From: Pyxidicoccus sp. MSG2
GTDB taxonomy: Bacteria; Myxococcota; Myxococcia; Myxococcales; Myxococcaceae
Direction of reading: 5' to 3'
DNA length: 64,000 nt
Assembly: GCF_026626705.1 (NCBI RefSeq)
Contig: NZ_JAPNKC010000001.1
Coordinates: 8,574,001-8,638,000 of the forward strand
Position 1 is the first letter of the stretch; each line of letters begins with the position of its first letter. Both the position numbers and the translations under genes were made by a program. Below the pieces are notes generated by a model. It did not search any database. It was not told the origin of the DNA and worked only from the letters and a program-made list of their open reading frames with translations. Shown here one piece after another: positions 1 to 64,000 of the stretch.

Positions 1-471
1 ATCTCCGCGCCCAAGGTGACGACGCTGGACAACAACACCGCGCGCATCAGCCAGGGTGTGTCCATCCCGTTCAGCCAGACGTCCGCCCAGGGTGTGAACA
101 CCACCTTCGTGGAGGCCCGCCTGTCGCTCGAGGTGACGCCGCACATCACCCAGGACGGCAGCATCCTGATGTCCATCAACGCCTCCAACAACCAGCCGGA
201 CCCGGGCAGCACCGGCGCCAACGGTCAGCCTTCCATCCAGCGCAAGGAGGCGAACACGCAGGTGCTGGTCAAGGACGGTGACACCACCGTCATTGGCGGC
301 ATCTATGTCCGCCGCGGCAGCACCGCCACCTCGCGGGTGCCGTTCCTGTCGAGCATCCCGGTGCTGGGCCTGCTGTTCAAGAACCACACGGAGCGGGATG
401 ACCGGCAGGAGCTGCTCATCTTCATCACGCCCCGCATCCTCAACCGGCAGACCATTGCGCAGAGCCTCTAA
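1..471 (+). CDS. pilQ: Type IV pilus secretin PilQ, C-terminal end (partial)
   Basis: This is the last 156 codons of a secretin, cut off by the window start; the frame is open from base 1. The protein forms the outer membrane pore through which type IV pili pass. Seen in the sequence: the secretin core with VTPHIT, the VLVKDGDTTVIGG stretch, and the closing VPFLSSIPVLGLLFK and ELLIFITPRIL motifs typical of the secretin C terminus. The next gene starts 36 bases later. Its position upstream of efp, accB, accC and an SgmX-type gene matches what I recall of the M. xanthus pilQ locus. The N-terminal AMIN and secretin N domains lie outside the window. Confidence 0.93.
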   Translation: MSAPKVTTLDNNTARISQGVSIPFSQTSAQGVNTTFVEARLSLEVTPHITQDGSILMSINASNNQPDPGSTGANGQPSIQRKEANTQVLVKDGDTTVIGGIYVRRGSTATSRVPFLSSIPVLGLLFKNHTERDDRQELLIFITPRILNRQTIAQSL

Positions 472-507
472 GGGCTTGTGCGACCTCTCCAGGAAAGCGT
501 TCGCCCT

Positions 508-1191
508 ATGAAGATGAAGCACTCGGTCATCTCGGCCCTGCTGGCGCTTGGCATGAGCGCCTGTGTCGAAAGCACGCCCTCCCTCCAGATTGGGAGCGCC
601 TCCGCGCAGGCGGAGGATTGCACCATCTCGACGACGACTACCGGACCCGGGCTCCTCCGGGGCACCGTCAATCTGGGCTTCGAGGGTGTGGGGGGCTACC
701 CGCTGGTGCTGGCCGTCACCTCCAATCTGCAGAGCATCCCCATTCAAGTGGGGGAGCAGCCGGTGGGCTCCGACGTGGACCTCAACACCATCTACATCAC
801 CGAGCTGGCGCTGAGCTATTCGTCGCCGACGGAGGGGCTGCGCTTCACCGAATCGAGCTCCAGCGTCCCCATCTACGGAACGCTGTCCGACAAGGGCAGC
901 CTGCTGATCAACCTGTTCACGGCGGAGACCTTCCTGGACCTGGTGGGCTTCGTGGTGCCGGGTAAGTCCGCTGAAGTCCTCGTCACCGTGCAGCTCAAGG
1001 GTGAGCGCGCCTCGGGCGACGAGCTGGACTCCAACGAAATCGTCTTCCCCATCACCGTCTACAACATCCCCGAGGACGACCTCGCGACCTCCCTCTGCGG
1101 GACCGGCGGGAAGTTCGAGGCGCCGACCGAAGCGTGCGATCAGCGCGGGCTGAACGGCGTCGTGCCCGCGTGCCAACCGGCGGCCCCCTGA
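508..1191 (+). CDS. Predicted outer membrane lipoprotein, unknown function
   Basis: A 227-aa protein starting at ATG 508. The N terminus carries a short signal peptide and lipobox ending GMSAC, with Cys21 as lipidation site and Val at +2, so outer membrane retention is expected. The rest has alternating hydrophobic and polar residues suggesting a beta-rich fold, with four further Cys. No family was recognised. It lies 36 bases after pilQ on the same strand and is probably co-transcribed, but a role in pilus function is only inference from position. Confidence 0.75.
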   Translation: MKMKHSVISALLALGMSACVESTPSLQIGSASAQAEDCTISTTTTGPGLLRGTVNLGFEGVGGYPLVLAVTSNLQSIPIQVGEQPVGSDVDLNTIYITELALSYSSPTEGLRFTESSSSVPIYGTLSDKGSLLINLFTAETFLDLVGFVVPGKSAEVLVTVQLKGERASGDELDSNEIVFPITVYNIPEDDLATSLCGTGGKFEAPTEACDQRGLNGVVPACQPAAP

Positions 1192-1239
1192 GTCGTCGCG
1201 CTTGACCGTCCGTCGCCCGCCTCCTAAGAGCCCAAGACC

Positions 1240-1602
1240 ATGTCCTTCCGCACGCACCTCGAGTCGGTGGTCAACCAGGTGGATGGAGCCCTCGCCTGCA
1301 GCGTGATGGGCTTCGACGGCATCTCCGTCGACACCTTCCAGCGGGACGAGGCCGCGGAGCTGGACCTGGGCGGCGCCTGGGTGGAGTACGCCAACCTCCT
1401 CACCCAGCTCCGTCACGCCGCGGAAGTGTTGAAGACGGGCGCGGTGAGCGAGGTCAGCGTCAACAGCGAGAAGGTGCTGACCGTGATGCGGCTGGTGTCA
1501 CCGGAGTACTTCCTGGTGCTCGCCCTGCGCGCGGACGGCAACTTCGGCAAGGGCCGCTACGTGCTGCGTGTGACGGCCCCCAAGGTGCGCGCCGAGCTCT
1601 AG
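1240..1602 (+). CDS. Roadblock/LC7 domain protein (MglB-like fold)
   Basis: A 120-aa single-domain protein. The pattern of an N-terminal helix, a strand around ACSVMGFDGISVD, and the central helix and strand VSVNSEKVLTVMRLVSPEYFLVLAL fits the Roadblock/LC7 fold, whose members dimerise and bind small Ras-like GTPases; MglB, the GAP for MglA, is the known myxobacterial example. Which GTPase this one binds is unknown. It sits between pilQ and efp and three genes upstream of sgmX, whose product works with MglA, so a polarity role is a fair but untested guess. The fold assignment is firmer than the role. Confidence 0.8.
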   Translation: MSFRTHLESVVNQVDGALACSVMGFDGISVDTFQRDEAAELDLGGAWVEYANLLTQLRHAAEVLKTGAVSEVSVNSEKVLTVMRLVSPEYFLVLALRADGNFGKGRYVLRVTAPKVRAEL

Positions 1603-1738
1603 CCGCGCGCCCTGTCAGGCAGTCGTCCGGACGACAGAACCGGTCGCTCCTTTCCCCTTCCCATGGAAGGGGGGCATGGGCTACACACCCCCGACTTTTC
1701 AAGCTTTCGAAGCTTTGAGTGTGAAGGAGTGGCTCCCC

Positions 1739-2317
1739 ATGGCCGGGTTTGTCGATACGTCCGAGTTCCGCAATGGTCTGAAGATCGAAATTGACGGTGA
1801 GCCGTTCGTAATCGAGTACTTCCAGCACGTGAAGCCCGGCAAGGGCTCCGCCTTCGTGCGCACCAAGATTCGCAGCCTCCTCTCCGGGCGCGTCCTGGAG
1901 CCCACCCTCAAGTCCGGCGACAAGGTGGGCGTGCCGGACATCGAGGAGAAGGACATGCAGTTCCTGTATGTCCAGGGCGAGGACTTCTACTTCATGGACA
2001 CGCGCAACTACGAGCAGACCTTCCTCGGTGAGAAGGTGCTCGGAGATGCCAAGAACTTCCTGAAGGAGAACATCACCGTCGGGGTGGTCTTCTGGAACGG
2101 CAAGGCCATCGCCGTGAACATGCCCAACTCGGTGGACCTGAAGGTCACCGAGTGCGACCCGGGCGTGCGGGGTGACACGGTGTCCGGCGCGCTCAAGCCC
2201 GCCAAGCTGGAGACGGGCTACACCGTCAGCGTCCCGCTCTTCATCAACGAGGGCGACGTGCTCAAGATCGACACGCGTGACGGCAAGTACCTGACGCGCG
2301 TGGCCACCGGCGGTTAG
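1739..2317 (+). CDS. efp: Translation elongation factor P
   Basis: A 192-aa EF-P, which relieves ribosome stalling at polyproline stretches. I chose ATG 1739 over an in-frame start at 1676 because [20 protein letters not shown] is the usual EF-P beginning and the ribosome site GAAGGAG lies just upstream. The KOW-like domain I carries the VKPGKG loop with Lys35 at the tip, where EF-P is modified in other bacteria. The C-terminal OB domains end in [14 protein letters not shown], a strong EF-P signature. No modification enzyme is adjacent. Polyproline-rich proteins in this window (accB linker, SgmX, FtsY) would be natural clients. Confidence 0.96.
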
Positions 2318-2349
2318 CACGGCGACTTCGGACGGAGGGGAACGCGAGA

Positions 2350-2934
2350 ATGGCAACGAAGCGCAAGTCGACCCGGGCGGACGCGCCCGCGAGCGCGCCG
2401 GTCGGTGGCGCGCGCGATTCAGGCAACACGTCCCTGGACGTGGATGCCCTGCGGCAGATCGTCGAAATCCTCGAGGCCTCGGACGTGACGAGGCTGGTGT
2501 GGAAGCGCGGCGAGGAGAAGCTCTTCATCCGCCGCGGTCACGCGCCGGAGACCACCATCGTCCACCACGCGGCGCCGGCTCCGGCTCCCGCGGGGCCGGG
2601 CGTGGAGTACACCACCCCCACTGCCTCCCGGCCCACGGCGCCCGCGCCGGCTCCCGCCGCGGCGGCAGCTCCCGCGCCGGCCGCGGAGAAGCCCGGCCAC
2701 CAGGTGACGAGCCCCTTCGTGGGCACGTTCTACCGGACGCCGGCGCCCGACCAGCCCGCCTTCGTCGACGTGGGCTCGGTGGTGAAGAAGGGCCAGGTGC
2801 TCTGCATCATCGAAGCGATGAAGCTGATGAACGAAATCGAGTCCGAGGTGTCCGGCCGCGTGGCGGAAATCCTCGTGGAGAACGGCCGCCCGGTGGAGTT
2901 CGGCCAGGCGCTGTTCCGTATCGAGCCGGCCTGA
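2350..2934 (+). CDS. accB: Biotin carboxyl carrier protein of acetyl-CoA carboxylase
   Basis: A 194-aa BCCP that carries biotin between the carboxylase and carboxyltransferase halves of acetyl-CoA carboxylase, the first step of fatty acid synthesis. The C-terminal biotinyl domain contains EAMKLMNEI with the biotin-accepting Lys158. A long Pro/Ala-rich linker (about residues 75-115) joins it to an N-terminal region with the usual [13 protein letters not shown] helix. The first 25 residues are a basic and small-residue extension. It is followed 77 bases later by accC, the standard accBC pair; accA and accD are not in the window. Confidence 0.96.
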
Positions 2935-3011
2935 GCGCCTGGCGTGCCGCTCTCGCGTCCTGCGCGAGCGGCTCGCTCCCCAGGCCCGGCCCCTGACGGG
3001 GAGACACCCAC

Positions 3012-4397
3012 GTGTTCAAGAAGGTGCTGATCGCCAACCGCGGGGAGATTGCCCTGCGGGTCATCCGCGCCTGCCGCGAGCTGGGCATTGCCACCGTGGC
3101 GGTGCACTCCACGGCGGACGCCAACGCGCTGCACGTGCGCTTCGCCGACGAGGCGGTGTGCATTGGCCCTCCGTCGTCCAAGGAGAGCTACCTCAACATC
3201 CCGCAGCTGCTCTCCGCGGCCGAAATCACGCGCGCGGACGCCATCCACCCGGGCTACGGCTTCCTGTCGGAGAATGCCGAGTTCGCGGAGGTGTGCGAGA
3301 ACTGCAAGATTCGCTTCATCGGCCCGCGGCCGGAGATGCTGCGGCTGATGGGCAACAAGGTCCGTGCCCGCGCGGCGGCGCGCGAGGCGGGCCTGCCGCT
3401 CTTGCCCGGCAGCCCCAGCACGGTGAAGGACCCGCGTGAGGCGGAGGCCTTTGCCCGGGAGATTGGCTTCCCCGTCATCCTCAAGGCGGCCGCCGGTGGT
3501 GGCGGCAAGGGGATGAAGATCGTCCGCGAGCCGGGCGCGCTGGCCCAGGCATTCTCCACCGCGCAGGCGGAGGCCGTGGCGTCCTTCGCCAACGGCGACC
3601 TCTACATCGAGCGGTACGTGGAGAAGCCGCGCCACATCGAAATCCAGATTGTGGCGGACGAGCACGGCAACATCATCCACCTGAATGAGCGTGAGTGCTC
3701 GGTGCAGCGCCGGCACCAGAAGCTCATCGAGGAGAGCCCGTCGCCCGCGCTCACGCCGGAGCTGCGGCGGAAGATGGGCGAGGTGTCCGTGCAGGCGATG
3801 AAGAAGCTCGCCTACAACAACGTGGGCACCATCGAGTACCTCCTGGACGAGCGCGGCGACTTCTACTTCATGGAGATGAACACGCGCATCCAGGTGGAGC
3901 ACCCGGTGACGGAGCTCGTCACGGGCATCGACCTGGTCCGTGAGCAGATCCGCATGGCCTACGGCCACCCCCTGCGCTTCAAGCAGGAGGACATCCAGAT
4001 TCGCGGGCACGCCATCGAGTGCCGCGTGAACGCCGAGGACCCGATTACGTTCGCCCCATGGCCGGGGAAGATCACCGGCTACAGCGTTCCGGGTGGCTAC
4101 GGCGTGCGGGTGGATTCGGCGGCCTACGAGAACTACACGGTGCTGCCGTACTACGACAGCCTGCTGGCCAAGCTCATCGTCCACGCCGAGGACCGCGAGA
4201 CGGCCATCCGCCGCATGCAGCGCGCGCTGGGTGAGTACGTGGTGGAGGGCATCCGCACCAACATCCCGTTCCACCGGGCCGCACTGGCGGAAGAGTCCTT
4301 CCAGGAAGGCCAGTACGACACCCGCTTCGTGGAGCGCCTCCTGGCGAGCGAGACGGGCACGCGCCGGCTGAAGAAGGCCGTTGAAGAGACGCCGTAG
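3012..4397 (+). CDS. accC: Biotin carboxylase subunit of acetyl-CoA carboxylase
   Basis: A 461-aa ATP-grasp enzyme that carboxylates biotin on AccB with bicarbonate and ATP. It starts with GTG 3012 ([17 protein letters not shown], the typical opening). Clear motifs are [14 protein letters not shown], the glycine-rich ATP loop [10 protein letters not shown], and [16 protein letters not shown] with the catalytic residues. Length is close to the family norm of about 450, with a short charged C-terminal extension. It follows accB on the same strand. Biotin carboxylases of propionyl-CoA carboxylase look similar, but the accB partner next door favours acetyl-CoA carboxylase. Confidence 0.95.
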
Positions 4398-4481
4398 CGC
4401 ACGTCCACCTACCACGGCTTCCTGCCTGTCGGGGGGCCGCGCGAGCAGGTGATCTGGCACCGGGGGGAGCCGGGCTGTTTC

Positions 4482-4511
4482 TTGACCCGCGTCGGAGCTT
4501 TCCGTTAGCCT
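4482..4511 (+). promoter_or_regulatory. Possible sigma-70-type promoter before sgmX
   Basis: TTGACC (4482-4487) and TAGCCT (4506-4511) are separated by 18 bases in the 189-base gap between accC and sgmX. The -35 box matches five of six consensus positions. The -10 box is weak, matching T, A and the final T only. It suggests sgmX has its own promoter rather than relying on readthrough from accC. This is read by eye only. Confidence 0.4.
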
Positions 4512-4586
4512 CCGACACTCCCCATCACTGAGGATGGAAACCCGCGAAGTTCAAGGGGTTTCGGCCTGTTGGAAGCCCACCGCTCG

Positions 4587-7500
4587 ATGGACAAGAACAA
4601 GATCATCGAAGCCGCCGCGAAGCTGGTCGCGAAGGGCGCCTACGACAAGGCCATCAAGGAGTACCAGAAGGTCCTGGAGGTCGATCCGAAGGACATCCGG
4701 GTCCTCCAGAAGATGGGGGAGCTGTACCAGAAGAAGAACGACAACAACCAGGCGGCACACTTCTTCACCAAGGTCGCGGAGAGCTACTCCTCCGACGGCT
4801 TCTTCCTCAAGGCCGTCGCTCTCTACAAGCAGGTCCTCAAGCTCAACCCGAACCTGCTGGAGGTGAACCTCAAGCTGGCGGAGCTCCACCAGCAGCTCGG
4901 GCTGATGTCCGAGGCGATGGCGTACTTCCAGATCGTCGCCAACCACTACGACAAGTCCGGCGACACCAAGGCGTCGCTCGATACCTTGAAGAAGATGGTG
5001 GATCTCGACCCGGAGAACGTGGCGTCGAAGATCAAGCTGGCGGAGCTGTACGCGCGGGAGAACATGACGCGCGAGGCCGCGCAGGAGTTCAAGCGCGCCG
5101 CCGAGTACCTCAAGCGCAATGCCCGCGCGGACGACTGGCTCCGCGTGGCGGAGCGGCTGTCCACGCTGGAGCCGGAGAACCTCCCGCTGGCCAAGGAGCT
5201 GGCCGTCTCCTACCTGCAGCGCGGCGACCAGAAGCGCGCGCTGGCGAAGCTGCAGGTGTGCTTCAAGGCGGACGGCCGGGACGTGGAGACGCTCACGCTG
5301 CTCGCCCAGGCGTTCCAGGGGCTGGGGCAGACCTCCAAGACGGTGTCCGTCTACAAGGAGCTGGCCAAGATCCACCAGGAGCGCGGCCGCGCCACCGAGG
5401 CCGAGGCCGTCTGGACGCAGATTGAAGTGCTGGACCCCGAGGACCCGGACCTGCTCGCGCGCCGCGCGCCCGCTTCGGCGCCCGTGGAGCACCAGCCCGC
5501 CGCGGCGGCCCCGCAGCCCGCGCCTTCGCCGCGCGCCGCGCCACAGGCCGCCGCGCCCGCGCAGCCCGCGCCCACGCCTGCTCCGGTGGCGCCGCCGCCC
5601 GCGGCGGGCATGAACCGGGAGCAGCTGGCCAAGCTGCTCACCGAGACGGACGTCTACGTCAAGTACGGGCTCCACGACAAAGCGCTGGAGCACCTGCGCA
5701 AGGTCTTCACGGTCGACCCGGAGAACCTGGACGCGCACGAGAAGGCGTACCAGATCTACGTCGCCTCGGGGAACGCGGCCCAGGCGTCCGAGCAGCTGCT
5801 CAACGTGCTGCGGCTGTGCACGCGCGCGGCGGACGTGCAGCGCGCTCAGCCGTACCTCGCCACCATCCTCAACGAGAACCCGGCGCACCCGGAGGTGCCC
5901 GCGTTCCTGTCGGTGCTGCGCACGGACGGCCCGGTGGCGGCGGCGCCGTCGGTGGCGGTGGTGGAGTCGGTGGGCGAGGACGCCATCCTCGTCGACTCCA
6001 GCGATGACGAGATTCTCGTCGCCCCTCCGCCGGAAGACGCGCTGCTGCACCCGCCCGGGGACGAGCTGGCGCTGACCACGCTGCCCTCGAGCGACTCCGA
6101 CGAGGTCATCGACGACGAAGGTGACTCCTCCGTCGTCAGCGAGGAGGCGCTCGTCGGTGAGGCCGTCTCCAGCGAGCACGACATGTACGGCACGCCCGCG
6201 CCGGAGGACCTGGCGGCGGCGGCGTACTCGGACGAGACGCTGGTGGCCGAGGACGACGGGCTGGTGCTGACGGACGAGCCCGGCATGTCGCTCGTGGACG
6301 ACGAGCCGCTCGTTGCCCCGGACGACGACCTGGGCGCGACGTCGTCGTACTCGCTCGAGGACGAGTCGCTGGGGGGCGAGGCCACGGCCACGTCCATGGA
6401 GGCGCTGTCGCTCGGCGACGAGGACGACCCGCCGCCCACCATGATTCGCGCGCCCACGCGGGCGCTGCTCCAGGAGGCCGCGCCGCAGACCCGGCAGCTG
6501 CCCGCGCTGGAGGAGGACGAAGCGCTGGCGGATGAGGCCTTCTCGGAGCCGCCTCCGCTGGACGTGGAGGACATGCCCACGCGCGTGGGCATTGCCGCGC
6601 TGGACCCGTCCATGTTGGAGGAGGACGAGGCCGAAGTCACGGCGACGGCGCTGGGCGACCCGCTGGACTACGAGGAGCCCACCGCCTCGCACGCGATTCC
6701 CGCGCTCGCGGACGAGGAGCCTGTCCCGGAGGCGGAGGCCGACGTCGTCTCGGAGCCGGCGCTGGAGGATGCGCCCGAGGCGCAGGCCGAGGCCGCGCCC
6801 GAGGAGGAGGAGCCGGCGGCGGAGGAGTGCGACGAGGCGTCCTTCTTCCTCGACCAGGGCCTGCTGGAGGAGGCGCGGGAAATCCTCGAGACGGTGATGA
6901 TTGCCTTCCCGGGCCACGCACGCGCCAGCGAGCTGATGGCGCGGCTGGAGGAGCTCGAGGCCGGCGGTGGCGTGGAGGCCGAGGAGGCCCCCGCGGAGCC
7001 GGTGTCCGTGCCGCACGTGCAGCCCGTGCTCGACACGGAAGGCGAGCGCGACGCGTTCGACCTGGCGGCGGAGCTGGCCGGCGAAATCGACAACCTGGGC
7101 GACGACTCCCCGGCCGCCGCGCCGGCGGAGGAGGACTTCCAGTACTCGGTGGAGGAGGTGTTCTCCGAGTTCAAGAAGGGCCTGGCCAAGGTGGTGAAGC
7201 CCGAGGACGTGGACACGCACTACGACCTGGGCATCGCCTACAAGGAAATGGGCCTGCTCGACGACGCGCTTCACGAGTTCGACGTGGCCCGCCAGGGCTG
7301 CGTGGGGACGAAGCGCGAGCTGGACTGCATCACCATGATGGGGATGCTGCAGCTCTTGCGCGGTGATGCCGCGGCGGCGGTGGCGGTCTTCCGCGAGGGC
7401 CTGTCCAGCCCGCAGGCCACGGCGGAGCAGACGAAGGCGCTCGGCTTCGAGCTGGCGGCGGCCTACGAGGCGCTGGGCGAGCCGGGCAAGGCGCTGTACC

Positions 7501-7718
7501 ACTACCAGCGCGTCTCCGCGGTGGACGCGAAGTACCGCGACGTGTCGTCGCAGATGAACCGGCTGGCAGCCTCGGTGGAGCCGGAGGACGACCCGCTGCC
7601 GTCGCACGCGGGCAATGGAGCGAAGGCGAACGCCGCCCCCGCACCCGCGGCGGCCGTGGCGCCCACCCCGATGCCGGCGGCTGGCGCGTCCAAGGCGCGC
7701 AAGGTCGGCTACCTGTAG
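4587..7718 (+). CDS. sgmX: TPR polarity protein of type IV pilus motility, SgmX-like
   Basis: A 1043-aa protein. ATG 4587 was preferred to TTG 4569 because it opens MDKNKIIEAAAKLVAKG at the start of the first TPR. Seen: about seven N-terminal TPR-like repeats (residues 1-290), a Pro/Ala linker, a middle TPR pair beginning near MNREQLAKLL, a very acidic low-complexity segment (about 450-760), and C-terminal TPRs including THYDLGIAYKEMGLLDDALHEF. In M. xanthus the large TPR protein near pilQ is SgmX, which is recruited by MglA-GTP to the leading pole and promotes pilus formation. The gene order and repeat layout agree with that. Identification rests on recall of locus and architecture, not on alignment. 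Confidence 0.75.
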   Translation: MDKNKIIEAAAKLVAKGAYDKAIKEYQKVLEVDPKDIRVLQKMGELYQKKNDNNQAAHFFTKVAESYSSDGFFLKAVALYKQVLKLNPNLLEVNLKLAELHQQLGLMSEAMAYFQIVANHYDKSGDTKASLDTLKKMVDLDPENVASKIKLAELYARENMTREAAQEFKRAAEYLKRNARADDWLRVAERLSTLEPENLPLAKELAVSYLQRGDQKRALAKLQVCFKADGRDVETLTLLAQAFQGLGQTSKTVSVYKELAKIHQERGRATEAEAVWTQIEVLDPEDPDLLARRAPASAPVEHQPAAAAPQPAPSPRAAPQAAAPAQPAPTPAPVAPPPAAGMNREQLAKLLTETDVYVKYGLHDKALEHLRKVFTVDPENLDAHEKAYQIYVASGNAAQASEQLLNVLRLCTRAADVQRAQPYLATILNENPAHPEVPAFLSVLRTDGPVAAAPSVAVVESVGEDAILVDSSDDEILVAPPPEDALLHPPGDELALTTLPSSDSDEVIDDEGDSSVVSEEALVGEAVSSEHDMYGTPAPEDLAAAAYSDETLVAEDDGLVLTDEPGMSLVDDEPLVAPDDDLGATSSYSLEDESLGGEATATSMEALSLGDEDDPPPTMIRAPTRALLQEAAPQTRQLPALEEDEALADEAFSEPPPLDVEDMPTRVGIAALDPSMLEEDEAEVTATALGDPLDYEEPTASHAIPALADEEPVPEAEADVVSEPALEDAPEAQAEAAPEEEEPAAEECDEASFFLDQGLLEEAREILETVMIAFPGHARASELMARLEELEAGGGVEAEEAPAEPVSVPHVQPVLDTEGERDAFDLAAELAGEIDNLGDDSPAAAPAEEDFQYSVEEVFSEFKKGLAKVVKPEDVDTHYDLGIAYKEMGLLDDALHEFDVARQGCVGTKRELDCITMMGMLQLLRGDAAAAVAVFREGLSSPQATAEQTKALGFELAAAYEALGEPGKALYHYQRVSAVDAKYRDVSSQMNRLAASVEPEDDPLPSHAGNGAKANAAPAPAAAVAPTPMPAAGASKARKVGYL

Positions 7719-7742
7719 TCACCCCCGAGGTCCGGCGAGCCC

Positions 7743-8687
7743 ATGACGACCTACCTCGACTTCTTCGAGCTGACCCAGGAGCCCTTCTCCAACGCTCCGG
7801 TGAGTCGCTTCTATTACAACTCCGCGCAGCACTCGCAGGCGCTCACGCGGCTGATGCACGCGGTGAGCTACATGAAGGGCCTGTCCATCCTCATCGGGGA
7901 CATCGGCGCGGGGAAGACGACGCTGGCGCGCCGCATGCTCGACTCGCTGCCCGAGTCCGAGTACGAGGCCGCGCTGCTGGTCATCATCCACTCCGGGATT
8001 ACGGCCAACTGGCTGCTGCGGCGCATCGCCCTGCAACTGGGCGTGGAGAACCCCGCGCAGGAGAAGCTCGCGCTGCTGTCGCAGCTCTACCAGCGCCTCC
8101 TGCAAATCTACGAGTCCGGCAAGAAGGCCGTCGTCCTCATCGACGAGGCGCAGATGCTGGAGACGCGGGAGCTGATGGAGGAGTTCCGGGGGCTGCTGAA
8201 CCTGGAAGTGCCGGAGCGCAAGCTCATCTCCTTCGTCTTCTTCGGCCTGCCCGAGATTGAGAAGAACCTGAAGCTGGACCCGCCGCTCGCGCAGCGGGTG
8301 GCCATGCGCTACAAGCTGGAGCCCTTCACCGCCGAGTCCACGGAGGCGTACGTCAAGCACCGCCTGCGGCTCGCCGGGTGCCCGCGCATGCCCTTCTCGC
8401 CGGAGGCGCTGCTCGCCGTGCACGAGCACTCGTCGGGCTCGCCCCGCGTCATCAACACCCTGTGCGACAACGCCCTCTTCGAGGCCTTCCTCGCGCGGCA
8501 GGAGACCGTCTCCGCGGACCTGGTGCACCGCATCGGGAAGAACCTGGGCCTGCAGGGCGTGAATACGCCCGCCAGTGGAGCAGCCGAGGGAGCAGGCGCT
8601 TCCGTTACGGCGCTGCCCCGGACGGCGAACAGCAAGGTGGACCTGGCGGAGATCGACCGCTACCTCGAAGGGCTGGGTAAGCTGTAG
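7743..8687 (+). CDS. ExeA/GspA-type AAA ATPase
   Basis: A 314-aa AAA protein of the ExeA family, starting MTTYLDFFELTQEPFSNAP, the classic family opening. Walker A is GDIGAGKTT near residue 52, Walker B is VVLIDEAQML near residue 127, and the sensor region FGLPEIEKNLKL and SGSPRVINTLCDNAL follow. ExeA proteins with peptidoglycan-binding domains help secretin assembly; this one is short and has no such domain, so it is the ATPase part only. It starts 24 bases after sgmX and is followed 5 bases later by tamB, so probably shares an operon. Its specific job here is unknown. Confidence 0.85.
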   Translation: MTTYLDFFELTQEPFSNAPVSRFYYNSAQHSQALTRLMHAVSYMKGLSILIGDIGAGKTTLARRMLDSLPESEYEAALLVIIHSGITANWLLRRIALQLGVENPAQEKLALLSQLYQRLLQIYESGKKAVVLIDEAQMLETRELMEEFRGLLNLEVPERKLISFVFFGLPEIEKNLKLDPPLAQRVAMRYKLEPFTAESTEAYVKHRLRLAGCPRMPFSPEALLAVHEHSSGSPRVINTLCDNALFEAFLARQETVSADLVHRIGKNLGLQGVNTPASGAAEGAGASVTALPRTANSKVDLAEIDRYLEGLGKL

Positions 8688-8692
8688 GGGCT

Positions 8693-11600
8693 TTGTCCTC
8701 CCCGGGTCGCAACAGTGCGCGCAGAGCGCTGCTGGTGGTGCTCCTCCTGCTGTCGGGGAGCATCCTGCTGTTGCGGATGCAGGCGTCGTGGGACGTGGCC
8801 TGCACGCTGGCGCGACGGAACCTGCCGGACGTGCTGGGGCTGGACGTGGGCATCGGCCGGTGCGAGCTGGACCCGCTGAACTCGCGCGTCCTCGTGTACG
8901 GCTTCTCGCTCTTCCTTCCGGGCACGGACACGCCGCTCGTCGCGGCGGACATGGCGGAGGTGCAGCTGGGCTTCCTGCGTCCGCTCAGCGGCCGGCTCTC
9001 GCTGGCGCTGGTGCGGGCCACGCGGCCCCGCGTGACGCTCGACCTGTCACAGCCGTCGCCGCAGCCCGCGAAGAAGTCCGAGGGCTGCTTCCTGGACCCG
9101 CTGGAGCGGCTGCGGGTGGCGAAGCTGGACATCACCGGGGCGGAGCTGCGGCTGGCGCTGCCACAGGGGCGGCGCGTGGAGGTGGGCGAGCTGGACGTGC
9201 GCTGGGCGGAGCGTTGGGGCGTCATCGAGCTGGACGTGGAGGCGCGGCGCGGGCTGGTGCGGCTGGGGCCGGACGGGCAGGAGCTGGCGCTGGGACAGCT
9301 CGCCGTGGCGGGCGCGGTGGACCCGGACGAAGCGCTGCTGGAGTTGGAGCGCGCGGAGGTGTCGCTCGACGACATCACCACCACGGTGTCCGGCCGCGTG
9401 GAGTCCCTGTGCGACCCGAACCTGGCGCTGGATGCGCAGGTGTTCCTCCCGCTGCGCACGCTGTCCCAGGCGCACCTGGTGCCGAAGCCGGCCACCGGCC
9501 ACCTCTGGTCCCGCGTGTCGATTGCAGGCAAGCCGTCCGCGCCCGCGGTGTCGATGGAGCTGTCCGGCAGCGGGCTCGGGTATGACCGCTTCGGTCCCAC
9601 CAACCTCACCGCGCGCCTGTCGTACTCGGGCGACGAGGTGCGGGTGGAGGACCTGGTGGTGCCGGTGGGCGCGGGGAAGGTGCGCGCCACGGCCCGGCTC
9701 GGGTTGACGCCCAACTTCCCGCTGGAGGTGTCGCTGTCCACCGAGGACGCGTCGCTGGGGCGCATCCTGGACCGGGCGGGCGTGAAGGGCTCGTGGGTGG
9801 ACTTCCCGGCCACGCTGGACGCGCAGCTCGACGGAAACCTCCTGCCGCGCTTCTCGCTGGCCGGCCCGTTGGATTTGCGCACCGGCCCCTTCGTGCTGGC
9901 CACGCGCGCGTACGACGCGCCGGAGGACTCGGGGCTCACCATCCTCGAGTTCGACAAGGGCCGCGCCCAGGCGCAGGTGAAGATTCAAGCGGACCGCGTG
10001 TCGTTCAACCACGTCACCGCGGAGTCGGGCCGCTCGCGCGTGCACGGAGACGTGGGGCTGCTCATCGGCGACGGGCTGGGGCTGGACATCCACGGCCATG
10101 GCGACCTGGACCTCGCGGACTTCGGCCACATCGCCGGCCTGCAGTGGGCGGGGCGGGGGAGCGCGACGTATTCGGTGACGGGCCCTGCCTCGCAGGTGAA
10201 GGTGGAGGCGGGCCTGTCCATGCGCGACTTCGTCTTCTGGAACCTCTCGCTGGGCGTGCTGCAGGGGAAGTTGGGGTACTCGGACGGGGTGCTGGCCTTC
10301 CCCGCCTTCACCGGCCAGAAGGGGCGCACGCAGTACTACGGCAAGGCGGGTGTGTCCTTCGGGCGGCTGCTCGGCCTGCGCCTCGAGGTGAATGTCCCGC
10401 AGGGGCGCACCGAGGACCTGGTGGACGTGGTGGCGGGGCTGAGCCCCTCGCTGGAGGTGATGCGGGGGACGCTGGGCGGCACGGCCACCGGGCGCGTGGA
10501 GGTGGACAGCCCGGTGGAGAAGCTGGAGGGGCTGGTGGCCTTCGACGTGAAGGACACCACCTACTTCGGCCGCCGCATGGGCGACGGCGCCATGCGCCTG
10601 CGCTTCGTGGACGGCAAGGCGATGGTGCTCGAGCGCACCGTGCTGAAGGGCCCGCTGGGGCGCACGTGGGCGGACGGCACCTTCGCCTTCGCGGGCGGGC
10701 TGGACTACCGCTTCGGCGGCGACGGCCTGTCGCTGGCGGAGACGGTGGGGCCGGAGCTGGCGGAGCGCATGGGCATCCAGGGCACCATGGTGATGGACGG
10801 GAAGGTGTCCGGCACCGCCGACGTGCCGGTGGTGGACGCCACGCTGCGCGCGCCGCGCGTCACCTTCGCCGACCGCAACCTGGGCGCCATGGACCTCACC
10901 GGGCGCCTGGTGGGCAAGGACTTCGTGGTGACGGGCCACCCCTTCCAGGACGCCACGGGGCGGCTGGGCTTCAAGGTGAAGGACAACTGGCCCTATGAAG
11001 CGCAGGGCTCGCTGTCGCTGCCGGAAATCCGCCCGCTGCTGCCCGCCGAGCCGCTGTGGGCCGGCGTGTCCGGCTCGCTCTCCGGCACGCTGAGCGCGAA
11101 GGGGCAGTTGCTGGAGCCCGCCGGCTCGGAGGTGAGTGCCACGGTGGACAAGCTCGTGCTCTCGCGTGACGACGTGCACGGAGAGAACACGGGCCCCATC
11201 GTCCTGGCCTACGCGGCGAGCCGGCTGGACGTACAGCCCTTCCGCTTCCTGGGGCCGTACGTGGACCTGTCGCTGGGAGGGTGGATGGGGCCTCGCGGCA
11301 TGGACGTCACCCTGCGGGGCGGCTGGGACGTGCGCATGCTGGAGTCGCTCCTGCCCTCCATGGTGGAGCGCGCCACCGGCCGCGTCACCGTGGACGCGGA
11401 AATCACCGGCACGCCGGCGTCACCGTCCGTGGTGGGCACCGCGGAGCTGCTGGACCTGCGGCTGGCGCCGAGGGACTGGCCCGTCAACGTGCGCGGCATG
11501 TCCGGGCGCCTGGAGCTGACCGGCCAGCGCGTGCTGCTGGAGCACCTGCAGGGGCAGCTCAACGACGGCCGTGTGTCCGCGCGCGGCGACGTGCGGCTGG

Positions 11601-12622
11601 AGCGCTTCCTGCCGACGCGGCTGGGTCTCACGGTGCAGCTCGACGAGGTGCCCTACCGTCTCACGGAGGATTTGCCCGCCACCTTCTCCGGGCTGCTCCA
11701 GGTGAGCGGGCCGCCCCATGGCTTCACCGTCACGGGCGGGCTGGACATCGTCAAGATGCGCTACCAGAAGGCCCTGGACGTGGAGTCGATGCTCAAGTCC
11801 CTCCAGAAGCGCACCTACACGCCCTCGGCGCCGGTGACGTCCTCCACGGGGGAGCCACCGAAGCCGCTCGTCATCTGGGACGTCAACGTGCACTTCGGCG
11901 ACGTCCGGGTGGACAACAACCTGGCGAAGGCGCGCCTGCTGGGCGACGTGCGGCTGACGGGCACCGACTTGCGGCCGGGCCTGCTGGGCCGGGTGGAGCT
12001 CGCGGAGGGCAGCCAGGCCTTCTTCCGCAACAACCCCTTCACCATCAACCAGGGGCAGGTCGAGTTCCAGGACGCCACGGGCATCGACCCCGTCTTCGAG
12101 GTCCAGGCCCAGACGCAGGTGCGCGAGTACACGGTGAAGCTGCACGCCTTCGGCAAGCCGGCGGACCCGCAGATTCTGCTCTCCTCGGAGCCGGCGCTGG
12201 TGGAGGGGGACATCGTCTCGTTGCTCACCCTGGGCTTCACCTCGTCGGACCGGGACACGGCGGCCACGGCGAGCGCCGGCCTGGCGGCCGAGGCCCTCTT
12301 CAACGTGTCGGGCCTGGACCGGCAGCTCCAGCGCTTCCTCCCCAGCAACCCGGTGTTGCGGGATTTGTCGCTACAAATCGCCACCACCTACAACGACGCC
12401 ACCCGGCAGGCGGAGCCGACCGCACAACTGGAGTCGAAGTTCCTGAGCGAGCAGCTTAAAATCGGCATGACACAACCGGTGAGCGGGCGCGGCACGCGGG
12501 CGCGCGCCGAGTACCGCTTCGACGACCGACTCTCCGCTCAGGCCCAGTGGGACAACGAGAACAGCGAAGCCTCGTTTGGCAACCTCGGGCTCGAGCTGAA
12601 GCTGAGCTGGGAGGTCGAGTAG
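8693..12622 (+). CDS. tamB: TamB-family intermembrane transport/assembly protein
   Basis: A 1309-aa protein similar in length to E. coli TamB (about 1260). It starts at TTG 8693, five bases after the preceding stop, and opens with an uncleaved signal anchor (ALLVVLLLLSGSILLL). The body is an extended run of beta-strand repeats of the AsmA/TamB type. The C-terminal DUF490 part is recognisable in GSQAFFRNNPFTINQGQVEF and DIVSLLTLGFTSSDRD. These proteins form a periplasmic groove that carries phospholipids and aids outer membrane protein assembly with an Omp85 partner, here encoded 11 bases downstream. The order tamB then Omp85 is the reverse of E. coli tamAB. Confidence 0.92.
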   Translation: MSSPGRNSARRALLVVLLLLSGSILLLRMQASWDVACTLARRNLPDVLGLDVGIGRCELDPLNSRVLVYGFSLFLPGTDTPLVAADMAEVQLGFLRPLSGRLSLALVRATRPRVTLDLSQPSPQPAKKSEGCFLDPLERLRVAKLDITGAELRLALPQGRRVEVGELDVRWAERWGVIELDVEARRGLVRLGPDGQELALGQLAVAGAVDPDEALLELERAEVSLDDITTTVSGRVESLCDPNLALDAQVFLPLRTLSQAHLVPKPATGHLWSRVSIAGKPSAPAVSMELSGSGLGYDRFGPTNLTARLSYSGDEVRVEDLVVPVGAGKVRATARLGLTPNFPLEVSLSTEDASLGRILDRAGVKGSWVDFPATLDAQLDGNLLPRFSLAGPLDLRTGPFVLATRAYDAPEDSGLTILEFDKGRAQAQVKIQADRVSFNHVTAESGRSRVHGDVGLLIGDGLGLDIHGHGDLDLADFGHIAGLQWAGRGSATYSVTGPASQVKVEAGLSMRDFVFWNLSLGVLQGKLGYSDGVLAFPAFTGQKGRTQYYGKAGVSFGRLLGLRLEVNVPQGRTEDLVDVVAGLSPSLEVMRGTLGGTATGRVEVDSPVEKLEGLVAFDVKDTTYFGRRMGDGAMRLRFVDGKAMVLERTVLKGPLGRTWADGTFAFAGGLDYRFGGDGLSLAETVGPELAERMGIQGTMVMDGKVSGTADVPVVDATLRAPRVTFADRNLGAMDLTGRLVGKDFVVTGHPFQDATGRLGFKVKDNWPYEAQGSLSLPEIRPLLPAEPLWAGVSGSLSGTLSAKGQLLEPAGSEVSATVDKLVLSRDDVHGENTGPIVLAYAASRLDVQPFRFLGPYVDLSLGGWMGPRGMDVTLRGGWDVRMLESLLPSMVERATGRVTVDAEITGTPASPSVVGTAELLDLRLAPRDWPVNVRGMSGRLELTGQRVLLEHLQGQLNDGRVSARGDVRLERFLPTRLGLTVQLDEVPYRLTEDLPATFSGLLQVSGPPHGFTVTGGLDIVKMRYQKALDVESMLKSLQKRTYTPSAPVTSSTGEPPKPLVIWDVNVHFGDVRVDNNLAKARLLGDVRLTGTDLRPGLLGRVELAEGSQAFFRNNPFTINQGQVEFQDATGIDPVFEVQAQTQVREYTVKLHAFGKPADPQILLSSEPALVEGDIVSLLTLGFTSSDRDTAATASAGLAAEALFNVSGLDRQLQRFLPSNPVLRDLSLQIATTYNDATRQAEPTAQLESKFLSEQLKIGMTQPVSGRGTRARAEYRFDDRLSAQAQWDNENSEASFGNLGLELKLSWEVE

Positions 12623-12633
12623 CCCGCGCCTTC

Positions 12634-15600
12634 ATGGCGTGGGTGCTGCTGCTGTGCGCCCTCGTGTCGGGCGCGGCGGCGGCGCAGCCCGAGGGCGAGT
12701 CCCAGCCGGTCGTCGTGGCCGTGGAGCTGCACCTGCCGGGCGGCGCGGACGCGCAGGGGCTCACGGGGCTCGTGGCGGTGCGCAAGGGCCAGACGCTGGC
12801 GCCGGGCGCGGTGCGGCGCTCACTGGAGCGACTGTGGGCCACGGGCCGCTTCACGGACGTGGTGGCGCGCACCGTGGAGGTGCCGGGAGGCGTGAGGCTG
12901 GTGTTCCAGCTCACGCCCGTGGCGCGGCTGGCGCGGCTGCGCTTCCTGGGCAACGCCGTCTTGTCCGAGGGCGAGCTCATCGAGGCGAGCGGCCTCCTGG
13001 AGGGCGGACCGCTGGACGCGGAGGAGCTGGAGGGCGCGGTGTCCTCCGTCCTCCAGGCGTACCAGCGCAAGGGCTATGACTCGGCGAAGGTGACGGTGCG
13101 GCAGGAGCCGGTGACGGACGGGCTCGCGGTGTCGCTCACCGTGGACGAGGGCGTGCCCACGCGGGTGCGGATGGTGACGTTCTCCGGCAGCCCGGGCTTC
13201 GCGCTGCCCCGGCTGCTGGAGGTGCTGGAGATGCGGCCCGGCGAGGTGTTCGACCGGGTGCGCCTGGACGCGGGCCTGGAGCGGCTGCGCACGCTGCTGC
13301 GCGAGGCGGGCCACTGGCGCGCGCAGGTGGGGACGCCCTCGGTGCTGGTGGAGGGCAGCGCGGCCACGGTGGCGGTGCCGCTGTCGGCGGGGCCCCGGTA
13401 CACGGTGCGCTTCCATGGCAACCGCCGCTTCCCGGCGACGCTGCTGGAGCGCGTGCTGGCGCACGACGTGGCGGAGTCGCTGGACGAGGTGGTGGCGGGC
13501 CGGCTGGCGCGGCGGGTGGAGGCCTTCTACCGGCACCGCGGCTTCCACGACGTGCACGTGCGGCCGCGCGAGGTGGTGCGGCCGGACGGAGAGCTGGCGG
13601 CGCTGGCCTTCGACGTGGAGGAGGGACACCCGCTGCGCGTGACGGAGGTGCGCTTCCACGGCAACCAGGGGCTGGAGTCGGAGCAGTTGCGCGCGCTGCT
13701 GACGGAGCGCGTGCGCGCGGGCGAGCCCCGCCCGGAGCTGGACCTGCGCCTGCTGGATGACCCGCTGAACGCAGAGGGGCGCCTCGGCCCGGAGCAGGGG
13801 ACGTTGGAGCCGCTGCCGGACCCGTCCTCGGTGTACGTGGAGGACGCGTGGCTGGACGCCGTGGACGCGATGAACGAGCTGTACCGGGAGCGGGGCTATC
13901 TCTCGTCGGCGGTGTCGTTCCGCGGGCTGACGGTGGACGTGACAAGCCACACGGCGGTGGCGGACTTCGACGTGGAGGAGGGCCCGCAGGCGCGCGTCAC
14001 GGACGTGCGTTTCGTGGGCGTACCGAAGGACGTGCCCCTCGTTCCGGTGGGCCTGTCGCTGCGCAAGGGCCAGGCCCTGAGCTTCGACAAGGTCGAGGAG
14101 GCTCGGCAGACGCTGGAGCGCGGGCTGGCCCAGTGGGGCTACCTCTTCGGACGGACCACCACCGAGACGAGCGTGGGCGAGGACGGGCAGGCGGCGACGG
14201 TGGTGTTCCGCACGGACCCGGGGCCGCAGGTCCGGGTGGGGAAGATTCTCGTGCAGGGACTGACGCGCACGGACCCGGACCTGGTGCTGGCGAACCTGGA
14301 CCTGGAGGAGGGCAAGCCCGTCGCGCTGGAGCGACTGACGGAGGGGCAGCGGCGGCTGGCGCGGCTGGGCGTGTTCCGGCAGGTGGACGTGTCGCTGGCG
14401 GACCCCACGCGGCGCGAGGAGACGAAGGACGTCCTGGTGACGGTGCAGGAGCGGCCCCGGCTGGATGGCCAGGTGTCCGGCGGCTACTTCCTCGTGGACG
14501 GTCCGCGAATCACGCTCGACACGGCCTACCGCAACCTGGACGGCATGGGCCTGAGCCTGCTGGCGCGCGGAAAGGTGAACTACGCGGGCTGGAGCGCGGA
14601 GGCGCTTTCGGCGGACCGGCGCATCGCCTGCTCGCAGCAGGGTGTGGATGGCGGCACTGCGCCGGGCTGCGACGCGGAATTGCAGGGGCTGAATGGACTG
14701 GGTGGGCGCGGCAACCTGGCGCTGGCGCAGCCGCGCCTGTTCTTCATGTTGCCGCTGGAGGTGGGTGCACGGCTGGACTTGATTGGCGAGCGCGTGCACC
14801 GGCCGTCGTATGTGTCCACGCGATTCGCGGCGGCGGCGGCGCTGGACTGGGCCGCGGCGCCGTGGCTGAACGTGTCGCTGTCGTACGAAGTGGAGAACAA
14901 CCGGCTGCGCTCGCGCGCGGGCGTGCTGGAGTTGCTCAACCGCGCGGACCAGGAGCGGCTGCGCTACCCCTTCGGGGACTTCGCGCTGCACTCGCTGCGG
15001 CCCTCGGCGACGTTGGACTTCCGGGACGACCCGGCGAATCCGCGCAAGGGCGTGGTGTTCATCTCGAGCGCGGAATTCACCCGGGGGTTGAGCGTGAAGC
15101 CCACGGACGTGGCGGGCAACCGCGTGGAGGGGTACCCGATTGACGGCGTGAAGCTGTCGAGCAATCTGAGCGGCTACATCCCCCTGGGACGGCGGGCGAG
15201 CATGGCGTTGTCGGCGCGCGCGGGCACCATCATCCCGCTGGAGAAGGACGCGCAGGCCATCGGCTCGAAGCTGTTCTACCTGGGCGGCTCGTCGAGCCTG
15301 CGCGGCTTCCGCGAGGATGGAGTGCTGCCGGAGGACGTGCGCGGTGCCCTGCAGCAGCGGATGCGGGACTGCCGGGCGCTGATTACGCCGGCGGGGTGCT
15401 CGGCGGAGTTGAAGGCGGTGCTGGCGGGGCAGGTGCCGGCGAGCCAGGGCGGTGAGTTGTTCACGCTGGGCAAGGCGGAGTTGCGGCTACCGGCGCTGAC
15501 GTCGTTGGACCTGGGCCTGTTCTTCGAGGCGGGCAACCTGTGGTTGGACCGGACGGCATTCGAGCCGGGGCGGTTGCGGTACGCGGCGGGCGCGGGCTTG

Positions 15601-15714
15601 CGGTACGTGACGCCAGTGGGTCCGCTGGCGTTCGACGTGGGCTTCAACCTGGACCCGGATGAGACAGTGAACGAGGCGACCACGCAGTTCCACTTCAGCA
15701 TCGGCACGTTCTGA
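12634..15714 (+). CDS. Omp85-family outer membrane assembly protein (TamA/BamA-like), about 7 POTRA domains
   Basis: A 1026-aa protein. The frame is open further upstream into tamB, but ATG 12634 begins a clean signal peptide (MAWVLLLCALVSGAAAAQ). I count about seven POTRA-like repeats, each with a strand such as VRFHGNRRF, VRFHGNQGL or ILVQGLTR and a closing VDEG or VEEG turn. A C-terminal 16-strand barrel follows, with the conserved loop motif SSLRGFREDG and a terminal aromatic residue (FHFSIGTF). BamA has five POTRAs and TamA three, so the number here is high. Being next to tamB it is probably TamB's partner, but a BamA role is possible. Confidence 0.88.
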   Translation: MAWVLLLCALVSGAAAAQPEGESQPVVVAVELHLPGGADAQGLTGLVAVRKGQTLAPGAVRRSLERLWATGRFTDVVARTVEVPGGVRLVFQLTPVARLARLRFLGNAVLSEGELIEASGLLEGGPLDAEELEGAVSSVLQAYQRKGYDSAKVTVRQEPVTDGLAVSLTVDEGVPTRVRMVTFSGSPGFALPRLLEVLEMRPGEVFDRVRLDAGLERLRTLLREAGHWRAQVGTPSVLVEGSAATVAVPLSAGPRYTVRFHGNRRFPATLLERVLAHDVAESLDEVVAGRLARRVEAFYRHRGFHDVHVRPREVVRPDGELAALAFDVEEGHPLRVTEVRFHGNQGLESEQLRALLTERVRAGEPRPELDLRLLDDPLNAEGRLGPEQGTLEPLPDPSSVYVEDAWLDAVDAMNELYRERGYLSSAVSFRGLTVDVTSHTAVADFDVEEGPQARVTDVRFVGVPKDVPLVPVGLSLRKGQALSFDKVEEARQTLERGLAQWGYLFGRTTTETSVGEDGQAATVVFRTDPGPQVRVGKILVQGLTRTDPDLVLANLDLEEGKPVALERLTEGQRRLARLGVFRQVDVSLADPTRREETKDVLVTVQERPRLDGQVSGGYFLVDGPRITLDTAYRNLDGMGLSLLARGKVNYAGWSAEALSADRRIACSQQGVDGGTAPGCDAELQGLNGLGGRGNLALAQPRLFFMLPLEVGARLDLIGERVHRPSYVSTRFAAAAALDWAAAPWLNVSLSYEVENNRLRSRAGVLELLNRADQERLRYPFGDFALHSLRPSATLDFRDDPANPRKGVVFISSAEFTRGLSVKPTDVAGNRVEGYPIDGVKLSSNLSGYIPLGRRASMALSARAGTIIPLEKDAQAIGSKLFYLGGSSSLRGFREDGVLPEDVRGALQQRMRDCRALITPAGCSAELKAVLAGQVPASQGGELFTLGKAELRLPALTSLDLGLFFEAGNLWLDRTAFEPGRLRYAAGAGLRYVTPVGPLAFDVGFNLDPDETVNEATTQFHFSIGTF

Positions 15715-15727
15715 AGGAGGCGCACGG

Positions 15728-16249
15728 GTGCGCATGCGCGGGCCGGTATACATGGCGGCGTGGGTGGTGCTGGGGCTCTTCTCGGGCTGCCGGCACACGC
15801 AGGGCGAGGGCGTGAAGGCGGAGCGTCCGAAGTGGATGCCGCCCGAGGGAGAGTGCCCGCGCGGGGCGCTGTTGCAGATGGAGCGGCTGGGGTTGAAGCC
15901 GGGGGACAAGGTCCCCGTCATCGTGGACGCCATCCAGGACCACCCGGGGCCGGCCCGGTACAACTACAGCTTCGTGATTGCGCTGCCGCGGGAGGATGGA
16001 GAGAAGAAGCTGCCGGGGGCGCGAATTGGCGGGCGCCTGTACGTGACGAAGCACCGGGTGTTCGGCCGGTATGACCGCATCTTCCTGCCGGAGAGCGGGG
16101 TGATGTCCGTGCCCTTCTGCGGAGTCCTGCTCGACGCACGATGGGACAGGGACGGCGAGGGGCTGATTGCCTACCCGAGCCCGATGAAGGGCTTCTCCGT
16201 GGTGCAGGACAACACGGGCATCATCCAGGTGGTGGACAGGTATCCGTGA
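15728..16249 (+). CDS. Predicted lipoprotein, unknown function
   Basis: A 173-aa protein starting at GTG 15728 with a ribosome site GAAGGAGG 8 bases upstream. A signal peptide ends in LFSGC (lipobox) with Arg at +2, so an outer membrane location is expected. The mature part has a conserved-looking beta pattern and one additional pair of Cys. No family was recognised. It starts 13 bases after the Omp85 gene on the same strand and may be an accessory lipoprotein of that assembly machine, but nothing in the protein proves this. Confidence 0.7.
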   Translation: MRMRGPVYMAAWVVLGLFSGCRHTQGEGVKAERPKWMPPEGECPRGALLQMERLGLKPGDKVPVIVDAIQDHPGPARYNYSFVIALPREDGEKKLPGARIGGRLYVTKHRVFGRYDRIFLPESGVMSVPFCGVLLDARWDRDGEGLIAYPSPMKGFSVVQDNTGIIQVVDRYP

Positions 16250-16255
16250 CGTGGT

Positions 16256-16735
16256 TCAGCCCGGCTTCATGCCGGTGCGGGTCATGGCGAGCTCGATGGA
16301 TTCCTGCAGAGCTCTCCTGTAGCGCCCTTTTCTCAGCCGTTGAACCCGTGAAGCAGCGTCCGCGATGAACGGCCGGACCACGGGAGAGTCCTCCCTGCCC
16401 AATTGAATCCATCTGCCGAGCATGGCGGCGATGTGCACCCTCTTTTCGATGCTGGAGAATCCAAGCCGGGTCATGTGTCTGAGTTCAGTGCGTAGAGTCG
16501 CCTCCGGCTCGGGGAGCATGCAGGCCCTGGACAAGATGGCCTCTTCAACCCGCCTTGCCATTTCTCGCTTCACGAAGGTCGATTGCGCCCGGGCTTGCAT
16601 TCTCCGTAGGAAACGGAGCATTTCGGCTCTGAACGGCTCGTGCCCCTGATTACGCAGGGAGATCTCCAGACGAATACTCGCGTCAGCGAACTCCAGTTCG
16701 AGTCTTCGCTGAGGGCTCATTCGACTGCGGGGCAT
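16256..16735 (-). CDS. Small basic protein, possible immunity partner of the upstream lipoprotein
   Basis: A 159-aa arginine-rich, helical-looking cytoplasmic protein with no signal peptide and no recognised family. Two starts are plausible: ATG 16735, with GGCGGA upstream, overlaps the lipoprotein gene by 19 bases; ATG 16720 overlaps its stop in an ATGA arrangement. Either way the two genes are translationally coupled. The pair is lower in GC than its neighbours (31 of 60 bases are G or C at 16441-16500), a sign of separate history. Small downstream partners of myxobacterial exchanged lipoprotein toxins (SitA/SitI) have this arrangement, so immunity is my best guess, but only from context. 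Confidence 0.6.
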   Translation of the reverse strand: MPRSRMSPQRRLELEFADASIRLEISLRNQGHEPFRAEMLRFLRRMQARAQSTFVKREMARRVEEAILSRACMLPEPEATLRTELRHMTRLGFSSIEKRVHIAAMLGRWIQLGREDSPVVRPFIADAASRVQRLRKGRYRRALQESIELAMTRTGMKPG

Positions 16736-17169
16736 TTTCGTCCGCCTATCGTCCTGGTCGGCCAGTATCCACGGTCCCTGCAGAGCGCGAGGCACTGTTG
16801 GCAGACGGTTCCTCCCCAGTCACCTGAGTTCCGGCGGTTCGCCACCTTCGCCTGCTCCATGCACTTCGTGTACAGGTCATTGCAGCGGTCATAGGGCTTG
16901 CCGTCGCCCTCACTCTCTGGACTTTCCGCTGCCTGGGGCGGAATGACTGGGCCCGGATTCGGTGGCTTGGGTGCATTCGGCTTGGGCGTCTTGGGTGCCG
17001 TCCCGAGTTGCTCACAGGCCGCTTCCGAACCGTTCTTGCAAGAGCAGTCCAGCGAACTCGCGCAACCCGGCCCCGGTCCGGGGCCTACGCTCTGTCGGAG
17101 TGGCCGTGAGCCACTGGCACAGCCTGCGAGCCACACGCACCAGAGTGCCACCCACAGACATGCGCGCAT
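16717..17169 (-). CDS. Cys-rich lipoprotein, candidate outer-membrane-exchanged toxin (SitA-like arrangement)
   Basis: A 150-aa protein with signal peptide and lipobox LAGC (Cys17, Ala at +2). After this come a Cys-rich segment (Cys36, 42, 44, 52), a flexible Pro/Lys linker (about 57-82), and a compact C-terminal domain (about 90-150) with Cys96, 103, 123, 126, 130 and 146 and the motifs YDRCNDLYTKCM and CQQCLALCRDRGYWP. A lipid anchor, disordered linker and small variable C-terminal domain, followed by a coupled small gene, resemble the SitA toxins that myxobacteria pass by outer membrane exchange. I do not recognise the C-terminal domain. GAGGAG sits only one base before the ATG, unusually close. 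Confidence 0.7.
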   Translation of the reverse strand: MRACLWVALWCVWLAGCASGSRPLRQSVGPGPGPGCASSLDCSCKNGSEAACEQLGTAPKTPKPNAPKPPNPGPVIPPQAAESPESEGDGKPYDRCNDLYTKCMEQAKVANRRNSGDWGGTVCQQCLALCRDRGYWPTRTIGGRKCPAVE

Positions 17170-17268
17170 GCTCCTCAGCGTAGCATCGGCACTCAAGCAA
17201 GAGGCTGGGGCCGTGGCAGTTGGTCGCTCCGGGGGAATGTCGTCCCGCCCTGCGCTACAGTCCCCACC

Positions 17269-18597
17269 GTGTTCTACGCGTGCGTACGTGCGGTGGTCGC
17301 GCTGTTCCTGCGGCTCTTCTACCGGGTGAAGGTGAATGCCCCGGCGACGGAGCCGGAAGGGCCCGTGCTCTTCGTGGGCAACCATCCCAACGGGCTCATC
17401 GACCCCGCACTGGTGTTCATCCTCACGCGCCGCAAGGTGACGTTTCTCGCCAAGGCGCCGCTGTTCAAGATGCCCGTCATCGGCTGGCTGCTCCGGGGCC
17501 TCGACGCGCTGCCTGTGTACCGCAAGCAGGATGACCCCTCGAAGATGGGCGGCAACGAAGGGACCCTGGACGCAGCCAAGGGCGCCCTCGTGCACGGCCG
17601 CGCCATCACCATCTTCCCCGAGGGCAAGAGCCACTCGGAACCCGGGCTCGCGGAGCTGAAGACCGGCGCGGCGCGCATTGCCCTCAACGCGGCGAAGGAG
17701 GGTGCCCCCGTCCGCATCGTCCCCGTGGGCCTCACCTACGCGGAGAAGCACGTCTTCCGCAGCGAGGTGCTCATCGACGTGGGTCCCGCCATCGACGTGC
17801 AGTCCTTCGTCCCGAAGGATGCCGCGTCCGAACCCGACGCCGTGCGCGGCCTCACCGAGCGCATCGCGGAAGGACTGCGCGCCGTCACGCTCAACCTGGA
17901 ACAGTGGACGGACCTGCCGCTGGTGCAGCTCGCCGAGCAGCTCTACGCCTTCAAGCAGGGTGGGGCGCTGGATGCGGAGCGGCTGCGCCTGTGGGCTCGC
18001 GGCGTGCAACTCTTCCGTGCGCAGGAGCCCGAGCGTTTCGAGGGCATCCGCGCCCACCTCGCTGCCTTCAAGCACCGCATGGAGTTGGTGCAGGCGGCGG
18101 GGCCGGAGGACCTCGCGCTCGTGTACCGGCCCGGCAACGTGGTGCCCTTCGTCGCGAAGAACCTGCTCGCGCTGGTGCTGGGGCTGCCGCTGTTCGCGCT
18201 CGGGGTGGTGCTGTTCTGGCTTCCGTACCAGCTGCCCCGCACCGCCAGCCGCAAGACGGAACTGGACGTGCAGGCCACGGTGAAGTTCCTCACCGCCTTC
18301 GTGGTGGCCCTCGTGTGGTGGGGCGCGCTCACGGTGGTGGCGGGGTGGTGGGCCGGAGTGCCCTGGGGCGTGGCCACCTTCCTCGCGGTGCCACCCCTGG
18401 CCCTCTTCACCCTCTACTTCGCCGAGCGTTGGGAGTCGCTCCAGCGCGACATTCGCGTGTTCTTCACCCTGGGCAATCGCGCGCGCCTCAAGACGCTGCT
18501 GCTCGCCGACGGCGAGCGGCTGGCCTCGGAGGTGGAGCGGCTGGCCGGTGAGTACCGGCCGAAGCTCGAAGGCACGGCCACCCCCGTGGCGCCCTGA
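17269..18597 (+). CDS. 1-acyl-glycerol-3-phosphate / glycerol-3-phosphate acyltransferase family protein
   Basis: A 442-aa membrane-associated acyltransferase of phospholipid synthesis, starting at GTG 17269. The catalytic motif is NHPNGLID, His39 to Asp45, an HX5D spacing rather than the HX4D of ordinary PlsC. The second motif is FPEGKSHSEPGLAELK. The HX5D spacing with FPEGxSH recalls the yeast Gat/Sct1 glycerol-3-phosphate acyltransferases, so glycerol-3-phosphate or DHAP could be the acceptor. Hydrophobic segments lie in the C-terminal third (around LLALVLGLPLFALGVVLFWL and further on). It is divergent from the toxin-like pair and convergent with the MFS gene four bases downstream. Confidence 0.85.
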   Translation: MFYACVRAVVALFLRLFYRVKVNAPATEPEGPVLFVGNHPNGLIDPALVFILTRRKVTFLAKAPLFKMPVIGWLLRGLDALPVYRKQDDPSKMGGNEGTLDAAKGALVHGRAITIFPEGKSHSEPGLAELKTGAARIALNAAKEGAPVRIVPVGLTYAEKHVFRSEVLIDVGPAIDVQSFVPKDAASEPDAVRGLTERIAEGLRAVTLNLEQWTDLPLVQLAEQLYAFKQGGALDAERLRLWARGVQLFRAQEPERFEGIRAHLAAFKHRMELVQAAGPEDLALVYRPGNVVPFVAKNLLALVLGLPLFALGVVLFWLPYQLPRTASRKTELDVQATVKFLTAFVVALVWWGALTVVAGWWAGVPWGVATFLAVPPLALFTLYFAERWESLQRDIRVFFTLGNRARLKTLLLADGERLASEVERLAGEYRPKLEGTATPVAP

Positions 18598-18601
18598 GAC
18601 G

Positions 18602-19867
18602 TCACCGCACGCGCGGCACGGCCTCGCGGAACATCTTCGCACCCACCAGCAGGGCCAGGCCGCCCAGCAGCACGGGCAGGGCATTGAGCTCGATGGCGGT
18701 GTGCAGGCTGTACGCGTCCGCGATGCTTCCGATGAGCGTCGGGGAAATCGCGTCGCCCAGCATGTGGATGAAGAGCACGTTCAGCCCCATGGCGAAGGCG
18801 CGGAACGCGGGCGGCACACAGTTGACGATGGCCGCGTTGATGGGACCGCTGTTGAGGAAGATGAGGAACTGCGCCACGCCAATCACCGCGAACGTCAAGA
18901 CGGTGCTCTGGATGTTCGTGGCCAGGTACATGGCCGGCGCCGCCAGGAGCAGCCCCACGCCTGACATCCACAGCCCGCCGCCCTCTCGCTTGCGGTCCAG
19001 CTTGTCGCCCAGCCACCCGCCCACCAGCGTCCCCACCAGTCCCGCCACGAGTGTAATCGCGCCGAAGGTGGTGCCCGTGTCGCCCTGGGCCATGCCCCGC
19101 TCGCGCACCAGGTACGTGGGCATCCAGAAGCCCAGCCCGCCGATGGAGAACGTCATCAGCGTGTAGCCCGCCGTCACCGCCCAGAACGCCGGGTTCTTCC
19201 CCAGCCCCTTCAGTCCGACGAGGAAGGGCATCTTCGTCTGCGCGTCCGGCCCGTCCATGGCGCCGCGCTGGGGCTCGGGCATGAAGAAGGCCATCAGCCC
19301 CAGCACCAGCCCCGGCACGCCGCCCACGTAGAAGGCCACGTGCCACGAGTAGCGCTCCGTCAGCCACCCGCCCAGCCCGTACCCCGCCGCCACGCCCACC
19401 GGAATCGCCGTGTAGAAGAACGCGAGGATGCGCGTGCGCATGTCACGCGGGTACAGGTCCGAGATGATGCTCGGCGCCACCGCGCCATAGCCCGCCTCGC
19501 CAATGCCAATCACCGAGCGCGCCACCAGCAGCGTGATGAACGACGTGGCCAGGCCGCTGGCCCCGGTGGCCAGGCTCCACAGCAGCACGCCGCCCGCCAC
19601 CAGCAGCTTCCGGGGGTACCGGTCCCCCAGGTAGCCGCCCAGCGGCGAGGCCAGCATGAACACCACCATGAACATGGTGCCCAGCAGGCCGGACTGCGTG
19701 TCGTTGATGCCGAACTCCTTCTGGATGTCCGGCAGCGCCACCGCGACGATGTACCGGTCGAGGTAGTTGACCAGGTTGATGAGCGTGAGGATGAACAGCG
19801 CGAAGCCGGCGTTCGCCGCGGGCGCGGTGGGCACCGCCGGCGAGGCCGTGGCGGAAGAGGCGGTCAT
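18602..19867 (-). CDS. MFS transporter, spinster-like
   Basis: A 421-aa twelve-helix major facilitator. ATG 19867 was chosen because it overlaps the stop of the upstream ppx-like gene (ATGA) and because the Ala/Thr-rich N terminus leads directly into helix 1 (NLVNYLDRYIVAVALPDIQ). The motif YLDR in helix 1, GYLGDRYPRK between helices 2 and 3, and GIGEAGYGAVAPSI resemble the spinster group, whose animal members export lysolipids and sphingolipids. The substrate is unknown here. The coupling to ppx and the aminotransferase suggests an operon of three. Confidence 0.85.
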   Translation of the reverse strand: MTASSATASPAVPTAPAANAGFALFILTLINLVNYLDRYIVAVALPDIQKEFGINDTQSGLLGTMFMVVFMLASPLGGYLGDRYPRKLLVAGGVLLWSLATGASGLATSFITLLVARSVIGIGEAGYGAVAPSIISDLYPRDMRTRILAFFYTAIPVGVAAGYGLGGWLTERYSWHVAFYVGGVPGLVLGLMAFFMPEPQRGAMDGPDAQTKMPFLVGLKGLGKNPAFWAVTAGYTLMTFSIGGLGFWMPTYLVRERGMAQGDTGTTFGAITLVAGLVGTLVGGWLGDKLDRKREGGGLWMSGVGLLLAAPAMYLATNIQSTVLTFAVIGVAQFLIFLNSGPINAAIVNCVPPAFRAFAMGLNVLFIHMLGDAISPTLIGSIADAYSLHTAIELNALPVLLGGLALLVGAKMFREAVPRVR

Positions 19868-20799
19868 TTCGAGGTGGCTCCGGCTCCGAAGCGGTGCGCG
19901 AGCAGTCCCCAGCGCAGGCCCCTGTCGCTCACGCGGCACGCGTCCAGGCCCAGCGCCTTCACCGACTCGAGGAGGATGAGCGCACCCGCTGAAATCACGT
20001 CCGCGCGCTTGGGCTGCATTCCGGGCAGGGTGCGGCGCAGCTCCAGCGGCATCTCGCACAGCCGGTCCGCCAGCGCCGCCAGCTCGGACACCGACATCGT
20101 GCCGCCGTGGACCTCTTCGGCGTCATACGGGTCGATGCCGTATTCGACGGCGTAGAGCGTGGTGACGGTGCCGGCCACGCCCACCAGCACGGCGCCGGGC
20201 GGCGGTGACGGCAGCGACTTGAAGGTGTCGCGCAGGTGCGCCTCGATGCGGGCGCGGTCCTCGGCGCTCATCGGGTCCGAGCGCACGAAGCGCTCCGTGA
20301 GCCGCACGGCGCCCACGTCGAAGCTGTGCCGGAAGTCCACATGCCCGGCGGGGTTGCCGTAGATGAATTCCGTGGAGCCGCCGCCGATGTCCAGCACCAG
20401 CAGCGGGCCGGCCGCCTCCGACGCGAAGTCCGCGTGGACGGCGGCGAAGGACAGCTCCGCCTCCAGTTGGCCGGAGATGATTTCCACCGTCACGCCCGCG
20501 CGCGTCTTCGCCGCTTCGAGGAACTCCGCGCCGTTCTCCGCGTCGCGTGCCGCGCTCGTGGCCGACACGGCGATGTCCTGTGCGCCCAATTCGCGCGCCT
20601 CGCGGGCGAAGGCTTCCAGCACCGCCAGCGTGGCCTCCATCCCTTCCGGGGACAGGCGTCGCGTTGCATCCACGCCTCGTCCCAGGCGGGTGATTTCCGC
20701 GCGCTCGCGCACGGCTTCGAAACGGCCTTCGGGGGTGCGCTCGGCGACCAGCAACAGCACCGAGTTGGTTCCGACGTCGATGGTGGCGAAACGCGGCAT
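19864..20799 (-). CDS. Ppx/GppA-family exopolyphosphatase / pppGpp phosphohydrolase
   Basis: A 311-aa protein of the ASKHA fold. It opens MPRFATIDVGTNSVLLLVAE, the phosphate 1 loop, and has LVLDIGGGSTEF and VGVAGTVTTL as further nucleotide loops. I chose ATG 20799; a TTG at 20817 would overlap the preceding stop. It has only the two catalytic domains and lacks the C-terminal HD-like domain of longer Ppx proteins, so activity on short polyphosphate or pppGpp is possible and cannot be told apart from sequence. Coupled downstream to the MFS gene by an ATGA overlap. Confidence 0.9.
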   Translation of the reverse strand: MPRFATIDVGTNSVLLLVAERTPEGRFEAVRERAEITRLGRGVDATRRLSPEGMEATLAVLEAFAREARELGAQDIAVSATSAARDAENGAEFLEAAKTRAGVTVEIISGQLEAELSFAAVHADFASEAAGPLLVLDIGGGSTEFIYGNPAGHVDFRHSFDVGAVRLTERFVRSDPMSAEDRARIEAHLRDTFKSLPSPPPGAVLVGVAGTVTTLYAVEYGIDPYDAEEVHGGTMSVSELAALADRLCEMPLELRRTLPGMQPKRADVISAGALILLESVKALGLDACRVSDRGLRWGLLAHRFGAGATSK

Positions 20800-20813
20800 G
20801 CGCGGGAGCCTAC

Positions 20814-21998
20814 TCAACGCAGCAGCGCTTCCAAAGCATCGCCCAGGGCCTGGTACTCATTGTGTGTGTTGTAGAGCTGCGCCGAGACGCGCACGTGACG
20901 CGCGGGCGCCTTCGGCCAGGGGACGATGGGCACCTCGATGCGGTGCTCGTCGAAGAGGCGCAGGTGGAGCGGGTCCACGTAGAGCGGCGGCTGGGGGGGG
21001 ACGGGGAAGCCGTCTGGCAGCCGCACCGTCGCCATGCTGCCCACCATCTCCTCCGGGCAGTCGGGCTCCGCCTTCAGCCGGGCGCACAGGTGCTTGCGCG
21101 CGGCCAGCGCCTTCTCCCGGTTGGACTGCATCACCGCCGGCCAGCCGCCGGGTAGCAGGCCACCCACTACGCGAATCGCGTGCGGGACGCAGAGCGCGGC
21201 GGAAGGGTCCAGGGTCCCCGTCCAGTCGAAGTCCAGCCGGAACCGCGAGCGGTCCGTCCGCCCCGAGTTGTGCCCGTGGCTCACCGCCAGCGGCTTGAGC
21301 TCCGACTGCAAGTCGCGCCGCACGTGGAGGAAGGCCGCACCCTTGGGCGCGCACATCCACTTGTGGCAGTTGCCCGTGTAGTAGCCCGCGCCCAGCGAGC
21401 GCAGGGACAGGGGCAGCATGCCCGGCGCGTGCGCGGCGTCCACCAGCGTCTCCACGCCCCGCTCCCGGAGGGCGGCGACGAGCCGCGCCACCGGCATCAC
21501 CACCGCCGTCTGGCTGGAGACATGGTCCACCAGCAAGAGGCGCGTGCGCGGCGTCACGTGCGCCAGCACCGCGTCCACCACCGCGTCGGGCGACGGAATC
21601 GGCCAGGGCAGCTTCGCCACCACCACCTTCGCGCCCCACCGCGAGGCCGCGTACTCCAGCGCGTTGCGGCTGGCGTTGTACTCGTGGTCGGTGGTGAGCA
21701 GCTCGTCACCGGGGGCGAAGCGCAACGAGCGCAGCACCGTGTTGACGCCCGAGGTGGCATTGGGGACGAAGGCCAGGTCGTCCGCGTCCGCTCCGACGAA
21801 GGTGGCCAGGGCCTCGCGGGCCGCGTCCAGCAGCGGCTCGACTTCGCGGTGGAGGAAGCGCACCGGCTCGGCCTCCATGCGCGCGCGCAGCTCGGACTGC
21901 GCCTGCAGCACGGCGGTGGGGCAGGCGCCGAAGGAACCGTGGTTGAGGAAGAGGACCTCGGGGTCCAGGCTCCAGTGCGTGCGGAGGGAGGCGCTCAT
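20814..21998 (-). CDS. Class V aminotransferase, isopenicillin N epimerase-like
   Basis: A 394-aa PLP enzyme of fold type I. The N terminus VLFLNHGSFGACP and LHREVEPLLDAAREALATF are typical of the CefD/egtE-like branch. The aspartate motif is TLVDAAHAPGM and the PLP lysine lies in TGNCHKWMCAPKGAAFL. The reaction could be epimerisation, C-S lyase or aminotransfer; substrates cannot be read from the sequence. It is the first gene of the minus-strand run leading to the Ppx-like gene and the MFS transporter, with no gap to the next gene. Confidence 0.87.
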   Translation of the reverse strand: MSASLRTHWSLDPEVLFLNHGSFGACPTAVLQAQSELRARMEAEPVRFLHREVEPLLDAAREALATFVGADADDLAFVPNATSGVNTVLRSLRFAPGDELLTTDHEYNASRNALEYAASRWGAKVVVAKLPWPIPSPDAVVDAVLAHVTPRTRLLLVDHVSSQTAVVMPVARLVAALRERGVETLVDAAHAPGMLPLSLRSLGAGYYTGNCHKWMCAPKGAAFLHVRRDLQSELKPLAVSHGHNSGRTDRSRFRLDFDWTGTLDPSAALCVPHAIRVVGGLLPGGWPAVMQSNREKALAARKHLCARLKAEPDCPEEMVGSMATVRLPDGFPVPPQPPLYVDPLHLRLFDEHRIEVPIVPWPKAPARHVRVSAQLYNTHNEYQALGDALEALLR

Positions 21999-22089
21999 GT
22001 GCGGGCACTCGACCCGACGCGGCGTCCCCTGTCAACGCGCGGAGATGGGGCGCGCTCGCAGGGCGGCCACCCCGCCTGCCGCCGCGCCG

Positions 22090-22650
22090 TCAGATCTCCA
22101 CGGGCAGCTTGCCCGGGCGGCTCTTCCGGAAGTCCACCTGCGAGAGGTCGGACTTGAGCACGTAGCTGGTGGCACCGGGCGCCTCCTGCTGGTTTCCCCC
22201 GAGGAAGCTCACGACGACGACATTGCCACCGGCCTCCAGCGCGAGGTGCTTCAGCTCCTCGACGATTTCCTCGCGGAACATGGCGAAGGCCCGGGGCGCG
22301 CGCAGCACCACGGACCCGAGCAGCACATGGGGAGCGCCCTCGGAGACGCGAAGGCTGCCTTCACGGGACTCGATGCCTTCGGGCAGCGCGTCGATGAGGA
22401 CGCGCACGGGCAATTCCTCGCCCGGAGGAGTGCGCATGCGCGCGAGGCGGTTCTCGGTGCGCGTGCCCGGGTTCCGCTTCATGTAGTCGCCCGTATAGCG
22501 CTGCACCACGTGCGCGTCCTTCGACAGCTGGGCATCACCGAACGAGGTGTAGGTGACGGACGGCGGGGGCGCGGGGGTGGGCGGCGGGACGGTGGCGCAG
22601 GCGACCAGCAACGTCACGGCGGCAACCCACGGCAGGGAAGCGGGCTTCAT
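22090..22650 (-). CDS. Predicted lipoprotein, unknown function
   Basis: A 186-aa protein. ATG 22650 is used; an immediately preceding GTG is also in frame. Signal peptide and lipobox LLVAC with Ala at +2, then a Pro-rich linker, then a mixed alpha/beta domain of about 140 residues. No family was recognised. It lies after tolB on the same strand, where Pal would be expected in many bacteria, but it has no OmpA-like peptidoglycan-binding motif and is not Pal. The 114 bases before tolB's end hold nothing obvious. Confidence 0.65.
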   Translation of the reverse strand: MKPASLPWVAAVTLLVACATVPPPTPAPPPSVTYTSFGDAQLSKDAHVVQRYTGDYMKRNPGTRTENRLARMRTPPGEELPVRVLIDALPEGIESREGSLRVSEGAPHVLLGSVVLRAPRAFAMFREEIVEELKHLALEAGGNVVVVSFLGGNQQEAPGATSYVLKSDLSQVDFRKSRPGKLPVEI

Positions 22651-22764
22651 CACGGCGACCTCGAGCGGAAGCGGAGGGCGGGAAGGCTACACCCGCTCTC
22701 CACCCCGGCGTCGAGGGGCGCACCGGACCCCCCACCCACGGGGGCCCGATGCCACCACCGGGGC

Positions 22765-24051
22765 CTACTCCGCGAGGGGCGCCCAGTCGGGCGTCTGCAG
22801 GGCGCCCTTCTCGGCGCGCAGGGGGAGCTGGTTGTTGCCATCCGCCGTCATGACGAACAGCTGCGAGCCGCCGTTGCGCGAAGAGGTGAAGACGATGAGC
22901 CGCCCGTTGGGAGAGAAGGCCGGCTCCTCATTGTTGGCCTGGTCCTGCGTCAGGCGTGTCACCTTGCCCGTCTCCACATTCACGGTGAAGAGGTCGAAGG
23001 CGTTGCGCTCGTCGCGCGCGGTGAAGGCGATGAGGTCACCGCGCGGGGACCAGTCCGGCGTCTGGTTGTAGTTGCCCTGGAAGGTGAGCCGGCGCACGCC
23101 CGAGCCGTCCACGCTCATCACGTAGATTTGCGGGCTGCCGCCCCGGTTGGACACGAAGGCGAGCCGCTTGCCGTCCGGCGACCAGGCGGGGCTGGTGTTG
23201 AGCCCGTAGGGCGTGTCGGTGACGGCCTTGGCGCCGCTGCCGTCCGCGTTGGCCACGTAGATTTGAGCGCTCTCCCCGTCCGCCAGCGCATACGCCAGGC
23301 GCTTGCCGTCCGGCGAGTACGCCGCGCCGGTGGCCATCTGCCCCTCGGCCACGAGCGAGCGCGCCTCACCGCCCGGCTTCTGCACGAAGATGTCCGGCCG
23401 GTTCTTGCGGTACGTGGTGAAGGCCACCTGCGCGCCGTCCGGAGTCAGCGCGGGGAGGATGTTGATGCCGCCCTTGGTGAGCGACTGCGCGTTGCCGCCG
23501 TCCCAGTCCGACACCACGACGTCGCGATTCTGGCCGGACTTGCGCACGTAGGTGATGCGAGACAGGAAGGGGCTGGGCTCGCGGGTGTAGTGCCGGTAGA
23601 GCGCGTCCGCCAGCCGGTGCGCCAGCAGCGACGCGTTGTCCGCCGGGGCGTCCTTGGACACCTTCAGGTCCTCACGGCCGGTGCCTACGTTGAACAGGCG
23701 CATCTCGCCGCGCAGCACGCCGCCGTCCTGCGCCAGTGACACCTTCACGAGCGCCTCGGCGCCCACGTCCGCCCAGCGGCTGAAGTTGATGCTGCCGGCC
23801 GTCATGCCCTCCGTCGCGTCCGCGGTGAAGCCCTTGCGGTCCAGCACCTGGAGGATGCCGGAGGCGGTCAGGTCGAAGCTGAACGCCGTGTCGAAGGCGG
23901 GCGCCAGCTTCTTGCCGCCTTCGTTCTGAGTCACCGGCGCGGGCACGGCCACCGGCAGCGGGCGGAAGTTGGCGCCGGAGATTTCAATCGTCGGCGCCTG
24001 GGCGAGCGCCGCGAGCGGGAGGAGGACCAGGGAAAGGAGCAGGGCTTTCAT
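22765..24051 (-). CDS. tolB: Tol-Pal system periplasmic beta-propeller TolB
   Basis: A 428-aa periplasmic protein with cleaved signal peptide (MKALLLSLVLLPLAALAQA). After an N-terminal domain come six-blade propeller repeats with the recurring SPDGKRLAF, SPDGKRLAY, SPRGDLIAF and SPNGRLIVF motifs. TolB links the TolQRA energy complex to Pal and outer membrane constriction during division. It overlaps the upstream TonB/TolA-like gene by four bases (ATGA), so is translationally coupled. Length matches the family. Confidence 0.95.
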   Translation of the reverse strand: MKALLLSLVLLPLAALAQAPTIEISGANFRPLPVAVPAPVTQNEGGKKLAPAFDTAFSFDLTASGILQVLDRKGFTADATEGMTAGSINFSRWADVGAEALVKVSLAQDGGVLRGEMRLFNVGTGREDLKVSKDAPADNASLLAHRLADALYRHYTREPSPFLSRITYVRKSGQNRDVVVSDWDGGNAQSLTKGGINILPALTPDGAQVAFTTYRKNRPDIFVQKPGGEARSLVAEGQMATGAAYSPDGKRLAYALADGESAQIYVANADGSGAKAVTDTPYGLNTSPAWSPDGKRLAFVSNRGGSPQIYVMSVDGSGVRRLTFQGNYNQTPDWSPRGDLIAFTARDERNAFDLFTVNVETGKVTRLTQDQANNEEPAFSPNGRLIVFTSSRNGGSQLFVMTADGNNQLPLRAEKGALQTPDWAPLAE

Positions 24052-24836
24052 AGGGCGTTGAACACCAGGTTGACGCCGCTCTTCTGCAGAGCGTCTCTGA
24101 GGTGGTCCGGCGGAGGCGAGAACGGCGCCGCCTTGCGCACGGCGGTGACGACGGCGGAGTCGAAGAGGTCGTTGCCACTGGCCTTGGTGAGGCTCACGTC
24201 CAGCACCTCGCCGGCGCGGCCCAGGCGCACCGCCACCATGGCCTTGAGGTGGAGGCGCTCGGACTCGGGGATGGTGTCCGCCACGCTGTAGTGCCGGCGC
24301 ACCTGCGACTGGAGCAGGCCGAAGTAGCGCTCGCCCTCGGCGGTGGCCGAGTCGCCGTCCGGGTCGCCGTCCTCGGCGCCCTCGGCATCTTCGGGCTCGG
24401 CCGCCTTGGCCGTCTTGTCGAAGGCGCCGAACAGCCGCTTGCGCCGGTCCTCGCCCGACGTCTCACCCTTCACGGGCGTGGGTTTCGGAGCGGAAGAGGG
24501 CTCGGGCTTCACGCCCGGAATGGGCACCGCCACCGCGGCCGACGAGGGCGGGGGCGGCGCGTCCGGGGCGGGCTTGGGCGCGTCCACCTGCTTGGGCGGA
24601 GGCGGCGGTTGCTCCTTGCGCGGCAGCAGCTTGGAGTCCCTGGGCTTGCCCAGCCGCACCAGCGAGGCGCGGATGGGCTGGGCCTCCAGGTCCACCTTCG
24701 GGCCGGAGGCGAAGCGTGCGTACAGCACCGCCGCCAGCAGCACGGCGATGTGCCCCACGACGGAGGCCCCCACGAAGCGCGACAGCCGCGTGGGACGCGA
24801 GACGAGCAGGCTGTGGGCCACCGCGGAGTCCGTCAT
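24048..24836 (-). CDS. TonB/TolA-like energy-transducing protein
   Basis: A 262-aa protein with one N-terminal transmembrane helix (about residues 22-40, VGASVVGHIAVLLAAVLYARF), a Pro/Lys-rich periplasmic spacer, a short acidic stretch, and a C-terminal TonB-type domain (LHLKAMVAVRLGRAGEVLDVSLTKASGND). In position it takes the place of TolA between TolR and TolB. The long helical domain II of E. coli TolA is missing and replaced by the Pro-rich spacer, so it looks more like TonB. It transmits force from TolQR to TolB/Pal or another outer membrane partner. Confidence 0.87.
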   Translation of the reverse strand: MTDSAVAHSLLVSRPTRLSRFVGASVVGHIAVLLAAVLYARFASGPKVDLEAQPIRASLVRLGKPRDSKLLPRKEQPPPPPKQVDAPKPAPDAPPPPSSAAVAVPIPGVKPEPSSAPKPTPVKGETSGEDRRKRLFGAFDKTAKAAEPEDAEGAEDGDPDGDSATAEGERYFGLLQSQVRRHYSVADTIPESERLHLKAMVAVRLGRAGEVLDVSLTKASGNDLFDSAVVTAVRKAAPFSPPPDHLRDALQKSGVNLVFNAL

Positions 24837-24839
24837 GGG

Positions 24840-25307
24840 CTAGCGCTTCGCCTCCTTCGACTTGCCCTTCTTCTCGTTGGACGTCTTGGCCCCACCCGAA
24901 GGGTCCGTGATCATCCCCACGTTGTTGATGCCCGCGCGCTGTGCCGCCGCCATGACTTCCACCACCACGCCGTACGGCACGTCGCGGTCCGCATGGAGGT
25001 AGACTTCCTTGTCGGCCTGGGCCTTGGCATTGGCGGTCAGCTTCTCCGCCAGCTCCTCCAGCGCCACTTCGGCGTCACCGATGTAGACCTTGCGCCCGGC
25101 GTCGATGGACAGCACCAGCTTCTTCTCGGTGGCCTCCACCGGCGCGGCCTTCGTCTCCGGCAGGTTGACCTTCACGCCCTGCTGGATGAGGGGTGCCGTC
25201 ACCATGAAGATGATGAGCAGCACCAGCATCACGTCCACCATGGGCGTGACGTTGATCTCGCTCATGGTGGTGCGGCCACCGCCGCGGTTGCCTCCGCCCA
25301 TTCCCAT
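24840..25307 (-). CDS. tolR: TolR/ExbD-family proton channel subunit
   Basis: A 155-aa inner membrane protein with a Gly-rich cytoplasmic start and one transmembrane helix beginning INVTPMVDVMLVLLIIFMV. The Asp in PMVDVML is the conserved proton-binding residue of ExbD/TolR. The periplasmic part has the usual VNLPETKA segment. Start ATG 25307 has GAGG about 8 bases upstream. It lies 12 bases after tolQ and 3 bases before the TonB/TolA-like gene. The C-terminal tail is unusually Lys/Ser-rich. Confidence 0.93.
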   Translation of the reverse strand: MGMGGGNRGGGRTTMSEINVTPMVDVMLVLLIIFMVTAPLIQQGVKVNLPETKAAPVEATEKKLVLSIDAGRKVYIGDAEVALEELAEKLTANAKAQADKEVYLHADRDVPYGVVVEVMAAAQRAGINNVGMITDPSGGAKTSNEKKGKSKEAKR

Positions 25308-25319
25308 GGCAGTCCTCGC

Positions 25320-26030
25320 CTAGCGGAAGAAGTGCCGCTTGATGATGTTGAGGAAGTCCGCGGAGAAGTTCGCCATCTCCGTGTCGAACACCTTGATGCG
25401 GCTGACGAACGAGTTGTAGGCCACCACCGCCGGAATCGCCGCGAACAGGCCCGCCGCCGTGGCGAACAGCGCGTTGCCCACCGGCGCGGCCACCGTGGCC
25501 AGCGTCGCGTTGCCCTGCTCGGCAATCTGGTTGAACGCGCTGAGGATGCCGATGACGGTGCCGAACAGCCCCACGAAGGGCGACGCCGCGCCCACCGTGC
25601 CCAGGAAGGACACCCGGTTCTCCAGCTCCGTGATCTGCGCGGTGGAGGCGCGGTTCAGCGCCCGCTCCACGTTTTCGATTCCGCCCAGCCGCTCGGCCAT
25701 GGCGCCCTCGGCGCCGCCTTCCTTGGACTGCGCCAGCTTGCTCAGCTCCTCGTAGCCGGCGCAGAAGACCTTGGAGAGGGGCGAGCCGTCGAGCTTCTGG
25801 GCCGTCTGGTAGATGGCCTCCAGGCGCGAGGCCTTCCAGAAGGTGTCGAGGAAGGTGAGAGACTGTGCGCGGGCCTTCGTGAGCTGGGCGGCCTTCATTG
25901 CGATGAGGGCCCAGGAGGCCACGGACACGCCCATCAGGAGCAGCAGCACGGCCAGCTCGATGAAGGAGGCGTCGCGGATGATCTCCACGTAGTTCATGGC
26001 GCCGAGCGCCAGGGGTAGGTGGGGCGTCAT
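25320..26030 (-). CDS. tolQ: TolQ/ExbB-family proton channel subunit
   Basis: A 236-aa protein with three transmembrane helices that forms the proton channel with TolR. The signature NRVSFLGTVGAASPFVGLFGTVIG and the conserved ending near NFSADFLNIIKRHF are clear. ATG 26030 is annotated, but the second in-frame ATG at 25997 (MNYVEIIRDASFIELAVLL) is equally likely; neither has a good ribosome site. A weak TTGACC box lies upstream on this strand at 26063-26068. It heads the tolQ-tolR-tonB/tolA-tolB operon. Confidence 0.93.
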   Translation of the reverse strand: MTPHLPLALGAMNYVEIIRDASFIELAVLLLLMGVSVASWALIAMKAAQLTKARAQSLTFLDTFWKASRLEAIYQTAQKLDGSPLSKVFCAGYEELSKLAQSKEGGAEGAMAERLGGIENVERALNRASTAQITELENRVSFLGTVGAASPFVGLFGTVIGILSAFNQIAEQGNATLATVAAPVGNALFATAAGLFAAIPAVVAYNSFVSRIKVFDTEMANFSADFLNIIKRHFFR

Positions 26031-26188
26031 GGGGTGCAGGCCGTAACACTCCGATCCAACAGGGTCAAACAAAGGAGGGACGCCCGGTTGCTTGAAGCAG
26101 CATGCGGTCGTGGGTGAATAATTCCCGAGGGTGGCCGTCCGGAGAGGTTGTAACGGGCCGAACACCTACCACCCCACGAAGGTTCCCC

Positions 26189-27193
26189 ATGAACTCCCGA
26201 CTGCTGGTCGCATTCCTCTGCCTGGCGGCGGTTGCACCCGGTTGCATCATCCACGACGACACGCCCGACTACCCGGGCGACGCGACCTTCCGTTGGACGT
26301 TCGGCGGGCTGCGCTGCGACGAGGACCGCGACATCAAGGGCGTCAACATCGACATCCCCGGCGAAATCCTCGAGAACGACGGCCGCTATCCCTGCCAGGC
26401 CAACGGCTTCGACGGCATCGTCCTCCACGACTTCGCGCCCGGCGTCTACAGCTTCACCATCGAGGCGGTGAGCTACTCCAACGAGCAGCTCTATGTCGCC
26501 AGCGGCACCTTCCGGGTGGACGGCGACGTGACGGTGAGCGTGGACATGACGCCGACGGGCACGCCGCCCTCGTTCGCCTACGTGAGCTGGCTGTTCCCGC
26601 CGAACAACGTCAGCTCCAGCCCCAACTGCAACCAGGCCGGCATCGCCTCCGTGGACGTCCGCGTGGACGACGGTGAGTGGACGCGTCTGGACTGCGCGCA
26701 GGGCTACGGCGCCAACAGCGTCAAGACGCCGTACCTGGACCCGGGCACGCACTCGCTGGAGTTCGTCGCCGTCGATAGGAATGGCGACCCCTGGTACTAC
26801 TACAGCGGCACCATCAACACCCAGTCCGGCACGCCCACCTCGCACACGGCCTCCATGTGGGCGATTGGCGGGGCCTCCATCCGCTGGGACATCGTCGCCA
26901 ACAGCCAGACGCTGACGTGCGCGCAGGCCGGCATCACCACGGTGCGCATCAACTTCCGCGACGCCTTCACCAACGAGCTGGTGTACGGAATCATGGGCGA
27001 CGCCCACGGCTGCAACGACGCCCCGGTGGTGTACGAGTTCCTGCGGCCGGGTCGCTACAAGGTGGAGATGTACGCGCAGGCCTCGAACGGCCGCGAGTTC
27101 CTGTCGCCGGACAACGGGCCCTTCCTCGACGTGGTGGCCCACCAGTTCCCCGGGCCGAACGCCTCACTCCCGGTGCCGCTCATCCGGTTGTAA
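26189..27193 (+). CDS. Predicted lipoprotein with three Ig-like repeats
   Basis: A 334-aa protein. ATG 26189 begins a signal peptide with lipobox VAPGC and Ile at +2. The mature part divides into three repeats of about 100 residues, each starting with a Trp-containing strand (FRWTFGGLRC, YVSWLFPPNN, IRWDIVANSQ), followed by a Cys and a motif such as CNQAGIASVDV or CAQAGITTVRI, and closing with PGVYSFTIEA, PGTHSLEFVA or PGRYKVEMYA. Cys pairs probably form a disulphide per repeat. Function is unknown; surface adhesion or binding is possible. It is divergent from tolQ and followed by a strong terminator. Confidence 0.75.
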   Translation: MNSRLLVAFLCLAAVAPGCIIHDDTPDYPGDATFRWTFGGLRCDEDRDIKGVNIDIPGEILENDGRYPCQANGFDGIVLHDFAPGVYSFTIEAVSYSNEQLYVASGTFRVDGDVTVSVDMTPTGTPPSFAYVSWLFPPNNVSSSPNCNQAGIASVDVRVDDGEWTRLDCAQGYGANSVKTPYLDPGTHSLEFVAVDRNGDPWYYYSGTINTQSGTPTSHTASMWAIGGASIRWDIVANSQTLTCAQAGITTVRINFRDAFTNELVYGIMGDAHGCNDAPVVYEFLRPGRYKVEMYAQASNGREFLSPDNGPFLDVVAHQFPGPNASLPVPLIRL

Positions 27194-27234
27194 CGGTTAC
27201 CGGCAGTCAGCCTGCCTGGTCGTGAGGTGAACGG

Positions 27235-27270
27235 AGGGTCGGGGCGGGGTGCCCCGGCCCTTCGTCGTTT
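27235..27270 (+). terminator. Rho-independent-like terminator after the repeat lipoprotein
   Basis: An 11-bp GC stem (27235-27245 with 27251-27261, one G-U pair) and a five-base loop, followed by TTCGTCGTTT. The stem is much more stable than chance in this short gap between two genes. The same tail sequence follows the terminator at 42318. Confidence 0.7.
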
Positions 27271-27318
27271 CCGGGGGGGGCGCGGGGGCTGGCATCAAAC
27301 GTGATAGGGACAGGGCAC

Positions 27319-28134
27319 ATGCGGCAAGGCAGCCACAGTCCCATTGGCGTGTTCGACTCGGGTGTCGGAGGGCTGACAGTCCTCAAGGCGCTCATGGCCC
27401 ACCTCCCCCACGAGAGCACGGTGTACCTGGGGGACACCGCGCGGGTGCCCTACGGCACCAAGTCCGGCGAGGTGGTGACGCGCTACTCGCTGAAGAACGC
27501 GGAGTTCCTCCTGGAGCGCGGCGTGAAGCTGCTGGTGGTGGCGTGCAACACCGCCTCGGCGGTGGCGCTGCCGGCGCTGGAGGCGGCGCTGCCGATTCCG
27601 GTGGTGGGCGTCATCGCCCCCGGCGCGCGCGCGGCCCTGGGGCGCACCCGGGGCGGCGGGGTGGGCGTCATCGGCACTCCGGGCACCATCCGCTCGGGCG
27701 CCTATCAGCGCGAGCTCGAGGCCGCGGACCCGCGGGTGCGGGTGAAGGCCCGCGCCTGCCCCCTCTTCGTGCCGCTGGCGGAGGAGGGGTGGACCACGGG
27801 CGACGTGCCCTTCCTCACGGCGCGCGAGTACCTGTCCGAGTTCGCCCGCGACGGTGTGGACACGCTGGTGCTGGGCTGCACCCACTACCCGCTGCTCAAG
27901 GGCGTCATCGCGGAGGTGGTGGGGCCGGCAGTCGCCCTGGTGGACTCGGCGGAGGCCACGGCGGAGGCGGTGGCGGCGCTGCTCGCGGAGCGCGGCGGCC
28001 TGGCCTCGGCGGCGCACACCGCGCCCACGCACGCGTACTACGTCACCGACGTGCCGGAGCGCTTCGTCGAGGTGGGAGCGCGCTTCCTCGGCCGGCCCAT
28101 CCCCGCCGCGGAGCAGGTGGACCTGACCTTCTGA
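27319..28134 (+). CDS. murI: Glutamate racemase
   Basis: A 271-aa enzyme that makes D-glutamate for peptidoglycan. The start was set at ATG 27319; a GTG at 27301 is in frame but adds residues outside the family. Motifs: IGVFDSGVGGLTVLKAL at the N terminus, the first catalytic Cys in VVACNTASAVALP and the second in LGCTHYPLLK, plus YLGDTARVPYGTKS. Length is normal. It ends in a hairpin shared with the convergent carF gene. Confidence 0.95.
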   Translation: MRQGSHSPIGVFDSGVGGLTVLKALMAHLPHESTVYLGDTARVPYGTKSGEVVTRYSLKNAEFLLERGVKLLVVACNTASAVALPALEAALPIPVVGVIAPGARAALGRTRGGGVGVIGTPGTIRSGAYQRELEAADPRVRVKARACPLFVPLAEEGWTTGDVPFLTAREYLSEFARDGVDTLVLGCTHYPLLKGVIAEVVGPAVALVDSAEATAEAVAALLAERGGLASAAHTAPTHAYYVTDVPERFVEVGARFLGRPIPAAEQVDLTF

Positions 28135-28140
28135 AGCGGA

Positions 28141-28184
28141 CCGGGTGACGTCCTCGCTTTCGTTGCGAAGGCGGCGTCACCCGG
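28141..28184. terminator. Bidirectional terminator hairpin between murI and carF
   Basis: A perfect 10-bp inverted repeat, CCGGGTGACG at 28141-28150 and CGTCACCCGG at 28175-28184, with a smaller TCGC/GCGA pair inside the loop. It lies in the 68-base gap between two convergent genes and probably ends transcription from both sides. There is no long T run. Confidence 0.6.
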
Positions 28185-28202
28185 GCCGTACCGCCCGGGG
28201 CT

Positions 28203-29057
28203 TCAGGCCGACGGGCGGGTGGAGACGGGGGCCGCGGTCTCCTCGGTGGCCTTGGTGAGCAGCTCCTTGGCCACCTGGACGACGGGGGCCTCGGTGGCGA
28301 CCTGGGCCTCCACCAGCGCGAGGGCGGCCTCGTCGCCGATGTCGTCCTGGCGCGGCAGCAGGCCGGTGGCCCAGGTGATGAGCCGCTCCGCCAGGGGGAA
28401 GAAGTGCACCACCTGCAGCGGCCAGTTCAGCCAGCCCACGGTGATGCAGTAGTACTTGTTGTACGGCGCCGTGTGGTGGATGCGGTGGTGGTCCGGCGGC
28501 AGGATGAGGTGTACGCGCTGCAGGAAGGAGATGAGCGGCGGCGGCGCGTCCATGTGCGACCACTTGTGGAACTGGTTGGTCGCCATCACCCAGAAGATCA
28601 TCGCGCCGAGGAACGCGGACGCGAACACCCAGCCCGGGCCGGTCATGGGCATGGCCACGGCCATGATGGCCACGGGGATGGAGATGAGGCAGTTGTTGCC
28701 ATTGGTCTCCACGAAGTCGTGGCGCGTAATCGCCTTCTCGTCCACGTGGTGCTCGCGGAACGGGCGGATGAAGGCCTTGCCCAGCAGCGGCATCTTCGTG
28801 GAGCCCCAGGTGTCGCCCATCCAGTGGACGAAGCCGGAGACGAAGTCCGCGGCGAGGTAGCCCAGCAGCACCGCGCTCAAGAGCAGCCATGTGCCCGTGT
28901 AGGCACTGCCCCAGAGCCGGTAGACCAGCGCCAGCTCCAGCGAGATGAACGCGACGATGGAGCTGATCTCCATGGCGCGGATGGCGGGCGAGTATCCCTG
29001 GGCCAGCACCTGGGCGTCCTGCTGGCGCACCTTGTTCTCGATCTCGTTTTTCTTCAT
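28203..29057 (-). CDS. carF: Plasmanylethanolamine desaturase, CarF/PEDS1 (TMEM189/Kua) family
   Basis: A 284-aa integral membrane enzyme. The frame is open upstream to 29225, but ATG 29057 (MKKNEIENKVRQQDAQVLAQ) gives the family length (M. xanthus CarF is about 280 aa). His-rich metal motifs are visible: FVHWMGDTWG, FREHHVDEKAITRHDF, NQFHKWSHM and PDHHRIHHTAPYNKYY, with hydrophobic helices between them. The family makes the vinyl ether bond of plasmalogens; in M. xanthus CarF is needed for singlet-oxygen signalling that turns on carotenoid genes in light. Family membership is firm. That it is the signalling CarF rather than a paralogue is inference. Confidence 0.88.
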   Translation of the reverse strand: MKKNEIENKVRQQDAQVLAQGYSPAIRAMEISSIVAFISLELALVYRLWGSAYTGTWLLLSAVLLGYLAADFVSGFVHWMGDTWGSTKMPLLGKAFIRPFREHHVDEKAITRHDFVETNGNNCLISIPVAIMAVAMPMTGPGWVFASAFLGAMIFWVMATNQFHKWSHMDAPPPLISFLQRVHLILPPDHHRIHHTAPYNKYYCITVGWLNWPLQVVHFFPLAERLITWATGLLPRQDDIGDEAALALVEAQVATEAPVVQVAKELLTKATEETAAPVSTRPSA

Positions 29058-29275
29058 CCGGTTCTGTACGTACCCCAGCCCCTTTCGGCTTTTCAACGGA
29101 CGGGTCGCAAGTTCCCGAGGGCTCGCACGGCTGGTGGGCGCGGGCAGGGGCGCGTGACGGGCTCGCGAAGGCCTGCTTCGCGCCCGGCGGGCAGGCGCAC
29201 GGAGGCGGGCGCCGAACACAGTCACGCTTACCTTGTGTCGTGGGGATGCGGCTGGTACGTTCCGCCGCCTCGGCG

Positions 29276-29833
<558 letters not shown>

Positions 29834-29878
29834 CACCGCCCCTCCCGCGGTACGGGTCTGGACAGAGCCTGGACAAGC

Positions 29879-29898
29879 CCTGGACTCCGTGAGTCAGG
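29879..29898. terminator. Possible weak bidirectional hairpin between romY and the symporter
   Basis: CCTGGACTC and GAGTCAGG pair over eight bases with one bulged G and a three-base loop, in the 94-base gap between convergent genes. The same gap holds three loosely repeated CTGGAC units. Weak evidence for a terminator. Confidence 0.3.
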
Positions 29899-29927
29899 TC
29901 AGGGGCTTGCGGGCCCTCGGCGGCAGA

Positions 29928-31400
29928 CTACGGCAGCACCCACCGCACCCACGTCGCCCCGTACAGGGTGAGCACCAGGGCGGCCAGCACGTCCAGCAGC
30001 ACCCCCGCCTTCATCATCACCGGCAGGCGCACGTACCCGCTGCCGAAGACGATGGCATTGGGCGGCGTACCCGCCGGCAGGGCGAAGTCGCACGAGGCGG
30101 CGAAGGTGCTCACCGCCATCAGCGGCCGCGAGGCGGGCAGCACGTTGAGCATGACATTGACGGTGGCGGTGTTGGAGGCGATGGCCGACAGCAGGATGGT
30201 GGTGGTGGACACCACGCCGTGCTGCGCGAGGGCCGGCAGGGCCTCCAGTCCGGACAGGCGGGTGATGAGCCAGGCGGACAGGCCGCTCGCCTCGATGCCG
30301 GCCGCGAGCGCGAAGCCACCGCCCAGCAGCAGCAGCGTGTCCCAGGGCACGCTGCGCAGGGCCGCCAGGGACAGCCGGCCCAGGGCCAGCAGCACCAGCG
30401 CCCCCACCATGGCCACGCTCGCCTCATAGTGCTTGCCGGCCAGCTTGAAGCCGTCGAAGGCGCTGGCCACGAGCGGGGCCAGCAGGGCGCGCAGCGGGTC
30501 GCCGAAAATCCACAGCACCGCCGCGGTGAGGAACACCCCGCCCACCACGCGCTCGCCGCCGGACAGGGGGCCGAGCCGGGCCAGCTCGCTGGCGATGACG
30601 TCCCCGCCCTGGCCGGGGCCCAGCGCGTCCTTGCGTCCCCAGCGCCACAGCACCGCCCAGGCGATGGGAAGGAAGATGAGGACGAAGGGGAGGGCGGCGA
30701 CCATGTACTCCATGAAGCCCACCTCGCTGCCCAGCCGCCGCGACACCACGCCCGCGAAGACGGAGTTGGTGGGCGAGCCAATCTTGGTGCCGATGCCGCC
30801 GATGTTGGAGCCGTAGGCCACCGCCAGCATCAGCGCGGCGCCGAAGTGCCGCAGCCGGCGGCCCTCGGCGGCCTCGAGCTGGGCCACGAGCGCCATGCCG
30901 ATGGGCACCATCATCACCGCGGTGGCGGTGTTGGAAATCCAGAGCGACACGGCGGCGGTGGCGGCCAGCATGCCGAACAGCAGGCGCCGGGGCCCGGTGC
31001 CGATGGCGTGCATGATGAGCAGGGCGATGCGCCGATGCAGGCCCCACTGCTCCAGCGCGGCGCCCAGGGCCATGCCGCCCATGAAGAGGAAGATGTACGG
31101 GTCCACGAAGGGCTGCGCGGAGTGGCCCACCGCCGCCACGACGCTCGTGTCGCCGAAGACGCCCAGGGCGGGGAAGAGGACCAGCGGGAGCAGGGCGGTC
31201 CACCCCATGGGGGCGGCCTCGGTGAACCACCAGAGGGCCATCCACGCGGCCACGGCGGCGGCGGCCGCGGGGCGGTGGCCCATGCCTTCAATCGTGTGCA
31301 GCCCGGAGGGGATGAAGTAGACGAGCGCGGCCACGGCTGGCCCGGCGATGCGCCCCACCCACTGTCCGGTTGTCGTACGCGGAGCGGCCCGCTGGCTCAT
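29928..31400 (-). CDS. DASS-family (SLC13) sodium:dicarboxylate/sulfate symporter
   Basis: A 490-aa polytopic transporter starting at ATG 31400 (MSQRAAPRTTTGQW). The two SNT signature hairpins that bind sodium and substrate are visible as WISNTATAVMMVP and IASNTATVNVMLN. YGSNIGGIGTKIGSPTN follows the first, and GTPPNAIVFGSG is the typical C-terminal proline-rich DASS signature. About eleven helices are expected. Substrates in the family are succinate, citrate or sulfate. It is divergent from ftsE by 120 bases and convergent with romY. Confidence 0.9.
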   Translation of the reverse strand: MSQRAAPRTTTGQWVGRIAGPAVAALVYFIPSGLHTIEGMGHRPAAAAAVAAWMALWWFTEAAPMGWTALLPLVLFPALGVFGDTSVVAAVGHSAQPFVDPYIFLFMGGMALGAALEQWGLHRRIALLIMHAIGTGPRRLLFGMLAATAAVSLWISNTATAVMMVPIGMALVAQLEAAEGRRLRHFGAALMLAVAYGSNIGGIGTKIGSPTNSVFAGVVSRRLGSEVGFMEYMVAALPFVLIFLPIAWAVLWRWGRKDALGPGQGGDVIASELARLGPLSGGERVVGGVFLTAAVLWIFGDPLRALLAPLVASAFDGFKLAGKHYEASVAMVGALVLLALGRLSLAALRSVPWDTLLLLGGGFALAAGIEASGLSAWLITRLSGLEALPALAQHGVVSTTTILLSAIASNTATVNVMLNVLPASRPLMAVSTFAASCDFALPAGTPPNAIVFGSGYVRLPVMMKAGVLLDVLAALVLTLYGATWVRWVLP

Positions 31401-31520
31401 GGCCCGCCACGCTCGCACAGGTGGCGCCACGGGTGGGAGGGGAGAGCCCGCCCTCTCGCCGGGCGTGCGTGGGGCGCTTCTGCCCGGCCGTGGTAGGTTG
31501 GCGACCCTCCCGCGCGCGCC

Positions 31521-32216
31521 ATGATTCAGTTCTTCCACGTCTACAAGGCGTACCCCGGCGACCCGCCGGTGCTCTCGGACATCAACCTCAACGTGGAGAA
31601 GGGCGAGTTCGTCTTCCTCACCGGCCCTTCCGGCGCGGGGAAGACGACGCTGCTCAAGCTCATCTTCTGCGCGGAGAAGGCCACCAAGGGGCAGATTCTG
31701 GTGGGCGGCCGCAACATCGCCCGCATCCGCGAGTCCGCGGTGCCGTACCTGCGGCGCAACATCGGGGTGGTGTTCCAGGACTTCAAGCTGCTGCCGCACC
31801 GGACGGTGGAGGACAACGTGTCCTTCACGCTGGACGTGCTCGGCGTGCCGCGCGCGGAGGCCCGGGAGAAGGTGCGCCGCATGCTGAAGCTGGTGGGGCT
31901 GGAGCACAAGGCGGACTCGTTCCCCCTGCGCCTGTCGGGTGGAGAGCAGCAGCGCGTGGTGATTGCGCGCGCGCTCGTGAATGACCCGACGATTCTGCTG
32001 GCGGACGAGCCCACCGGCAACCTGGACCCGGCGCTCACGGTGGAAATCATGGACCTGCTCACCCAGGTCAACATCCGCGGCACCACGGTGATGGTGGCCA
32101 CGCACGACGCGACGCTCCTGGCGCGTTACCAGAAGCGCACGGTGCGGCTGGAGCGCGGGCAGATTGTCTCCGACGAGGACGGCGTGAAGGCGGCGCGGCG
32201 GATGGTGGCCGGATGA
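31521..32216 (+). CDS. ftsE: Cell division ABC ATPase FtsE
   Basis: A 231-aa ABC ATPase that, with FtsX, controls septal peptidoglycan hydrolysis. It begins MIQFFHVYKAYPGDPPVLSD. Walker A is GPSGAGKTTLLK, the Q loop is VVFQDFKLLP, the signature is LSGGEQQRV, and Walker B is ILLADEPTGNLDP. The C terminus is slightly longer than E. coli FtsE (222 aa). It overlaps ftsX by four bases (ATGA), so the two are coupled. Confidence 0.95.
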   Translation: MIQFFHVYKAYPGDPPVLSDINLNVEKGEFVFLTGPSGAGKTTLLKLIFCAEKATKGQILVGGRNIARIRESAVPYLRRNIGVVFQDFKLLPHRTVEDNVSFTLDVLGVPRAEAREKVRRMLKLVGLEHKADSFPLRLSGGEQQRVVIARALVNDPTILLADEPTGNLDPALTVEIMDLLTQVNIRGTTVMVATHDATLLARYQKRTVRLERGQIVSDEDGVKAARRMVAG

Positions 32217-33115
32217 GCGTGGCGGCGAAGGCGCGGTACTTCTGGCGCTCGGCGGCGGTGGGGTTGCGGCACTCGCCCTTCGTGCACTTCATCGCCGTCA
32301 CCACCATCGCCATCGCCCTGTTCTCCGCGGGCATGGCCCGGGGCGCGGCGCGGGTGCTGGACAACCTCCTGGCGTCGCTCGGCGGCGAGGTGGAGGTGAC
32401 GGTGTACCTGGCCCCCGAGCTGGGCGAGGACGAGGTGCACGGCGTCTACACCCGCGTGCTGGAATTGAGCGCGGGCGAGGTGACGCTGGTGCCCCCGGAC
32501 GCCGCGCTGACGCGGCTGCGCACGGAACTGGGAGACCTGGGCGACGCGCTGGCGGAGCTGCCGGAGAACCCGCTGCCCGCGACGCTGGAGCTGCGCGTGC
32601 CCCCGGAGAAGCGCAACCCGGCCTCGCTCCAGGCGCTGGCGAAGGAGCTGCGCGCGCTGCCGGGTGTGTCGGGCGTGGACTATGGCGAGGCGGCCGTGGA
32701 GCGCCTGTCCGCCATCGCCCGGGCGCTGCGCTTCGGTGCGCTGGTGGCCTTCGCGGTGGTGCTGGGCGCCACCGTCATCATCGTCGCGGCGACGCTGCAG
32801 CTCGCCATCTACGCGCGGCGCGGCGAGATTGAAATCCAGAAGCTGGTGGGCGCCACGGACCGCTTCGTCAAGGCGCCCTTCCTGCTGGAGGGACTGCTCC
32901 AGGGGCTGCTCGGCGCGGGCGTGGCGCTGCTGGGGCTGTGGGCCTTCGGGCACGTGCTGGGGCCCACGCTGGGCTCGCTGTTCGCGTTCCTCCTGGGGCC
33001 GGGCGTGGCGGCGCCGTGGGTGGAGCCGCGGCTGGCGCTGGAGCTGGTGGGCGCCGGGTGTGGCCTGGGCCTGGGCGGCAGCTTCGTCGCGGTGGGACGC
33101 TTCCTGCGGGTATGA
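32213..33115 (+). CDS. ftsX: Cell division ABC permease FtsX
   Basis: A 300-aa membrane protein with four transmembrane helices. An N-terminal helix (HFIAVTTIAIALFSAGMARG) is followed by a periplasmic domain (about 55-165, including VEVTVYLAPELGEDEV) and three helices in the C-terminal half, with EIEIQKLVGATDRFVKAPFL as the conserved cytoplasmic coupling segment. FtsX transmits FtsE ATPase cycles to a periplasmic hydrolase activator, encoded next with an ATGA overlap. Confidence 0.93.
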   Translation: MSVAAKARYFWRSAAVGLRHSPFVHFIAVTTIAIALFSAGMARGAARVLDNLLASLGGEVEVTVYLAPELGEDEVHGVYTRVLELSAGEVTLVPPDAALTRLRTELGDLGDALAELPENPLPATLELRVPPEKRNPASLQALAKELRALPGVSGVDYGEAAVERLSAIARALRFGALVAFAVVLGATVIIVAATLQLAIYARRGEIEIQKLVGATDRFVKAPFLLEGLLQGLLGAGVALLGLWAFGHVLGPTLGSLFAFLLGPGVAAPWVEPRLALELVGAGCGLGLGGSFVAVGRFLRV

Positions 33116-34239
33116 GGCGGGCGCTCCTCCACCTTCCGCTGGCCCTGGTGCTGGCGGCCTCCGCTGCGTCCGCGCAAGCGCACGAGGAGGCCGAGCAGGC
33201 CGCCCTGCGCGACAAGCTGGCCACGCAGCGCGCGACGCTGGCGCTCATCGAGGCGAAGAAGCTCTCCGTGCTGGAGGGCGTGGAGCTGATGGAGGAGATG
33301 GCGGCCTTCTCCCGGCGGCGCGTGCGCTCGCTGGAGGGCGACCTGGCCGTGTTCCGCCGCCGCGTGATTCTGGCCGAGCGCGAGGAGGCCGTGCTGCGCG
33401 AGGCGCTGCGGCTCCAACTGCGCCGGCTGTCGCCCCGGCTGCGCACGCTCTACCGCCTCATGCGCCGCCGGCCGCTGGAGGTGCTGCTGTCCGCGGACGA
33501 CTTCGCCGCGCTGGTGTGGCGCGCCCGGGCCTTGGAGGCCAGCATGTCCGGCGACCTGGAATTGCTGCGCGCCGTGCAGCGCGTGGCCCACCTGCAGCGC
33601 CAGGCGACGCGCGAGCTGAAGCGCCTGCAGACGTCGCTGTCCGCGCGCGTGGCCTTCCTCCAGGAACAGGAGAAGCTGGCCCGCGCGCAGCAGGAGGCGC
33701 TGGAGGAAGTCGTCGGCTCGCTGGCCGGCGAGGCGGAGCTGGCGAAGCGCGCGGTGCGCGAGCTGGAGCAGGCGGACGCGGAGCTGACCCGCGTGGTGAG
33801 TGACTTGAAGGAACTGCCCGCCACGCACGGCTTCGGCGCGCTGAAGGGCAAGCTGCCCCGGCCGGTGAAGGGCGTCGTCGAGGTGGGCTTCGGCAAGGTG
33901 GTCAACCCGCGCTTCAACACCGTCACGGTGCAGAAGGGCCTGGACATCCGCGCCGCCGCGGGCACGCCCGTGCTGGCCGTGGCCGAGGGCACCGTCGCCT
34001 ACGCCGGCTCGCTGCGCGGCTACGGCAACCTGCTCATCCTGGACCACGGCGACGGCTTCCACACCCTCATGGCCCACCTGGCCACGATAGCGGCCGAGCT
34101 CGGCGCCACCGTGGCCGCGGGCGACGCGGTGGGCGAGGTGGGGGACACCGGCTCCCTCAAGGGCGCCTACCTGTACTTCGAGGTGCGCCGGGCCGGACAG
34201 GCCGTGGACCCGGCGCCGTGGCTGGCCCCTTCGCCCTGA
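33112..34239 (+). CDS. EnvC-like murein hydrolase activator (coiled coil plus degenerate LytM)
   Basis: A 375-aa secreted protein with signal peptide (MRRALLHLPLALVLAASAASA), a long coiled coil (about 25-240), and a C-terminal LytM/M23 domain (about 255-370). The zinc ligands of active M23 peptidases are missing: the first His is replaced in VQKGLDI and the HxH motif reads YLYFE. This is the pattern of E. coli EnvC, which does not cut peptidoglycan but activates amidases. It follows ftsX with an ATGA overlap, as expected for FtsEX's partner. Confidence 0.88.
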   Translation: MRRALLHLPLALVLAASAASAQAHEEAEQAALRDKLATQRATLALIEAKKLSVLEGVELMEEMAAFSRRRVRSLEGDLAVFRRRVILAEREEAVLREALRLQLRRLSPRLRTLYRLMRRRPLEVLLSADDFAALVWRARALEASMSGDLELLRAVQRVAHLQRQATRELKRLQTSLSARVAFLQEQEKLARAQQEALEEVVGSLAGEAELAKRAVRELEQADAELTRVVSDLKELPATHGFGALKGKLPRPVKGVVEVGFGKVVNPRFNTVTVQKGLDIRAAAGTPVLAVAEGTVAYAGSLRGYGNLLILDHGDGFHTLMAHLATIAAELGATVAAGDAVGEVGDTGSLKGAYLYFEVRRAGQAVDPAPWLAPSP

Positions 34240-34304
34240 CTTGCGGATGAAACGCCGTGGGCTGGAGTATCCCGTTCGATTCGTGCGCACGGTGGAGGCC
34301 GCTC

Positions 34305-34574
34305 ATGGGAACGAAGACCCTGGACCAGCTCAACGACGACATCACCCTCAAGGCGGTGGAGTTCCTCAAGAAGAAGGAGGGGGCGCTGGGGCCCTGTGGC
34401 AGGTGCGGGGGCACCGACTGGACCGCGACGGCCCTGCGGCTGCTGGGAACGCCCGTGAGTGAAAGGCAGAACACGAGCGTACCCACCAAGACCGTGCCCA
34501 TGCTGCTGCTGGCGTGCACGCAGTGTGGCCTGACCTACATGCACAACCTCATCGTGCTCGGTCTGGAGAAATGA
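34305..34574 (+). CDS. Small zinc-ribbon protein, unknown function
   Basis: An 89-aa protein starting at ATG 34305 with GGAGG 8 bases upstream. It has two CxxC pairs, CGRCGG near residue 31 and CTQCG near residue 73, which together would form one zinc ribbon. There is no signal peptide. It starts 65 bases after the EnvC-like gene. Function is unknown; it could be a small nucleic acid- or protein-binding ribbon. Confidence 0.65.
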   Translation: MGTKTLDQLNDDITLKAVEFLKKKEGALGPCGRCGGTDWTATALRLLGTPVSERQNTSVPTKTVPMLLLACTQCGLTYMHNLIVLGLEK

Positions 34575-34708
34575 TGGCCGCTCGTTGCCGGGCCAGGCCG
34601 TGGACCCGGCGTCCTGGCGGGCTCCTGGTTTCTGACGCATTGCGGCAAAATAATCCGGAGGTTGTTATCCTTCGCTGCATCCCCCCCTTGCGAGGAGCAG
34701 GCAGGCGC

Positions 34709-35569
34709 ATGGACTTGATGGGCGGAATGCAGAAGGTGATGCGGCGGATGCTGGTGGCCCGTGGCGTCGAGTCCACCACCGTGGACGTGGCGGGGCAGGC
34801 GCTGCACCACTACTCGCTGAAGGGCGAGGGCAAGGGGCCGCCGGTGGTGCTGGTGCACGGGCTGGGCGGCTCGGCCAACGGCTTCGGGCGCACCTTCTTC
34901 GGACTGGCGAAGCGCTTCTCGCGCGTGGTGGCGCCGGACCTGCCGGGCCACGGCTTCTCGACGGAGTACTGCGGCGGCGAGCTGTGCGTGCGCAACCAGT
35001 TCGACGTGCTGCGCGCCTACGTCGAGCAGGTGGTGGGCGAGCCGGCCTTCGTGGTGGGCAACTCGCTGGGCGGGGCCATGTCCGTGAATCTGGCGGCGGA
35101 GTCCCCGCGCTGGGTGCGCGCGCTGGCGCTGGTGGCCCCGGCGGGCGCGGCGTTGCCGGAGGCGGAGAACACCGCGCTGCTCAACTCCTTCGTCGTACGC
35201 TCGCCCGCGGAGGCGCGTGCCTTCACCCGGAGGCTGTTCCACCGGCCGCCGCTGCCCGCGCTGCTGTTCGCCTACGAGTTGCGCCGCTTCTACGACACGC
35301 CCACGGTGCGGGCGCTCACCGCCGAGGCGCTCGCCACGCGCGCCAGCCTGGAGCCGGAGAAGGTCCGCAACCTGGCCATGCCCGTCCTCTTCCTGTGGGG
35401 CGGCAGCGAGCGACTGCTCCCCTCGGTGACGCTGGAGTGGTACCGCGCCCACCTGCCGGCGCACGCCCGCGTCCAGGTGGTGGACGGCTTCGGCCATGTG
35501 CCGCAGCTCGAGCGTCCAGACGAGCTGGTGTCGCACCTGGTGCGCTTCGCCGACACGTCCGGGCTCTGA
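34709..35569 (+). CDS. Alpha/beta-fold hydrolase
   Basis: A 286-aa hydrolase from ATG 34709 with GAGGAGCAGG upstream. The oxyanion motif is VLVHGLGGSANGF, the nucleophile elbow is VGNSLGGAM with the catalytic Ser, and the catalytic His is in DGFGHVPQLERP; the acid is probably the second Asp of the core near LFLWGGSE. No signal peptide is seen. Such enzymes include esterases, lipases and C-C hydrolases; the substrate cannot be told. It stands alone, with a likely terminator directly after. Confidence 0.85.
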   Translation: MDLMGGMQKVMRRMLVARGVESTTVDVAGQALHHYSLKGEGKGPPVVLVHGLGGSANGFGRTFFGLAKRFSRVVAPDLPGHGFSTEYCGGELCVRNQFDVLRAYVEQVVGEPAFVVGNSLGGAMSVNLAAESPRWVRALALVAPAGAALPEAENTALLNSFVVRSPAEARAFTRRLFHRPPLPALLFAYELRRFYDTPTVRALTAEALATRASLEPEKVRNLAMPVLFLWGGSERLLPSVTLEWYRAHLPAHARVQVVDGFGHVPQLERPDELVSHLVRFADTSGL

Positions 35570-35600
35570 GGCCGGGTGTAGACTCCGACTCGGCCTTCCT
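35569..35600 (+). terminator. Possible terminator after the alpha/beta hydrolase
   Basis: A nine-base stem, AGGCCGGGT at 35569-35577 and ACTCGGCCT at 35588-35596, with one G-U pair and a ten-base loop. It begins at the last base of the stop codon and is followed by a pyrimidine-rich TCCTTCG. Confidence 0.45.
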
Positions 35601-35631
35601 TCGCCTCCCTCCCGGGAAAGGACGTACCGAC

Positions 35632-37017
35632 GTGACGGGTCTCCCCCAGCCTTGGCGAGCGGCGCTGGCCGCCTTCCTCCTCCTGACCGGACCCTCGGCC
35701 GCCGACGAGAAGACGAAGGACGGCGCCCGGGCCGCCACCGCGCCCGCCGCCACCGGCCGCGCGGAGCGGGCCGAGCGCGACGACGCCACCTTCCGCCAGC
35801 TCGAGCTCTTCGCCCGGGTGCTCTCCTACGTGGAGAACAACTACGTGGAGCCGCCGGACCGCGAGCGGCTGGTCCAGGGCGCCATCCAGGGCATGCTGGA
35901 GACGTTGGACCCGCACACCGTCTACATGCCCCCGGAGGTGTTCCGGGAGATGAAGATAGACACCTCGGGAGAGTGGGGCGGGCTGGGCATCGAAATCGCG
36001 CGCAAGGGTGAGCGCATCGTCGTGGTGGCCCCCATCGACGACACGCCCGCGGCGCGCGCGGGCATCAAGGCCGGCGACGAATTGGTCGGCATCGACGGCG
36101 AGTCCACGCAGGGCATGGACGTGGGCCGGGCGATGCAGAAGATGCGCGGGCCGGCGGGTGGGCGGGTGCTGCTCACCATCATGCGCCAGGGCTTCAGCGC
36201 GCCCCGCGAAATCGCCATCATCCGCGACCACATCCGCATCATCTCCGTGGAGGGCTCGCTGTACGGCGGCATCGGCCACGTGAAGGTGAAGAACTTCCAG
36301 GACCGCACGGGACTGTACCTGCGCAAGGAGCTGGACCGGCTGCGCGCGCTCAACGGCGGGAAGGAGCTGAGCGGGCTGGTGCTGGACTTGCGCAACAACC
36401 CGGGCGGCCTGCTGGACGAGGCGGTGGCGGTGAGCGACCGCTTCCTGCCGGGCAACCTGCCCATCGTCTCCACCCGCGGGCGCGACGGGCGCAACGCCAC
36501 CGAGGAGCGCAGCAAGGACCGCGACACGGAGAAGGACTACCCCGTGGTGGTGCTGGTCAACGCGGGCAGCGCCTCCGCGTCCGAAATCGTGGCCGGCGCG
36601 CTCCAGGACCACGGCCGCGCCACCATCATGGGCACGCAGACCTTCGGCAAGGGCAGCGTCCAGACGGTGATTGAGCTGGAGGACGGCTCGGGCCTGAAGC
36701 TGACCATCGCCCGCTACTACACGCCCAAGGGGCGCAGCATCCAGGAGCGCGGCATCACCCCCGACTACCTCGTCCCCGACGAGCCGGGCGGCAAGACGCC
36801 GCGCGACGTGGTGCGCGAGAAGGACCTGCAGCGCCACTTCCGCGCCGAGCCCACCGCCGTCACCGAGACGCCCGCCGCCGCGCCGCACGGGCTGCCCGAG
36901 GGCCTCAAGGACTGGGACGTCACCGCCGCGCTGAAGGACTACCCGCTGAAGGTCGCGCTCGAGTACCTCCATGGGCTGGCCCCGGCGCGTGTGCCGGCGC
37001 GTACGTCGGGTCGCTGA
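35632..37017 (+). CDS. C-terminal processing serine protease (S41, CtpA family)
   Basis: A 461-aa periplasmic protease from GTG 35632 with a signal peptide (AALAAFLLLTGPSAADE). A helical N domain with LDPHTVYMPPEVF is followed by a PDZ domain (GGLGIEIARKGERIVVVAPI, then GIKAGDELVGIDGE). The catalytic core has LDLRNNPGGLL, the Ser in NAGSASASEIVAGAL and the Lys in QTFGKGSVQT, the Ser-Lys dyad. Family members trim tail-specific substrates or wall hydrolases. No adaptor is adjacent. Confidence 0.94.
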   Translation: MTGLPQPWRAALAAFLLLTGPSAADEKTKDGARAATAPAATGRAERAERDDATFRQLELFARVLSYVENNYVEPPDRERLVQGAIQGMLETLDPHTVYMPPEVFREMKIDTSGEWGGLGIEIARKGERIVVVAPIDDTPAARAGIKAGDELVGIDGESTQGMDVGRAMQKMRGPAGGRVLLTIMRQGFSAPREIAIIRDHIRIISVEGSLYGGIGHVKVKNFQDRTGLYLRKELDRLRALNGGKELSGLVLDLRNNPGGLLDEAVAVSDRFLPGNLPIVSTRGRDGRNATEERSKDRDTEKDYPVVVLVNAGSASASEIVAGALQDHGRATIMGTQTFGKGSVQTVIELEDGSGLKLTIARYYTPKGRSIQERGITPDYLVPDEPGGKTPRDVVREKDLQRHFRAEPTAVTETPAAAPHGLPEGLKDWDVTAALKDYPLKVALEYLHGLAPARVPARTSGR

Positions 37018-37086
37018 TGACTCGTTCCCGCTTGCATTTCGCCGCGTACTCCGTTTGATGCGCAACGAACCATGGGTGAACGAGTG

Positions 37087-38982
37087 ATGCGACCTTCGAG
37101 CGTTCGGGCGCTGCAAGTGGCCCTGAGCGGGTGGCTGGTGGGCCTGCTGGCGGTAGGGCCCGCGGCGGCGCAGTCGTCCATGCCCGTGCGGCTGGTGCCC
37201 CGGACCCTCGCCGCCGCCTCCACGGGGCCGACGGTGACGGTGGTGGCCATTCCGCTGGACGCGGCGGCCCGAACCGAAGCGGCCAGGCTGACGCACTTCG
37301 CGGAGCAGGCGGTGGTGCGCTCCGGCCGACTGGAATTGGTGCGGCTGACGGATGCCCTGGACACGAGCGGCCGGCGCGAGCGCGAGGCCAGCGCGGCCGC
37401 CGCCGCCGCCGCGATGAAGGAGGGCCAGAAGGCCTACGACGAGCTGGACACGCAGCAGGCGCTCCAGCAGTTCGACAAGGCGGTGCGCGCGTACGAGGCG
37501 GGGGACCTGTCCTGGCACTTCGGCGAGCTCATCCGCGCGCGGGTGATGAAGGCGGCCTCGCAGGTGGCCAACGGGGAGAACACGGCGGCCCAGCTGGAGA
37601 TCCGCTCGGTGCTGGCGATGGACCCGCGGGCGCAGTTCTCGCCCAACTTCTTCCCGCCGGACGAGATGGCCTTCGTGGAGAAGGAGCGCAAGTCCGCGCT
37701 GGCCGCCGCGAAGACGTCGCTGTCGGTGCGCACGGAGCCGGTGGTCGCGCCGGTGTACGTGAACGGCGAGTTCCGGGGCGTGTCGCCGGTGTCGCTGACG
37801 GACCTGACGCCCGCGGACCACTACGTGACGGCGGTGGCGCCTGGCTACGCGCTGGCGCAGCGCCGCGCGCGCGAGGGCGAGACGGTGCTCACCCTGAAGC
37901 CGGTGGCGGCGCAGAAGGCGCTGCAGACGGCCACCGAGAAGGCGGCGCGCAAGCCGGAGGGCCCGGACCGCGACAAGGCCCTGCGCGAGCTGGGCACGCT
38001 GGCCGGGGTGTCCCAGGTGCTGGCGCTGCTCGTCCGGGGCGGGGCGGGGGCGGGGCCGCTGGACGTGACGGCGCTGCGGCTGGACGTGGCGGACGGGCAC
38101 AACCAGGCCTGGGCGCTGGCCACGGTGCCGCGCGGAGAGGGCATGGCCGCGGGCTCGGAGGCGCTGCTGACGGGGCTGGTGTCCGTCGACGCGCCCCGCC
38201 AGGGCGGCAAGCCGGTGACGCACTTCTCGGGCGGCAGCGCCACGCGCCGCACCCTGGGCTACGTGCTGATGGCCACCGGCGTGGCCATGGTGGCCGGCGG
38301 CGTCTACTTCGGCATGGAGGCCTCCGCGAAGGAGGACGACTTCCGCCGCGCCCCGCAGAACAGCGCGCGCGCCAAGGACCTGAAGGACACCGGCAAGACG
38401 TACGCGCTGGTGGCGGACGTCGGCGTCATCGCGGGCCTGGCGGCCGCGGGCCTGGGTGGCTACTTCGCCTTCGCCGGTGGTGGTGGAAGCAGCAGCAGCA
38501 AGGCCCCTGCTCCGGTGAGCCCCGCCGAGCCCACGCGCGCCACTCCGCCCGCGCGGTCGTCCCCGCAGGACACGAAGCGCGAGGCGCTGCCCATGCCGCC
38601 GCCCCCGGCGAGCACGAAGCCCAAGAGCGAGTCGCTGCCCATGCCGCCCCCGCCCTCGAAGGCCACGCCCTCGACGACGCCTCCGCCCTCGAAGCCCCCT
38701 CCCTCGCCGCCGCCGCCGAAGGAGGAGCCGCCCGCGCGCCCGACGGACAGCAAGCGCGCGCAGGAGGAAGCGCGCCAGCGCGAGGAGGAACTGCGCAAGC
38801 GCCGTGAAGAGGTGGAGCGCCAGCGTCGCGAGCTGGAGGAGCAGCGCAAGAAGGACGAGGAGGCGGCGGCGAAGCGCGCGGAGGAGGAGAAGCGCAAGCG
38901 CGAGGAGGAGGAGCGGCGGAAGAAGGAAGAGGAGAAGAAGAAGAAGCCCGCACTCGACGAAGACGATCTCCGGAACTACTAG
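37087..38982 (+). CDS. PEGA-domain membrane protein with charged coiled-coil tail
   Basis: A 631-aa protein. ATG 37087 was chosen for the GGGTGA upstream; an ATG at 37072 is in frame. It has a signal peptide (LSGWLVGLLAVGPAAAQ), a domain of about 190 residues with helices and a bundle-like repeat, and a PEGA-like beta domain (VAPVYVNGEFRGVSPVSLTD). Two hydrophobic segments follow (LGYVLMATGVAMVAGGVYFG and VIAGLAAAGLGGYFAFAGG), then a Pro/Ser linker and a Glu/Lys/Arg-rich coiled-coil tail. PEGA domains occur in surface layer and envelope proteins. The specific role is unknown. The small lipoprotein begins two bases later. Confidence 0.75.
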   Translation: MRPSSVRALQVALSGWLVGLLAVGPAAAQSSMPVRLVPRTLAAASTGPTVTVVAIPLDAAARTEAARLTHFAEQAVVRSGRLELVRLTDALDTSGRREREASAAAAAAAMKEGQKAYDELDTQQALQQFDKAVRAYEAGDLSWHFGELIRARVMKAASQVANGENTAAQLEIRSVLAMDPRAQFSPNFFPPDEMAFVEKERKSALAAAKTSLSVRTEPVVAPVYVNGEFRGVSPVSLTDLTPADHYVTAVAPGYALAQRRAREGETVLTLKPVAAQKALQTATEKAARKPEGPDRDKALRELGTLAGVSQVLALLVRGGAGAGPLDVTALRLDVADGHNQAWALATVPRGEGMAAGSEALLTGLVSVDAPRQGGKPVTHFSGGSATRRTLGYVLMATGVAMVAGGVYFGMEASAKEDDFRRAPQNSARAKDLKDTGKTYALVADVGVIAGLAAAGLGGYFAFAGGGGSSSSKAPAPVSPAEPTRATPPARSSPQDTKREALPMPPPPASTKPKSESLPMPPPPSKATPSTTPPPSKPPPSPPPPKEEPPARPTDSKRAQEEARQREEELRKRREEVERQRRELEEQRKKDEEAAAKRAEEEKRKREEEERRKKEEEKKKKPALDEDDLRNY

Positions 38983-38984
38983 CC

Positions 38985-39242
38985 ATGCGCCGCTCCCTTC
39001 ACTCCCTCGTTCCGCTCGCGGCCCTCTGCCTGGGACTGTCCGCGTGCAGCCTGCTCCTCGACTTCGACGAGGAGGGGCAGCCCTGCGACGAGCGCAATCA
39101 GTGCCTCCCGGGCTACGTCTGCAAGGATGACGCGTGCGTCTCCGACGGCACCCCCACCGGCGATGCCGGCACCCGCGCGGATGCCGGTACCGGTGGGGAC
39201 GCCGGAACCACCGGGGACGCCGGCACCGACGCGGGCCGCTGA
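38985..39242 (+). CDS. Small Cys-rich lipoprotein with GDAGT repeats
   Basis: An 85-aa protein two bases after the PEGA gene. It has a signal peptide and lipobox LSAC with Ser at +2. Next comes a short Cys-knot-like segment (QPCDERNQCLPGYVCKDDACV, five Cys with the lipid Cys apart) resembling an EGF or Dickkopf-type cysteine module. The tail has GDAGT-type repeats (about residues 58-85) that look flexible, like a stalk. Function is unknown. Similar short lipoproteins with Asp/Ala/Gly repeats are common in myxobacteria. Confidence 0.65.
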   Translation: MRRSLHSLVPLAALCLGLSACSLLLDFDEEGQPCDERNQCLPGYVCKDDACVSDGTPTGDAGTRADAGTGGDAGTTGDAGTDAGR

Positions 39243-39258
39243 GCCCGCGCGCGGGGAC

Positions 39259-39296
39259 GGGACTTTCTACAGTCCCGGCCCCGTGTCCCCGGGGCC
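39259..39296 (+). terminator. Possible tandem hairpin terminator
   Basis: GGGACT/AGTCCC (39259-39264 and 39271-39276) and GGCCCC/GGGGCC (39277-39282 and 39291-39296) form two adjacent hairpins right after the small lipoprotein gene. The gap to ddl is 210 bases. No T run follows. Confidence 0.4.
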
Positions 39297-39452
39297 GCGC
39301 CGTGTCCTGACGCCCACGCCTGCCCGCCTGCCCGGGCGTCCGCCCAACCCCTTGTTCCGAGGGGAAACCCACGCGGTCCGTCCGTTCCGGCCCGGACGCG
39401 GTGGGGTTGGCATCCTCCGTGCTCTGTCCCGTGTCCAGGAGGCATCATCGAC

Positions 39453-40436
39453 ATGGGCAAGCGCGTTGGAGTTCTGATGGGTGGGTGGGGCGAGGAGCGG
39501 GAGATTTCGCTCAAGACGGGAGAGGCCGTGGTGGGGGCGCTGGAGTCGCGCGGCCACCAGGTCACCCGCATCTTCGCCGGCCCCGGCCTGGACAGGGCGC
39601 TGCGCGCGGCGGAGCTGGACGTGGCCTTCGTCGCGCTGCACGGGCGCATGGGCGAGGACGGCCGCGTGCAGGGCCTCCTGGAGCTGCTGGAGCTGCCGTA
39701 CACCGGCTCGGGCGTGCTGGCCTCGGCGCTGGCCATGAACAAGCCCATGGCGAAGAAGCTCTTCCGGCTGCACAACCTGCCCACGCCCCAGGGCTACCGC
39801 GTGGGCCGCGACGACGCGGCGCGCGCGCTGGAGCTGCACGGTGATCTGGGCTTCCCGTGCGTGGTGAAGCCCGCCTGCGGCGGCTCCTCCGTGGGGCTGG
39901 CGCTGGTGCACGAGCCCCAGGCGCTCGCCCCCGCGGTGGCGCAGGCGTGCCGCTTCGGCGGCGAGGCGCTGGTGGAGCGCTTCGTGGCCGGCCGCGAGGT
40001 GACGGTGGGCATCCTCGGCGACACGGTGCTGGGCAGCTGCGAGATTGCCACCCCGCGCGAGGGCTTCGACTACGAGGCCAAGTACAAGGGCGGCGCCCGC
40101 TACTTCGTTCCGCCCCGGCTGTCGCCGACGCGTGTGGCCAATGTCGAAGCGCTGGCGCTCGCCGCGTACCGTGCGCTGGGCTGCCGCGGCTACGGCCGGG
40201 TGGACCTGCTCTGCTCGGACACGGAGAACGACGTGGTGCTGGAGGTGAACACGCTGCCCGGCTTCACCCCCACCAGCCTGCTGCCGAAGATTGCCGCCCA
40301 CGGCGGCCTGGACTTCGCGGAGCTCACCGAGCGAATCCTCGCGCTGGCCACCCGCGACGAGGCCGGCATCACCGACGCCCCCGCCGTGGCCCCCGTCCCC
40401 GTCGTCACCCCGGAGCCCCGCCGCGCCGTGAGCTGA
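39453..40436 (+). CDS. ddl: D-alanine--D-alanine ligase
   Basis: A 327-aa ATP-grasp ligase that makes the D-Ala-D-Ala dipeptide of peptidoglycan. It begins MGKRVGVLMGGWGEEREISL, the normal opening with the substrate-binding Glu. LHGRMGEDGRVQGLLE, then YTGSGVLASALAMNK, then VVKPACGGSSVGL mark the N-terminal and central domains, and EVNTLPGFTPTSL is the metal site near the end. Its C-terminal tail has a Pro/Val-rich extension of about 30 residues. It lies alone, with murI 11 kb away. Confidence 0.95.
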   Translation: MGKRVGVLMGGWGEEREISLKTGEAVVGALESRGHQVTRIFAGPGLDRALRAAELDVAFVALHGRMGEDGRVQGLLELLELPYTGSGVLASALAMNKPMAKKLFRLHNLPTPQGYRVGRDDAARALELHGDLGFPCVVKPACGGSSVGLALVHEPQALAPAVAQACRFGGEALVERFVAGREVTVGILGDTVLGSCEIATPREGFDYEAKYKGGARYFVPPRLSPTRVANVEALALAAYRALGCRGYGRVDLLCSDTENDVVLEVNTLPGFTPTSLLPKIAAHGGLDFAELTERILALATRDEAGITDAPAVAPVPVVTPEPRRAVS

Positions 40437-40532
40437 CCCGGCGGGTTGGCCCTCTCACCGGCGCCGCCTCAGCCCCGGCGCCGGCCCTGACAGCCTCCCG
40501 AGACGACTGTGACGCAGGGTGTCAGTTCTCCG

Positions 40533-40547
40533 TGAACGGAACGTTCA
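40533..40547. promoter_or_regulatory. Perfect short inverted repeat upstream of the glycosyltransferase promoter
   Basis: TGAACG and CGTTCA arms around a three-base centre, 15 bases upstream of the -35 box at 40563. Its location and symmetry suit an activator or repressor operator. Seen only once in the window. Confidence 0.35.
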
Positions 40548-40562
40548 AATCCGGGGAATAGT

Positions 40563-40591
40563 TTGACACGACCTTGACGCGTCCCTATTGT
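40563..40591 (+). promoter_or_regulatory. Sigma-70-type promoter for the glycosyltransferase
   Basis: A perfect TTGACA (40563-40568) is separated by 17 bases from TATTGT (40586-40591, four of six matches). It lies in the 325-base gap between ddl and the family 2 glycosyltransferase. The implied start near 40598 leaves a leader of about 165 bases, in which I see no riboswitch or strong hairpin. A second TTGACG follows at 40574. Confidence 0.55.
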
Positions 40592-40761
40592 CCGGCGCCG
40601 ATCACTCCCGGAAGGCTAAAACCTCGTCTTTTCGGGCACATACGGAGCGGGGGCTCACCAGACCCATCTGGCGGCGGTCAGCGTGAGAAGGGTGTCGGTG
40701 CCGCCGCGCAGGGAAGGACCGCGGGCCACGGGGGCCGAGCGGGAGGGGCTGAGCGTCACCG

Positions 40762-42291
40762 ATGACCACCGTCGAGATCATCTTCCTGGGCGTCTACTTC
40801 AGCGTCCTGTGCGTGCTGGCGGTCTACGGCTCGCACAGGTACCGGATGGCGTTCCTGTACTACCGGCACAAGTTCAAGCTGCCGACGCCGAAGGGCCCTC
40901 TCAAGGCGCTCCCACGCGTAACAATCCAGCTCCCCATCTTCAACGAGATGTACGTGGTGGAGCGCCTGGTCGAGTCGGTGTGCCGCATCGACTACCCGCG
41001 CGAGCTGCTGGAAATCCAGGTCCTGGACGACTCGACGGACGAGACGTGTGGCATCGCCCGCGCGTGCGTGGAGCGGCACAAGCAGAAGGGCCACGACATC
41101 GTCTACATCCACCGCACCAACCGCCAGGGCTTCAAGGCGGGCGCGCTGGAGAACGGCCTGAAGCTGGCGCGTGGTGAGTTCGTCGCGGTGTTCGACGCGG
41201 ACTTCGTGCCCAGCCCGGACTTCCTGCTGCGCACGGTGCCGTTCTTCGCGGACGACAAGGTGGGCATGGTGCAGGTGCGCTGGGGTCACCTCAACCGTGA
41301 CTTCTCCATCCTGACGCAGGCGCAGAGCATCTTCCTGGACGGGCACTTCATCATCGAGCACACCGCCCGCAACCGCTCCGGCTGCTTCTTCAACTTCAAC
41401 GGCACGGCGGGCATCTGGCGCCGCGGCACCATCTCCGACGCGGGCGGCTGGCAGCACGACACGCTCACCGAGGACCTGGACCTGAGCTACCGCGCCCAGC
41501 TCAAGGGCTGGCAGTTCATCTTCCTGCCCGAGGTCATCTCCCCGGCCGAAGTCCCGGTGGACATGAACGCCTTCAAGAGCCAGCAGCACCGCTGGGCCAA
41601 GGGCTCCATCCAGACGGCGAAGAAGCTGCTGCCCACCATCCTGAAGAGCGACCTGCCCATGGCGGTGAAGCGGGAGGCCTTCTTCCACCTCACCAACAAC
41701 ATGGCCTACCTGCTGATGGTGCTCCTGTCCGTGCTGATGCCCATCAGCATGGTGGTGCGCTTCCAGCACGGCCTGTACGGCACGCTCTTCCTGGACCTGC
41801 CCTTCTTCATCAGCGCCACCGCCAGCGTCTGCGTGTTCTACGTGGCCGCGCAGCGGGAGATGGGTGTGAATGGGTGGGCGCGGGTGAAGTACCTGCCCTT
41901 CCTGATGAGCCTGGGTATCGGCCTGGCCATCAACAACGCGAAGGCGGTGCTGGAGGCGTTGCTCAACCAGCAGTCCGGCTTCGCGCGCACGCCGAAGACG
42001 GGCGCCGAGGGCAAGAAGGTCGTCGCGGTGAAGAAGACCTACCGCGGCAGCAAGACGCTGATGCCGGTGGTGGAGCTGCTCTTCGCGGCCTACTTCACGG
42101 GCGCGCTCTGGTTCGCCATCGACGCGCGCATCTACACGTCGGTGCCCTTCATCATCCTGTTCCAGGCGGGCTTCCTGTACGTCGGCGTGTCCAGCCTGCT
42201 GCAGGGCCTGGGCCTGTCCGGCAAGCTGAAGCTGACGGACGCCGCTCCGGCGGTGAACGCCGCCGGTGAGCAGCCGCGCCGCGCGGCCTGA
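40762..42291 (+). CDS. Membrane glycosyltransferase family 2 (cellulose-synthase-like)
   Basis: A 509-aa processive-type GT2 enzyme. An N-terminal helix (IIFLGVYFSVLCVLAVYG) leads to the catalytic domain with VTIQLPIFNEMYVVERLV, LDDSTDET and FDADFVPSPDF (the DxD site), then TEDLDLSYRAQLKGW and the QQHRWAKG acceptor motif. Four or five C-terminal helices follow. This is the pattern of BcsA/Csl enzymes and glucomannan or ceramide glycosyltransferases. No PilZ domain is present and no polymer operon is nearby, so the product is unknown. A strong terminator follows the gene. Confidence 0.9.
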   Translation: MTTVEIIFLGVYFSVLCVLAVYGSHRYRMAFLYYRHKFKLPTPKGPLKALPRVTIQLPIFNEMYVVERLVESVCRIDYPRELLEIQVLDDSTDETCGIARACVERHKQKGHDIVYIHRTNRQGFKAGALENGLKLARGEFVAVFDADFVPSPDFLLRTVPFFADDKVGMVQVRWGHLNRDFSILTQAQSIFLDGHFIIEHTARNRSGCFFNFNGTAGIWRRGTISDAGGWQHDTLTEDLDLSYRAQLKGWQFIFLPEVISPAEVPVDMNAFKSQQHRWAKGSIQTAKKLLPTILKSDLPMAVKREAFFHLTNNMAYLLMVLLSVLMPISMVVRFQHGLYGTLFLDLPFFISATASVCVFYVAAQREMGVNGWARVKYLPFLMSLGIGLAINNAKAVLEALLNQQSGFARTPKTGAEGKKVVAVKKTYRGSKTLMPVVELLFAAYFTGALWFAIDARIYTSVPFIILFQAGFLYVGVSSLLQGLGLSGKLKLTDAAPAVNAAGEQPRRAA

Positions 42292-42317
42292 GCGACACTC
42301 CCTCCGGGGATGCGAGA

Positions 42318-42356
42318 GGGGTGGGGTCCACAGCGGGCCTCACCCCTTCGTCGTTT
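42318..42356. terminator. Strong terminator after the glycosyltransferase
   Basis: A 12-bp stem (42318-42329 with 42335-42346, two G-U pairs) around a five-base loop, followed by TTCGTCGTTT. It lies between convergent genes. The tail is identical to that at 27262-27270. Confidence 0.7.
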
Positions 42357-42880
42357 CAGGTGCCCGCGTCCGGCTCGCCGCGCAGGAGCACCTGCCGCAG
42401 CCGCACGGTGGGCGCGCCGGAGGGAGCGGCGCGGCAGCCCTCGTCGATGGAGGTGCTGGCCGCGGAGCGCAGCGTGAGGCCCGCGTCGGCGCACGCCTCG
42501 ACTTCGGTGGGGAAGACGACGGGGCAGGGCGCGCCCGAGCCGGCGAAGCCCGTGGCGTGCGTCTGGCCCACGAAGCCCTCGGGGGTGCGATGGAGGACGA
42601 TGGTGGCGGTGCTCGCGTCCGGCGCGTCGGTGCCGCCATCCGCGTGGGCGCGCACCACGGAGAGTGACAGCGTGCCGCCGTCGTCCTCGCCGTGGTAGCG
42701 GAAGGCGGGGTTCTCCGCGTGGAAGTACTCGCCTGCCTGGCTGCTCTCACAGCCTGGAGGCACGCGAACGGGAGGCGGAGGTGGGACCTGCACCTCCGTG
42801 CGCGGAGGCGTCTTGGCGGGGCACGCCGTAAGGGAGAGAACACTGAGGCCGAAAGCCAGGGAGGACAGGACGCGGTGCAT
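42356..42880 (-). CDS. Predicted lipoprotein, unknown function
   Basis: A 174-aa protein; ATG 42880 was chosen because it gives a compact signal peptide with lipobox SLTAC and Pro at +2. A Pro/Val linker follows, then a domain of about 120 residues with several Cys (GCESSQAGEYFHAENPAF, and two more towards the end) and much beta propensity. No family was recognised. It is divergent from the next PEGA gene by 83 bases. Confidence 0.65.
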   Translation of the reverse strand: MHRVLSSLAFGLSVLSLTACPAKTPPRTEVQVPPPPPVRVPPGCESSQAGEYFHAENPAFRYHGEDDGGTLSLSVVRAHADGGTDAPDASTATIVLHRTPEGFVGQTHATGFAGSGAPCPVVFPTEVEACADAGLTLRSAASTSIDEGCRAAPSGAPTVRLRQVLLRGEPDAGT

Positions 42881-42963
42881 GGGGCGCGGATATTCGCCCA
42901 ACGGCATGGCGGGCGGGACTCTGTTTGATTCCCCAGGGATGACTCTCTAACCTTCGGTCCGTC

Positions 42964-44046
42964 ATGAGCCCTCACCGCCTCGTCCTCTTCGCCCTGGTGA
43001 CCGTCCTGGCGGCGCCGTCCTCCGCATTCGCGCAGGACGACGACCTCCTCGCTCCCCTCACCCCGCAGACGAAGTCTTCCAAGACGAAGGCCGGGAAGAC
43101 GAAGGTGGTGCGGAAGAAGACGCCGCGCGAGAAGCCCGCGAAGGTGACGAAGAAGCCCGCGAAGACGAAGAGCGGCGCGACGGCGCGGGGCAAGGCGGGC
43201 AAGAAGCCCGTGGAGCCCGTGGAAGAAGACGACCTGCTCGCGCCGCTGTCGCCCAAGAAGACCGAGATGATGGTGCGCATCACGGGCGGCGTGCGCGGGG
43301 CGAAGCTGCAGGTGGACGGCAAGGACGCCGGCACGCTGAACGCCGCCCCCATGCCCCTGACGGTGACGCCGGGCGAGCACCTGCTGGTGGTCCGCAAGCA
43401 GGGCTACGCCGACTACACGCGGCGCATCGACGTCAAGGAGGGCTCGCAGCAGGAGGTGTCCGTGTCGCTGGATGCCACCATGGGCTTCGCCACGCTGGCC
43501 GCGGACGTGGCCGAGGCGGTGGTGCTGGTGGACGGAGACGAGGTGGGGCCGGTGCCGCAGGGCAACGTGCTGCTCAAGCCGGGCTCGCGCGAGATTGAAT
43601 TCCGCGCCCCGGGCTTCAAGCCCGACGTGCACAACATCACCGTCTTCGCCGGACGGAGCTACTCCGTGGAGGGCACGTTGCGGCCCCTGGTGGACACGTC
43701 GGTGGCCAGCGCGGATGCGCCGAGGAAGCCGGCGTTGGATCCGTCGCGCACGCCGGAGGAGACGTCGCCCGGCCTGTCGCTCACGGACACGACGGAGCCT
43801 GACCCGGAGGTGAGCTCCAGCAAGCCCTGGTATGGCCGCTGGTACGTGTGGGCCGGCGTTGGCGCGGTGGTGGCCGCGGGCACGGTGGGCGCGGTGATGG
43901 CGACGCAGGGTGGCGGCGCTCCTGCCCTGAACTCGACGGACGTGTGCGGCGGCGACTGCGATGCCGTGCTGGGCGGCGCACGTCCGGTTCGCGGTGGCGC
44001 CTCGGGAAGCGCTCTGCGCATTCCGGCCAACGCCTTCCACTTCTGA
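42964..44046 (+). CDS. PEGA-domain membrane protein with duplicated DDLLAPL motif
   Basis: A 360-aa protein with signal peptide (VLFALVTVLAAPSSAFAQ). The motif DDDLLAPLTP directly after cleavage is repeated as EDDLLAPLSP on the far side of a 45-residue Lys-rich basic stretch. Two PEGA-like beta domains follow (GAKLQVDGKDAGTLNAAP and VVLVDGDEVGPVPQGN, both with a GYADY or GFKPDV end). A transmembrane helix (YVWAGVGAVVAAGTVGAVMA) lies near the C terminus. It probably sits in the envelope with the basic segment available for polyanions. The function is unknown. Confidence 0.75.
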   Translation: MSPHRLVLFALVTVLAAPSSAFAQDDDLLAPLTPQTKSSKTKAGKTKVVRKKTPREKPAKVTKKPAKTKSGATARGKAGKKPVEPVEEDDLLAPLSPKKTEMMVRITGGVRGAKLQVDGKDAGTLNAAPMPLTVTPGEHLLVVRKQGYADYTRRIDVKEGSQQEVSVSLDATMGFATLAADVAEAVVLVDGDEVGPVPQGNVLLKPGSREIEFRAPGFKPDVHNITVFAGRSYSVEGTLRPLVDTSVASADAPRKPALDPSRTPEETSPGLSLTDTTEPDPEVSSSKPWYGRWYVWAGVGAVVAAGTVGAVMATQGGGAPALNSTDVCGGDCDAVLGGARPVRGGASGSALRIPANAFHF

Positions 44047-44056
44047 TTCGTCGTGC

Positions 44057-44081
44057 CGCCCGCCCTGCTCGAGGGCGGGCG
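44057..44081. terminator. Bidirectional terminator hairpin
   Basis: A perfect 10-bp inverted repeat (44057-44066 and 44072-44081) with a five-base loop in the 46-base gap between convergent genes. Confidence 0.6.
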
Positions 44082-44092
44082 AGGCCCGTGGC

Positions 44093-44686
44093 TCACTGGC
44101 CGCGCAGGTCGTCGTCGGGCGACGAGCGCGAATCCGGGGCGAGCACGAGGTACACGTCGCTCACCCGGCCCACGCCCCAGTAGTCCAGCGCGGTGGCGCG
44201 GACCTGGAAGGGCTCGGACTCGGGCAGCAGGTGCGTGAGGTCCACCTCGCCGGGCTCGAAGCTGAAGGCGCGGCGCCCCAGGCTGTCCACCTGCTCCTTG
44301 CCCATGTGGACGCCCTCGGTGAAGCCCACCACGGCGCTGCGCATCAGCTTGCCCTTCGCGTCCAGCACCTCCACCAGCAGGAAGTTGTCCACGGAGATGC
44401 CCAGGGTGGCGCGGGCGTCGCCGTAGAGGCGGGCCCGGCTTCCCTCCAGCCGCAGCAGCGGCGTCTGGCCCGTCGTCACGACGTGCGGCGTGCGCTCGCC
44501 CTCGGTGGTGTCGATTTCCACGTCGTCGCGCAGCTTCGTGAGCAGCTCCGTCTCCTGCGCGGGAGTGTCCAGGAGGAGTCGTACGGCGCGGGGAGTCGCC
44601 GGTGCGGAAGTGGGGGAGGCGGGGACGTGCCGCGCACAGGCCACCAGCCCCCAGGCGGCGGCCAGGACGAGCGTTCGAGAGTGCAT
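44093..44686 (-). CDS. Predicted lipoprotein, unknown function
   Basis: A 197-aa protein from ATG 44686 with lipobox GLVAC and Ala at +2. After a Ser/Pro/Thr linker a single domain (about 40-190) has alternating strands and no Cys. It ends in an Asp/Ser-rich tail. No family was recognised. It is divergent from the peptidase gene, with 52 bases between starts. Confidence 0.65.
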   Translation of the reverse strand: MHSRTLVLAAAWGLVACARHVPASPTSAPATPRAVRLLLDTPAQETELLTKLRDDVEIDTTEGERTPHVVTTGQTPLLRLEGSRARLYGDARATLGISVDNFLLVEVLDAKGKLMRSAVVGFTEGVHMGKEQVDSLGRRAFSFEPGEVDLTHLLPESEPFQVRATALDYWGVGRVSDVYLVLAPDSRSSPDDDLRGQ

Positions 44687-44738
44687 GGACCCCCAGGCTA
44701 GACGAGCAGTGGTGGACCCGGTCAATTAGCATGGCCCC

Positions 44739-46574
44739 ATGCGGACCTTCCTGCGCGGGTGCCTGCTGTGGGGTGTGCTCTCCGGTGTCCCCGCCTGGAG
44801 CGGTCCACCTCCGGCTGTGACGCCCCCGGCGCCCCCGGCGTCCCCGGCCTTCTCACCCGAGGTGCAGCTCTGCCTCCAGCACCTCAAGCCCTCCGAGCGC
44901 GCGCGGGCGACGAAGGCGCTGGGGCCTCTGGATGAGCTGCCCCGCTACCGGGTGCAGTTGGATGTGGACCCGGCCGGGCGCGAGGTGACGGGCCGGGTGC
45001 AGGTGGAGGTGCTGGCCCGCGACACGCCCCTCACGGAGCTGTACCTGCGGCTGACGCCCAATGCCCGGGAGCGCCGGGTGACGCTGTCCGGGGCGAAGGT
45101 CGGCGGCCGGCCGGTGAAGCTGGAGCGGCCGGAGCCCACGCTGTACCGCGTGGCGCTGGAGGAGCCGGTCCCCGTCGGCGCGGCGGCGGTGGTGGACGTG
45201 GCGGTGAAGGCCACGGTGCCCCAGGTCGCGGCGGGAGGCGGAGGGATGCTGTCGGGCTTGCTGGGCGGAGGCTCGCGAGGAGGCGGCGGAGACCACGGCG
45301 CCTTCTCCGCCACGGAGGACTTCCTCAGCCTGGTGGGGGTGGTGCCCCAGGTGCCGCCGACGGACGCGGTGGGGCGCCCCTGGGACGGGCCGCAGGGCAT
45401 TGGCGACCTGGCGCTGTACGAGCCGGCGCACGTGCTGGCCACCGTCACGGTGCCCTCGGGCTGGACGGTGCATGCCACGGGTGCGCCCATGGGCGAGGTG
45501 CCCGAGCGCAACGGCCGGGTGCGCTTCGCCTTCGCCGCGGCCGCGGTGCGCGACTTCCCCATCCTCGTGTCGAGGGGCTACGAGAGCTCCACGGCGACGG
45601 TGGGCGGTGTCACCGTGGAGAGCCACTACGCGGCGCGGGACAAGGCCGCGGGCGAGCGCGTGCTGAAGTACGCCAGCGCGATGCTGGAGGAGTACGAGCG
45701 GCGCCTGGGCCCGCTGCCCTACACGCACTTCCGCGTGGTGGAGGCGCCCCTGTCCGGCGGCGCGGGCGGCATGGAGTTCCCCGGGCTCGTCACGGTGGCC
45801 ACGTCGCTGTACCGCGGCCCCATGGACCCGACCGAGGCGCTGGCCGGTCTCGAAGGCATGGAGGGCCTCGAGGAGCTGCTGGGCGCCATGGGGCAGGGCG
45901 GTGGCAACCCCGTCATGGCGCAGCTGGGCGCGGTGCTGGAGCGCACGCTGGAGTTCACCGTGGCACACGAGGTGGCGCACCAGTACTTCGCCGGCCTCGT
46001 GGGCTCGGACCCCATCCACATGCCCGTCGTGGACGAGTCGCTGGCCCAGTACGCCGCGCTCCTCTACGTCGAGTGGAAGCACGGCAAGGGGGCGGCGGAG
46101 GCGCAGCGGAAGGAGGCGCTGGTGTCCGCGTACCACCTGTACCGCATGACGGGCGGGAAGGACGGCCGCGCGGACCGGCCCACGGGCGACTTCGTGGACG
46201 AGTTCGAGTACAGCGCGCTCGTCTACGGCAAGGCGCCGCTGCTGCACCAGGCCTCGCGGCAGTTGGTGGGGGACACGGCCTTCCTCCAGGCGCTGCGCGC
46301 GTACGTGGACACGTACCGCTTCAAGTGGGCCGGCGGGGACGCATTCACCCGCGAGCTGGCGAAGGCGAGCCCCGCCCATGCGAAGCGGCTGGAGGCCCTG
46401 CGCGTGCGCTGGTGGTTGGAGGCGCACGGCGACGAGGACCTGGGAAAGGCCAACCTGGCGTCGATGCTGGGCGCCCAGGGGCCAGGCGACCTGGAGGGCT
46501 TGAAGGACCTGGAAATGGACCCGGCGTCGAAGCAGCTCCTGGAGCAGCTGATGCCGGGCCTGCTGGGGGAGTGA
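44739..46574 (+). CDS. M1-type zinc metallopeptidase, secreted
   Basis: A 611-aa protein with a signal peptide (FLRGCLLWGVLSGVPAWSG). The N-terminal half is a beta saddle like M1 aminopeptidases (VDPAGREVTGRVQVEV). The catalytic site is HEVAH at residues 410-414 and Glu433 as the third zinc ligand, the HExxH-X18-E spacing of the gluzincins. The M1 exopeptidase GxMEN motif is changed to GGMEFPG, so substrate end recognition may differ. A Gly-rich loop interrupts the first half around residues 165-185. It is probably periplasmic or secreted. It ends nine bases from convergent ftsY. Confidence 0.85.
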   Translation: MRTFLRGCLLWGVLSGVPAWSGPPPAVTPPAPPASPAFSPEVQLCLQHLKPSERARATKALGPLDELPRYRVQLDVDPAGREVTGRVQVEVLARDTPLTELYLRLTPNARERRVTLSGAKVGGRPVKLERPEPTLYRVALEEPVPVGAAAVVDVAVKATVPQVAAGGGGMLSGLLGGGSRGGGGDHGAFSATEDFLSLVGVVPQVPPTDAVGRPWDGPQGIGDLALYEPAHVLATVTVPSGWTVHATGAPMGEVPERNGRVRFAFAAAAVRDFPILVSRGYESSTATVGGVTVESHYAARDKAAGERVLKYASAMLEEYERRLGPLPYTHFRVVEAPLSGGAGGMEFPGLVTVATSLYRGPMDPTEALAGLEGMEGLEELLGAMGQGGGNPVMAQLGAVLERTLEFTVAHEVAHQYFAGLVGSDPIHMPVVDESLAQYAALLYVEWKHGKGAAEAQRKEALVSAYHLYRMTGGKDGRADRPTGDFVDEFEYSALVYGKAPLLHQASRQLVGDTAFLQALRAYVDTYRFKWAGGDAFTRELAKASPAHAKRLEALRVRWWLEAHGDEDLGKANLASMLGAQGPGDLEGLKDLEMDPASKQLLEQLMPGLLGE

Positions 46575-46583
46575 GCCCGGCCC

Positions 46584-48149
46584 TCAGTCGAAGAGGGCCT
46601 GGACGAACTCGCGCGGCTCGAAGCGGCGCAGGTCGGCGATCTTCTCGCCCACGCCCACCCAGACGACGGGCAGCTTCAGCTCGTCGCAGATGCCGATGAT
46701 GACGCCGCCCTTCGCGGTGCCGTCCAGCTTCGTCAGCGCAATCGCGGTGACGCCCACGGCCTCGTGGAACTGCTTGGCCTGCTGAATCGCGTTCTGGCCG
46801 TTGGTGGAGTCCAGCACCAGCAGCACCTCGTGCGGCGCGCCGGGCAGCGCCTTGTCCATGACGCGCTTGACCTTCTTCAGCTCATCCATGAGCGGCGCCT
46901 TGGTGTGGAGCCGGCCCGCGGTGTCCGCGATGATGACGTCCGCGCCCTCGTCCTTCGCCTTCTTGATGGCGTCGAAGATGACCGAGCTGGGGTCGCCGCC
47001 CTCCGCGCCCTTCACCAGCTGGGCCTTCGCGCGGTCCGCCCACACGTCGAGCTGCTCGGTGGCGGCGGCGCGGAAGGTGTCGCCCGCGGCGAGCACCACC
47101 TTCTTGCCCTGGCCGGTGAGCTTCGCGGCCAGCTTGCCGATGGTGGTGGTCTTCCCGGCGCCGTTGACGCCCACCACCATGACGACGTGCGGGGGGCCTC
47201 CGCCCTCCAGCGAGCGCGGCACCGGCAGGTCGCAGATGCGGGCCACTTCCTCGCGGATGAGGGCCTTGATTCGCTCCGGGTCCTTCAGCTCGTTGCGCTT
47301 GAGCTTCTCGCGCGCCACCTCCACCAGGTGATTCGCGGTGCGCACGCCGATGTCCGCCGTGAAGAGGATTTCCTCCAGCTCCGCCAGCACGGACTCGTCC
47401 ACCTGTCGCTGCTGGCCGAACAGCCCGTTGAGCCGGGCCATGAAGCCCTGGCTCTTCGTCTTGTCCAGGCCCTGCGCCAGCGTGCGGCCGGCCTCGGCCT
47501 CCACCTTGGCGCGCGCGGCGGCCTCCTCGGCGCGGCGGGCCTCCTCGACGGCGGCGGCCTCGCGGGCGCGCTCCTCCTCCACGAGCCGCCGCGCCTCGGC
47601 CTGCTCGCGCTTGCGCCGCTCGCGGGCCTCGTCGTCGGCGGCCTTCTTCGCGCGGTACTCGGCGCGCTTCTCCTCCTCCTCGCGCTCCTTGAGCTCCCGG
47701 GCCTGGGCCTCCAGCCGGGAGCGCTCGGCGGCGTCCGTGGTGGTGCGGGCGGTGCGGGCGGCCTCCTCGCGCTGGCGGGCCAGGGTGGCGGCGCGCTCAT
47801 GCGCCTCTTCCGCCTCGCGCAGCCGGGCGGCCTCCGCCTGCGAGGGCGGCAGCTCCACCCGGAGCTGGGGCCGCTCCGCCGGCAGGGCGGGCTTCTCCCC
47901 GGGGACGGGGACGCCGGGCTTCTTCGCCTCGGGCGCGCGCTTGCGGAAGAACATCTTCCGCGCGGCCAGCACCATCAGCAGGACGAAGAGGCTCGCGGCG
48001 CCAATGCCGACGGCGTCGCCTACGGAGAAGCCCTCCGTGGGGGGCGTGCCGGTGCCCGGCTGCGTGGTGCCCCCGCCCGGGGAGGGGGCGGGGGAGGGGG
48101 CGGGCGGCACCTGCGCGGCCAGGGCGTCGAGGGCGTTGGGCGTCTTCAT
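46584..48149 (-). CDS. ftsY: Signal recognition particle receptor FtsY, with N-terminal membrane helix
   Basis: A 521-aa SRP receptor GTPase. It starts at ATG 48149 (MKTPNALDALAAQ). A Pro/Gly segment is followed by one transmembrane helix (about residues 42-63, GIGAASLFVLLMVLAARKMFF), then a 160-residue Glu/Arg/Ala coiled-coil linker. The NG domain then has GVNGAGKTTTIGKLA (G1), DTFRAAATEQLD, IIADTAGRLH (G3), TKLDGTAKGG and the closing GVGEKIADLRRFEPREFV. Most FtsY proteins are peripheral; a built-in anchor like this is also known from some Gram-positives. Only the linker is unusual. Confidence 0.95.
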   Translation of the reverse strand: MKTPNALDALAAQVPPAPSPAPSPGGGTTQPGTGTPPTEGFSVGDAVGIGAASLFVLLMVLAARKMFFRKRAPEAKKPGVPVPGEKPALPAERPQLRVELPPSQAEAARLREAEEAHERAATLARQREEAARTARTTTDAAERSRLEAQARELKEREEEEKRAEYRAKKAADDEARERRKREQAEARRLVEEERAREAAAVEEARRAEEAAARAKVEAEAGRTLAQGLDKTKSQGFMARLNGLFGQQRQVDESVLAELEEILFTADIGVRTANHLVEVAREKLKRNELKDPERIKALIREEVARICDLPVPRSLEGGGPPHVVMVVGVNGAGKTTTIGKLAAKLTGQGKKVVLAAGDTFRAAATEQLDVWADRAKAQLVKGAEGGDPSSVIFDAIKKAKDEGADVIIADTAGRLHTKAPLMDELKKVKRVMDKALPGAPHEVLLVLDSTNGQNAIQQAKQFHEAVGVTAIALTKLDGTAKGGVIIGICDELKLPVVWVGVGEKIADLRRFEPREFVQALFD

Positions 48150-48218
48150 GTGCGCGGCCTCGCATACACCAACGCGCAAGTGGATGCAGCGCCCGTGGCC
48201 GAGTAGAAACGGCAGGCC

Positions 48219-48776
48219 ATGCGCCTCAAGCTCTCCAGTGTCCTGCTTCCGTCGGTCCTCCTCCTGGGCCCCGCCTGCATCGTCGAGGCGCCCGGCGGCG
48301 CCAGCCCGCAGGAGCGGCGCGCCGCCACCGTCGCCCAGGTGCCGCCCCTGTCCCTGCGCAACGGCGCCAACCTCGGCGGCAAGGTGGAGCTGGTCGGCGC
48401 CACGGTGCAGCCCGGCCGGCTCACCCCGGGGGAGCAGGCCAAGGTGACGCTCTACTTCAAGGTGCTCCAGCCCATCGAGGAGGACTACCTCGTCTTCGTC
48501 CACGTCGAGGACGCCGAGGGGCGCATGGAGCGCATGAACGTGGACCACAAGCCCGCGGGCGGCCTCTACGCGACGTCGCAGTGGAAGCCCGGCGAGACGG
48601 TGAAGGACGAGTTCGCCATCTACCTGCCGGCCGGCGCCGGTCCGCGCGCGCTCAACATCTGGCTGGGCCTGTGGGAGCCGCGCACGGACACGCGCCTGCG
48701 GCTCACCAACCCGGACGCCGTGCGCAACGACGGAAGGGACCGCATCCTGCTGGGGCAGGTGCCCGTGGCGCGCTGA
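48219..48776 (+). CDS. Predicted lipoprotein with beta domain
   Basis: A 185-aa protein. Signal peptide and lipobox LLGPAC with Ile at +2. A central domain (about 50-170) reads as a beta sandwich (VELVGATVQPGRLTPGEQAKV, then YLVFVHVEDAEGR and ALNIWLGLWEPR). It ends QVPVAR. The pattern resembles proteins that modulate or bind at the surface, but no family was recognised. Divergent from ftsY by 69 bases. Confidence 0.7.
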   Translation: MRLKLSSVLLPSVLLLGPACIVEAPGGASPQERRAATVAQVPPLSLRNGANLGGKVELVGATVQPGRLTPGEQAKVTLYFKVLQPIEEDYLVFVHVEDAEGRMERMNVDHKPAGGLYATSQWKPGETVKDEFAIYLPAGAGPRALNIWLGLWEPRTDTRLRLTNPDAVRNDGRDRILLGQVPVAR

Positions 48777-48845
48777 GGCGCGCCTCCAGGGTCCGTGGCG
48801 CGCTTCCGCGCGCCTGCCGGGCGGGACGGCACAGGGAGAAAAACG

Positions 48846-49286
<441 letters not shown>

Positions 49287-49304
49287 GGGCGGAGGCGGCG
49301 AGGA

Positions 49305-50036
49305 CTACTTCGTCGCCGCGGGCGTTTCCTGGAGGGCTTCCACCGCGTAGATGATGCGGTTGCAGGACGGGCACACGTCGGTGCCCAGCGAGGTGCGCAG
49401 CTGGTTGTAGAGCTGCGGGGGCACGTTCATGTTGCAGCCCTGGCACGTGCCGGCGACCACGCCCACCAGCGCGGGCAGCTTCTTCTTGCGAATCGACTCG
49501 TAGCGCCGGAGCAGGTTGGCGTCCACGCCCGCGGACACGCCGGAGCGGCGGCCCTCGAGCGCCTTCACCTGCGCCTCCGCCTCGCCCAGCTTGCCCTTGA
49601 GCTCCGCCATGCGGCCGGACAGGCCCTGCTGCTTCGTGGCGAAGTCGGACTCCTTGGACTTGATGGCCTCGCGGGCGGCGCCGAGCTGCTTCGTCAGCTC
49701 CGCCAGCTCCTCGGCCATGGTCAGGTTCGCCTTCTTGGCGATGTCGATTTCACGGGCCAGGGCGGAGTACTCGCGGGTGGAGCGCTGCTCGCTGAGCCGC
49801 GCCTCCCACTTCTTCACCTTGTCCTTCTCGTCCGTGATGTTCTGCTCGAGCTGCGCCTTCTGGCGCTCCATGTCCGTGAGTCGCGCCCGCTCGGCCTCGA
49901 TGGCGCTGCGGGCGACGCCCAGCTCCCGCTCCAGCTCGGCAATCTGACGGGGGTGAACATCCGCGGCCTTCCGGAGCGAAGCGACCTCGAGGTCTACGTT
50001 CTGCAGCTCCGCCAGCGCTTTCAATTTCTCCCGCAA
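49305..50036 (-). CDS. Coiled-coil protein with C4-type zinc ribbon
   Basis: A 243-aa protein; TTG 50036 was chosen because GGGAGG lies eight bases upstream and LREKLKALAELQNVDLEVASL is the usual N terminus of this family, even though the frame opens earlier. A long coiled coil (about 1-170) is followed by a zinc ribbon with CQGCNMNVPPQLYNQLR and CPSCNRIIY. The family (DUF4349/CT398-like zf-RING_7 type) is widespread, often near genes for DNA or rRNA processing; function is poorly known. It directly follows rnpB upstream on the same strand. Confidence 0.87.
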   Translation of the reverse strand: MREKLKALAELQNVDLEVASLRKAADVHPRQIAELERELGVARSAIEAERARLTDMERQKAQLEQNITDEKDKVKKWEARLSEQRSTREYSALAREIDIAKKANLTMAEELAELTKQLGAAREAIKSKESDFATKQQGLSGRMAELKGKLGEAEAQVKALEGRRSGVSAGVDANLLRRYESIRKKKLPALVGVVAGTCQGCNMNVPPQLYNQLRTSLGTDVCPSCNRIIYAVEALQETPAATK

Positions 50037-50196
50037 AGTTGCTGCCTCCCACAGGGCCGCACCGTGTACGGCCGCGCTCTTGTACCAACAAGGGTGATGG
50101 GGGTCCAACGTCCAAATGGCCCATGAGTCATCCCCTGGGCCTCAGGCAAGCGGGCTGCATTTGAAACAGCTTCACGCTCCAGTTAGACCGGGGCGC

Positions 50197-50979
50197 GTGT
50201 TCCGCCCCCTCCTGCTTTGTCCCTTCCTGCTCGCGTTCGCCCCCGGCTGCCGCGAGTCCGCGCCCCCTCCGCCCGTCCCTGCCGCCGCCGGAAACCCGGA
50301 CACGCCCGTCGCGCCTCCGGCACCCGCGGCCACCGGGTGGGGCACCGTCGAGGGCCGCATCCGGCTTTCCGGGACTCCACCCCCGCCCGCCCTCAGTCCG
50401 ACCAGCGGCACCACCGTGTCCGTGTGCGGGGAGCAGACGGAGGACCGCTCCCTTGTCGTGGGCGGCGAGGGCTCGCTCGCCTACGTGGTGGTGTCCCTGA
50501 AGGAGGGGGGCGCGCTGCCCGCGTCCCGCCAGTCCCCGCCCGAGCCCGTGCTGGACCAGAAGCGCTGTCTCTATGACCCGCCTGTCCTGGCCGCGCGAGC
50601 CGGCGGCACGCTGGCGCTGCGGAACTCGGACCCCCTGGTCCACAACGTGCGCGCCGCGTCCGGTGCCAACCGCGCCTTCTTCAACGTGGCCATGCCCCTG
50701 GAGGGGATGACGGTGCGCCGGCCCCTGCCCGCCGCGCCAGGCGCCGTCCCCATCCGCTGCGACGTCCACCCCTGGATGCGCGCGCTGGTGCGCACCTTCG
50801 ACCACGGGTACTTCACCACCAGCGGCACCGACGGCCGCTTCCGCCTGGAGGTGCCCGAGGGCGCCCACACCCTCGTCTTCTGGCACGAGCGCCTGCCGGA
50901 GTTGGCACGCACCGTGAAGGTGAAGAACGGAGAAACCGTCCAGGTGGACCTGGAGTGGGCGGCGGACCAGGTGAAGTAG
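50197..50979 (+). CDS. Cupredoxin-like lipoprotein
   Basis: A 260-aa protein from GTG 50197 with signal peptide (PLLLCPFLLAFAPGC), lipobox FAPGC and Arg at +2. After a Pro-rich linker comes a beta domain containing VEGRIRLSGTP, then a plastocyanin-like region with RNSDPLVHNVRAASG and IRCDVHPWMRALVRTF. The Cys and two His could be copper ligands. A carboxypeptidase-regulatory-like domain (about 210-260) ends it. Proteins of this build occur beside redox and copper genes. The role here is unknown and no neighbour helps. Confidence 0.78.
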   Translation: MFRPLLLCPFLLAFAPGCRESAPPPPVPAAAGNPDTPVAPPAPAATGWGTVEGRIRLSGTPPPPALSPTSGTTVSVCGEQTEDRSLVVGGEGSLAYVVVSLKEGGALPASRQSPPEPVLDQKRCLYDPPVLAARAGGTLALRNSDPLVHNVRAASGANRAFFNVAMPLEGMTVRRPLPAAPGAVPIRCDVHPWMRALVRTFDHGYFTTSGTDGRFRLEVPEGAHTLVFWHERLPELARTVKVKNGETVQVDLEWAADQVK

Positions 50980-51099
50980 GCCGGGGCCCTGCAACCGGGT
51001 GCGGGCGGCCCGGACGTATCCGGTGCGGAGTGACGGGGCCGACGAAATATTTTCGGCGCTCGACGTATAAGTGAGTGAGAAGCCGATTTTTAGATCCAG

Positions 51100-51129
51100 T
51101 TTCCGTTCTGGCGGAAATATTGCTATAAG
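51100..51129 (+). promoter_or_regulatory. AT-rich control region with inverted repeat and -10-like box
   Basis: TTTCCG and CGGAAA (51100-51105 and 51112-51117) form a perfect 6-bp inverted repeat around a six-base centre. TATAAG at 51124-51129 is a good -10 box, but there is no clear -35, so an activator or another sigma factor may be used. A second AT-rich symmetric motif, GCCGA/TCGGC, is at 51038-51057. This whole stretch (51038-51162) is distinctly AT-rich for this genome. Confidence 0.4.
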
Positions 51130-51162
51130 AGTGGCGCCAACAAGAAGAAGGGGGGCCGAGTC

Positions 51163-51327
51163 ATGCACCAGCCGAAGAAGCGGACGACTTTGACGAGCGA
51201 CCTGAGCACGGTGGAGTCGCCCCGAAAGGCGGCCTCGCGACCGGTGGGCATGCAGGAGATGGGGCCCGGCCTCTACGAGCAGATCCGCCGGGCGCTCCTG
51301 GAGTTGAAGCCCGTCTCGGGAACCTGA
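51163..51327 (+). CDS. Small 54-aa protein, unknown function
   Basis: A short open frame from ATG 51163 to TGA 51327 with AAGGGGGG 6 bases upstream. The protein starts with a basic segment (MHQPKKRTTLTS) and ends with a short helix (MGPGLYEQIRRALLELKPVS). It has no signal peptide or Cys. It lies between the cupredoxin-like lipoprotein and FYDLN genes and has its own AT-rich upstream region with a possible operator, which supports it being real. No family was recognised. Confidence 0.55.
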   Translation: MHQPKKRTTLTSDLSTVESPRKAASRPVGMQEMGPGLYEQIRRALLELKPVSGT

Positions 51328-51397
51328 GGGCGGCACGCGGTCCGGGGCGCTCCCGTCATGGGGGGCGCCTCCTGGGAAGCACGACAGCCATGTCCTG

Positions 51398-51438
51398 AAG
51401 AAAAGCGAAGGGGCTCCCGGCATGTGCCGTGGAGCCCC
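51398..51438 (-). terminator. Terminator after the FYDLN gene
   Basis: On the minus strand, GGGGCTCC pairs with GGAGCCCC (51431-51438 and 51410-51417), extended by CGGCA/TGCCG past one bulged base. It is followed on that strand by TTCGCTTTTCTT. It starts 15 bases after the FYDLN stop codon. Confidence 0.7.
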
Positions 51439-51452
51439 TCGGTGCTTCGGGA

Positions 51453-51743
51453 CTAGATGTCTTCCTCTTCTGGCTCCGCGGCGGCCTCGTCGTCGTCGAA
51501 GGTCTCCAGTTCCTCCTCTTCCTCCTCACCCGCGGCGGCTGGCTCCTCCGGCTCGATGGGCTCGATGACCTTCGGGGCAGCGGCCAGACGGCCACGGCGT
51601 CCCTCGGGCTGAGGCTTGAGGGCCGGGCTCTCCCGCTGATCTGCCCCACACTTGGGGCAGAGCGGGTCCGGCTTCTTCATGTCGTAGAACTTCGTCTGGC
51701 ACTTGTAGCAGACGTACTTCGTTCCAAGATCCTTCGCCGGCAT
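51453..51743 (-). CDS. FYDLN-acid family protein
   Basis: A 96-aa protein from ATG 51743. The N terminus has a Zn-ribbon-like fold with two CxxC pairs: VCYKCQTKFYDMKKPDPLCPKCG. A Pro/Arg linker is followed by a strongly acidic tail (about 62-96, many Glu and Asp). This is the FYDLN-acid family, found in alpha- and deltaproteobacteria. Its function is unknown; the acidic tail suggests a partner-binding or counter-charge role. A strong terminator follows. Confidence 0.9.
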   Translation of the reverse strand: MPAKDLGTKYVCYKCQTKFYDMKKPDPLCPKCGADQRESPALKPQPEGRRGRLAAAPKVIEPIEPEEPAAAGEEEEEELETFDDDEAAAEPEEEDI

Positions 51744-51899
51744 TCGCCACCTTTGGAAAGGCCAGTGGAGACACGAGAGGGCGGCTGAATAGTTGGGCTG
51801 TCGGGCAGAGTCAACCTGTGGTTTGCGCGGGAGATTTCTAGCGGTAGCATCCAACCCGCGTTTTCCCCCGAGTTTTCCCCCGGAAGTCGGACGCTCCCC

Positions 51900-53609
51900 T
51901 TGAACTTCACCTGCGACAATTGCCAGAAGCGGTATTCCATTGCGGACGAAAAGGTCCGCGGCAAGACGGTCAAGGTCCGCTGCAAGAACTGCCAGAACGT
52001 CATCACCGTCGAGGGACCGTCCCTGCCCCTGGAGGAGAGCACCCGTGTGGTGTCTCTCGCTGACGTGGAGCGCATCCGCGCCCAGGAGCGCTCCCTCGTG
52101 GAGCCCGCGGCGAGCGAGCCCGTCGTGGCGGCCCCTGCCGTGGCCCGTGCCCCCGCCGCCGCCCTCCAGACGCCCTGGGACGACGAGCCGACCCGTGCGG
52201 TGCCCCTGAAGCCGGCGGGCTCGCCCTGGTTCGTCATGGTGCGCAACAAGCAGGAGGGGCCGCTGGACGAGGGCGCCCTCCGGGAGCTGGTGGCCACCGG
52301 AACCGTCAGTGGGCGGAGCTTCTTCTGGCAGCAGGGCATGGCGGACTGGAAGCGCGGCTCGGACATCCCCGAGCTGTCCGTCCTCTTCGCGGCGCCCCCC
52401 GCGCCCGAGCCGGCCCCGCCGCCGCCTCCCCCGGTGGAGGAGCCGCCCGCGGCCCCCTCGCCGTCCCGTGCGCGGGCAGCCCCGGCCCGCCGTGAGCCCG
52501 AGCCCCAGGCGTACACGCCGGAGCCCGAGGAGCCCGCGGCCCCCGAGCCCCAGCAGCAGGCGTGGGACCCGGAGCAGGACGAGCCGGAGCGGACCTTCTT
52601 CGAGGAGCCCGACCCGCGCGCCCAGCCTCAGGGACGGCGGGGCCAGGCCGCCGCGCCGGCCGCCAGCGCCGCGCCGCTCAATGACGACCTGTTCTCCGAC
52701 CTGGACCTGCCCGGCAATCGGGGCGCCGGTGACGAGGATGACGGCCAGGGCCAGGGCCAGTACGAGGACCCGCTGGCCGCGCTGGGCGGTGGTGACGGGG
52801 ACGAGCGTCAGCCCGTGGAGGACACCCGCCACTTCGCGGCGAAGTCGGGCGTGACGCGGCGCAACCCCGCGTGGAAGTACGCCGTCGCCGTGCTGCTGCT
52901 CCTCGTCGTCCCCCTCGGCGGCGCGTACGTGCTGTCGGAGACGCTGGGCGTGGTGCCCCTGCGCGTGAAGACGGTGGACCCCGAGGGCCACCCGGTGGAG
53001 CAGCCCATCTTCTCCGCCCGGGGCGTGGGCGCGCTGCGCGACAAGCTTCTGGGGCGTGAGCCGCCGGTGGCCCCGGCGCCGAAGCCCGCGGCCCCGCCCG
53101 CCGAAAAGCGTCCGGCCGCGCCCGCCCCGGAGCCGGAGTCCGCTCCCGCGCCGTCGGGCCAGGCCCCCACGGGCGCTGGCGCGCCGACGGGCGCCGCGCC
53201 GGCCCCGTCCGCCGAGCAGCTCCAGGCCGTCTACGCGGACTCGGAGAAGAAGGACGTGGGCCCCGACGTGCGCAAGGACGCGGAGGTGGCCGCGACGGAC
53301 TCGGACGAGGTGGGTGGTCCCTCGGACGAGGAGGTGGAGCGCGTGGTGGACAAGGCGCAGGACGCGTTCCGCTCCTGCGTGGACAACGAGCTGCGGAAGA
53401 ACCCGTCCTTCCGCGTGGGCAAGGTGACGCTCACCGCCACGGTGGGCAGCTCCGGCAAGGTGAAGGCCGCCACGCTCGACAAGAAGGACCTGAACCGCTC
53501 CCCCGTGGGCTCCTGCATCAAAGACCGCGCGAAGGGCATGGTGTTCTCCGCCTTCTCCGGTGACGACGTGGACCTCGAGATTCCGCTCGTCCTCTCCGGG
53601 ACGATGTAG
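51900..53609 (+). CDS. AgmX/PglI-type protein: zinc ribbon, GYF domain, TonB-like tail
   Basis: A 569-aa protein from TTG 51900, chosen because MNFTCDNCQKRYSIADEKV is the standard start of its MJ0042-type zinc ribbon (Cys5, 8, 28 and 31). A GYF_2-like domain follows (about 110-160, WFVMVRNKQEGPLDEGALRE then QGMADWKRG). A long Pro/Glu-rich stretch leads to one transmembrane helix (about 325-345). The C-terminal part is the AgmX/PglI tail, a TonB-like domain with conserved Cys pairs. In M. xanthus, AgmX/GltJ of the gliding machinery has the same architecture. This may be a paralogue. Confidence 0.85.
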   Translation: MNFTCDNCQKRYSIADEKVRGKTVKVRCKNCQNVITVEGPSLPLEESTRVVSLADVERIRAQERSLVEPAASEPVVAAPAVARAPAAALQTPWDDEPTRAVPLKPAGSPWFVMVRNKQEGPLDEGALRELVATGTVSGRSFFWQQGMADWKRGSDIPELSVLFAAPPAPEPAPPPPPPVEEPPAAPSPSRARAAPARREPEPQAYTPEPEEPAAPEPQQQAWDPEQDEPERTFFEEPDPRAQPQGRRGQAAAPAASAAPLNDDLFSDLDLPGNRGAGDEDDGQGQGQYEDPLAALGGGDGDERQPVEDTRHFAAKSGVTRRNPAWKYAVAVLLLLVVPLGGAYVLSETLGVVPLRVKTVDPEGHPVEQPIFSARGVGALRDKLLGREPPVAPAPKPAAPPAEKRPAAPAPEPESAPAPSGQAPTGAGAPTGAAPAPSAEQLQAVYADSEKKDVGPDVRKDAEVAATDSDEVGGPSDEEVERVVDKAQDAFRSCVDNELRKNPSFRVGKVTLTATVGSSGKVKAATLDKKDLNRSPVGSCIKDRAKGMVFSAFSGDDVDLEIPLVLSGTM

Positions 53610-53621
53610 CCGGCCCCTTCC

Positions 53622-54830
53622 GTGAGCCCCCAGGGGTCGGAGCTGTCGCGGGCCGCGGGCGGCCGGCTGCCTCGCGCGGTGGTGCTGCTGGGGCTGGTCT
53701 CGCTGCTCACGGACGTGAGCAGCGAGATGATCTTCCCGTTGCTGCCCGCGTTCCTCGCGGCGCGCTTCCCCGCGGCGCCGCTGCTGCTGGGGGCCATGGA
53801 GGGGCTGTCGGACCTGGTGTCCGCGCTCCTCAAGTACCGCTCCGGCCTGTGGGCGGACCGGGCGCGCAGGCTCAAGCCGCTGGTGCTGATGGGCTACGGC
53901 GTGTCCTCGCTGGCGCGGCCGATGATGGCCTTCGTCACCCTCGCGTGGCAGCCGCTCCTCATCCGCTCGCTGGACCGCGTGGGCAAGGGCGTGCGCAGCA
54001 GCCCACGCGACGCCATCATCGCCCACTCGGTGCCCGAGGGCGCACGGGGGAGGGCCTTCGGCTTCCATCGGGGCATGGACCACGCGGGCGCGGCGCTGGG
54101 CGCGCTGGTGGCCATGGTGCTGGTGGCGCTGGGGCTGCGCGCGGAGCAGGTGTTCCTCGCGGCGGCGGTGCCGGGCTTCGTCGCGCTGTTGTGCATCCTC
54201 GTGGTGAAGGAGCCCGAGCGTGCGCCGGAGGCCCACGGCACGGGCGCGGCGCTGGTGCCGGTGCCCCGCCGGCTCGGGTACTACCTGGCGCCGGTGGTGC
54301 TCTTCGGCGTGGCCAACTCCACGGACGCCTTCCTCCTGCTGAAGCTCACCGAGGAGGGCGCGCCAGCGGCGCTGCTGCCCATGGCGTGGCTGCTGCTTCA
54401 CGTGGTGAAGGCGGCCGTCTCGTACCCGGCGGGCTGGCTGGCGGACCGGCTGGGCTCGTCGCGCGTGGTGCTGGCGGGGTGGGGGCTGTACGCGCTCAGC
54501 TACGTGGCGCTGTCCCAGGTGCACGGCATCCCCGGCACGCTGGCCGTCATGGCCTTCTACGGGCTGTACCACGCGCTGGCGGAGGGGGCGGAGAAGTCGC
54601 TGCTCACCTCGCTGGTGCCGCCGGCTGCTCGGGGGCGTGCCTTCGGTCTCTACAACGGGCTCACGGGAGGGGCCTCGCTGGCCGCGGGCCTGCTGTTCGG
54701 CGCGGTGTGGACGCGGTGGGGCAGCGCGCCGGCCTTCCTCACCGCGGGCCTGCTGGCGGCGGTGAGCGCGGTGCTGCTGGCGGTGCTGCTGCCCCGGGCC
54801 CGCCCCGCCGTGACGGCGCCCCTGGCCTGA
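53622..54830 (+). CDS. MFS transporter
   Basis: A 402-aa twelve-helix transporter from GTG 53622, 12 bases after the AgmX/PglI-type gene. Helices include VVLLGLVSLLTDVSSEMIFPLLPAFL and the loop motif KYRSGLWADRARRLK, then GVRSSPRDAIIAHS. The TDVSSEM sequence is typical of a group of bacterial MFS with unknown substrate. No regulator is adjacent. Convergent with the DUF3006 gene. Confidence 0.87.
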   Translation: MSPQGSELSRAAGGRLPRAVVLLGLVSLLTDVSSEMIFPLLPAFLAARFPAAPLLLGAMEGLSDLVSALLKYRSGLWADRARRLKPLVLMGYGVSSLARPMMAFVTLAWQPLLIRSLDRVGKGVRSSPRDAIIAHSVPEGARGRAFGFHRGMDHAGAALGALVAMVLVALGLRAEQVFLAAAVPGFVALLCILVVKEPERAPEAHGTGAALVPVPRRLGYYLAPVVLFGVANSTDAFLLLKLTEEGAPAALLPMAWLLLHVVKAAVSYPAGWLADRLGSSRVVLAGWGLYALSYVALSQVHGIPGTLAVMAFYGLYHALAEGAEKSLLTSLVPPAARGRAFGLYNGLTGGASLAAGLLFGAVWTRWGSAPAFLTAGLLAAVSAVLLAVLLPRARPAVTAPLA

Positions 54831-54836
54831 GTGGGC

Positions 54837-55079
54837 CTACAGGTCGAAGTCGCCGGACGGCGGCTTCTTCTTGCCCTGCTTCGCCCGCTCGCGGGCCTCG
54901 CGCACCTGGGCGCGCAGGGCCTCGGTGGCCTCGCGGTCCACGAGCAGCGTGTCCAAGTCCAACACATCCCCCTCGCGCACTCCTTCTGGCAGGTCAATCA
55001 GCGGGCGCGTCTGCTGGCGGCCCTCCACGACGAGCACGGCGACGTCGCCTTCGATGCGGTCCAGCGTGGCGCGGGTCAT
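54837..55079 (-). CDS. DUF3006-family protein
   Basis: An 80-aa cytoplasmic protein. It begins MTRATLDRIEGDVAVLVVEG and has PEGVREGDVLDLDTL, the usual two-strand signature of DUF3006, and a Lys/Arg-rich C-terminal helix. The family commonly sits beside ComEC-like metallo-beta-lactamase genes; two such genes are just upstream on the same strand. Function unknown. Confidence 0.82.
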   Translation of the reverse strand: MTRATLDRIEGDVAVLVVEGRQQTRPLIDLPEGVREGDVLDLDTLLVDREATEALRAQVREARERAKQGKKKPPSGDFDL

Positions 55080-55091
55080 GCTCGGGGTCCT

Positions 55092-56459
55092 CTAGGGGTT
55101 GCAGTCCTTGGCCGGCCGACGGCCGCGCGAGGCCTCGTCGCGCGTCTTGAAGACGAGCAGGTTGGACTTCTTTATCTTCGCGGCGCCCCGGCAGAAGGGG
55201 CGGTGGAAGACGTCTGCCTTGCTGCTGGCGACGTACGTCTCCGACGCGCCCGCGCGCGACTCCGTGCTCCCGCGCGGCGGCCGCGTCTCCGAGCGGGAGG
55301 GCGGCGGCGACGCGTCCGCGGCTGGCAGGTCGTCGATGTCCACCACCTGTCCGTAGCGCGCCAGGTTCGTCGAGCCCCGGGAGCCCGGCGTCGTGCCGCG
55401 CACGGGCGGGGCATTCGCGGCGTCCGGCTTCGGTGCGTCCTGCTTCGGGGCCTGGGCGACGGGCGGGGTGTCGGTGTCTCCGAGCCCGTGGAACGTGTAG
55501 CGCGTGTCCTCCGGCACGCCGTCGGGCAGGCGCTGCGGGGTGACGACGAGCTGCTTCCCGTCGCTCACCACCTGCACCTCGCCCGCGTCATCGGTGTGGA
55601 ACACCTGGGCGCCCACGGCCTTCAGCCGCGCCAGCGTGGCGGCCGCCGGTGTGCCGCCGGTGGAGATGACGGCGGCGCGGGGCCGCACGGCCTCCAGGAA
55701 GGCCTTCGTCGTCGGGCCGTCCGCGCCGTGCTCCGCGACCTTGAGCACCGTGGCCCTCATGGGCGTGCCGCGCGCCAGCAGGGACTCCTCCGTCTTCGCG
55801 TGCGCGTCCCCCGCGAAGAGCACCGCCGTGTCGCCGTACGTGAGGCGCAGGACGATGGAGTTGGCCTCCAGCGAGGCCTGGGGCACGTCCAGCAGCTTCT
55901 CGGTGGGGTGGCGCGGCCACAGCACGTTCAGCTCCACGCCCGGGCCCAGCGGCAGGCGCAGCGGCGCGTTGGGCGTGTTCTGGGGCGGCGCCGCGGAGAC
56001 GAACTCCACGTCCATTCCCCCGAGGCGGGTGAGCAGGGCGTCGTAGTCGGGCGGCGTGGCCTCCAGCTGGGGCTCCATCAACTGCTTCGCGCCCACGCGC
56101 CGCAGCACCGCCTCCACTCCGCCGTGGTGGTCCGCGTGCGGGTGCGTGAGGATGACCAGGTCCAGCCGCTGCGTGAGCAGCTCCGGCAGGCGGTTGAGCA
56201 GGTGGTCGGCCGCGGAGGCGGGGCCCGCGTCCACCAGCACCGTGTGCCCTTCCGGCGACACGATGAGCGCCGCGTCCCCCTGGCCCACGTTGAAGAAGTA
56301 GACGTGCAGCTTCCCGTCCGGAGGTGAGCCGAAGTAGCGGCGCGCCTCGGCGGGACGGGGAACGGCGGCCGGCGGTGGAGGCGCGGGCGGCGGCGGCGGC
56401 TCCTGGCAGGCGGCCGCGGCCACCAGCACTCCCAGGAGGCAGAACAGGCGCGGGCTCAT
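55092..56459 (-). CDS. ComEC-like metallo-beta-lactamase lipoprotein with Cys-containing tail (degenerate)
   Basis: A 455-aa protein, second of a tandem pair, overlapping the first by four bases (ATGA). Signal peptide and lipobox LVAAAAC with Gln at +2, then a metallo-beta-lactamase domain (about 45-300) with VYFFNVGQGDAALIVSPEG and HPHADHHGG. The fifth His motif is AEHGAD where the partner has AHHGG, so one of the usual pair is replaced by Glu. A flexible stretch ends in a short zinc-like module (VFHRPFCRGA... RRPAKDCNP). Related ComEC domains cut DNA; this one is secreted and probably weakened. Confidence 0.85.
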   Translation of the reverse strand: MSPRLFCLLGVLVAAAACQEPPPPPAPPPPAAVPRPAEARRYFGSPPDGKLHVYFFNVGQGDAALIVSPEGHTVLVDAGPASAADHLLNRLPELLTQRLDLVILTHPHADHHGGVEAVLRRVGAKQLMEPQLEATPPDYDALLTRLGGMDVEFVSAAPPQNTPNAPLRLPLGPGVELNVLWPRHPTEKLLDVPQASLEANSIVLRLTYGDTAVLFAGDAHAKTEESLLARGTPMRATVLKVAEHGADGPTTKAFLEAVRPRAAVISTGGTPAAATLARLKAVGAQVFHTDDAGEVQVVSDGKQLVVTPQRLPDGVPEDTRYTFHGLGDTDTPPVAQAPKQDAPKPDAANAPPVRGTTPGSRGSTNLARYGQVVDIDDLPAADASPPPSRSETRPPRGSTESRAGASETYVASSKADVFHRPFCRGAAKIKKSNLLVFKTRDEASRGRRPAKDCNP

Positions 56460-57688
56460 GGGTGGCAGTCCTCGGCGGGGCGGCGCTCGCGCAGGGCGGC
56501 GGCGCGACTGGAATAGACGGCGCGCTCCGACTTCGAGCGCTTCAGGGTGGCGCAGTCCTCGCGGTGGAACACCTTGCTGCCCTTCAGGCTGACGAAGGGC
56601 CCCGCCCCCTCCTCGTCCCGCGAGAGCGCCGGAGCGGACTCCACGGTGCTCCTCGACGCGACGGTGGCCGCGCCGCGCGCGCCGGGCTCGGGCTCCTTGT
56701 TCCGGGAGCCGCCGCGAGCGCGCCTCGTGCTGGGGAGGATGGGGCCGAGCGCCACGGGACCGGGCTTCACCCCGCCGGGCACCAACAGGGGCGCGGCGCG
56801 GCCCTTCGCGGAGCGCAGCGTGACGGTGTTGCCGTCGCTCACCGCCACCACCTCGCCGTCCTGGTCCGTGCGGAAGACGCGGGCGCCTGACGCATCCAGG
56901 CGCTGCAGCGCCTCCGCGGTGGGGTGCCCGTAGTCGTTGCCGGCGCCGCAGGAGATGACGGCGGCCTTCGGCTTCACCGCGGCGAGGAAGGCGGCCGTGG
57001 ACGAGTAGCGCCCGCCATGGTGCGCCACCTTGAGCACGGTGGCGGAGAAGTCGATGCGCTTCTGGAGGAGGAGGGCCTCCGTGTCCGGCTCGGCGTCGCC
57101 GGTGAAGAGGAACGCCGTCTTCCCGTACGTCAGCTTGGTGATGATGGAGTTGGAGTTCGGGTCCGAGCGCGTGTCGTCCAGGAAGGGCTCCTGCGGCACG
57201 CGCGGCCACAGCACGGTGAGCGAGGTGCCCTCGCCCAGGCCGATGGTGAGCAGCGTCTGCGGCGCCTGCGGGTTGGGCTCCGGGTTCATCACCTGGCCCA
57301 CCGAGCCGCCCACCACGTCCAGCAAGTCCCTGTACGCGTCGCTCGGGTGGTCGAAGCCCGGGTCCATGAAGCGCCTGGCGCCCACCGCCTTCAGCGCGTG
57401 GGCCATGCCGCCCAGGTGGTCCAGGTGCGGGTGGGTGAGGATGACCAGGTCCAGTGGCTCCTTCACCAACTGGCGCAGCCTGCGGGCCAGGTGCTCGCGC
57501 GCCTCGGGCGGGCCCCCGTCGATGAGCACCGTCTTGCCCGTGGGCGACACGATGAGCGCGGCGTCCCCCTGGCCCACGTCGAAGAAGTACACCGTGAGCG
57601 GCTTCACGGCGGGCGAAGGCGCGGCCCGGCCCGGGAGCGAGGCGAGCAGGAGGACGAGGAGGGTGAGCAGCCGGGCGGAAGACGTCAC
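56456..57688 (-). CDS. ComEC-like metallo-beta-lactamase protein with Ada-type Cys tail
   Basis: A 410-aa secreted protein with signal peptide (LLTLLVLLLASLPGRAAP). The metallo-beta-lactamase domain has VYFFDVGQGDAALIVSPTG, HPHLDHLGG, FTGDAEPDT and VAHHGG, all metal sites intact. A linker leads to a C-terminal module VFHREDCATLKRSKSERAV and RRPAEDC, like the Ada-type zinc-binding module. It resembles the nuclease domain of ComEC without the channel. The tandem copy downstream shares this build and is degenerate in one motif. Confidence 0.88.
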   Translation of the reverse strand: MTSSARLLTLLVLLLASLPGRAAPSPAVKPLTVYFFDVGQGDAALIVSPTGKTVLIDGGPPEAREHLARRLRQLVKEPLDLVILTHPHLDHLGGMAHALKAVGARRFMDPGFDHPSDAYRDLLDVVGGSVGQVMNPEPNPQAPQTLLTIGLGEGTSLTVLWPRVPQEPFLDDTRSDPNSNSIITKLTYGKTAFLFTGDAEPDTEALLLQKRIDFSATVLKVAHHGGRYSSTAAFLAAVKPKAAVISCGAGNDYGHPTAEALQRLDASGARVFRTDQDGEVVAVSDGNTVTLRSAKGRAAPLLVPGGVKPGPVALGPILPSTRRARGGSRNKEPEPGARGAATVASRSTVESAPALSRDEEGAGPFVSLKGSKVFHREDCATLKRSKSERAVYSSRAAALRERRPAEDCHP

Positions 57689-57801
57689 GCAGCGGACTCT
57701 AGCGCCCCATTCCCCTCTTCGGCACCTGCGGGAGGGCAGCGGACGCGTGCTCCCCGTGCGAGCGCTTCCCGAGGGGCGGGAAGTGGGCTAAGGGGCGCGA
57801 C

Positions 57802-58632
57802 ATGTCCGACTCCCAGGACGTCTTCGCGAAGTTCCTCGAGGAGCTCGCCGACCAGGCCCGCCGTCGCATGGATGCCTGGAAGGAGACCTCGCCCACGGAG
57901 TCCGGTGCTCCCGCTCCGGACACCCTGCCGTCCACCGCCCGCGTGGACATGGAGTCCATCCGCTCCCCGGCGGACCTGGCGCCCTACATCGACCACACGC
58001 TGCTCAAGCCCGAGGCCCGCGCCGAGGACGTGGCGAAGCTGGCCGAGGAGGCCCGCAAGCACGGCTTCGCCACGGTGTGCGTGAACAGCACGCACGTGGC
58101 CACCGCCGCGCGCGTGCTGGCCGGCGCCACCACCGTGCCCATTGCCGTGGTGGGCTTTCCGCTGGGTGCGTCGCTGCCGTCCGCCAAGGCCTTCGAGGCC
58201 CGCGAGGCCATCCGCGCCGGGGCGCGCGAAATCGACATGGTGCTCAACGTGGGCGCGCTCAAGTCGCGTGACTACGCGCTCGTGCACCAGGACATCGCCA
58301 CCGTGGTGGACGCCGCGCGCCCGCTGCCGGTGAAGGTGATTCTGGAGACGTCCCTGCTCACGGACGAGGAGAAGGTGCTCGCCTGCGCCCTGTCCAAGGC
58401 CGCGGGGGCCGCCTTCGTCAAGACGTCCACCGGCTTCGGCGGGGGCGGCGCCACCGCCGAGGACGTGGCGCTGATGCGCCGGGTGGTGGGCGACGACGTG
58501 GGCGTGAAGGCGTCCGGCGGCATCCGCTCCGCCGAGGACGCGATGAAGATGCTGCGCGCCGGCGCCAACCGCCTGGGCGCGTCCGCGTCCGTGGCCATCG
58601 TCAGCGGACAGGCCTCCACGGCGAAGTACTGA
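57802..58632 (+). CDS. deoC: Deoxyribose-phosphate aldolase
   Basis: A 276-aa class I aldolase, which splits deoxyribose 5-phosphate into acetaldehyde and glyceraldehyde 3-phosphate. The barrel has [47 protein letters not shown] and the Schiff-base Lys in [14 protein letters not shown]. The C terminus ends in [14 protein letters not shown]. It carries a 50-residue N-terminal extension (residues 1-48) absent from short DeoC. A DksA-type gene follows 14 bases later. Confidence 0.95.
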
Positions 58633-58646
58633 CACGGCGGCGAGAC

Positions 58647-59039
58647 GTGAACGCGAAACAGCGAGAGGAATTCAAGAAGCTGCTGCTGGCGCTCCACTCC
58701 GAGCTGACGGAGAAGACGCCCGCCAGGATCGAGCCCAACCGCACCGACGACGCACGCATCGGCGGCGACGAGGACGAGCAGCCCCTCAACGAGATGATGC
58801 AGGCCATCGCCTCCAACCGGAACCGGAACATGGACGGCGTGCTCGCCCGGGTGATGAAGGCGCTGGGCAAGCTGCGCGACGACCCGGACTCCTATGGCGA
58901 GTGCGAGGAGTGCGGCGACGAATTGCCCCTGGGCCGGCTGCGCGCCATGCCCTACGCGGAGTACTGCGTGACGTGCCAGGGCGCCAAGGACGGCCCCAAG
59001 GGCCGCGCCACGCGCAAGAAGCTCACCGATTACACCTGA
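58647..59039 (+). CDS. DksA/TraR-family zinc-finger protein
   Basis: A 130-aa protein from GTG 58647 with GGCGAGACG upstream. A coiled-coil N part (about 1-85) leads to the zinc finger CEECGDELPLGRLRAMPYAE then CVTCQG, a C4 type. DksA proteins act in the RNA polymerase secondary channel, working with ppGpp. It lacks the usual DxxDxA acidic tip: around residues 28-38 the sequence is RTDDARIGGDED. Thus the catalytic loop may be different. It is between deoC and the phosphohexomutase. Confidence 0.87.
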   Translation: MNAKQREEFKKLLLALHSELTEKTPARIEPNRTDDARIGGDEDEQPLNEMMQAIASNRNRNMDGVLARVMKALGKLRDDPDSYGECEECGDELPLGRLRAMPYAEYCVTCQGAKDGPKGRATRKKLTDYT

Positions 59040-59102
59040 ACAACCGGCGCGCGAGCCGCGTGCTCGCCGCGCCCTCCAAGGCTACACGAGGTCTCTACGC
59101 GC

Positions 59103-60830
59103 ATGGACACCACCGGACTGAGAGAGCGGGCGGAGGCATGGCGTCAGGCGGACCCGGACGCGGCCACTGCCGCGGAGCTGGCGCAGTTGCTGGCCCGGGG
59201 CGATTGGACGGAGCTGGCCGACCGCTTCGCCGGGGATCTGGAGTTCGGCACCGCGGGCCTGCGCGGCGTGCTGGGCGCCGGCCCCAACCGGATGAACCGC
59301 GCCGTGGTGCGCCGCACCACCGCGGGCCTGGCGCGCTACCTCAAGGAGCAGGTGCCGGACGCCGCCACGCGCGGAGTCGTCGTGGGCCGCGACGCGCGCC
59401 GCCTGAGCGCGGAGCTGGCCGAGGACACCGCCGCCGTGCTCGCCGCGGAGGGCATCCCCGCCCACGTCTTCCCGCACCCGGTGCCCACTCCGGTGGCCGC
59501 CTTCGCCGCCCTGCACCTCAACGCCGCCGCGGCCATCATGGTGACGGCCAGCCACAACCCGCCCGAGTACAACGGCTACAAGGTCTACTGGGGCAACGGC
59601 GCTCAAATCATCCCGCCCCACGACACCGGCATCGCCGCCTCCATCGCCCGGGTGGAGCCCGCCAACCGCGTGCCGCTGCTGACTCCGGCGGACGCGCGCG
59701 CGAAGGGGCTCTGGAAGGACCTGGAGGACGGGGTGGGGGAGGCGTACCTGCGCGCCATCTCCGGGCTGCGCGTGCACAAGCGCGGCTCGGACACGCTGTC
59801 CATCGTCTACACCGCCATGCACGGCGTGGGCGGCGTGTGGGCGGAGCGCGCCCTGCGCGAGGCGGGCTTCCCGCGCTTCACCGCCGTGTCCGAGCAGCAG
59901 ATGCCCGACGGGCGCTTTCCCACCGTGCGCTTCCCCAACCCGGAGGAGCCCGGCGCCATGGATTTGTCGCTCGCCACCGCCGAGCGCGTGAAGGCGGACC
60001 TGGTGCTGGCCAATGACCCGGACGCGGACCGGCTCGCCGCCATGGCGCGCGACGCGGACGGCCGCATGCGCATGCTCACCGGCAACGAGGTGGGCGTGCT
60101 GCTGGGCCACTACGTGCTCACCCAGGGCACGAAGCGCGCGCGGCCGCACGTCGTCACCACCATCGTCTCGTCCACGCAACTGGGCGACATCGCCCGCGCG
60201 CTGGGCGCCGTCTATGACGAGGTGCTCACCGGCTTCAAGTGGATTGCCAACCGCGCGCTGGAGCGCGAGCGCTCCGAGGGCACGCAGTTCGTCTTCGGCT
60301 ACGAGGAGGCGCTCGGCTACACCGTGGGCACCGTGACGCGTGACAAGGACGGCGTCGGCGCGGCGCTCGTCATGGCGGACCTGGCCGCGTGGTGCGAGTC
60401 GCGCGGCACGACGGTGCTCGGCTACCTGGAGGAAATCCAGCGCCGCCACGGCCTGTACGTGGGCGCCCAGCGCAACGTCACGCTGCCCGGCGCCGCGGGG
60501 GCCCAGGCCATCCGCGCCATCATGGACGCGTTCCGCGCCTCGCCGCCCGCGCGCATCGGCGCAGACCCGGTGCGCGCCGTGCGCGACTACAAGCAGGGCG
60601 GGGCCGGGCTGCCCCCGTCCAACGTGCTCGCCTTCGAGATGGAGGGCGGTGGCCGCGTCACCCTGCGGCCGTCCGGCACCGAGCCCAAGATCAAGTACTA
60701 CTTCGAGCACAAGGAGTCGCTCGCCCCCGGAGAGCCCATGCCCCGCGCCCGCGAGCGCGCGGAAGCGCGGCTGGCCCGCTTCATCGACGACTTCCTCGCG
60801 CTCGCGCGTGATCGCGGCCAGCCCACCTGA
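59103..60830 (+). CDS. Phosphohexomutase (phosphoglucomutase/phosphomannomutase family)
   Basis: A 575-aa alpha-D-phosphohexomutase. FGTAGLRGVLGAGPNRMN opens the first domain, TASHNPPEYNGYKVYWG contains the phosphoserine loop, DPDADRLAAM binds magnesium, FGYEEALGY is the sugar loop, and RPSGTEPKIKYY is the C-terminal phosphate loop. Its length and PEYNGYKVY match the long PGM2/PgcA type, which makes glucose 1-phosphate; phosphoribomutase activity also occurs in this group, which would fit the nearby deoC. Confidence 0.93.
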   Translation: MDTTGLRERAEAWRQADPDAATAAELAQLLARGDWTELADRFAGDLEFGTAGLRGVLGAGPNRMNRAVVRRTTAGLARYLKEQVPDAATRGVVVGRDARRLSAELAEDTAAVLAAEGIPAHVFPHPVPTPVAAFAALHLNAAAAIMVTASHNPPEYNGYKVYWGNGAQIIPPHDTGIAASIARVEPANRVPLLTPADARAKGLWKDLEDGVGEAYLRAISGLRVHKRGSDTLSIVYTAMHGVGGVWAERALREAGFPRFTAVSEQQMPDGRFPTVRFPNPEEPGAMDLSLATAERVKADLVLANDPDADRLAAMARDADGRMRMLTGNEVGVLLGHYVLTQGTKRARPHVVTTIVSSTQLGDIARALGAVYDEVLTGFKWIANRALERERSEGTQFVFGYEEALGYTVGTVTRDKDGVGAALVMADLAAWCESRGTTVLGYLEEIQRRHGLYVGAQRNVTLPGAAGAQAIRAIMDAFRASPPARIGADPVRAVRDYKQGGAGLPPSNVLAFEMEGGGRVTLRPSGTEPKIKYYFEHKESLAPGEPMPRARERAEARLARFIDDFLALARDRGQPT

Positions 60831-60886
60831 GTCCTGATTCACTCCACAGGTCGCGCCCCCGTGCGGCCTCCGCAGAAAGGTACCGT

Positions 60887-61528
60887 GTGAAGCGTCTCGT
60901 TCCCGGATTCCTCCTCGCCTGCTTCCTGGCCCTTCCCGGCACCGCGCTGGCGCAGCGCGGGCAGGGCTGGTCCATCCTCGCCGCCGACACGCTGGGGCGG
61001 GGCAACACCGCCTTCTCCGGTCAGATTGGCTGGCCCGGGCTCACGCTCGGCCTGCTCCACGGCGGCTCGGAGCGCTTCGACATCGGCGGCAAGTTCACCT
61101 TCAACTGGGGCCGCGAGGGCTGGGTCCGCTTCACGGACCCCGGCATCAAGTTCCAGGCGTGGATGCGGCTGATGCTGGCGCAGACGAACAACGTCTCGCT
61201 GGCGCTCACCTTCCAGCCGGGGCCGCTGTTCTACTTCGACAACGGCGACACCGACGTGGGCCTGTCGCTGCCCGTGGGCTTCGTGGTGGGCATCCCCGCC
61301 GGCAGCGCCGTCATGGTGAACCTGGGGCTGGACATCCCCTTCCACGTCTACTTCGGGGAGGGCATCGGCCCGGTGTTCCCCATCCTCGTGGGCGGCGGGC
61401 TGGAGTACTTCATCGACCGCAGCCTCGACATCAACTTCAACGTCCGGATGGGGCCCTCGCTGATTCCGGACTTCGACGCCACGGAGTTCACCCTGGAGGC
61501 GCTCATGGGCGTCGCCTACCGCTTCTAG
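60887..61528 (+). CDS. Predicted outer membrane beta-barrel protein
   Basis: A 213-aa protein from GTG 60887 with signal peptide (FLLACFLALPGTALAQR). Mature sequence is rich in alternating amphipathic strands with aromatic ends (LTFQPGPLFYFDNGDTDVGL, and FNVRMGPSLIPDF) and closes in Phe (VAYRF), as in outer membrane proteins. Eight strands would fit the size. No family was recognised. Confidence 0.7.
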   Translation: MKRLVPGFLLACFLALPGTALAQRGQGWSILAADTLGRGNTAFSGQIGWPGLTLGLLHGGSERFDIGGKFTFNWGREGWVRFTDPGIKFQAWMRLMLAQTNNVSLALTFQPGPLFYFDNGDTDVGLSLPVGFVVGIPAGSAVMVNLGLDIPFHVYFGEGIGPVFPILVGGGLEYFIDRSLDINFNVRMGPSLIPDFDATEFTLEALMGVAYRF

Positions 61529-61555
61529 CGGCAGGCGCGCCGGCAAGTGCGCGGG

Positions 61556-62728
61556 CTACCAGGACGACGTCTGCTCGGGCAGCTCCGCCGTGAAGGTGCT
61601 GCCCAGGTTGACGCGGCTCTGCACCGTGAGCTTGCCGCCCATGGCCTCCACCAGGGCGCGCGCCACGGTGAGGCCCAGGCCGGCGCCCTTCTCCGGCGCC
61701 TTCGTCGTGTAGTAGGGCTCGAACACGGCCCCCACCTCGTCCTCGAAGATGCCGATGCCGGTGTCCTTGACGAACAGGCGGGGGCCGAAGTCGCCGAACA
61801 TGTCCGGCAGCTCCACGCCCACGTGGATGCGGCGCGGGCGGTCGTTCACGTCCTCCACCGCGTCCGCCGCGTTGGCCAGCAACTCCACCAGCACCTGCTC
61901 CAGCTGGCGCCGGTTGAAGACCACGGCAATCGGGTCCTCCGGCAGCAGCACCGTCACCTCGGCGGAGCCCAGGCGGCCGGCGGCGCGCATCCGCTCCACC
62001 ACGCCGGGCACCAGGTCGCGCAGGTCGAAGCGCTGGATGTCCTTGGGGCTGGTGGGGCCGAGCGATAGGAGATGTTGGCCGTGCAGCCGCATCTGCTCGC
62101 CCGCCACGCCCAGCTTCTTGAGCTCCGCGGGGTCCGGCGGCAGGCCCTGCTGGGCCCGGCTCTGCACGTGCGCCAGGGCGCGCTGCAGGCCCTCGCCCAC
62201 GCGGCCCAGGTTCTGCGCCACGTCCGCCGCCAGCGTGCCCAGGCGCGCCAGCCGCTCCATCTCCACCCAGCGCATGCGCGGGTCCAGCAGCGCCTCGGCG
62301 CGCTGGCCACCCGCCTCGCGGTGGGCCTTCAGCTCCAACAGGGTGTGGACGCGGACCTTCAGCTCCAGCGGATCCAGCGGCTCGGTGATGAGCAGGTCGT
62401 CCACGCCCGCCTCGAGCACCTCGCGGCGCGTCTGCCGGTCCGCGCGGGGGGTCAGCATGAGCACCGGCGGAGACGAAGGGCCGCCCAGCTCCGCCACCAG
62501 ACGCCGGTAGGCCGCCAGGCCGTCCGTGCCGGGCCGCTGCACGTCCAGCAGCACCAGGTCCGCCGCCTGCCGGGACGCCGCCGAAGCCGCCGCCTTGCCG
62601 CTGGCGGGCAGTACGTCATAACCAGCAGGGGCGAGGATGGAGTACAGCCGCTCCAGGCCACCCGACTGCACATCCACAGCCAGCACCCGAGGCCGGTACG
62701 TTGCGGTCATTCCCGTCGTCTCCAGCAT
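61556..62728 (-). CDS. Hybrid response regulator / histidine kinase-like protein without phospho-His
   Basis: A 390-aa protein (ATG 62728; ATG 62710 also possible). Receiver domain (about 13-130): phospho-acceptor Asp62 in LVLLDVQRPGTDG and Thr93 are kept, but the conserved Lys is Glu116 (LLITEPLDP), and the N-terminal acidic pair is reduced. A helical dimer domain has ARLGTLAADVAQNLGRV, where the usual VAHE carries Gln172 instead of His. The ATPase domain is intact: LVELLANAADAVED (N box), VKDTGIGIF, FEPYYTTK and GLGLTVARALVEAMGG. It can probably bind ATP but not autophosphorylate in the usual way. Confidence 0.85.
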   Translation of the reverse strand: MLETTGMTATYRPRVLAVDVQSGGLERLYSILAPAGYDVLPASGKAAASAASRQAADLVLLDVQRPGTDGLAAYRRLVAELGGPSSPPVLMLTPRADRQTRREVLEAGVDDLLITEPLDPLELKVRVHTLLELKAHREAGGQRAEALLDPRMRWVEMERLARLGTLAADVAQNLGRVGEGLQRALAHVQSRAQQGLPPDPAELKKLGVAGEQMRLHGQHLLSLGPTSPKDIQRFDLRDLVPGVVERMRAAGRLGSAEVTVLLPEDPIAVVFNRRQLEQVLVELLANAADAVEDVNDRPRRIHVGVELPDMFGDFGPRLFVKDTGIGIFEDEVGAVFEPYYTTKAPEKGAGLGLTVARALVEAMGGKLTVQSRVNLGSTFTAELPEQTSSW

Positions 62729-62787
62729 CACGCCACCCCCACCAGGTGACCGGGCAGCGACACCCGGAAGTTCCCAAGTAGACCCTA

Positions 62788-62854
62788 CGGACCGCATACC
62801 GGACTGGATGCGACTTCCCCCCCGGAGCCTGCAACCAGTCCGGTACGCGGTCCG
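62788..62854. repeat. 20-bp inverted repeat in the intergenic region
   Basis: Arms at 62788-62807 and 62835-62854 are complementary at 19 of 20 positions, with a 27-base spacer; in the minus-strand RNA the exception is a G-U pair. It lies 60 bases upstream of the kinase-like gene. It may be a leader stem-loop, an attenuator, or twin protein-binding sites. This 354-base gap to the permease gene holds no gene that I can see. Confidence 0.65.
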
Positions 62855-62902
62855 AAACCTGACCGAACACCATGCGAGGCGCGTGCCGGATGGGTGGCGG
62901 GA

Positions 62903-62925
62903 GTTTCGTCGGACTCTGACGAAAC
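62903..62925. repeat. Short inverted repeat, perfect 8-bp stem
   Basis: GTTTCGTC and GACGAAAC (62903-62910 and 62918-62925) around a seven-base centre, in the same gap as the 20-bp repeat. On the plus strand it is followed by AAAAGG. Confidence 0.5.
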
Positions 62926-63005
62926 AAAAGGTGGATCATCCCAGTAACGGCGGGGGGTTGGACTGTCTGCTCCCGGGCTGAACCCGCACCGGGGGTGTTG
63001 ATCAA

Positions 63006-63067
63006 GTGACGGGTGGGGGTCACTCCTGACCAGGAATCAATATTGACCCGGGTGTTTTAGTACCCGG
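63006..63067. terminator. Group of small palindromes after the ABC permease gene
   Basis: Three symmetric motifs: GTGAC/GTCAC (63006-63010 and 63019-63023), the exact palindrome TCAATATTGA (63037-63046), and the hairpin CCGGGT/ACCCGG (63048-63053 and 63062-63067). The last lies 16 bases downstream of the permease stop codon and may end its transcript. Confidence 0.4.
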
Positions 63068-63082
63068 TGCCTGGGGAGGGCC

Positions 63083-64000
63083 TCAGCGCGACTCCTGCTC
63101 ATAGGGCACGCCGAGTGCGGCGGGGGCGCTGCTGCGCTGCCCCTGGAGTGTGAGGAGGGCCAAGGTGAGCACGTAGGGGAGGGCCTGCAACATGCCCTGG
63201 GGTACGACCTCCAGCAAGCCGGGAGCGCTGGAGGCGAGGCCGATTCTCAGTGCGTCGCCGAAGGCGAAGAAGAGGGCGGCGAGGAAGGCGCCCACGGGCG
63301 TCCAGCGGCCGAACACCATGGCGGCCAGGGCGATGAAGCCCAGGCCCGCGGGGGTGTGCTGCTCGAAGCGGCGCAGCACGTACGTGGACAGCACGGCGCC
63401 GCCCAGGCCCGCCAGCAGGCCGCCGCCCAGCACCGCGCCCCAGCGCAGCCCGGCGACGCTCAGGCCCAGCGTGGCCACGGCGTGGGGCTTGTCGCCCACC
63501 GCGCGCAGGCGCAGGCCCAGCGGCGTGCGCGCCAGCAGGAAGTGGAGGGCGAAGGGCAGCACCAGCGCGAGGTAGGTGGGGGCGAAGTGGCCGGACAGCG
63601 CGCTCAGCACCGGCACGGACTCGAGGCCGGGGATGGACCAGCGCGTGGCGATTCCCAGGTCCGGCGTGCCGTTGGCTCCGTACTGGGACTCCACCAGGAA
63701 GGTGCCGCCGGCCAGGGCCACCAGGTTGAGGGCGATGCCGGACACCACCTGGTCCGAGCGCCAGCGGATGCTGAGGAAGCCGTGCACCGCGGCGAACGCC
63801 GCGCCCGCCAGCATGCCCACGCCGACGGCCAGGGGCACGGGCATCTTCAGCGCCGCCACCGCCGCGCAGAAGGCGCCCACGCGCATCATCCCCTCCACGC
63901 CCACGGACACCACGCCGGCGCGCTCGGAGAGCACCGCGCCCAGTGCCGCGAAGACGAGCGGAGGCATCGCGTCCAGCGTGGAGAAGAGCACTTCGCGGAT
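63083..64000 (-). CDS. Nucleoside/simple sugar-type ABC transporter permease (5' end outside window)
   Basis: A permease of the BmpA/NupPQ-type, 302 aa from an internal GTG at 63991; the frame stays open to the window end and the true start is probably just beyond. The motif FAALGAVLSERAGVVSVGVEGMM is the usual signature, followed by about eight further helices and GFIALAAMVFGRWTPVGAFLAAL. It probably works with a second permease and an ATPase upstream (outside the window). Substrate most likely nucleosides. The C terminus ends QESR. Confidence 0.88.
   Translation of the reverse strand: MREVLFSTLDAMPPLVFAALGAVLSERAGVVSVGVEGMMRVGAFCAAVAALKMPVPLAVGVGMLAGAAFAAVHGFLSIRWRSDQVVSGIALNLVALAGGTFLVESQYGANGTPDLGIATRWSIPGLESVPVLSALSGHFAPTYLALVLPFALHFLLARTPLGLRLRAVGDKPHAVATLGLSVAGLRWGAVLGGGLLAGLGGAVLSTYVLRRFEQHTPAGLGFIALAAMVFGRWTPVGAFLAALFFAFGDALRIGLASSAPGLLEVVPQGMLQALPYVLTLALLTLQGQRSSAPAALGVPYEQESR

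Follow-up and report, generated by a model that had tools for sequence, protein, structure and literature searches.

The gap between an ABC permease gene and a signalling gene in the genome of Pyxidicoccus sp. MSG2, a member of the myxobacteria (social bacteria of the soil), carries a long inverted repeat. It is likely to fold into a hairpin close to the 5' end of the mRNA of the signalling gene, behind a conserved sigma-54-type promoter. Judging from the sequence comparisons below, this hairpin (P1) resembles a small RNA structure with a regulatory role, and we are moderately confident that it belongs to a structured leader, specific to this lineage, of a sigma-54-activated gene, whose product combines a receiver with a HATPase_c domain (hereinafter REC-HATPase). 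If true, this would be a compact, conserved and testable stacking of transcriptional and probable RNA-level control on a single myxobacterial signalling gene, the product of which itself is without the histidine that defines its family. The alignment from 45 genomes shows experimenters which bases to alter. Among the matches listed, no paper describes this leader in its title or at the start of its abstract, which does not establish its absence from print.

The locus and the REC-HATPase gene

The source genome measures 13.3 Mb and has its closest relatives in Myxococcus and Pyxidicoccus; the window, i.e. the whole stretch of DNA analysed, covers 64 kb of it. On the minus strand, the ABC permease gene is followed by the gap and then by the REC-HATPase gene, with these features in order of transcription:

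63083..64000, minus strand: upstream gene, a BPD_transp_2 ABC permease, with its stop at 63083 and running off the window
63016..63065, minus strand: conserved block A, the dyads GGGT-N8-ACCC and GGTC-N6-GACC, a candidate enhancer
62941..62960, minus strand: block B, CAACCCCCCGCCGTTACTGG, conserved in 45/45 regions
62873..62888, minus strand: sigma-54-type promoter motif CGGCACGCGCCTCGCA, with -24 GG and -12 GC, found once per region in 45/45, 10/12 matches to the consensus
62862, minus strand: predicted transcript start, placed 12 nt past the -12 C
62788..62854, minus strand: hairpin P1, a 20-bp stem that contains one G-U and has an apical part rich in G, beginning at the predicted +9 of the transcript; recognised by fold, conservation and covariation
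62750..62767, minus strand: hairpin P2 (CCGGG...CCCGG), located past P1 and ahead of the start codon, found in 29/29 non-Corallococcus orthologs
62733..62740, minus strand: Shine-Dalgarno-like G-rich stretch, assigned by inspection
61556..62728, minus strand: downstream gene, the REC-HATPase protein of 390 aa, in which Q (T in some orthologs) replaces the phospho-acceptor histidine

We take the ATG at 62728 (MLETTG...) rather than a longer frame at 62797 to be the start of the REC-HATPase gene because the GTGATG at 62731 is conserved; both this GTGATG and the ATG are kept in 27/27 same-genus genomes. The start so placed agrees with a preliminary description of the region, made from the window's sequence, which had put the repeat 60 bases before the gene. 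A DNA search of 61 genomes found matches in 27, all from the same genus and including the window's own genome. At the protein level, a search of 96 genomes of the family recovered REC-HATPase matches in 59 at E <= 1e-40: 45 of the 96 have a close ortholog (27 Myxococcus/Pyxidicoccus, 16 Corallococcus and 2 Citreicoccus), and the remaining 14 have relatives at 34-43% only. The permease gene lies upstream of the REC-HATPase gene in all 45 genomes with a close ortholog, and the distance from the permease stop codon to the REC-HATPase ATG is 345-359 nt in each of them.

The protein was labelled kinase-like in the preliminary description, and the label is right. At the position of the H-box histidine, 27 of the 30 orthologs examined (out of 45) have a glutamine and 3 a threonine, while histidine is found in 57/60 of the distant relatives where the column could be aligned. 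The receiver aspartate is present in 30/30, and the ATP-binding motifs are largely kept. Autophosphorylation of the usual kind may thus be lacking in this protein. The receiver of all 30 orthologs examined also displays a TEP motif where lysine-proline is usual in receivers.

The promoter motif and the upstream blocks

Between the permease gene and the repeat, the window reads CGGCACG-N4-TCGCA (62888-62873), a motif of the GG-N10-GC type that is absent from the preliminary description. Each of the 45 orthologous regions contains a single GGCA-N8-GCA, 196-202 nt from the permease stop, and the GG and GC dinucleotides (-24/-12) are 10 nt apart in all of them. According to PMC9765219, the sigma-54 consensus is TGGCACG-N4-TTGC(T/A), and one listed M. 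xanthus site also has TCGC. The window matches this consensus at 10 of 12 positions and the 45 regions at 8-10; the -24 motif starts with C instead of the consensus T in 44/45 and the TT of the -12 element is not kept. A score of 10 is reached by 4 sites in the 64 kb window, and in 5/45 regions another position ties. Since three other sites of the window score as high, the case for the motif is one of conservation and not of score. The motif is read directly from the alignment, and the use of sigma-54 and the start of transcription at 62862 are predicted from it.

All four of the smaller repeats listed in the preliminary description are present, of which two are conserved and two are not. The 8-bp arms at 62903-62925 are found as exact arms in 1/45 orthologous regions and near-exact in 2, and the 10-bp palindrome TCAATATTGA at 63037-63046 is conserved in 2/45. 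The 6-bp arms at 63048-63067 have a core kept as GGGT-N8-ACC[C/T] in 35/45 regions, and the 5-bp arms at 63018-63031, which are one among several 5-bp candidates, are kept as GGTC-N6-GAC in 45/45. Both conserved repeats fall within block A, where the dyad centres are 33 bp apart and the GGTC stands 143-146 nt upstream of the -24 GG in 45/45. Block B precedes the same GG by 73 nt (31 genomes) or 74 nt (14 genomes). According to PMC11841059, a promoter under an NtrC-like regulator has two to three dyads to which the regulator binds, and for this reason we regard block A as a candidate enhancer; a search for its pattern elsewhere in the genome found no second copy above a reversed-pattern control. 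The GG-N10-GC motif with candidate activator sites upstream is shared with the M. xanthus sigma-54 promoters under the NtrC-like activators Nla28 and NmpR. However, by inspection, the dyads found here (GGTC-N6-GAC and GGGT-N8-ACCC) match neither the Nla28 half-site CT[C/G]CG[C/G]AG nor the NmpR site GCGCA-N5-TGCGC.

One of the smaller repeats had been thought placed to serve as a terminator for the permease gene. A scan of 62600-63200 returned no site with a G+C-rich stem and a T-run, and the best-placed candidate, the 6-bp repeat, belongs to the conserved dyad block. The scan thus gives no support to an intrinsic terminator or attenuator.

The hairpins and their conservation

The 20-bp inverted repeat is confirmed, and its strength far exceeds what chance would give. 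Its arms (62788-62811 and 62831-62854) are 92% complementary over 24 nt with a spacing of 19 nt, and it is the sole inverted repeat in the 64 kb window that scores at least 14; it scores 18, whereas shuffling the 371-nt region 100 times under an order-1 Markov model gave 10 at most. Folding of the leader as minus-strand RNA, which the preliminary description had proposed, gives 20 consecutive pairs with one G-U among them, as it had described, and the 371-nt region as a whole is more stable than expected (z = -3.18; 0/100 shuffles equally stable). It had also proposed a search for other copies of the arm sequence. Neither a DNA search of the 13.3 Mb genome (next match 24 nt, E 0.023) nor a covariance model of the leader run on the same genome (next match E 1.2) found a second one, and a dispersed repeat of the REP or MITE type is rejected on this count.

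The predicted leader is about 134 nt long, and a pattern search places the first base of the P1 5' arm at the predicted +5 to +9 in 45/45 regions. The preliminary description had held that a transcript start downstream of the repeat would speak against its reading; the predicted start lies upstream of it. When the covariance model was run against the 96 genomes of the family, it matched the orthologous place in 45, the same 45 that have a close ortholog. The only other matches at E <= 0.01, in a search whose stricter filters lose weak matches, came from 6 of the 45 genomes, where the model also matched this palindrome on its opposite strand. With its matches restricted to a single orthologous place, the leader is thus tied to one gene, and is neither a dispersed repeat nor a shared riboswitch. 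It resembles riboswitches and other Rfam leader RNAs in being a structured leader ahead of a start codon, but differs from them in lacking an Rfam family at gathering score and in being found before one gene only. At E values up to 10, Rfam likewise offered nothing credible for it, the matches to microRNA families and Scr3920 being far below threshold.

Comparison with related genomes, another check suggested in the preliminary description, revealed that the repeat is conserved, though much diverged outside its own clade, and that its pairing is maintained by changes that, read on the sense strand, are compensatory or lead to G-U. The alignment used for covariation comprises 45 sequences with flanks (MAFFT, sequence alone) and fits the structure better, so that the counts from it lean that way; a hairpin-only MAFFT alignment of 23 sequences was rejected as the gap of one clade fell inside the stem. 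Pairs 2, 3, 4 and 6 of P1 are standard in 45, 45, 45 and 44 of the 45 sequences, one and the same pair occurring as G-C, G-U or A-U, and the first six pairs include 40 cells with G-U and none with A-C. In the 9-bp stem taken as a whole, 85.3% of the cells are paired against 81.9% in shuffles (0/500 as high) and 19-46% in slid registers. Four of its pairs have changed on both sides, and two of the five covariation measures are unexceptional (89/500 and 51/500 shuffles as high).

We also reconstructed the changes by parsimony on the tree of the neighbouring permease gene, taking one of several equally short reconstructions. The 26 reconstructed changes cover pairs 2-6 of P1 and pairs 1-6 of P2 (29 genomes), leaving outside pairs 7-9 of P1 and also its pair 1, which has 2 reconstructed changes, both to mismatches in Corallococcus. 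A standard pair is preserved in 22 of the 26: 10 lead to G-U, 9 turn a G-U into a Watson-Crick pair again and 3 are double changes, while the other 4 are mismatches, none of them A-C. Both hairpins, together with this conservation and covariation, are thus evident in the aligned sequences.

The clade of the window (7 genomes, L008-L014) has P1, including the loop, 97% identical and the spacers 43-61%; for comparison, the first 40 nt of the REC-HATPase gene are 88% and the permease gene 90% identical. Segment-wise identities of this kind were also computed for Corallococcus, the 2 Citreicoccus genomes being left out. In the window's clade, P1 with its loop is thus better conserved than the start of the REC-HATPase gene and the permease gene, and more than stem pairing alone requires.

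Speaking against a structured leader, the stability of the fold is uneven across the lineages. Choosing the best-folding end for each hairpin and shuffling each of the 45 regions 200 times, we found that at most 1/200 shuffles is equally stable for P1 in 21/45 and at least 3 in 22/45, with P1 unclosed at minimum energy in 2/45. Both unclosed cases come from the M. vastator clade of 9 genomes, in the other 7 of which P1 is equalled in stability by 8-49/200 shuffles (z -0.6 to -1.8); here, the 3' arm of P1 has decayed (90% identity vs 97% for the 5' arm), and P2 has at least 8 pairs in 9/9. P1 is also weak in Corallococcus L082-L085 (7-135/200 shuffles as stable), in L031 (38) and in L033 (54). 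Throughout Corallococcus, pair 1 of P1 is unpaired (16/16) and pair 5 is U-U in 7/16. RNAalifold on all 45 sequences yields little past a 5-bp outer helix (-5.6 kcal/mol). What is conserved in the leader is thus its place and the outer stem of P1 rather than a uniform structure.

Proposed control and competing readings

Under the favoured reading, an activator bound to the upstream dyads (block A and perhaps B) would switch on the sigma-54 promoter at 62873-62888, and RNA synthesis would begin near 62862. The transcript would then fold P1 within its first 80 nt, followed by P2, ahead of the ribosome-binding site. Any effect of the hairpins on expression would most likely be exerted on the RNA, via the stability of its 5' end or the access of the ribosome or an RNA-binding protein, such that protein output would be set at transcription and also thereafter.

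The preliminary description had offered a leader stem-loop or a twin operator as the nature of the repeat. The former is favoured by a position past the predicted start, by the conservation of that position and of the outer stem, and by the covariation on the sense strand. The latter would make the repeat a DNA operator, with two mirror-image sites for a regulator just past the promoter, and a site just past the start would suit a repressor. It could also accommodate the M. vastator clade, where the 5' arm is kept better than the 3' arm, a difference left unexplained by RNA pairing. Arms of 20 bp that are 27 nt apart are nonetheless long for an operator. Moreover, Watson-Crick pairs have changed to a sense-strand G-U 10 times and to A-C never, despite a near-even background of substitutions in the gap (198 C-T vs 167 A-G); the chance of 10/10 going to G-U is about 0.004, calculated by hand from the directional counts and rough in view of the related sequences and the chosen reconstruction. 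Since pairing is kept via compensatory and G-U changes with none to A-C, the covariation pattern favours an RNA over a DNA operator, which we regard as unlikely. That the hairpins form the body of a separate small RNA like Pxr of M. xanthus, the downstream gene being reached by read-through or processing, seems rather unlikely too. Pxr is the closest case described so far; in PMC5568312 and PMC5684412, it has a predicted sigma-54 promoter, a 108-nt coding region and stem-loops, and lies in a 413-bp gap. The present locus is alike in being myxobacterial and in its predicted sigma-54 promoter with an upstream candidate enhancer region, its several stem-loops and an intergenic gap of similar size, and the near-identity of the loop as well as the stem of P1 in the window's clade suggests a sequence-specific role. 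However, pxr is a separate RNA beside nla19, whereas the gap here (compared by locus and description) is flanked by the permease and REC-HATPase genes and not by nla19 and the NADH dehydrogenase gene. The hairpins are also oriented in the same direction as the next gene, for which a scan found no sigma-70-like promoter either. It is mainly because no terminator-like site was found that we prefer a leader to a separate small RNA.

A third possibility is that the 5' arm of P1 is conserved as the start of an encoded leader peptide, with the stem as a by-product. All 16 Corallococcus genomes (L068-L078, L080, L082-L085) possess a frame of 39 or 43 codons from the predicted +4 (ATG in 15, GTG in 1), the stop codon of which starts 3-5 nt ahead of the ATG of the gene, and in both Citreicoccus genomes an ATG at +4 opens a frame of 15 codons. 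Yet the Corallococcus frame shows no codon-position bias (variable columns 23, 28 and 21) and no constraint on codons (median dN 0.32 vs dS 0.28; dN<dS in 46 of 111 usable pairs out of 120), and the position lacks a start codon common to Myxococcus; we regard this reading as very improbable. The earlier remark that no coding explains the repeat holds in the window. We further considered, as decidedly unlikely, a new lineage-specific RNA element in which the sigma-54 promoter and the 5'-terminal hairpin would have evolved as a unit of fixed spacing. It would act both as the REC-HATPase leader and, once released, as an RNA working in trans, and in Corallococcus an almost leaderless frame coupled to the start of the gene would overlap it.

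Elsewhere in the window, the minus strand encodes a class A RNase P RNA at 48844-49241, which is all that reaches an Rfam gathering score in the 64 kb.
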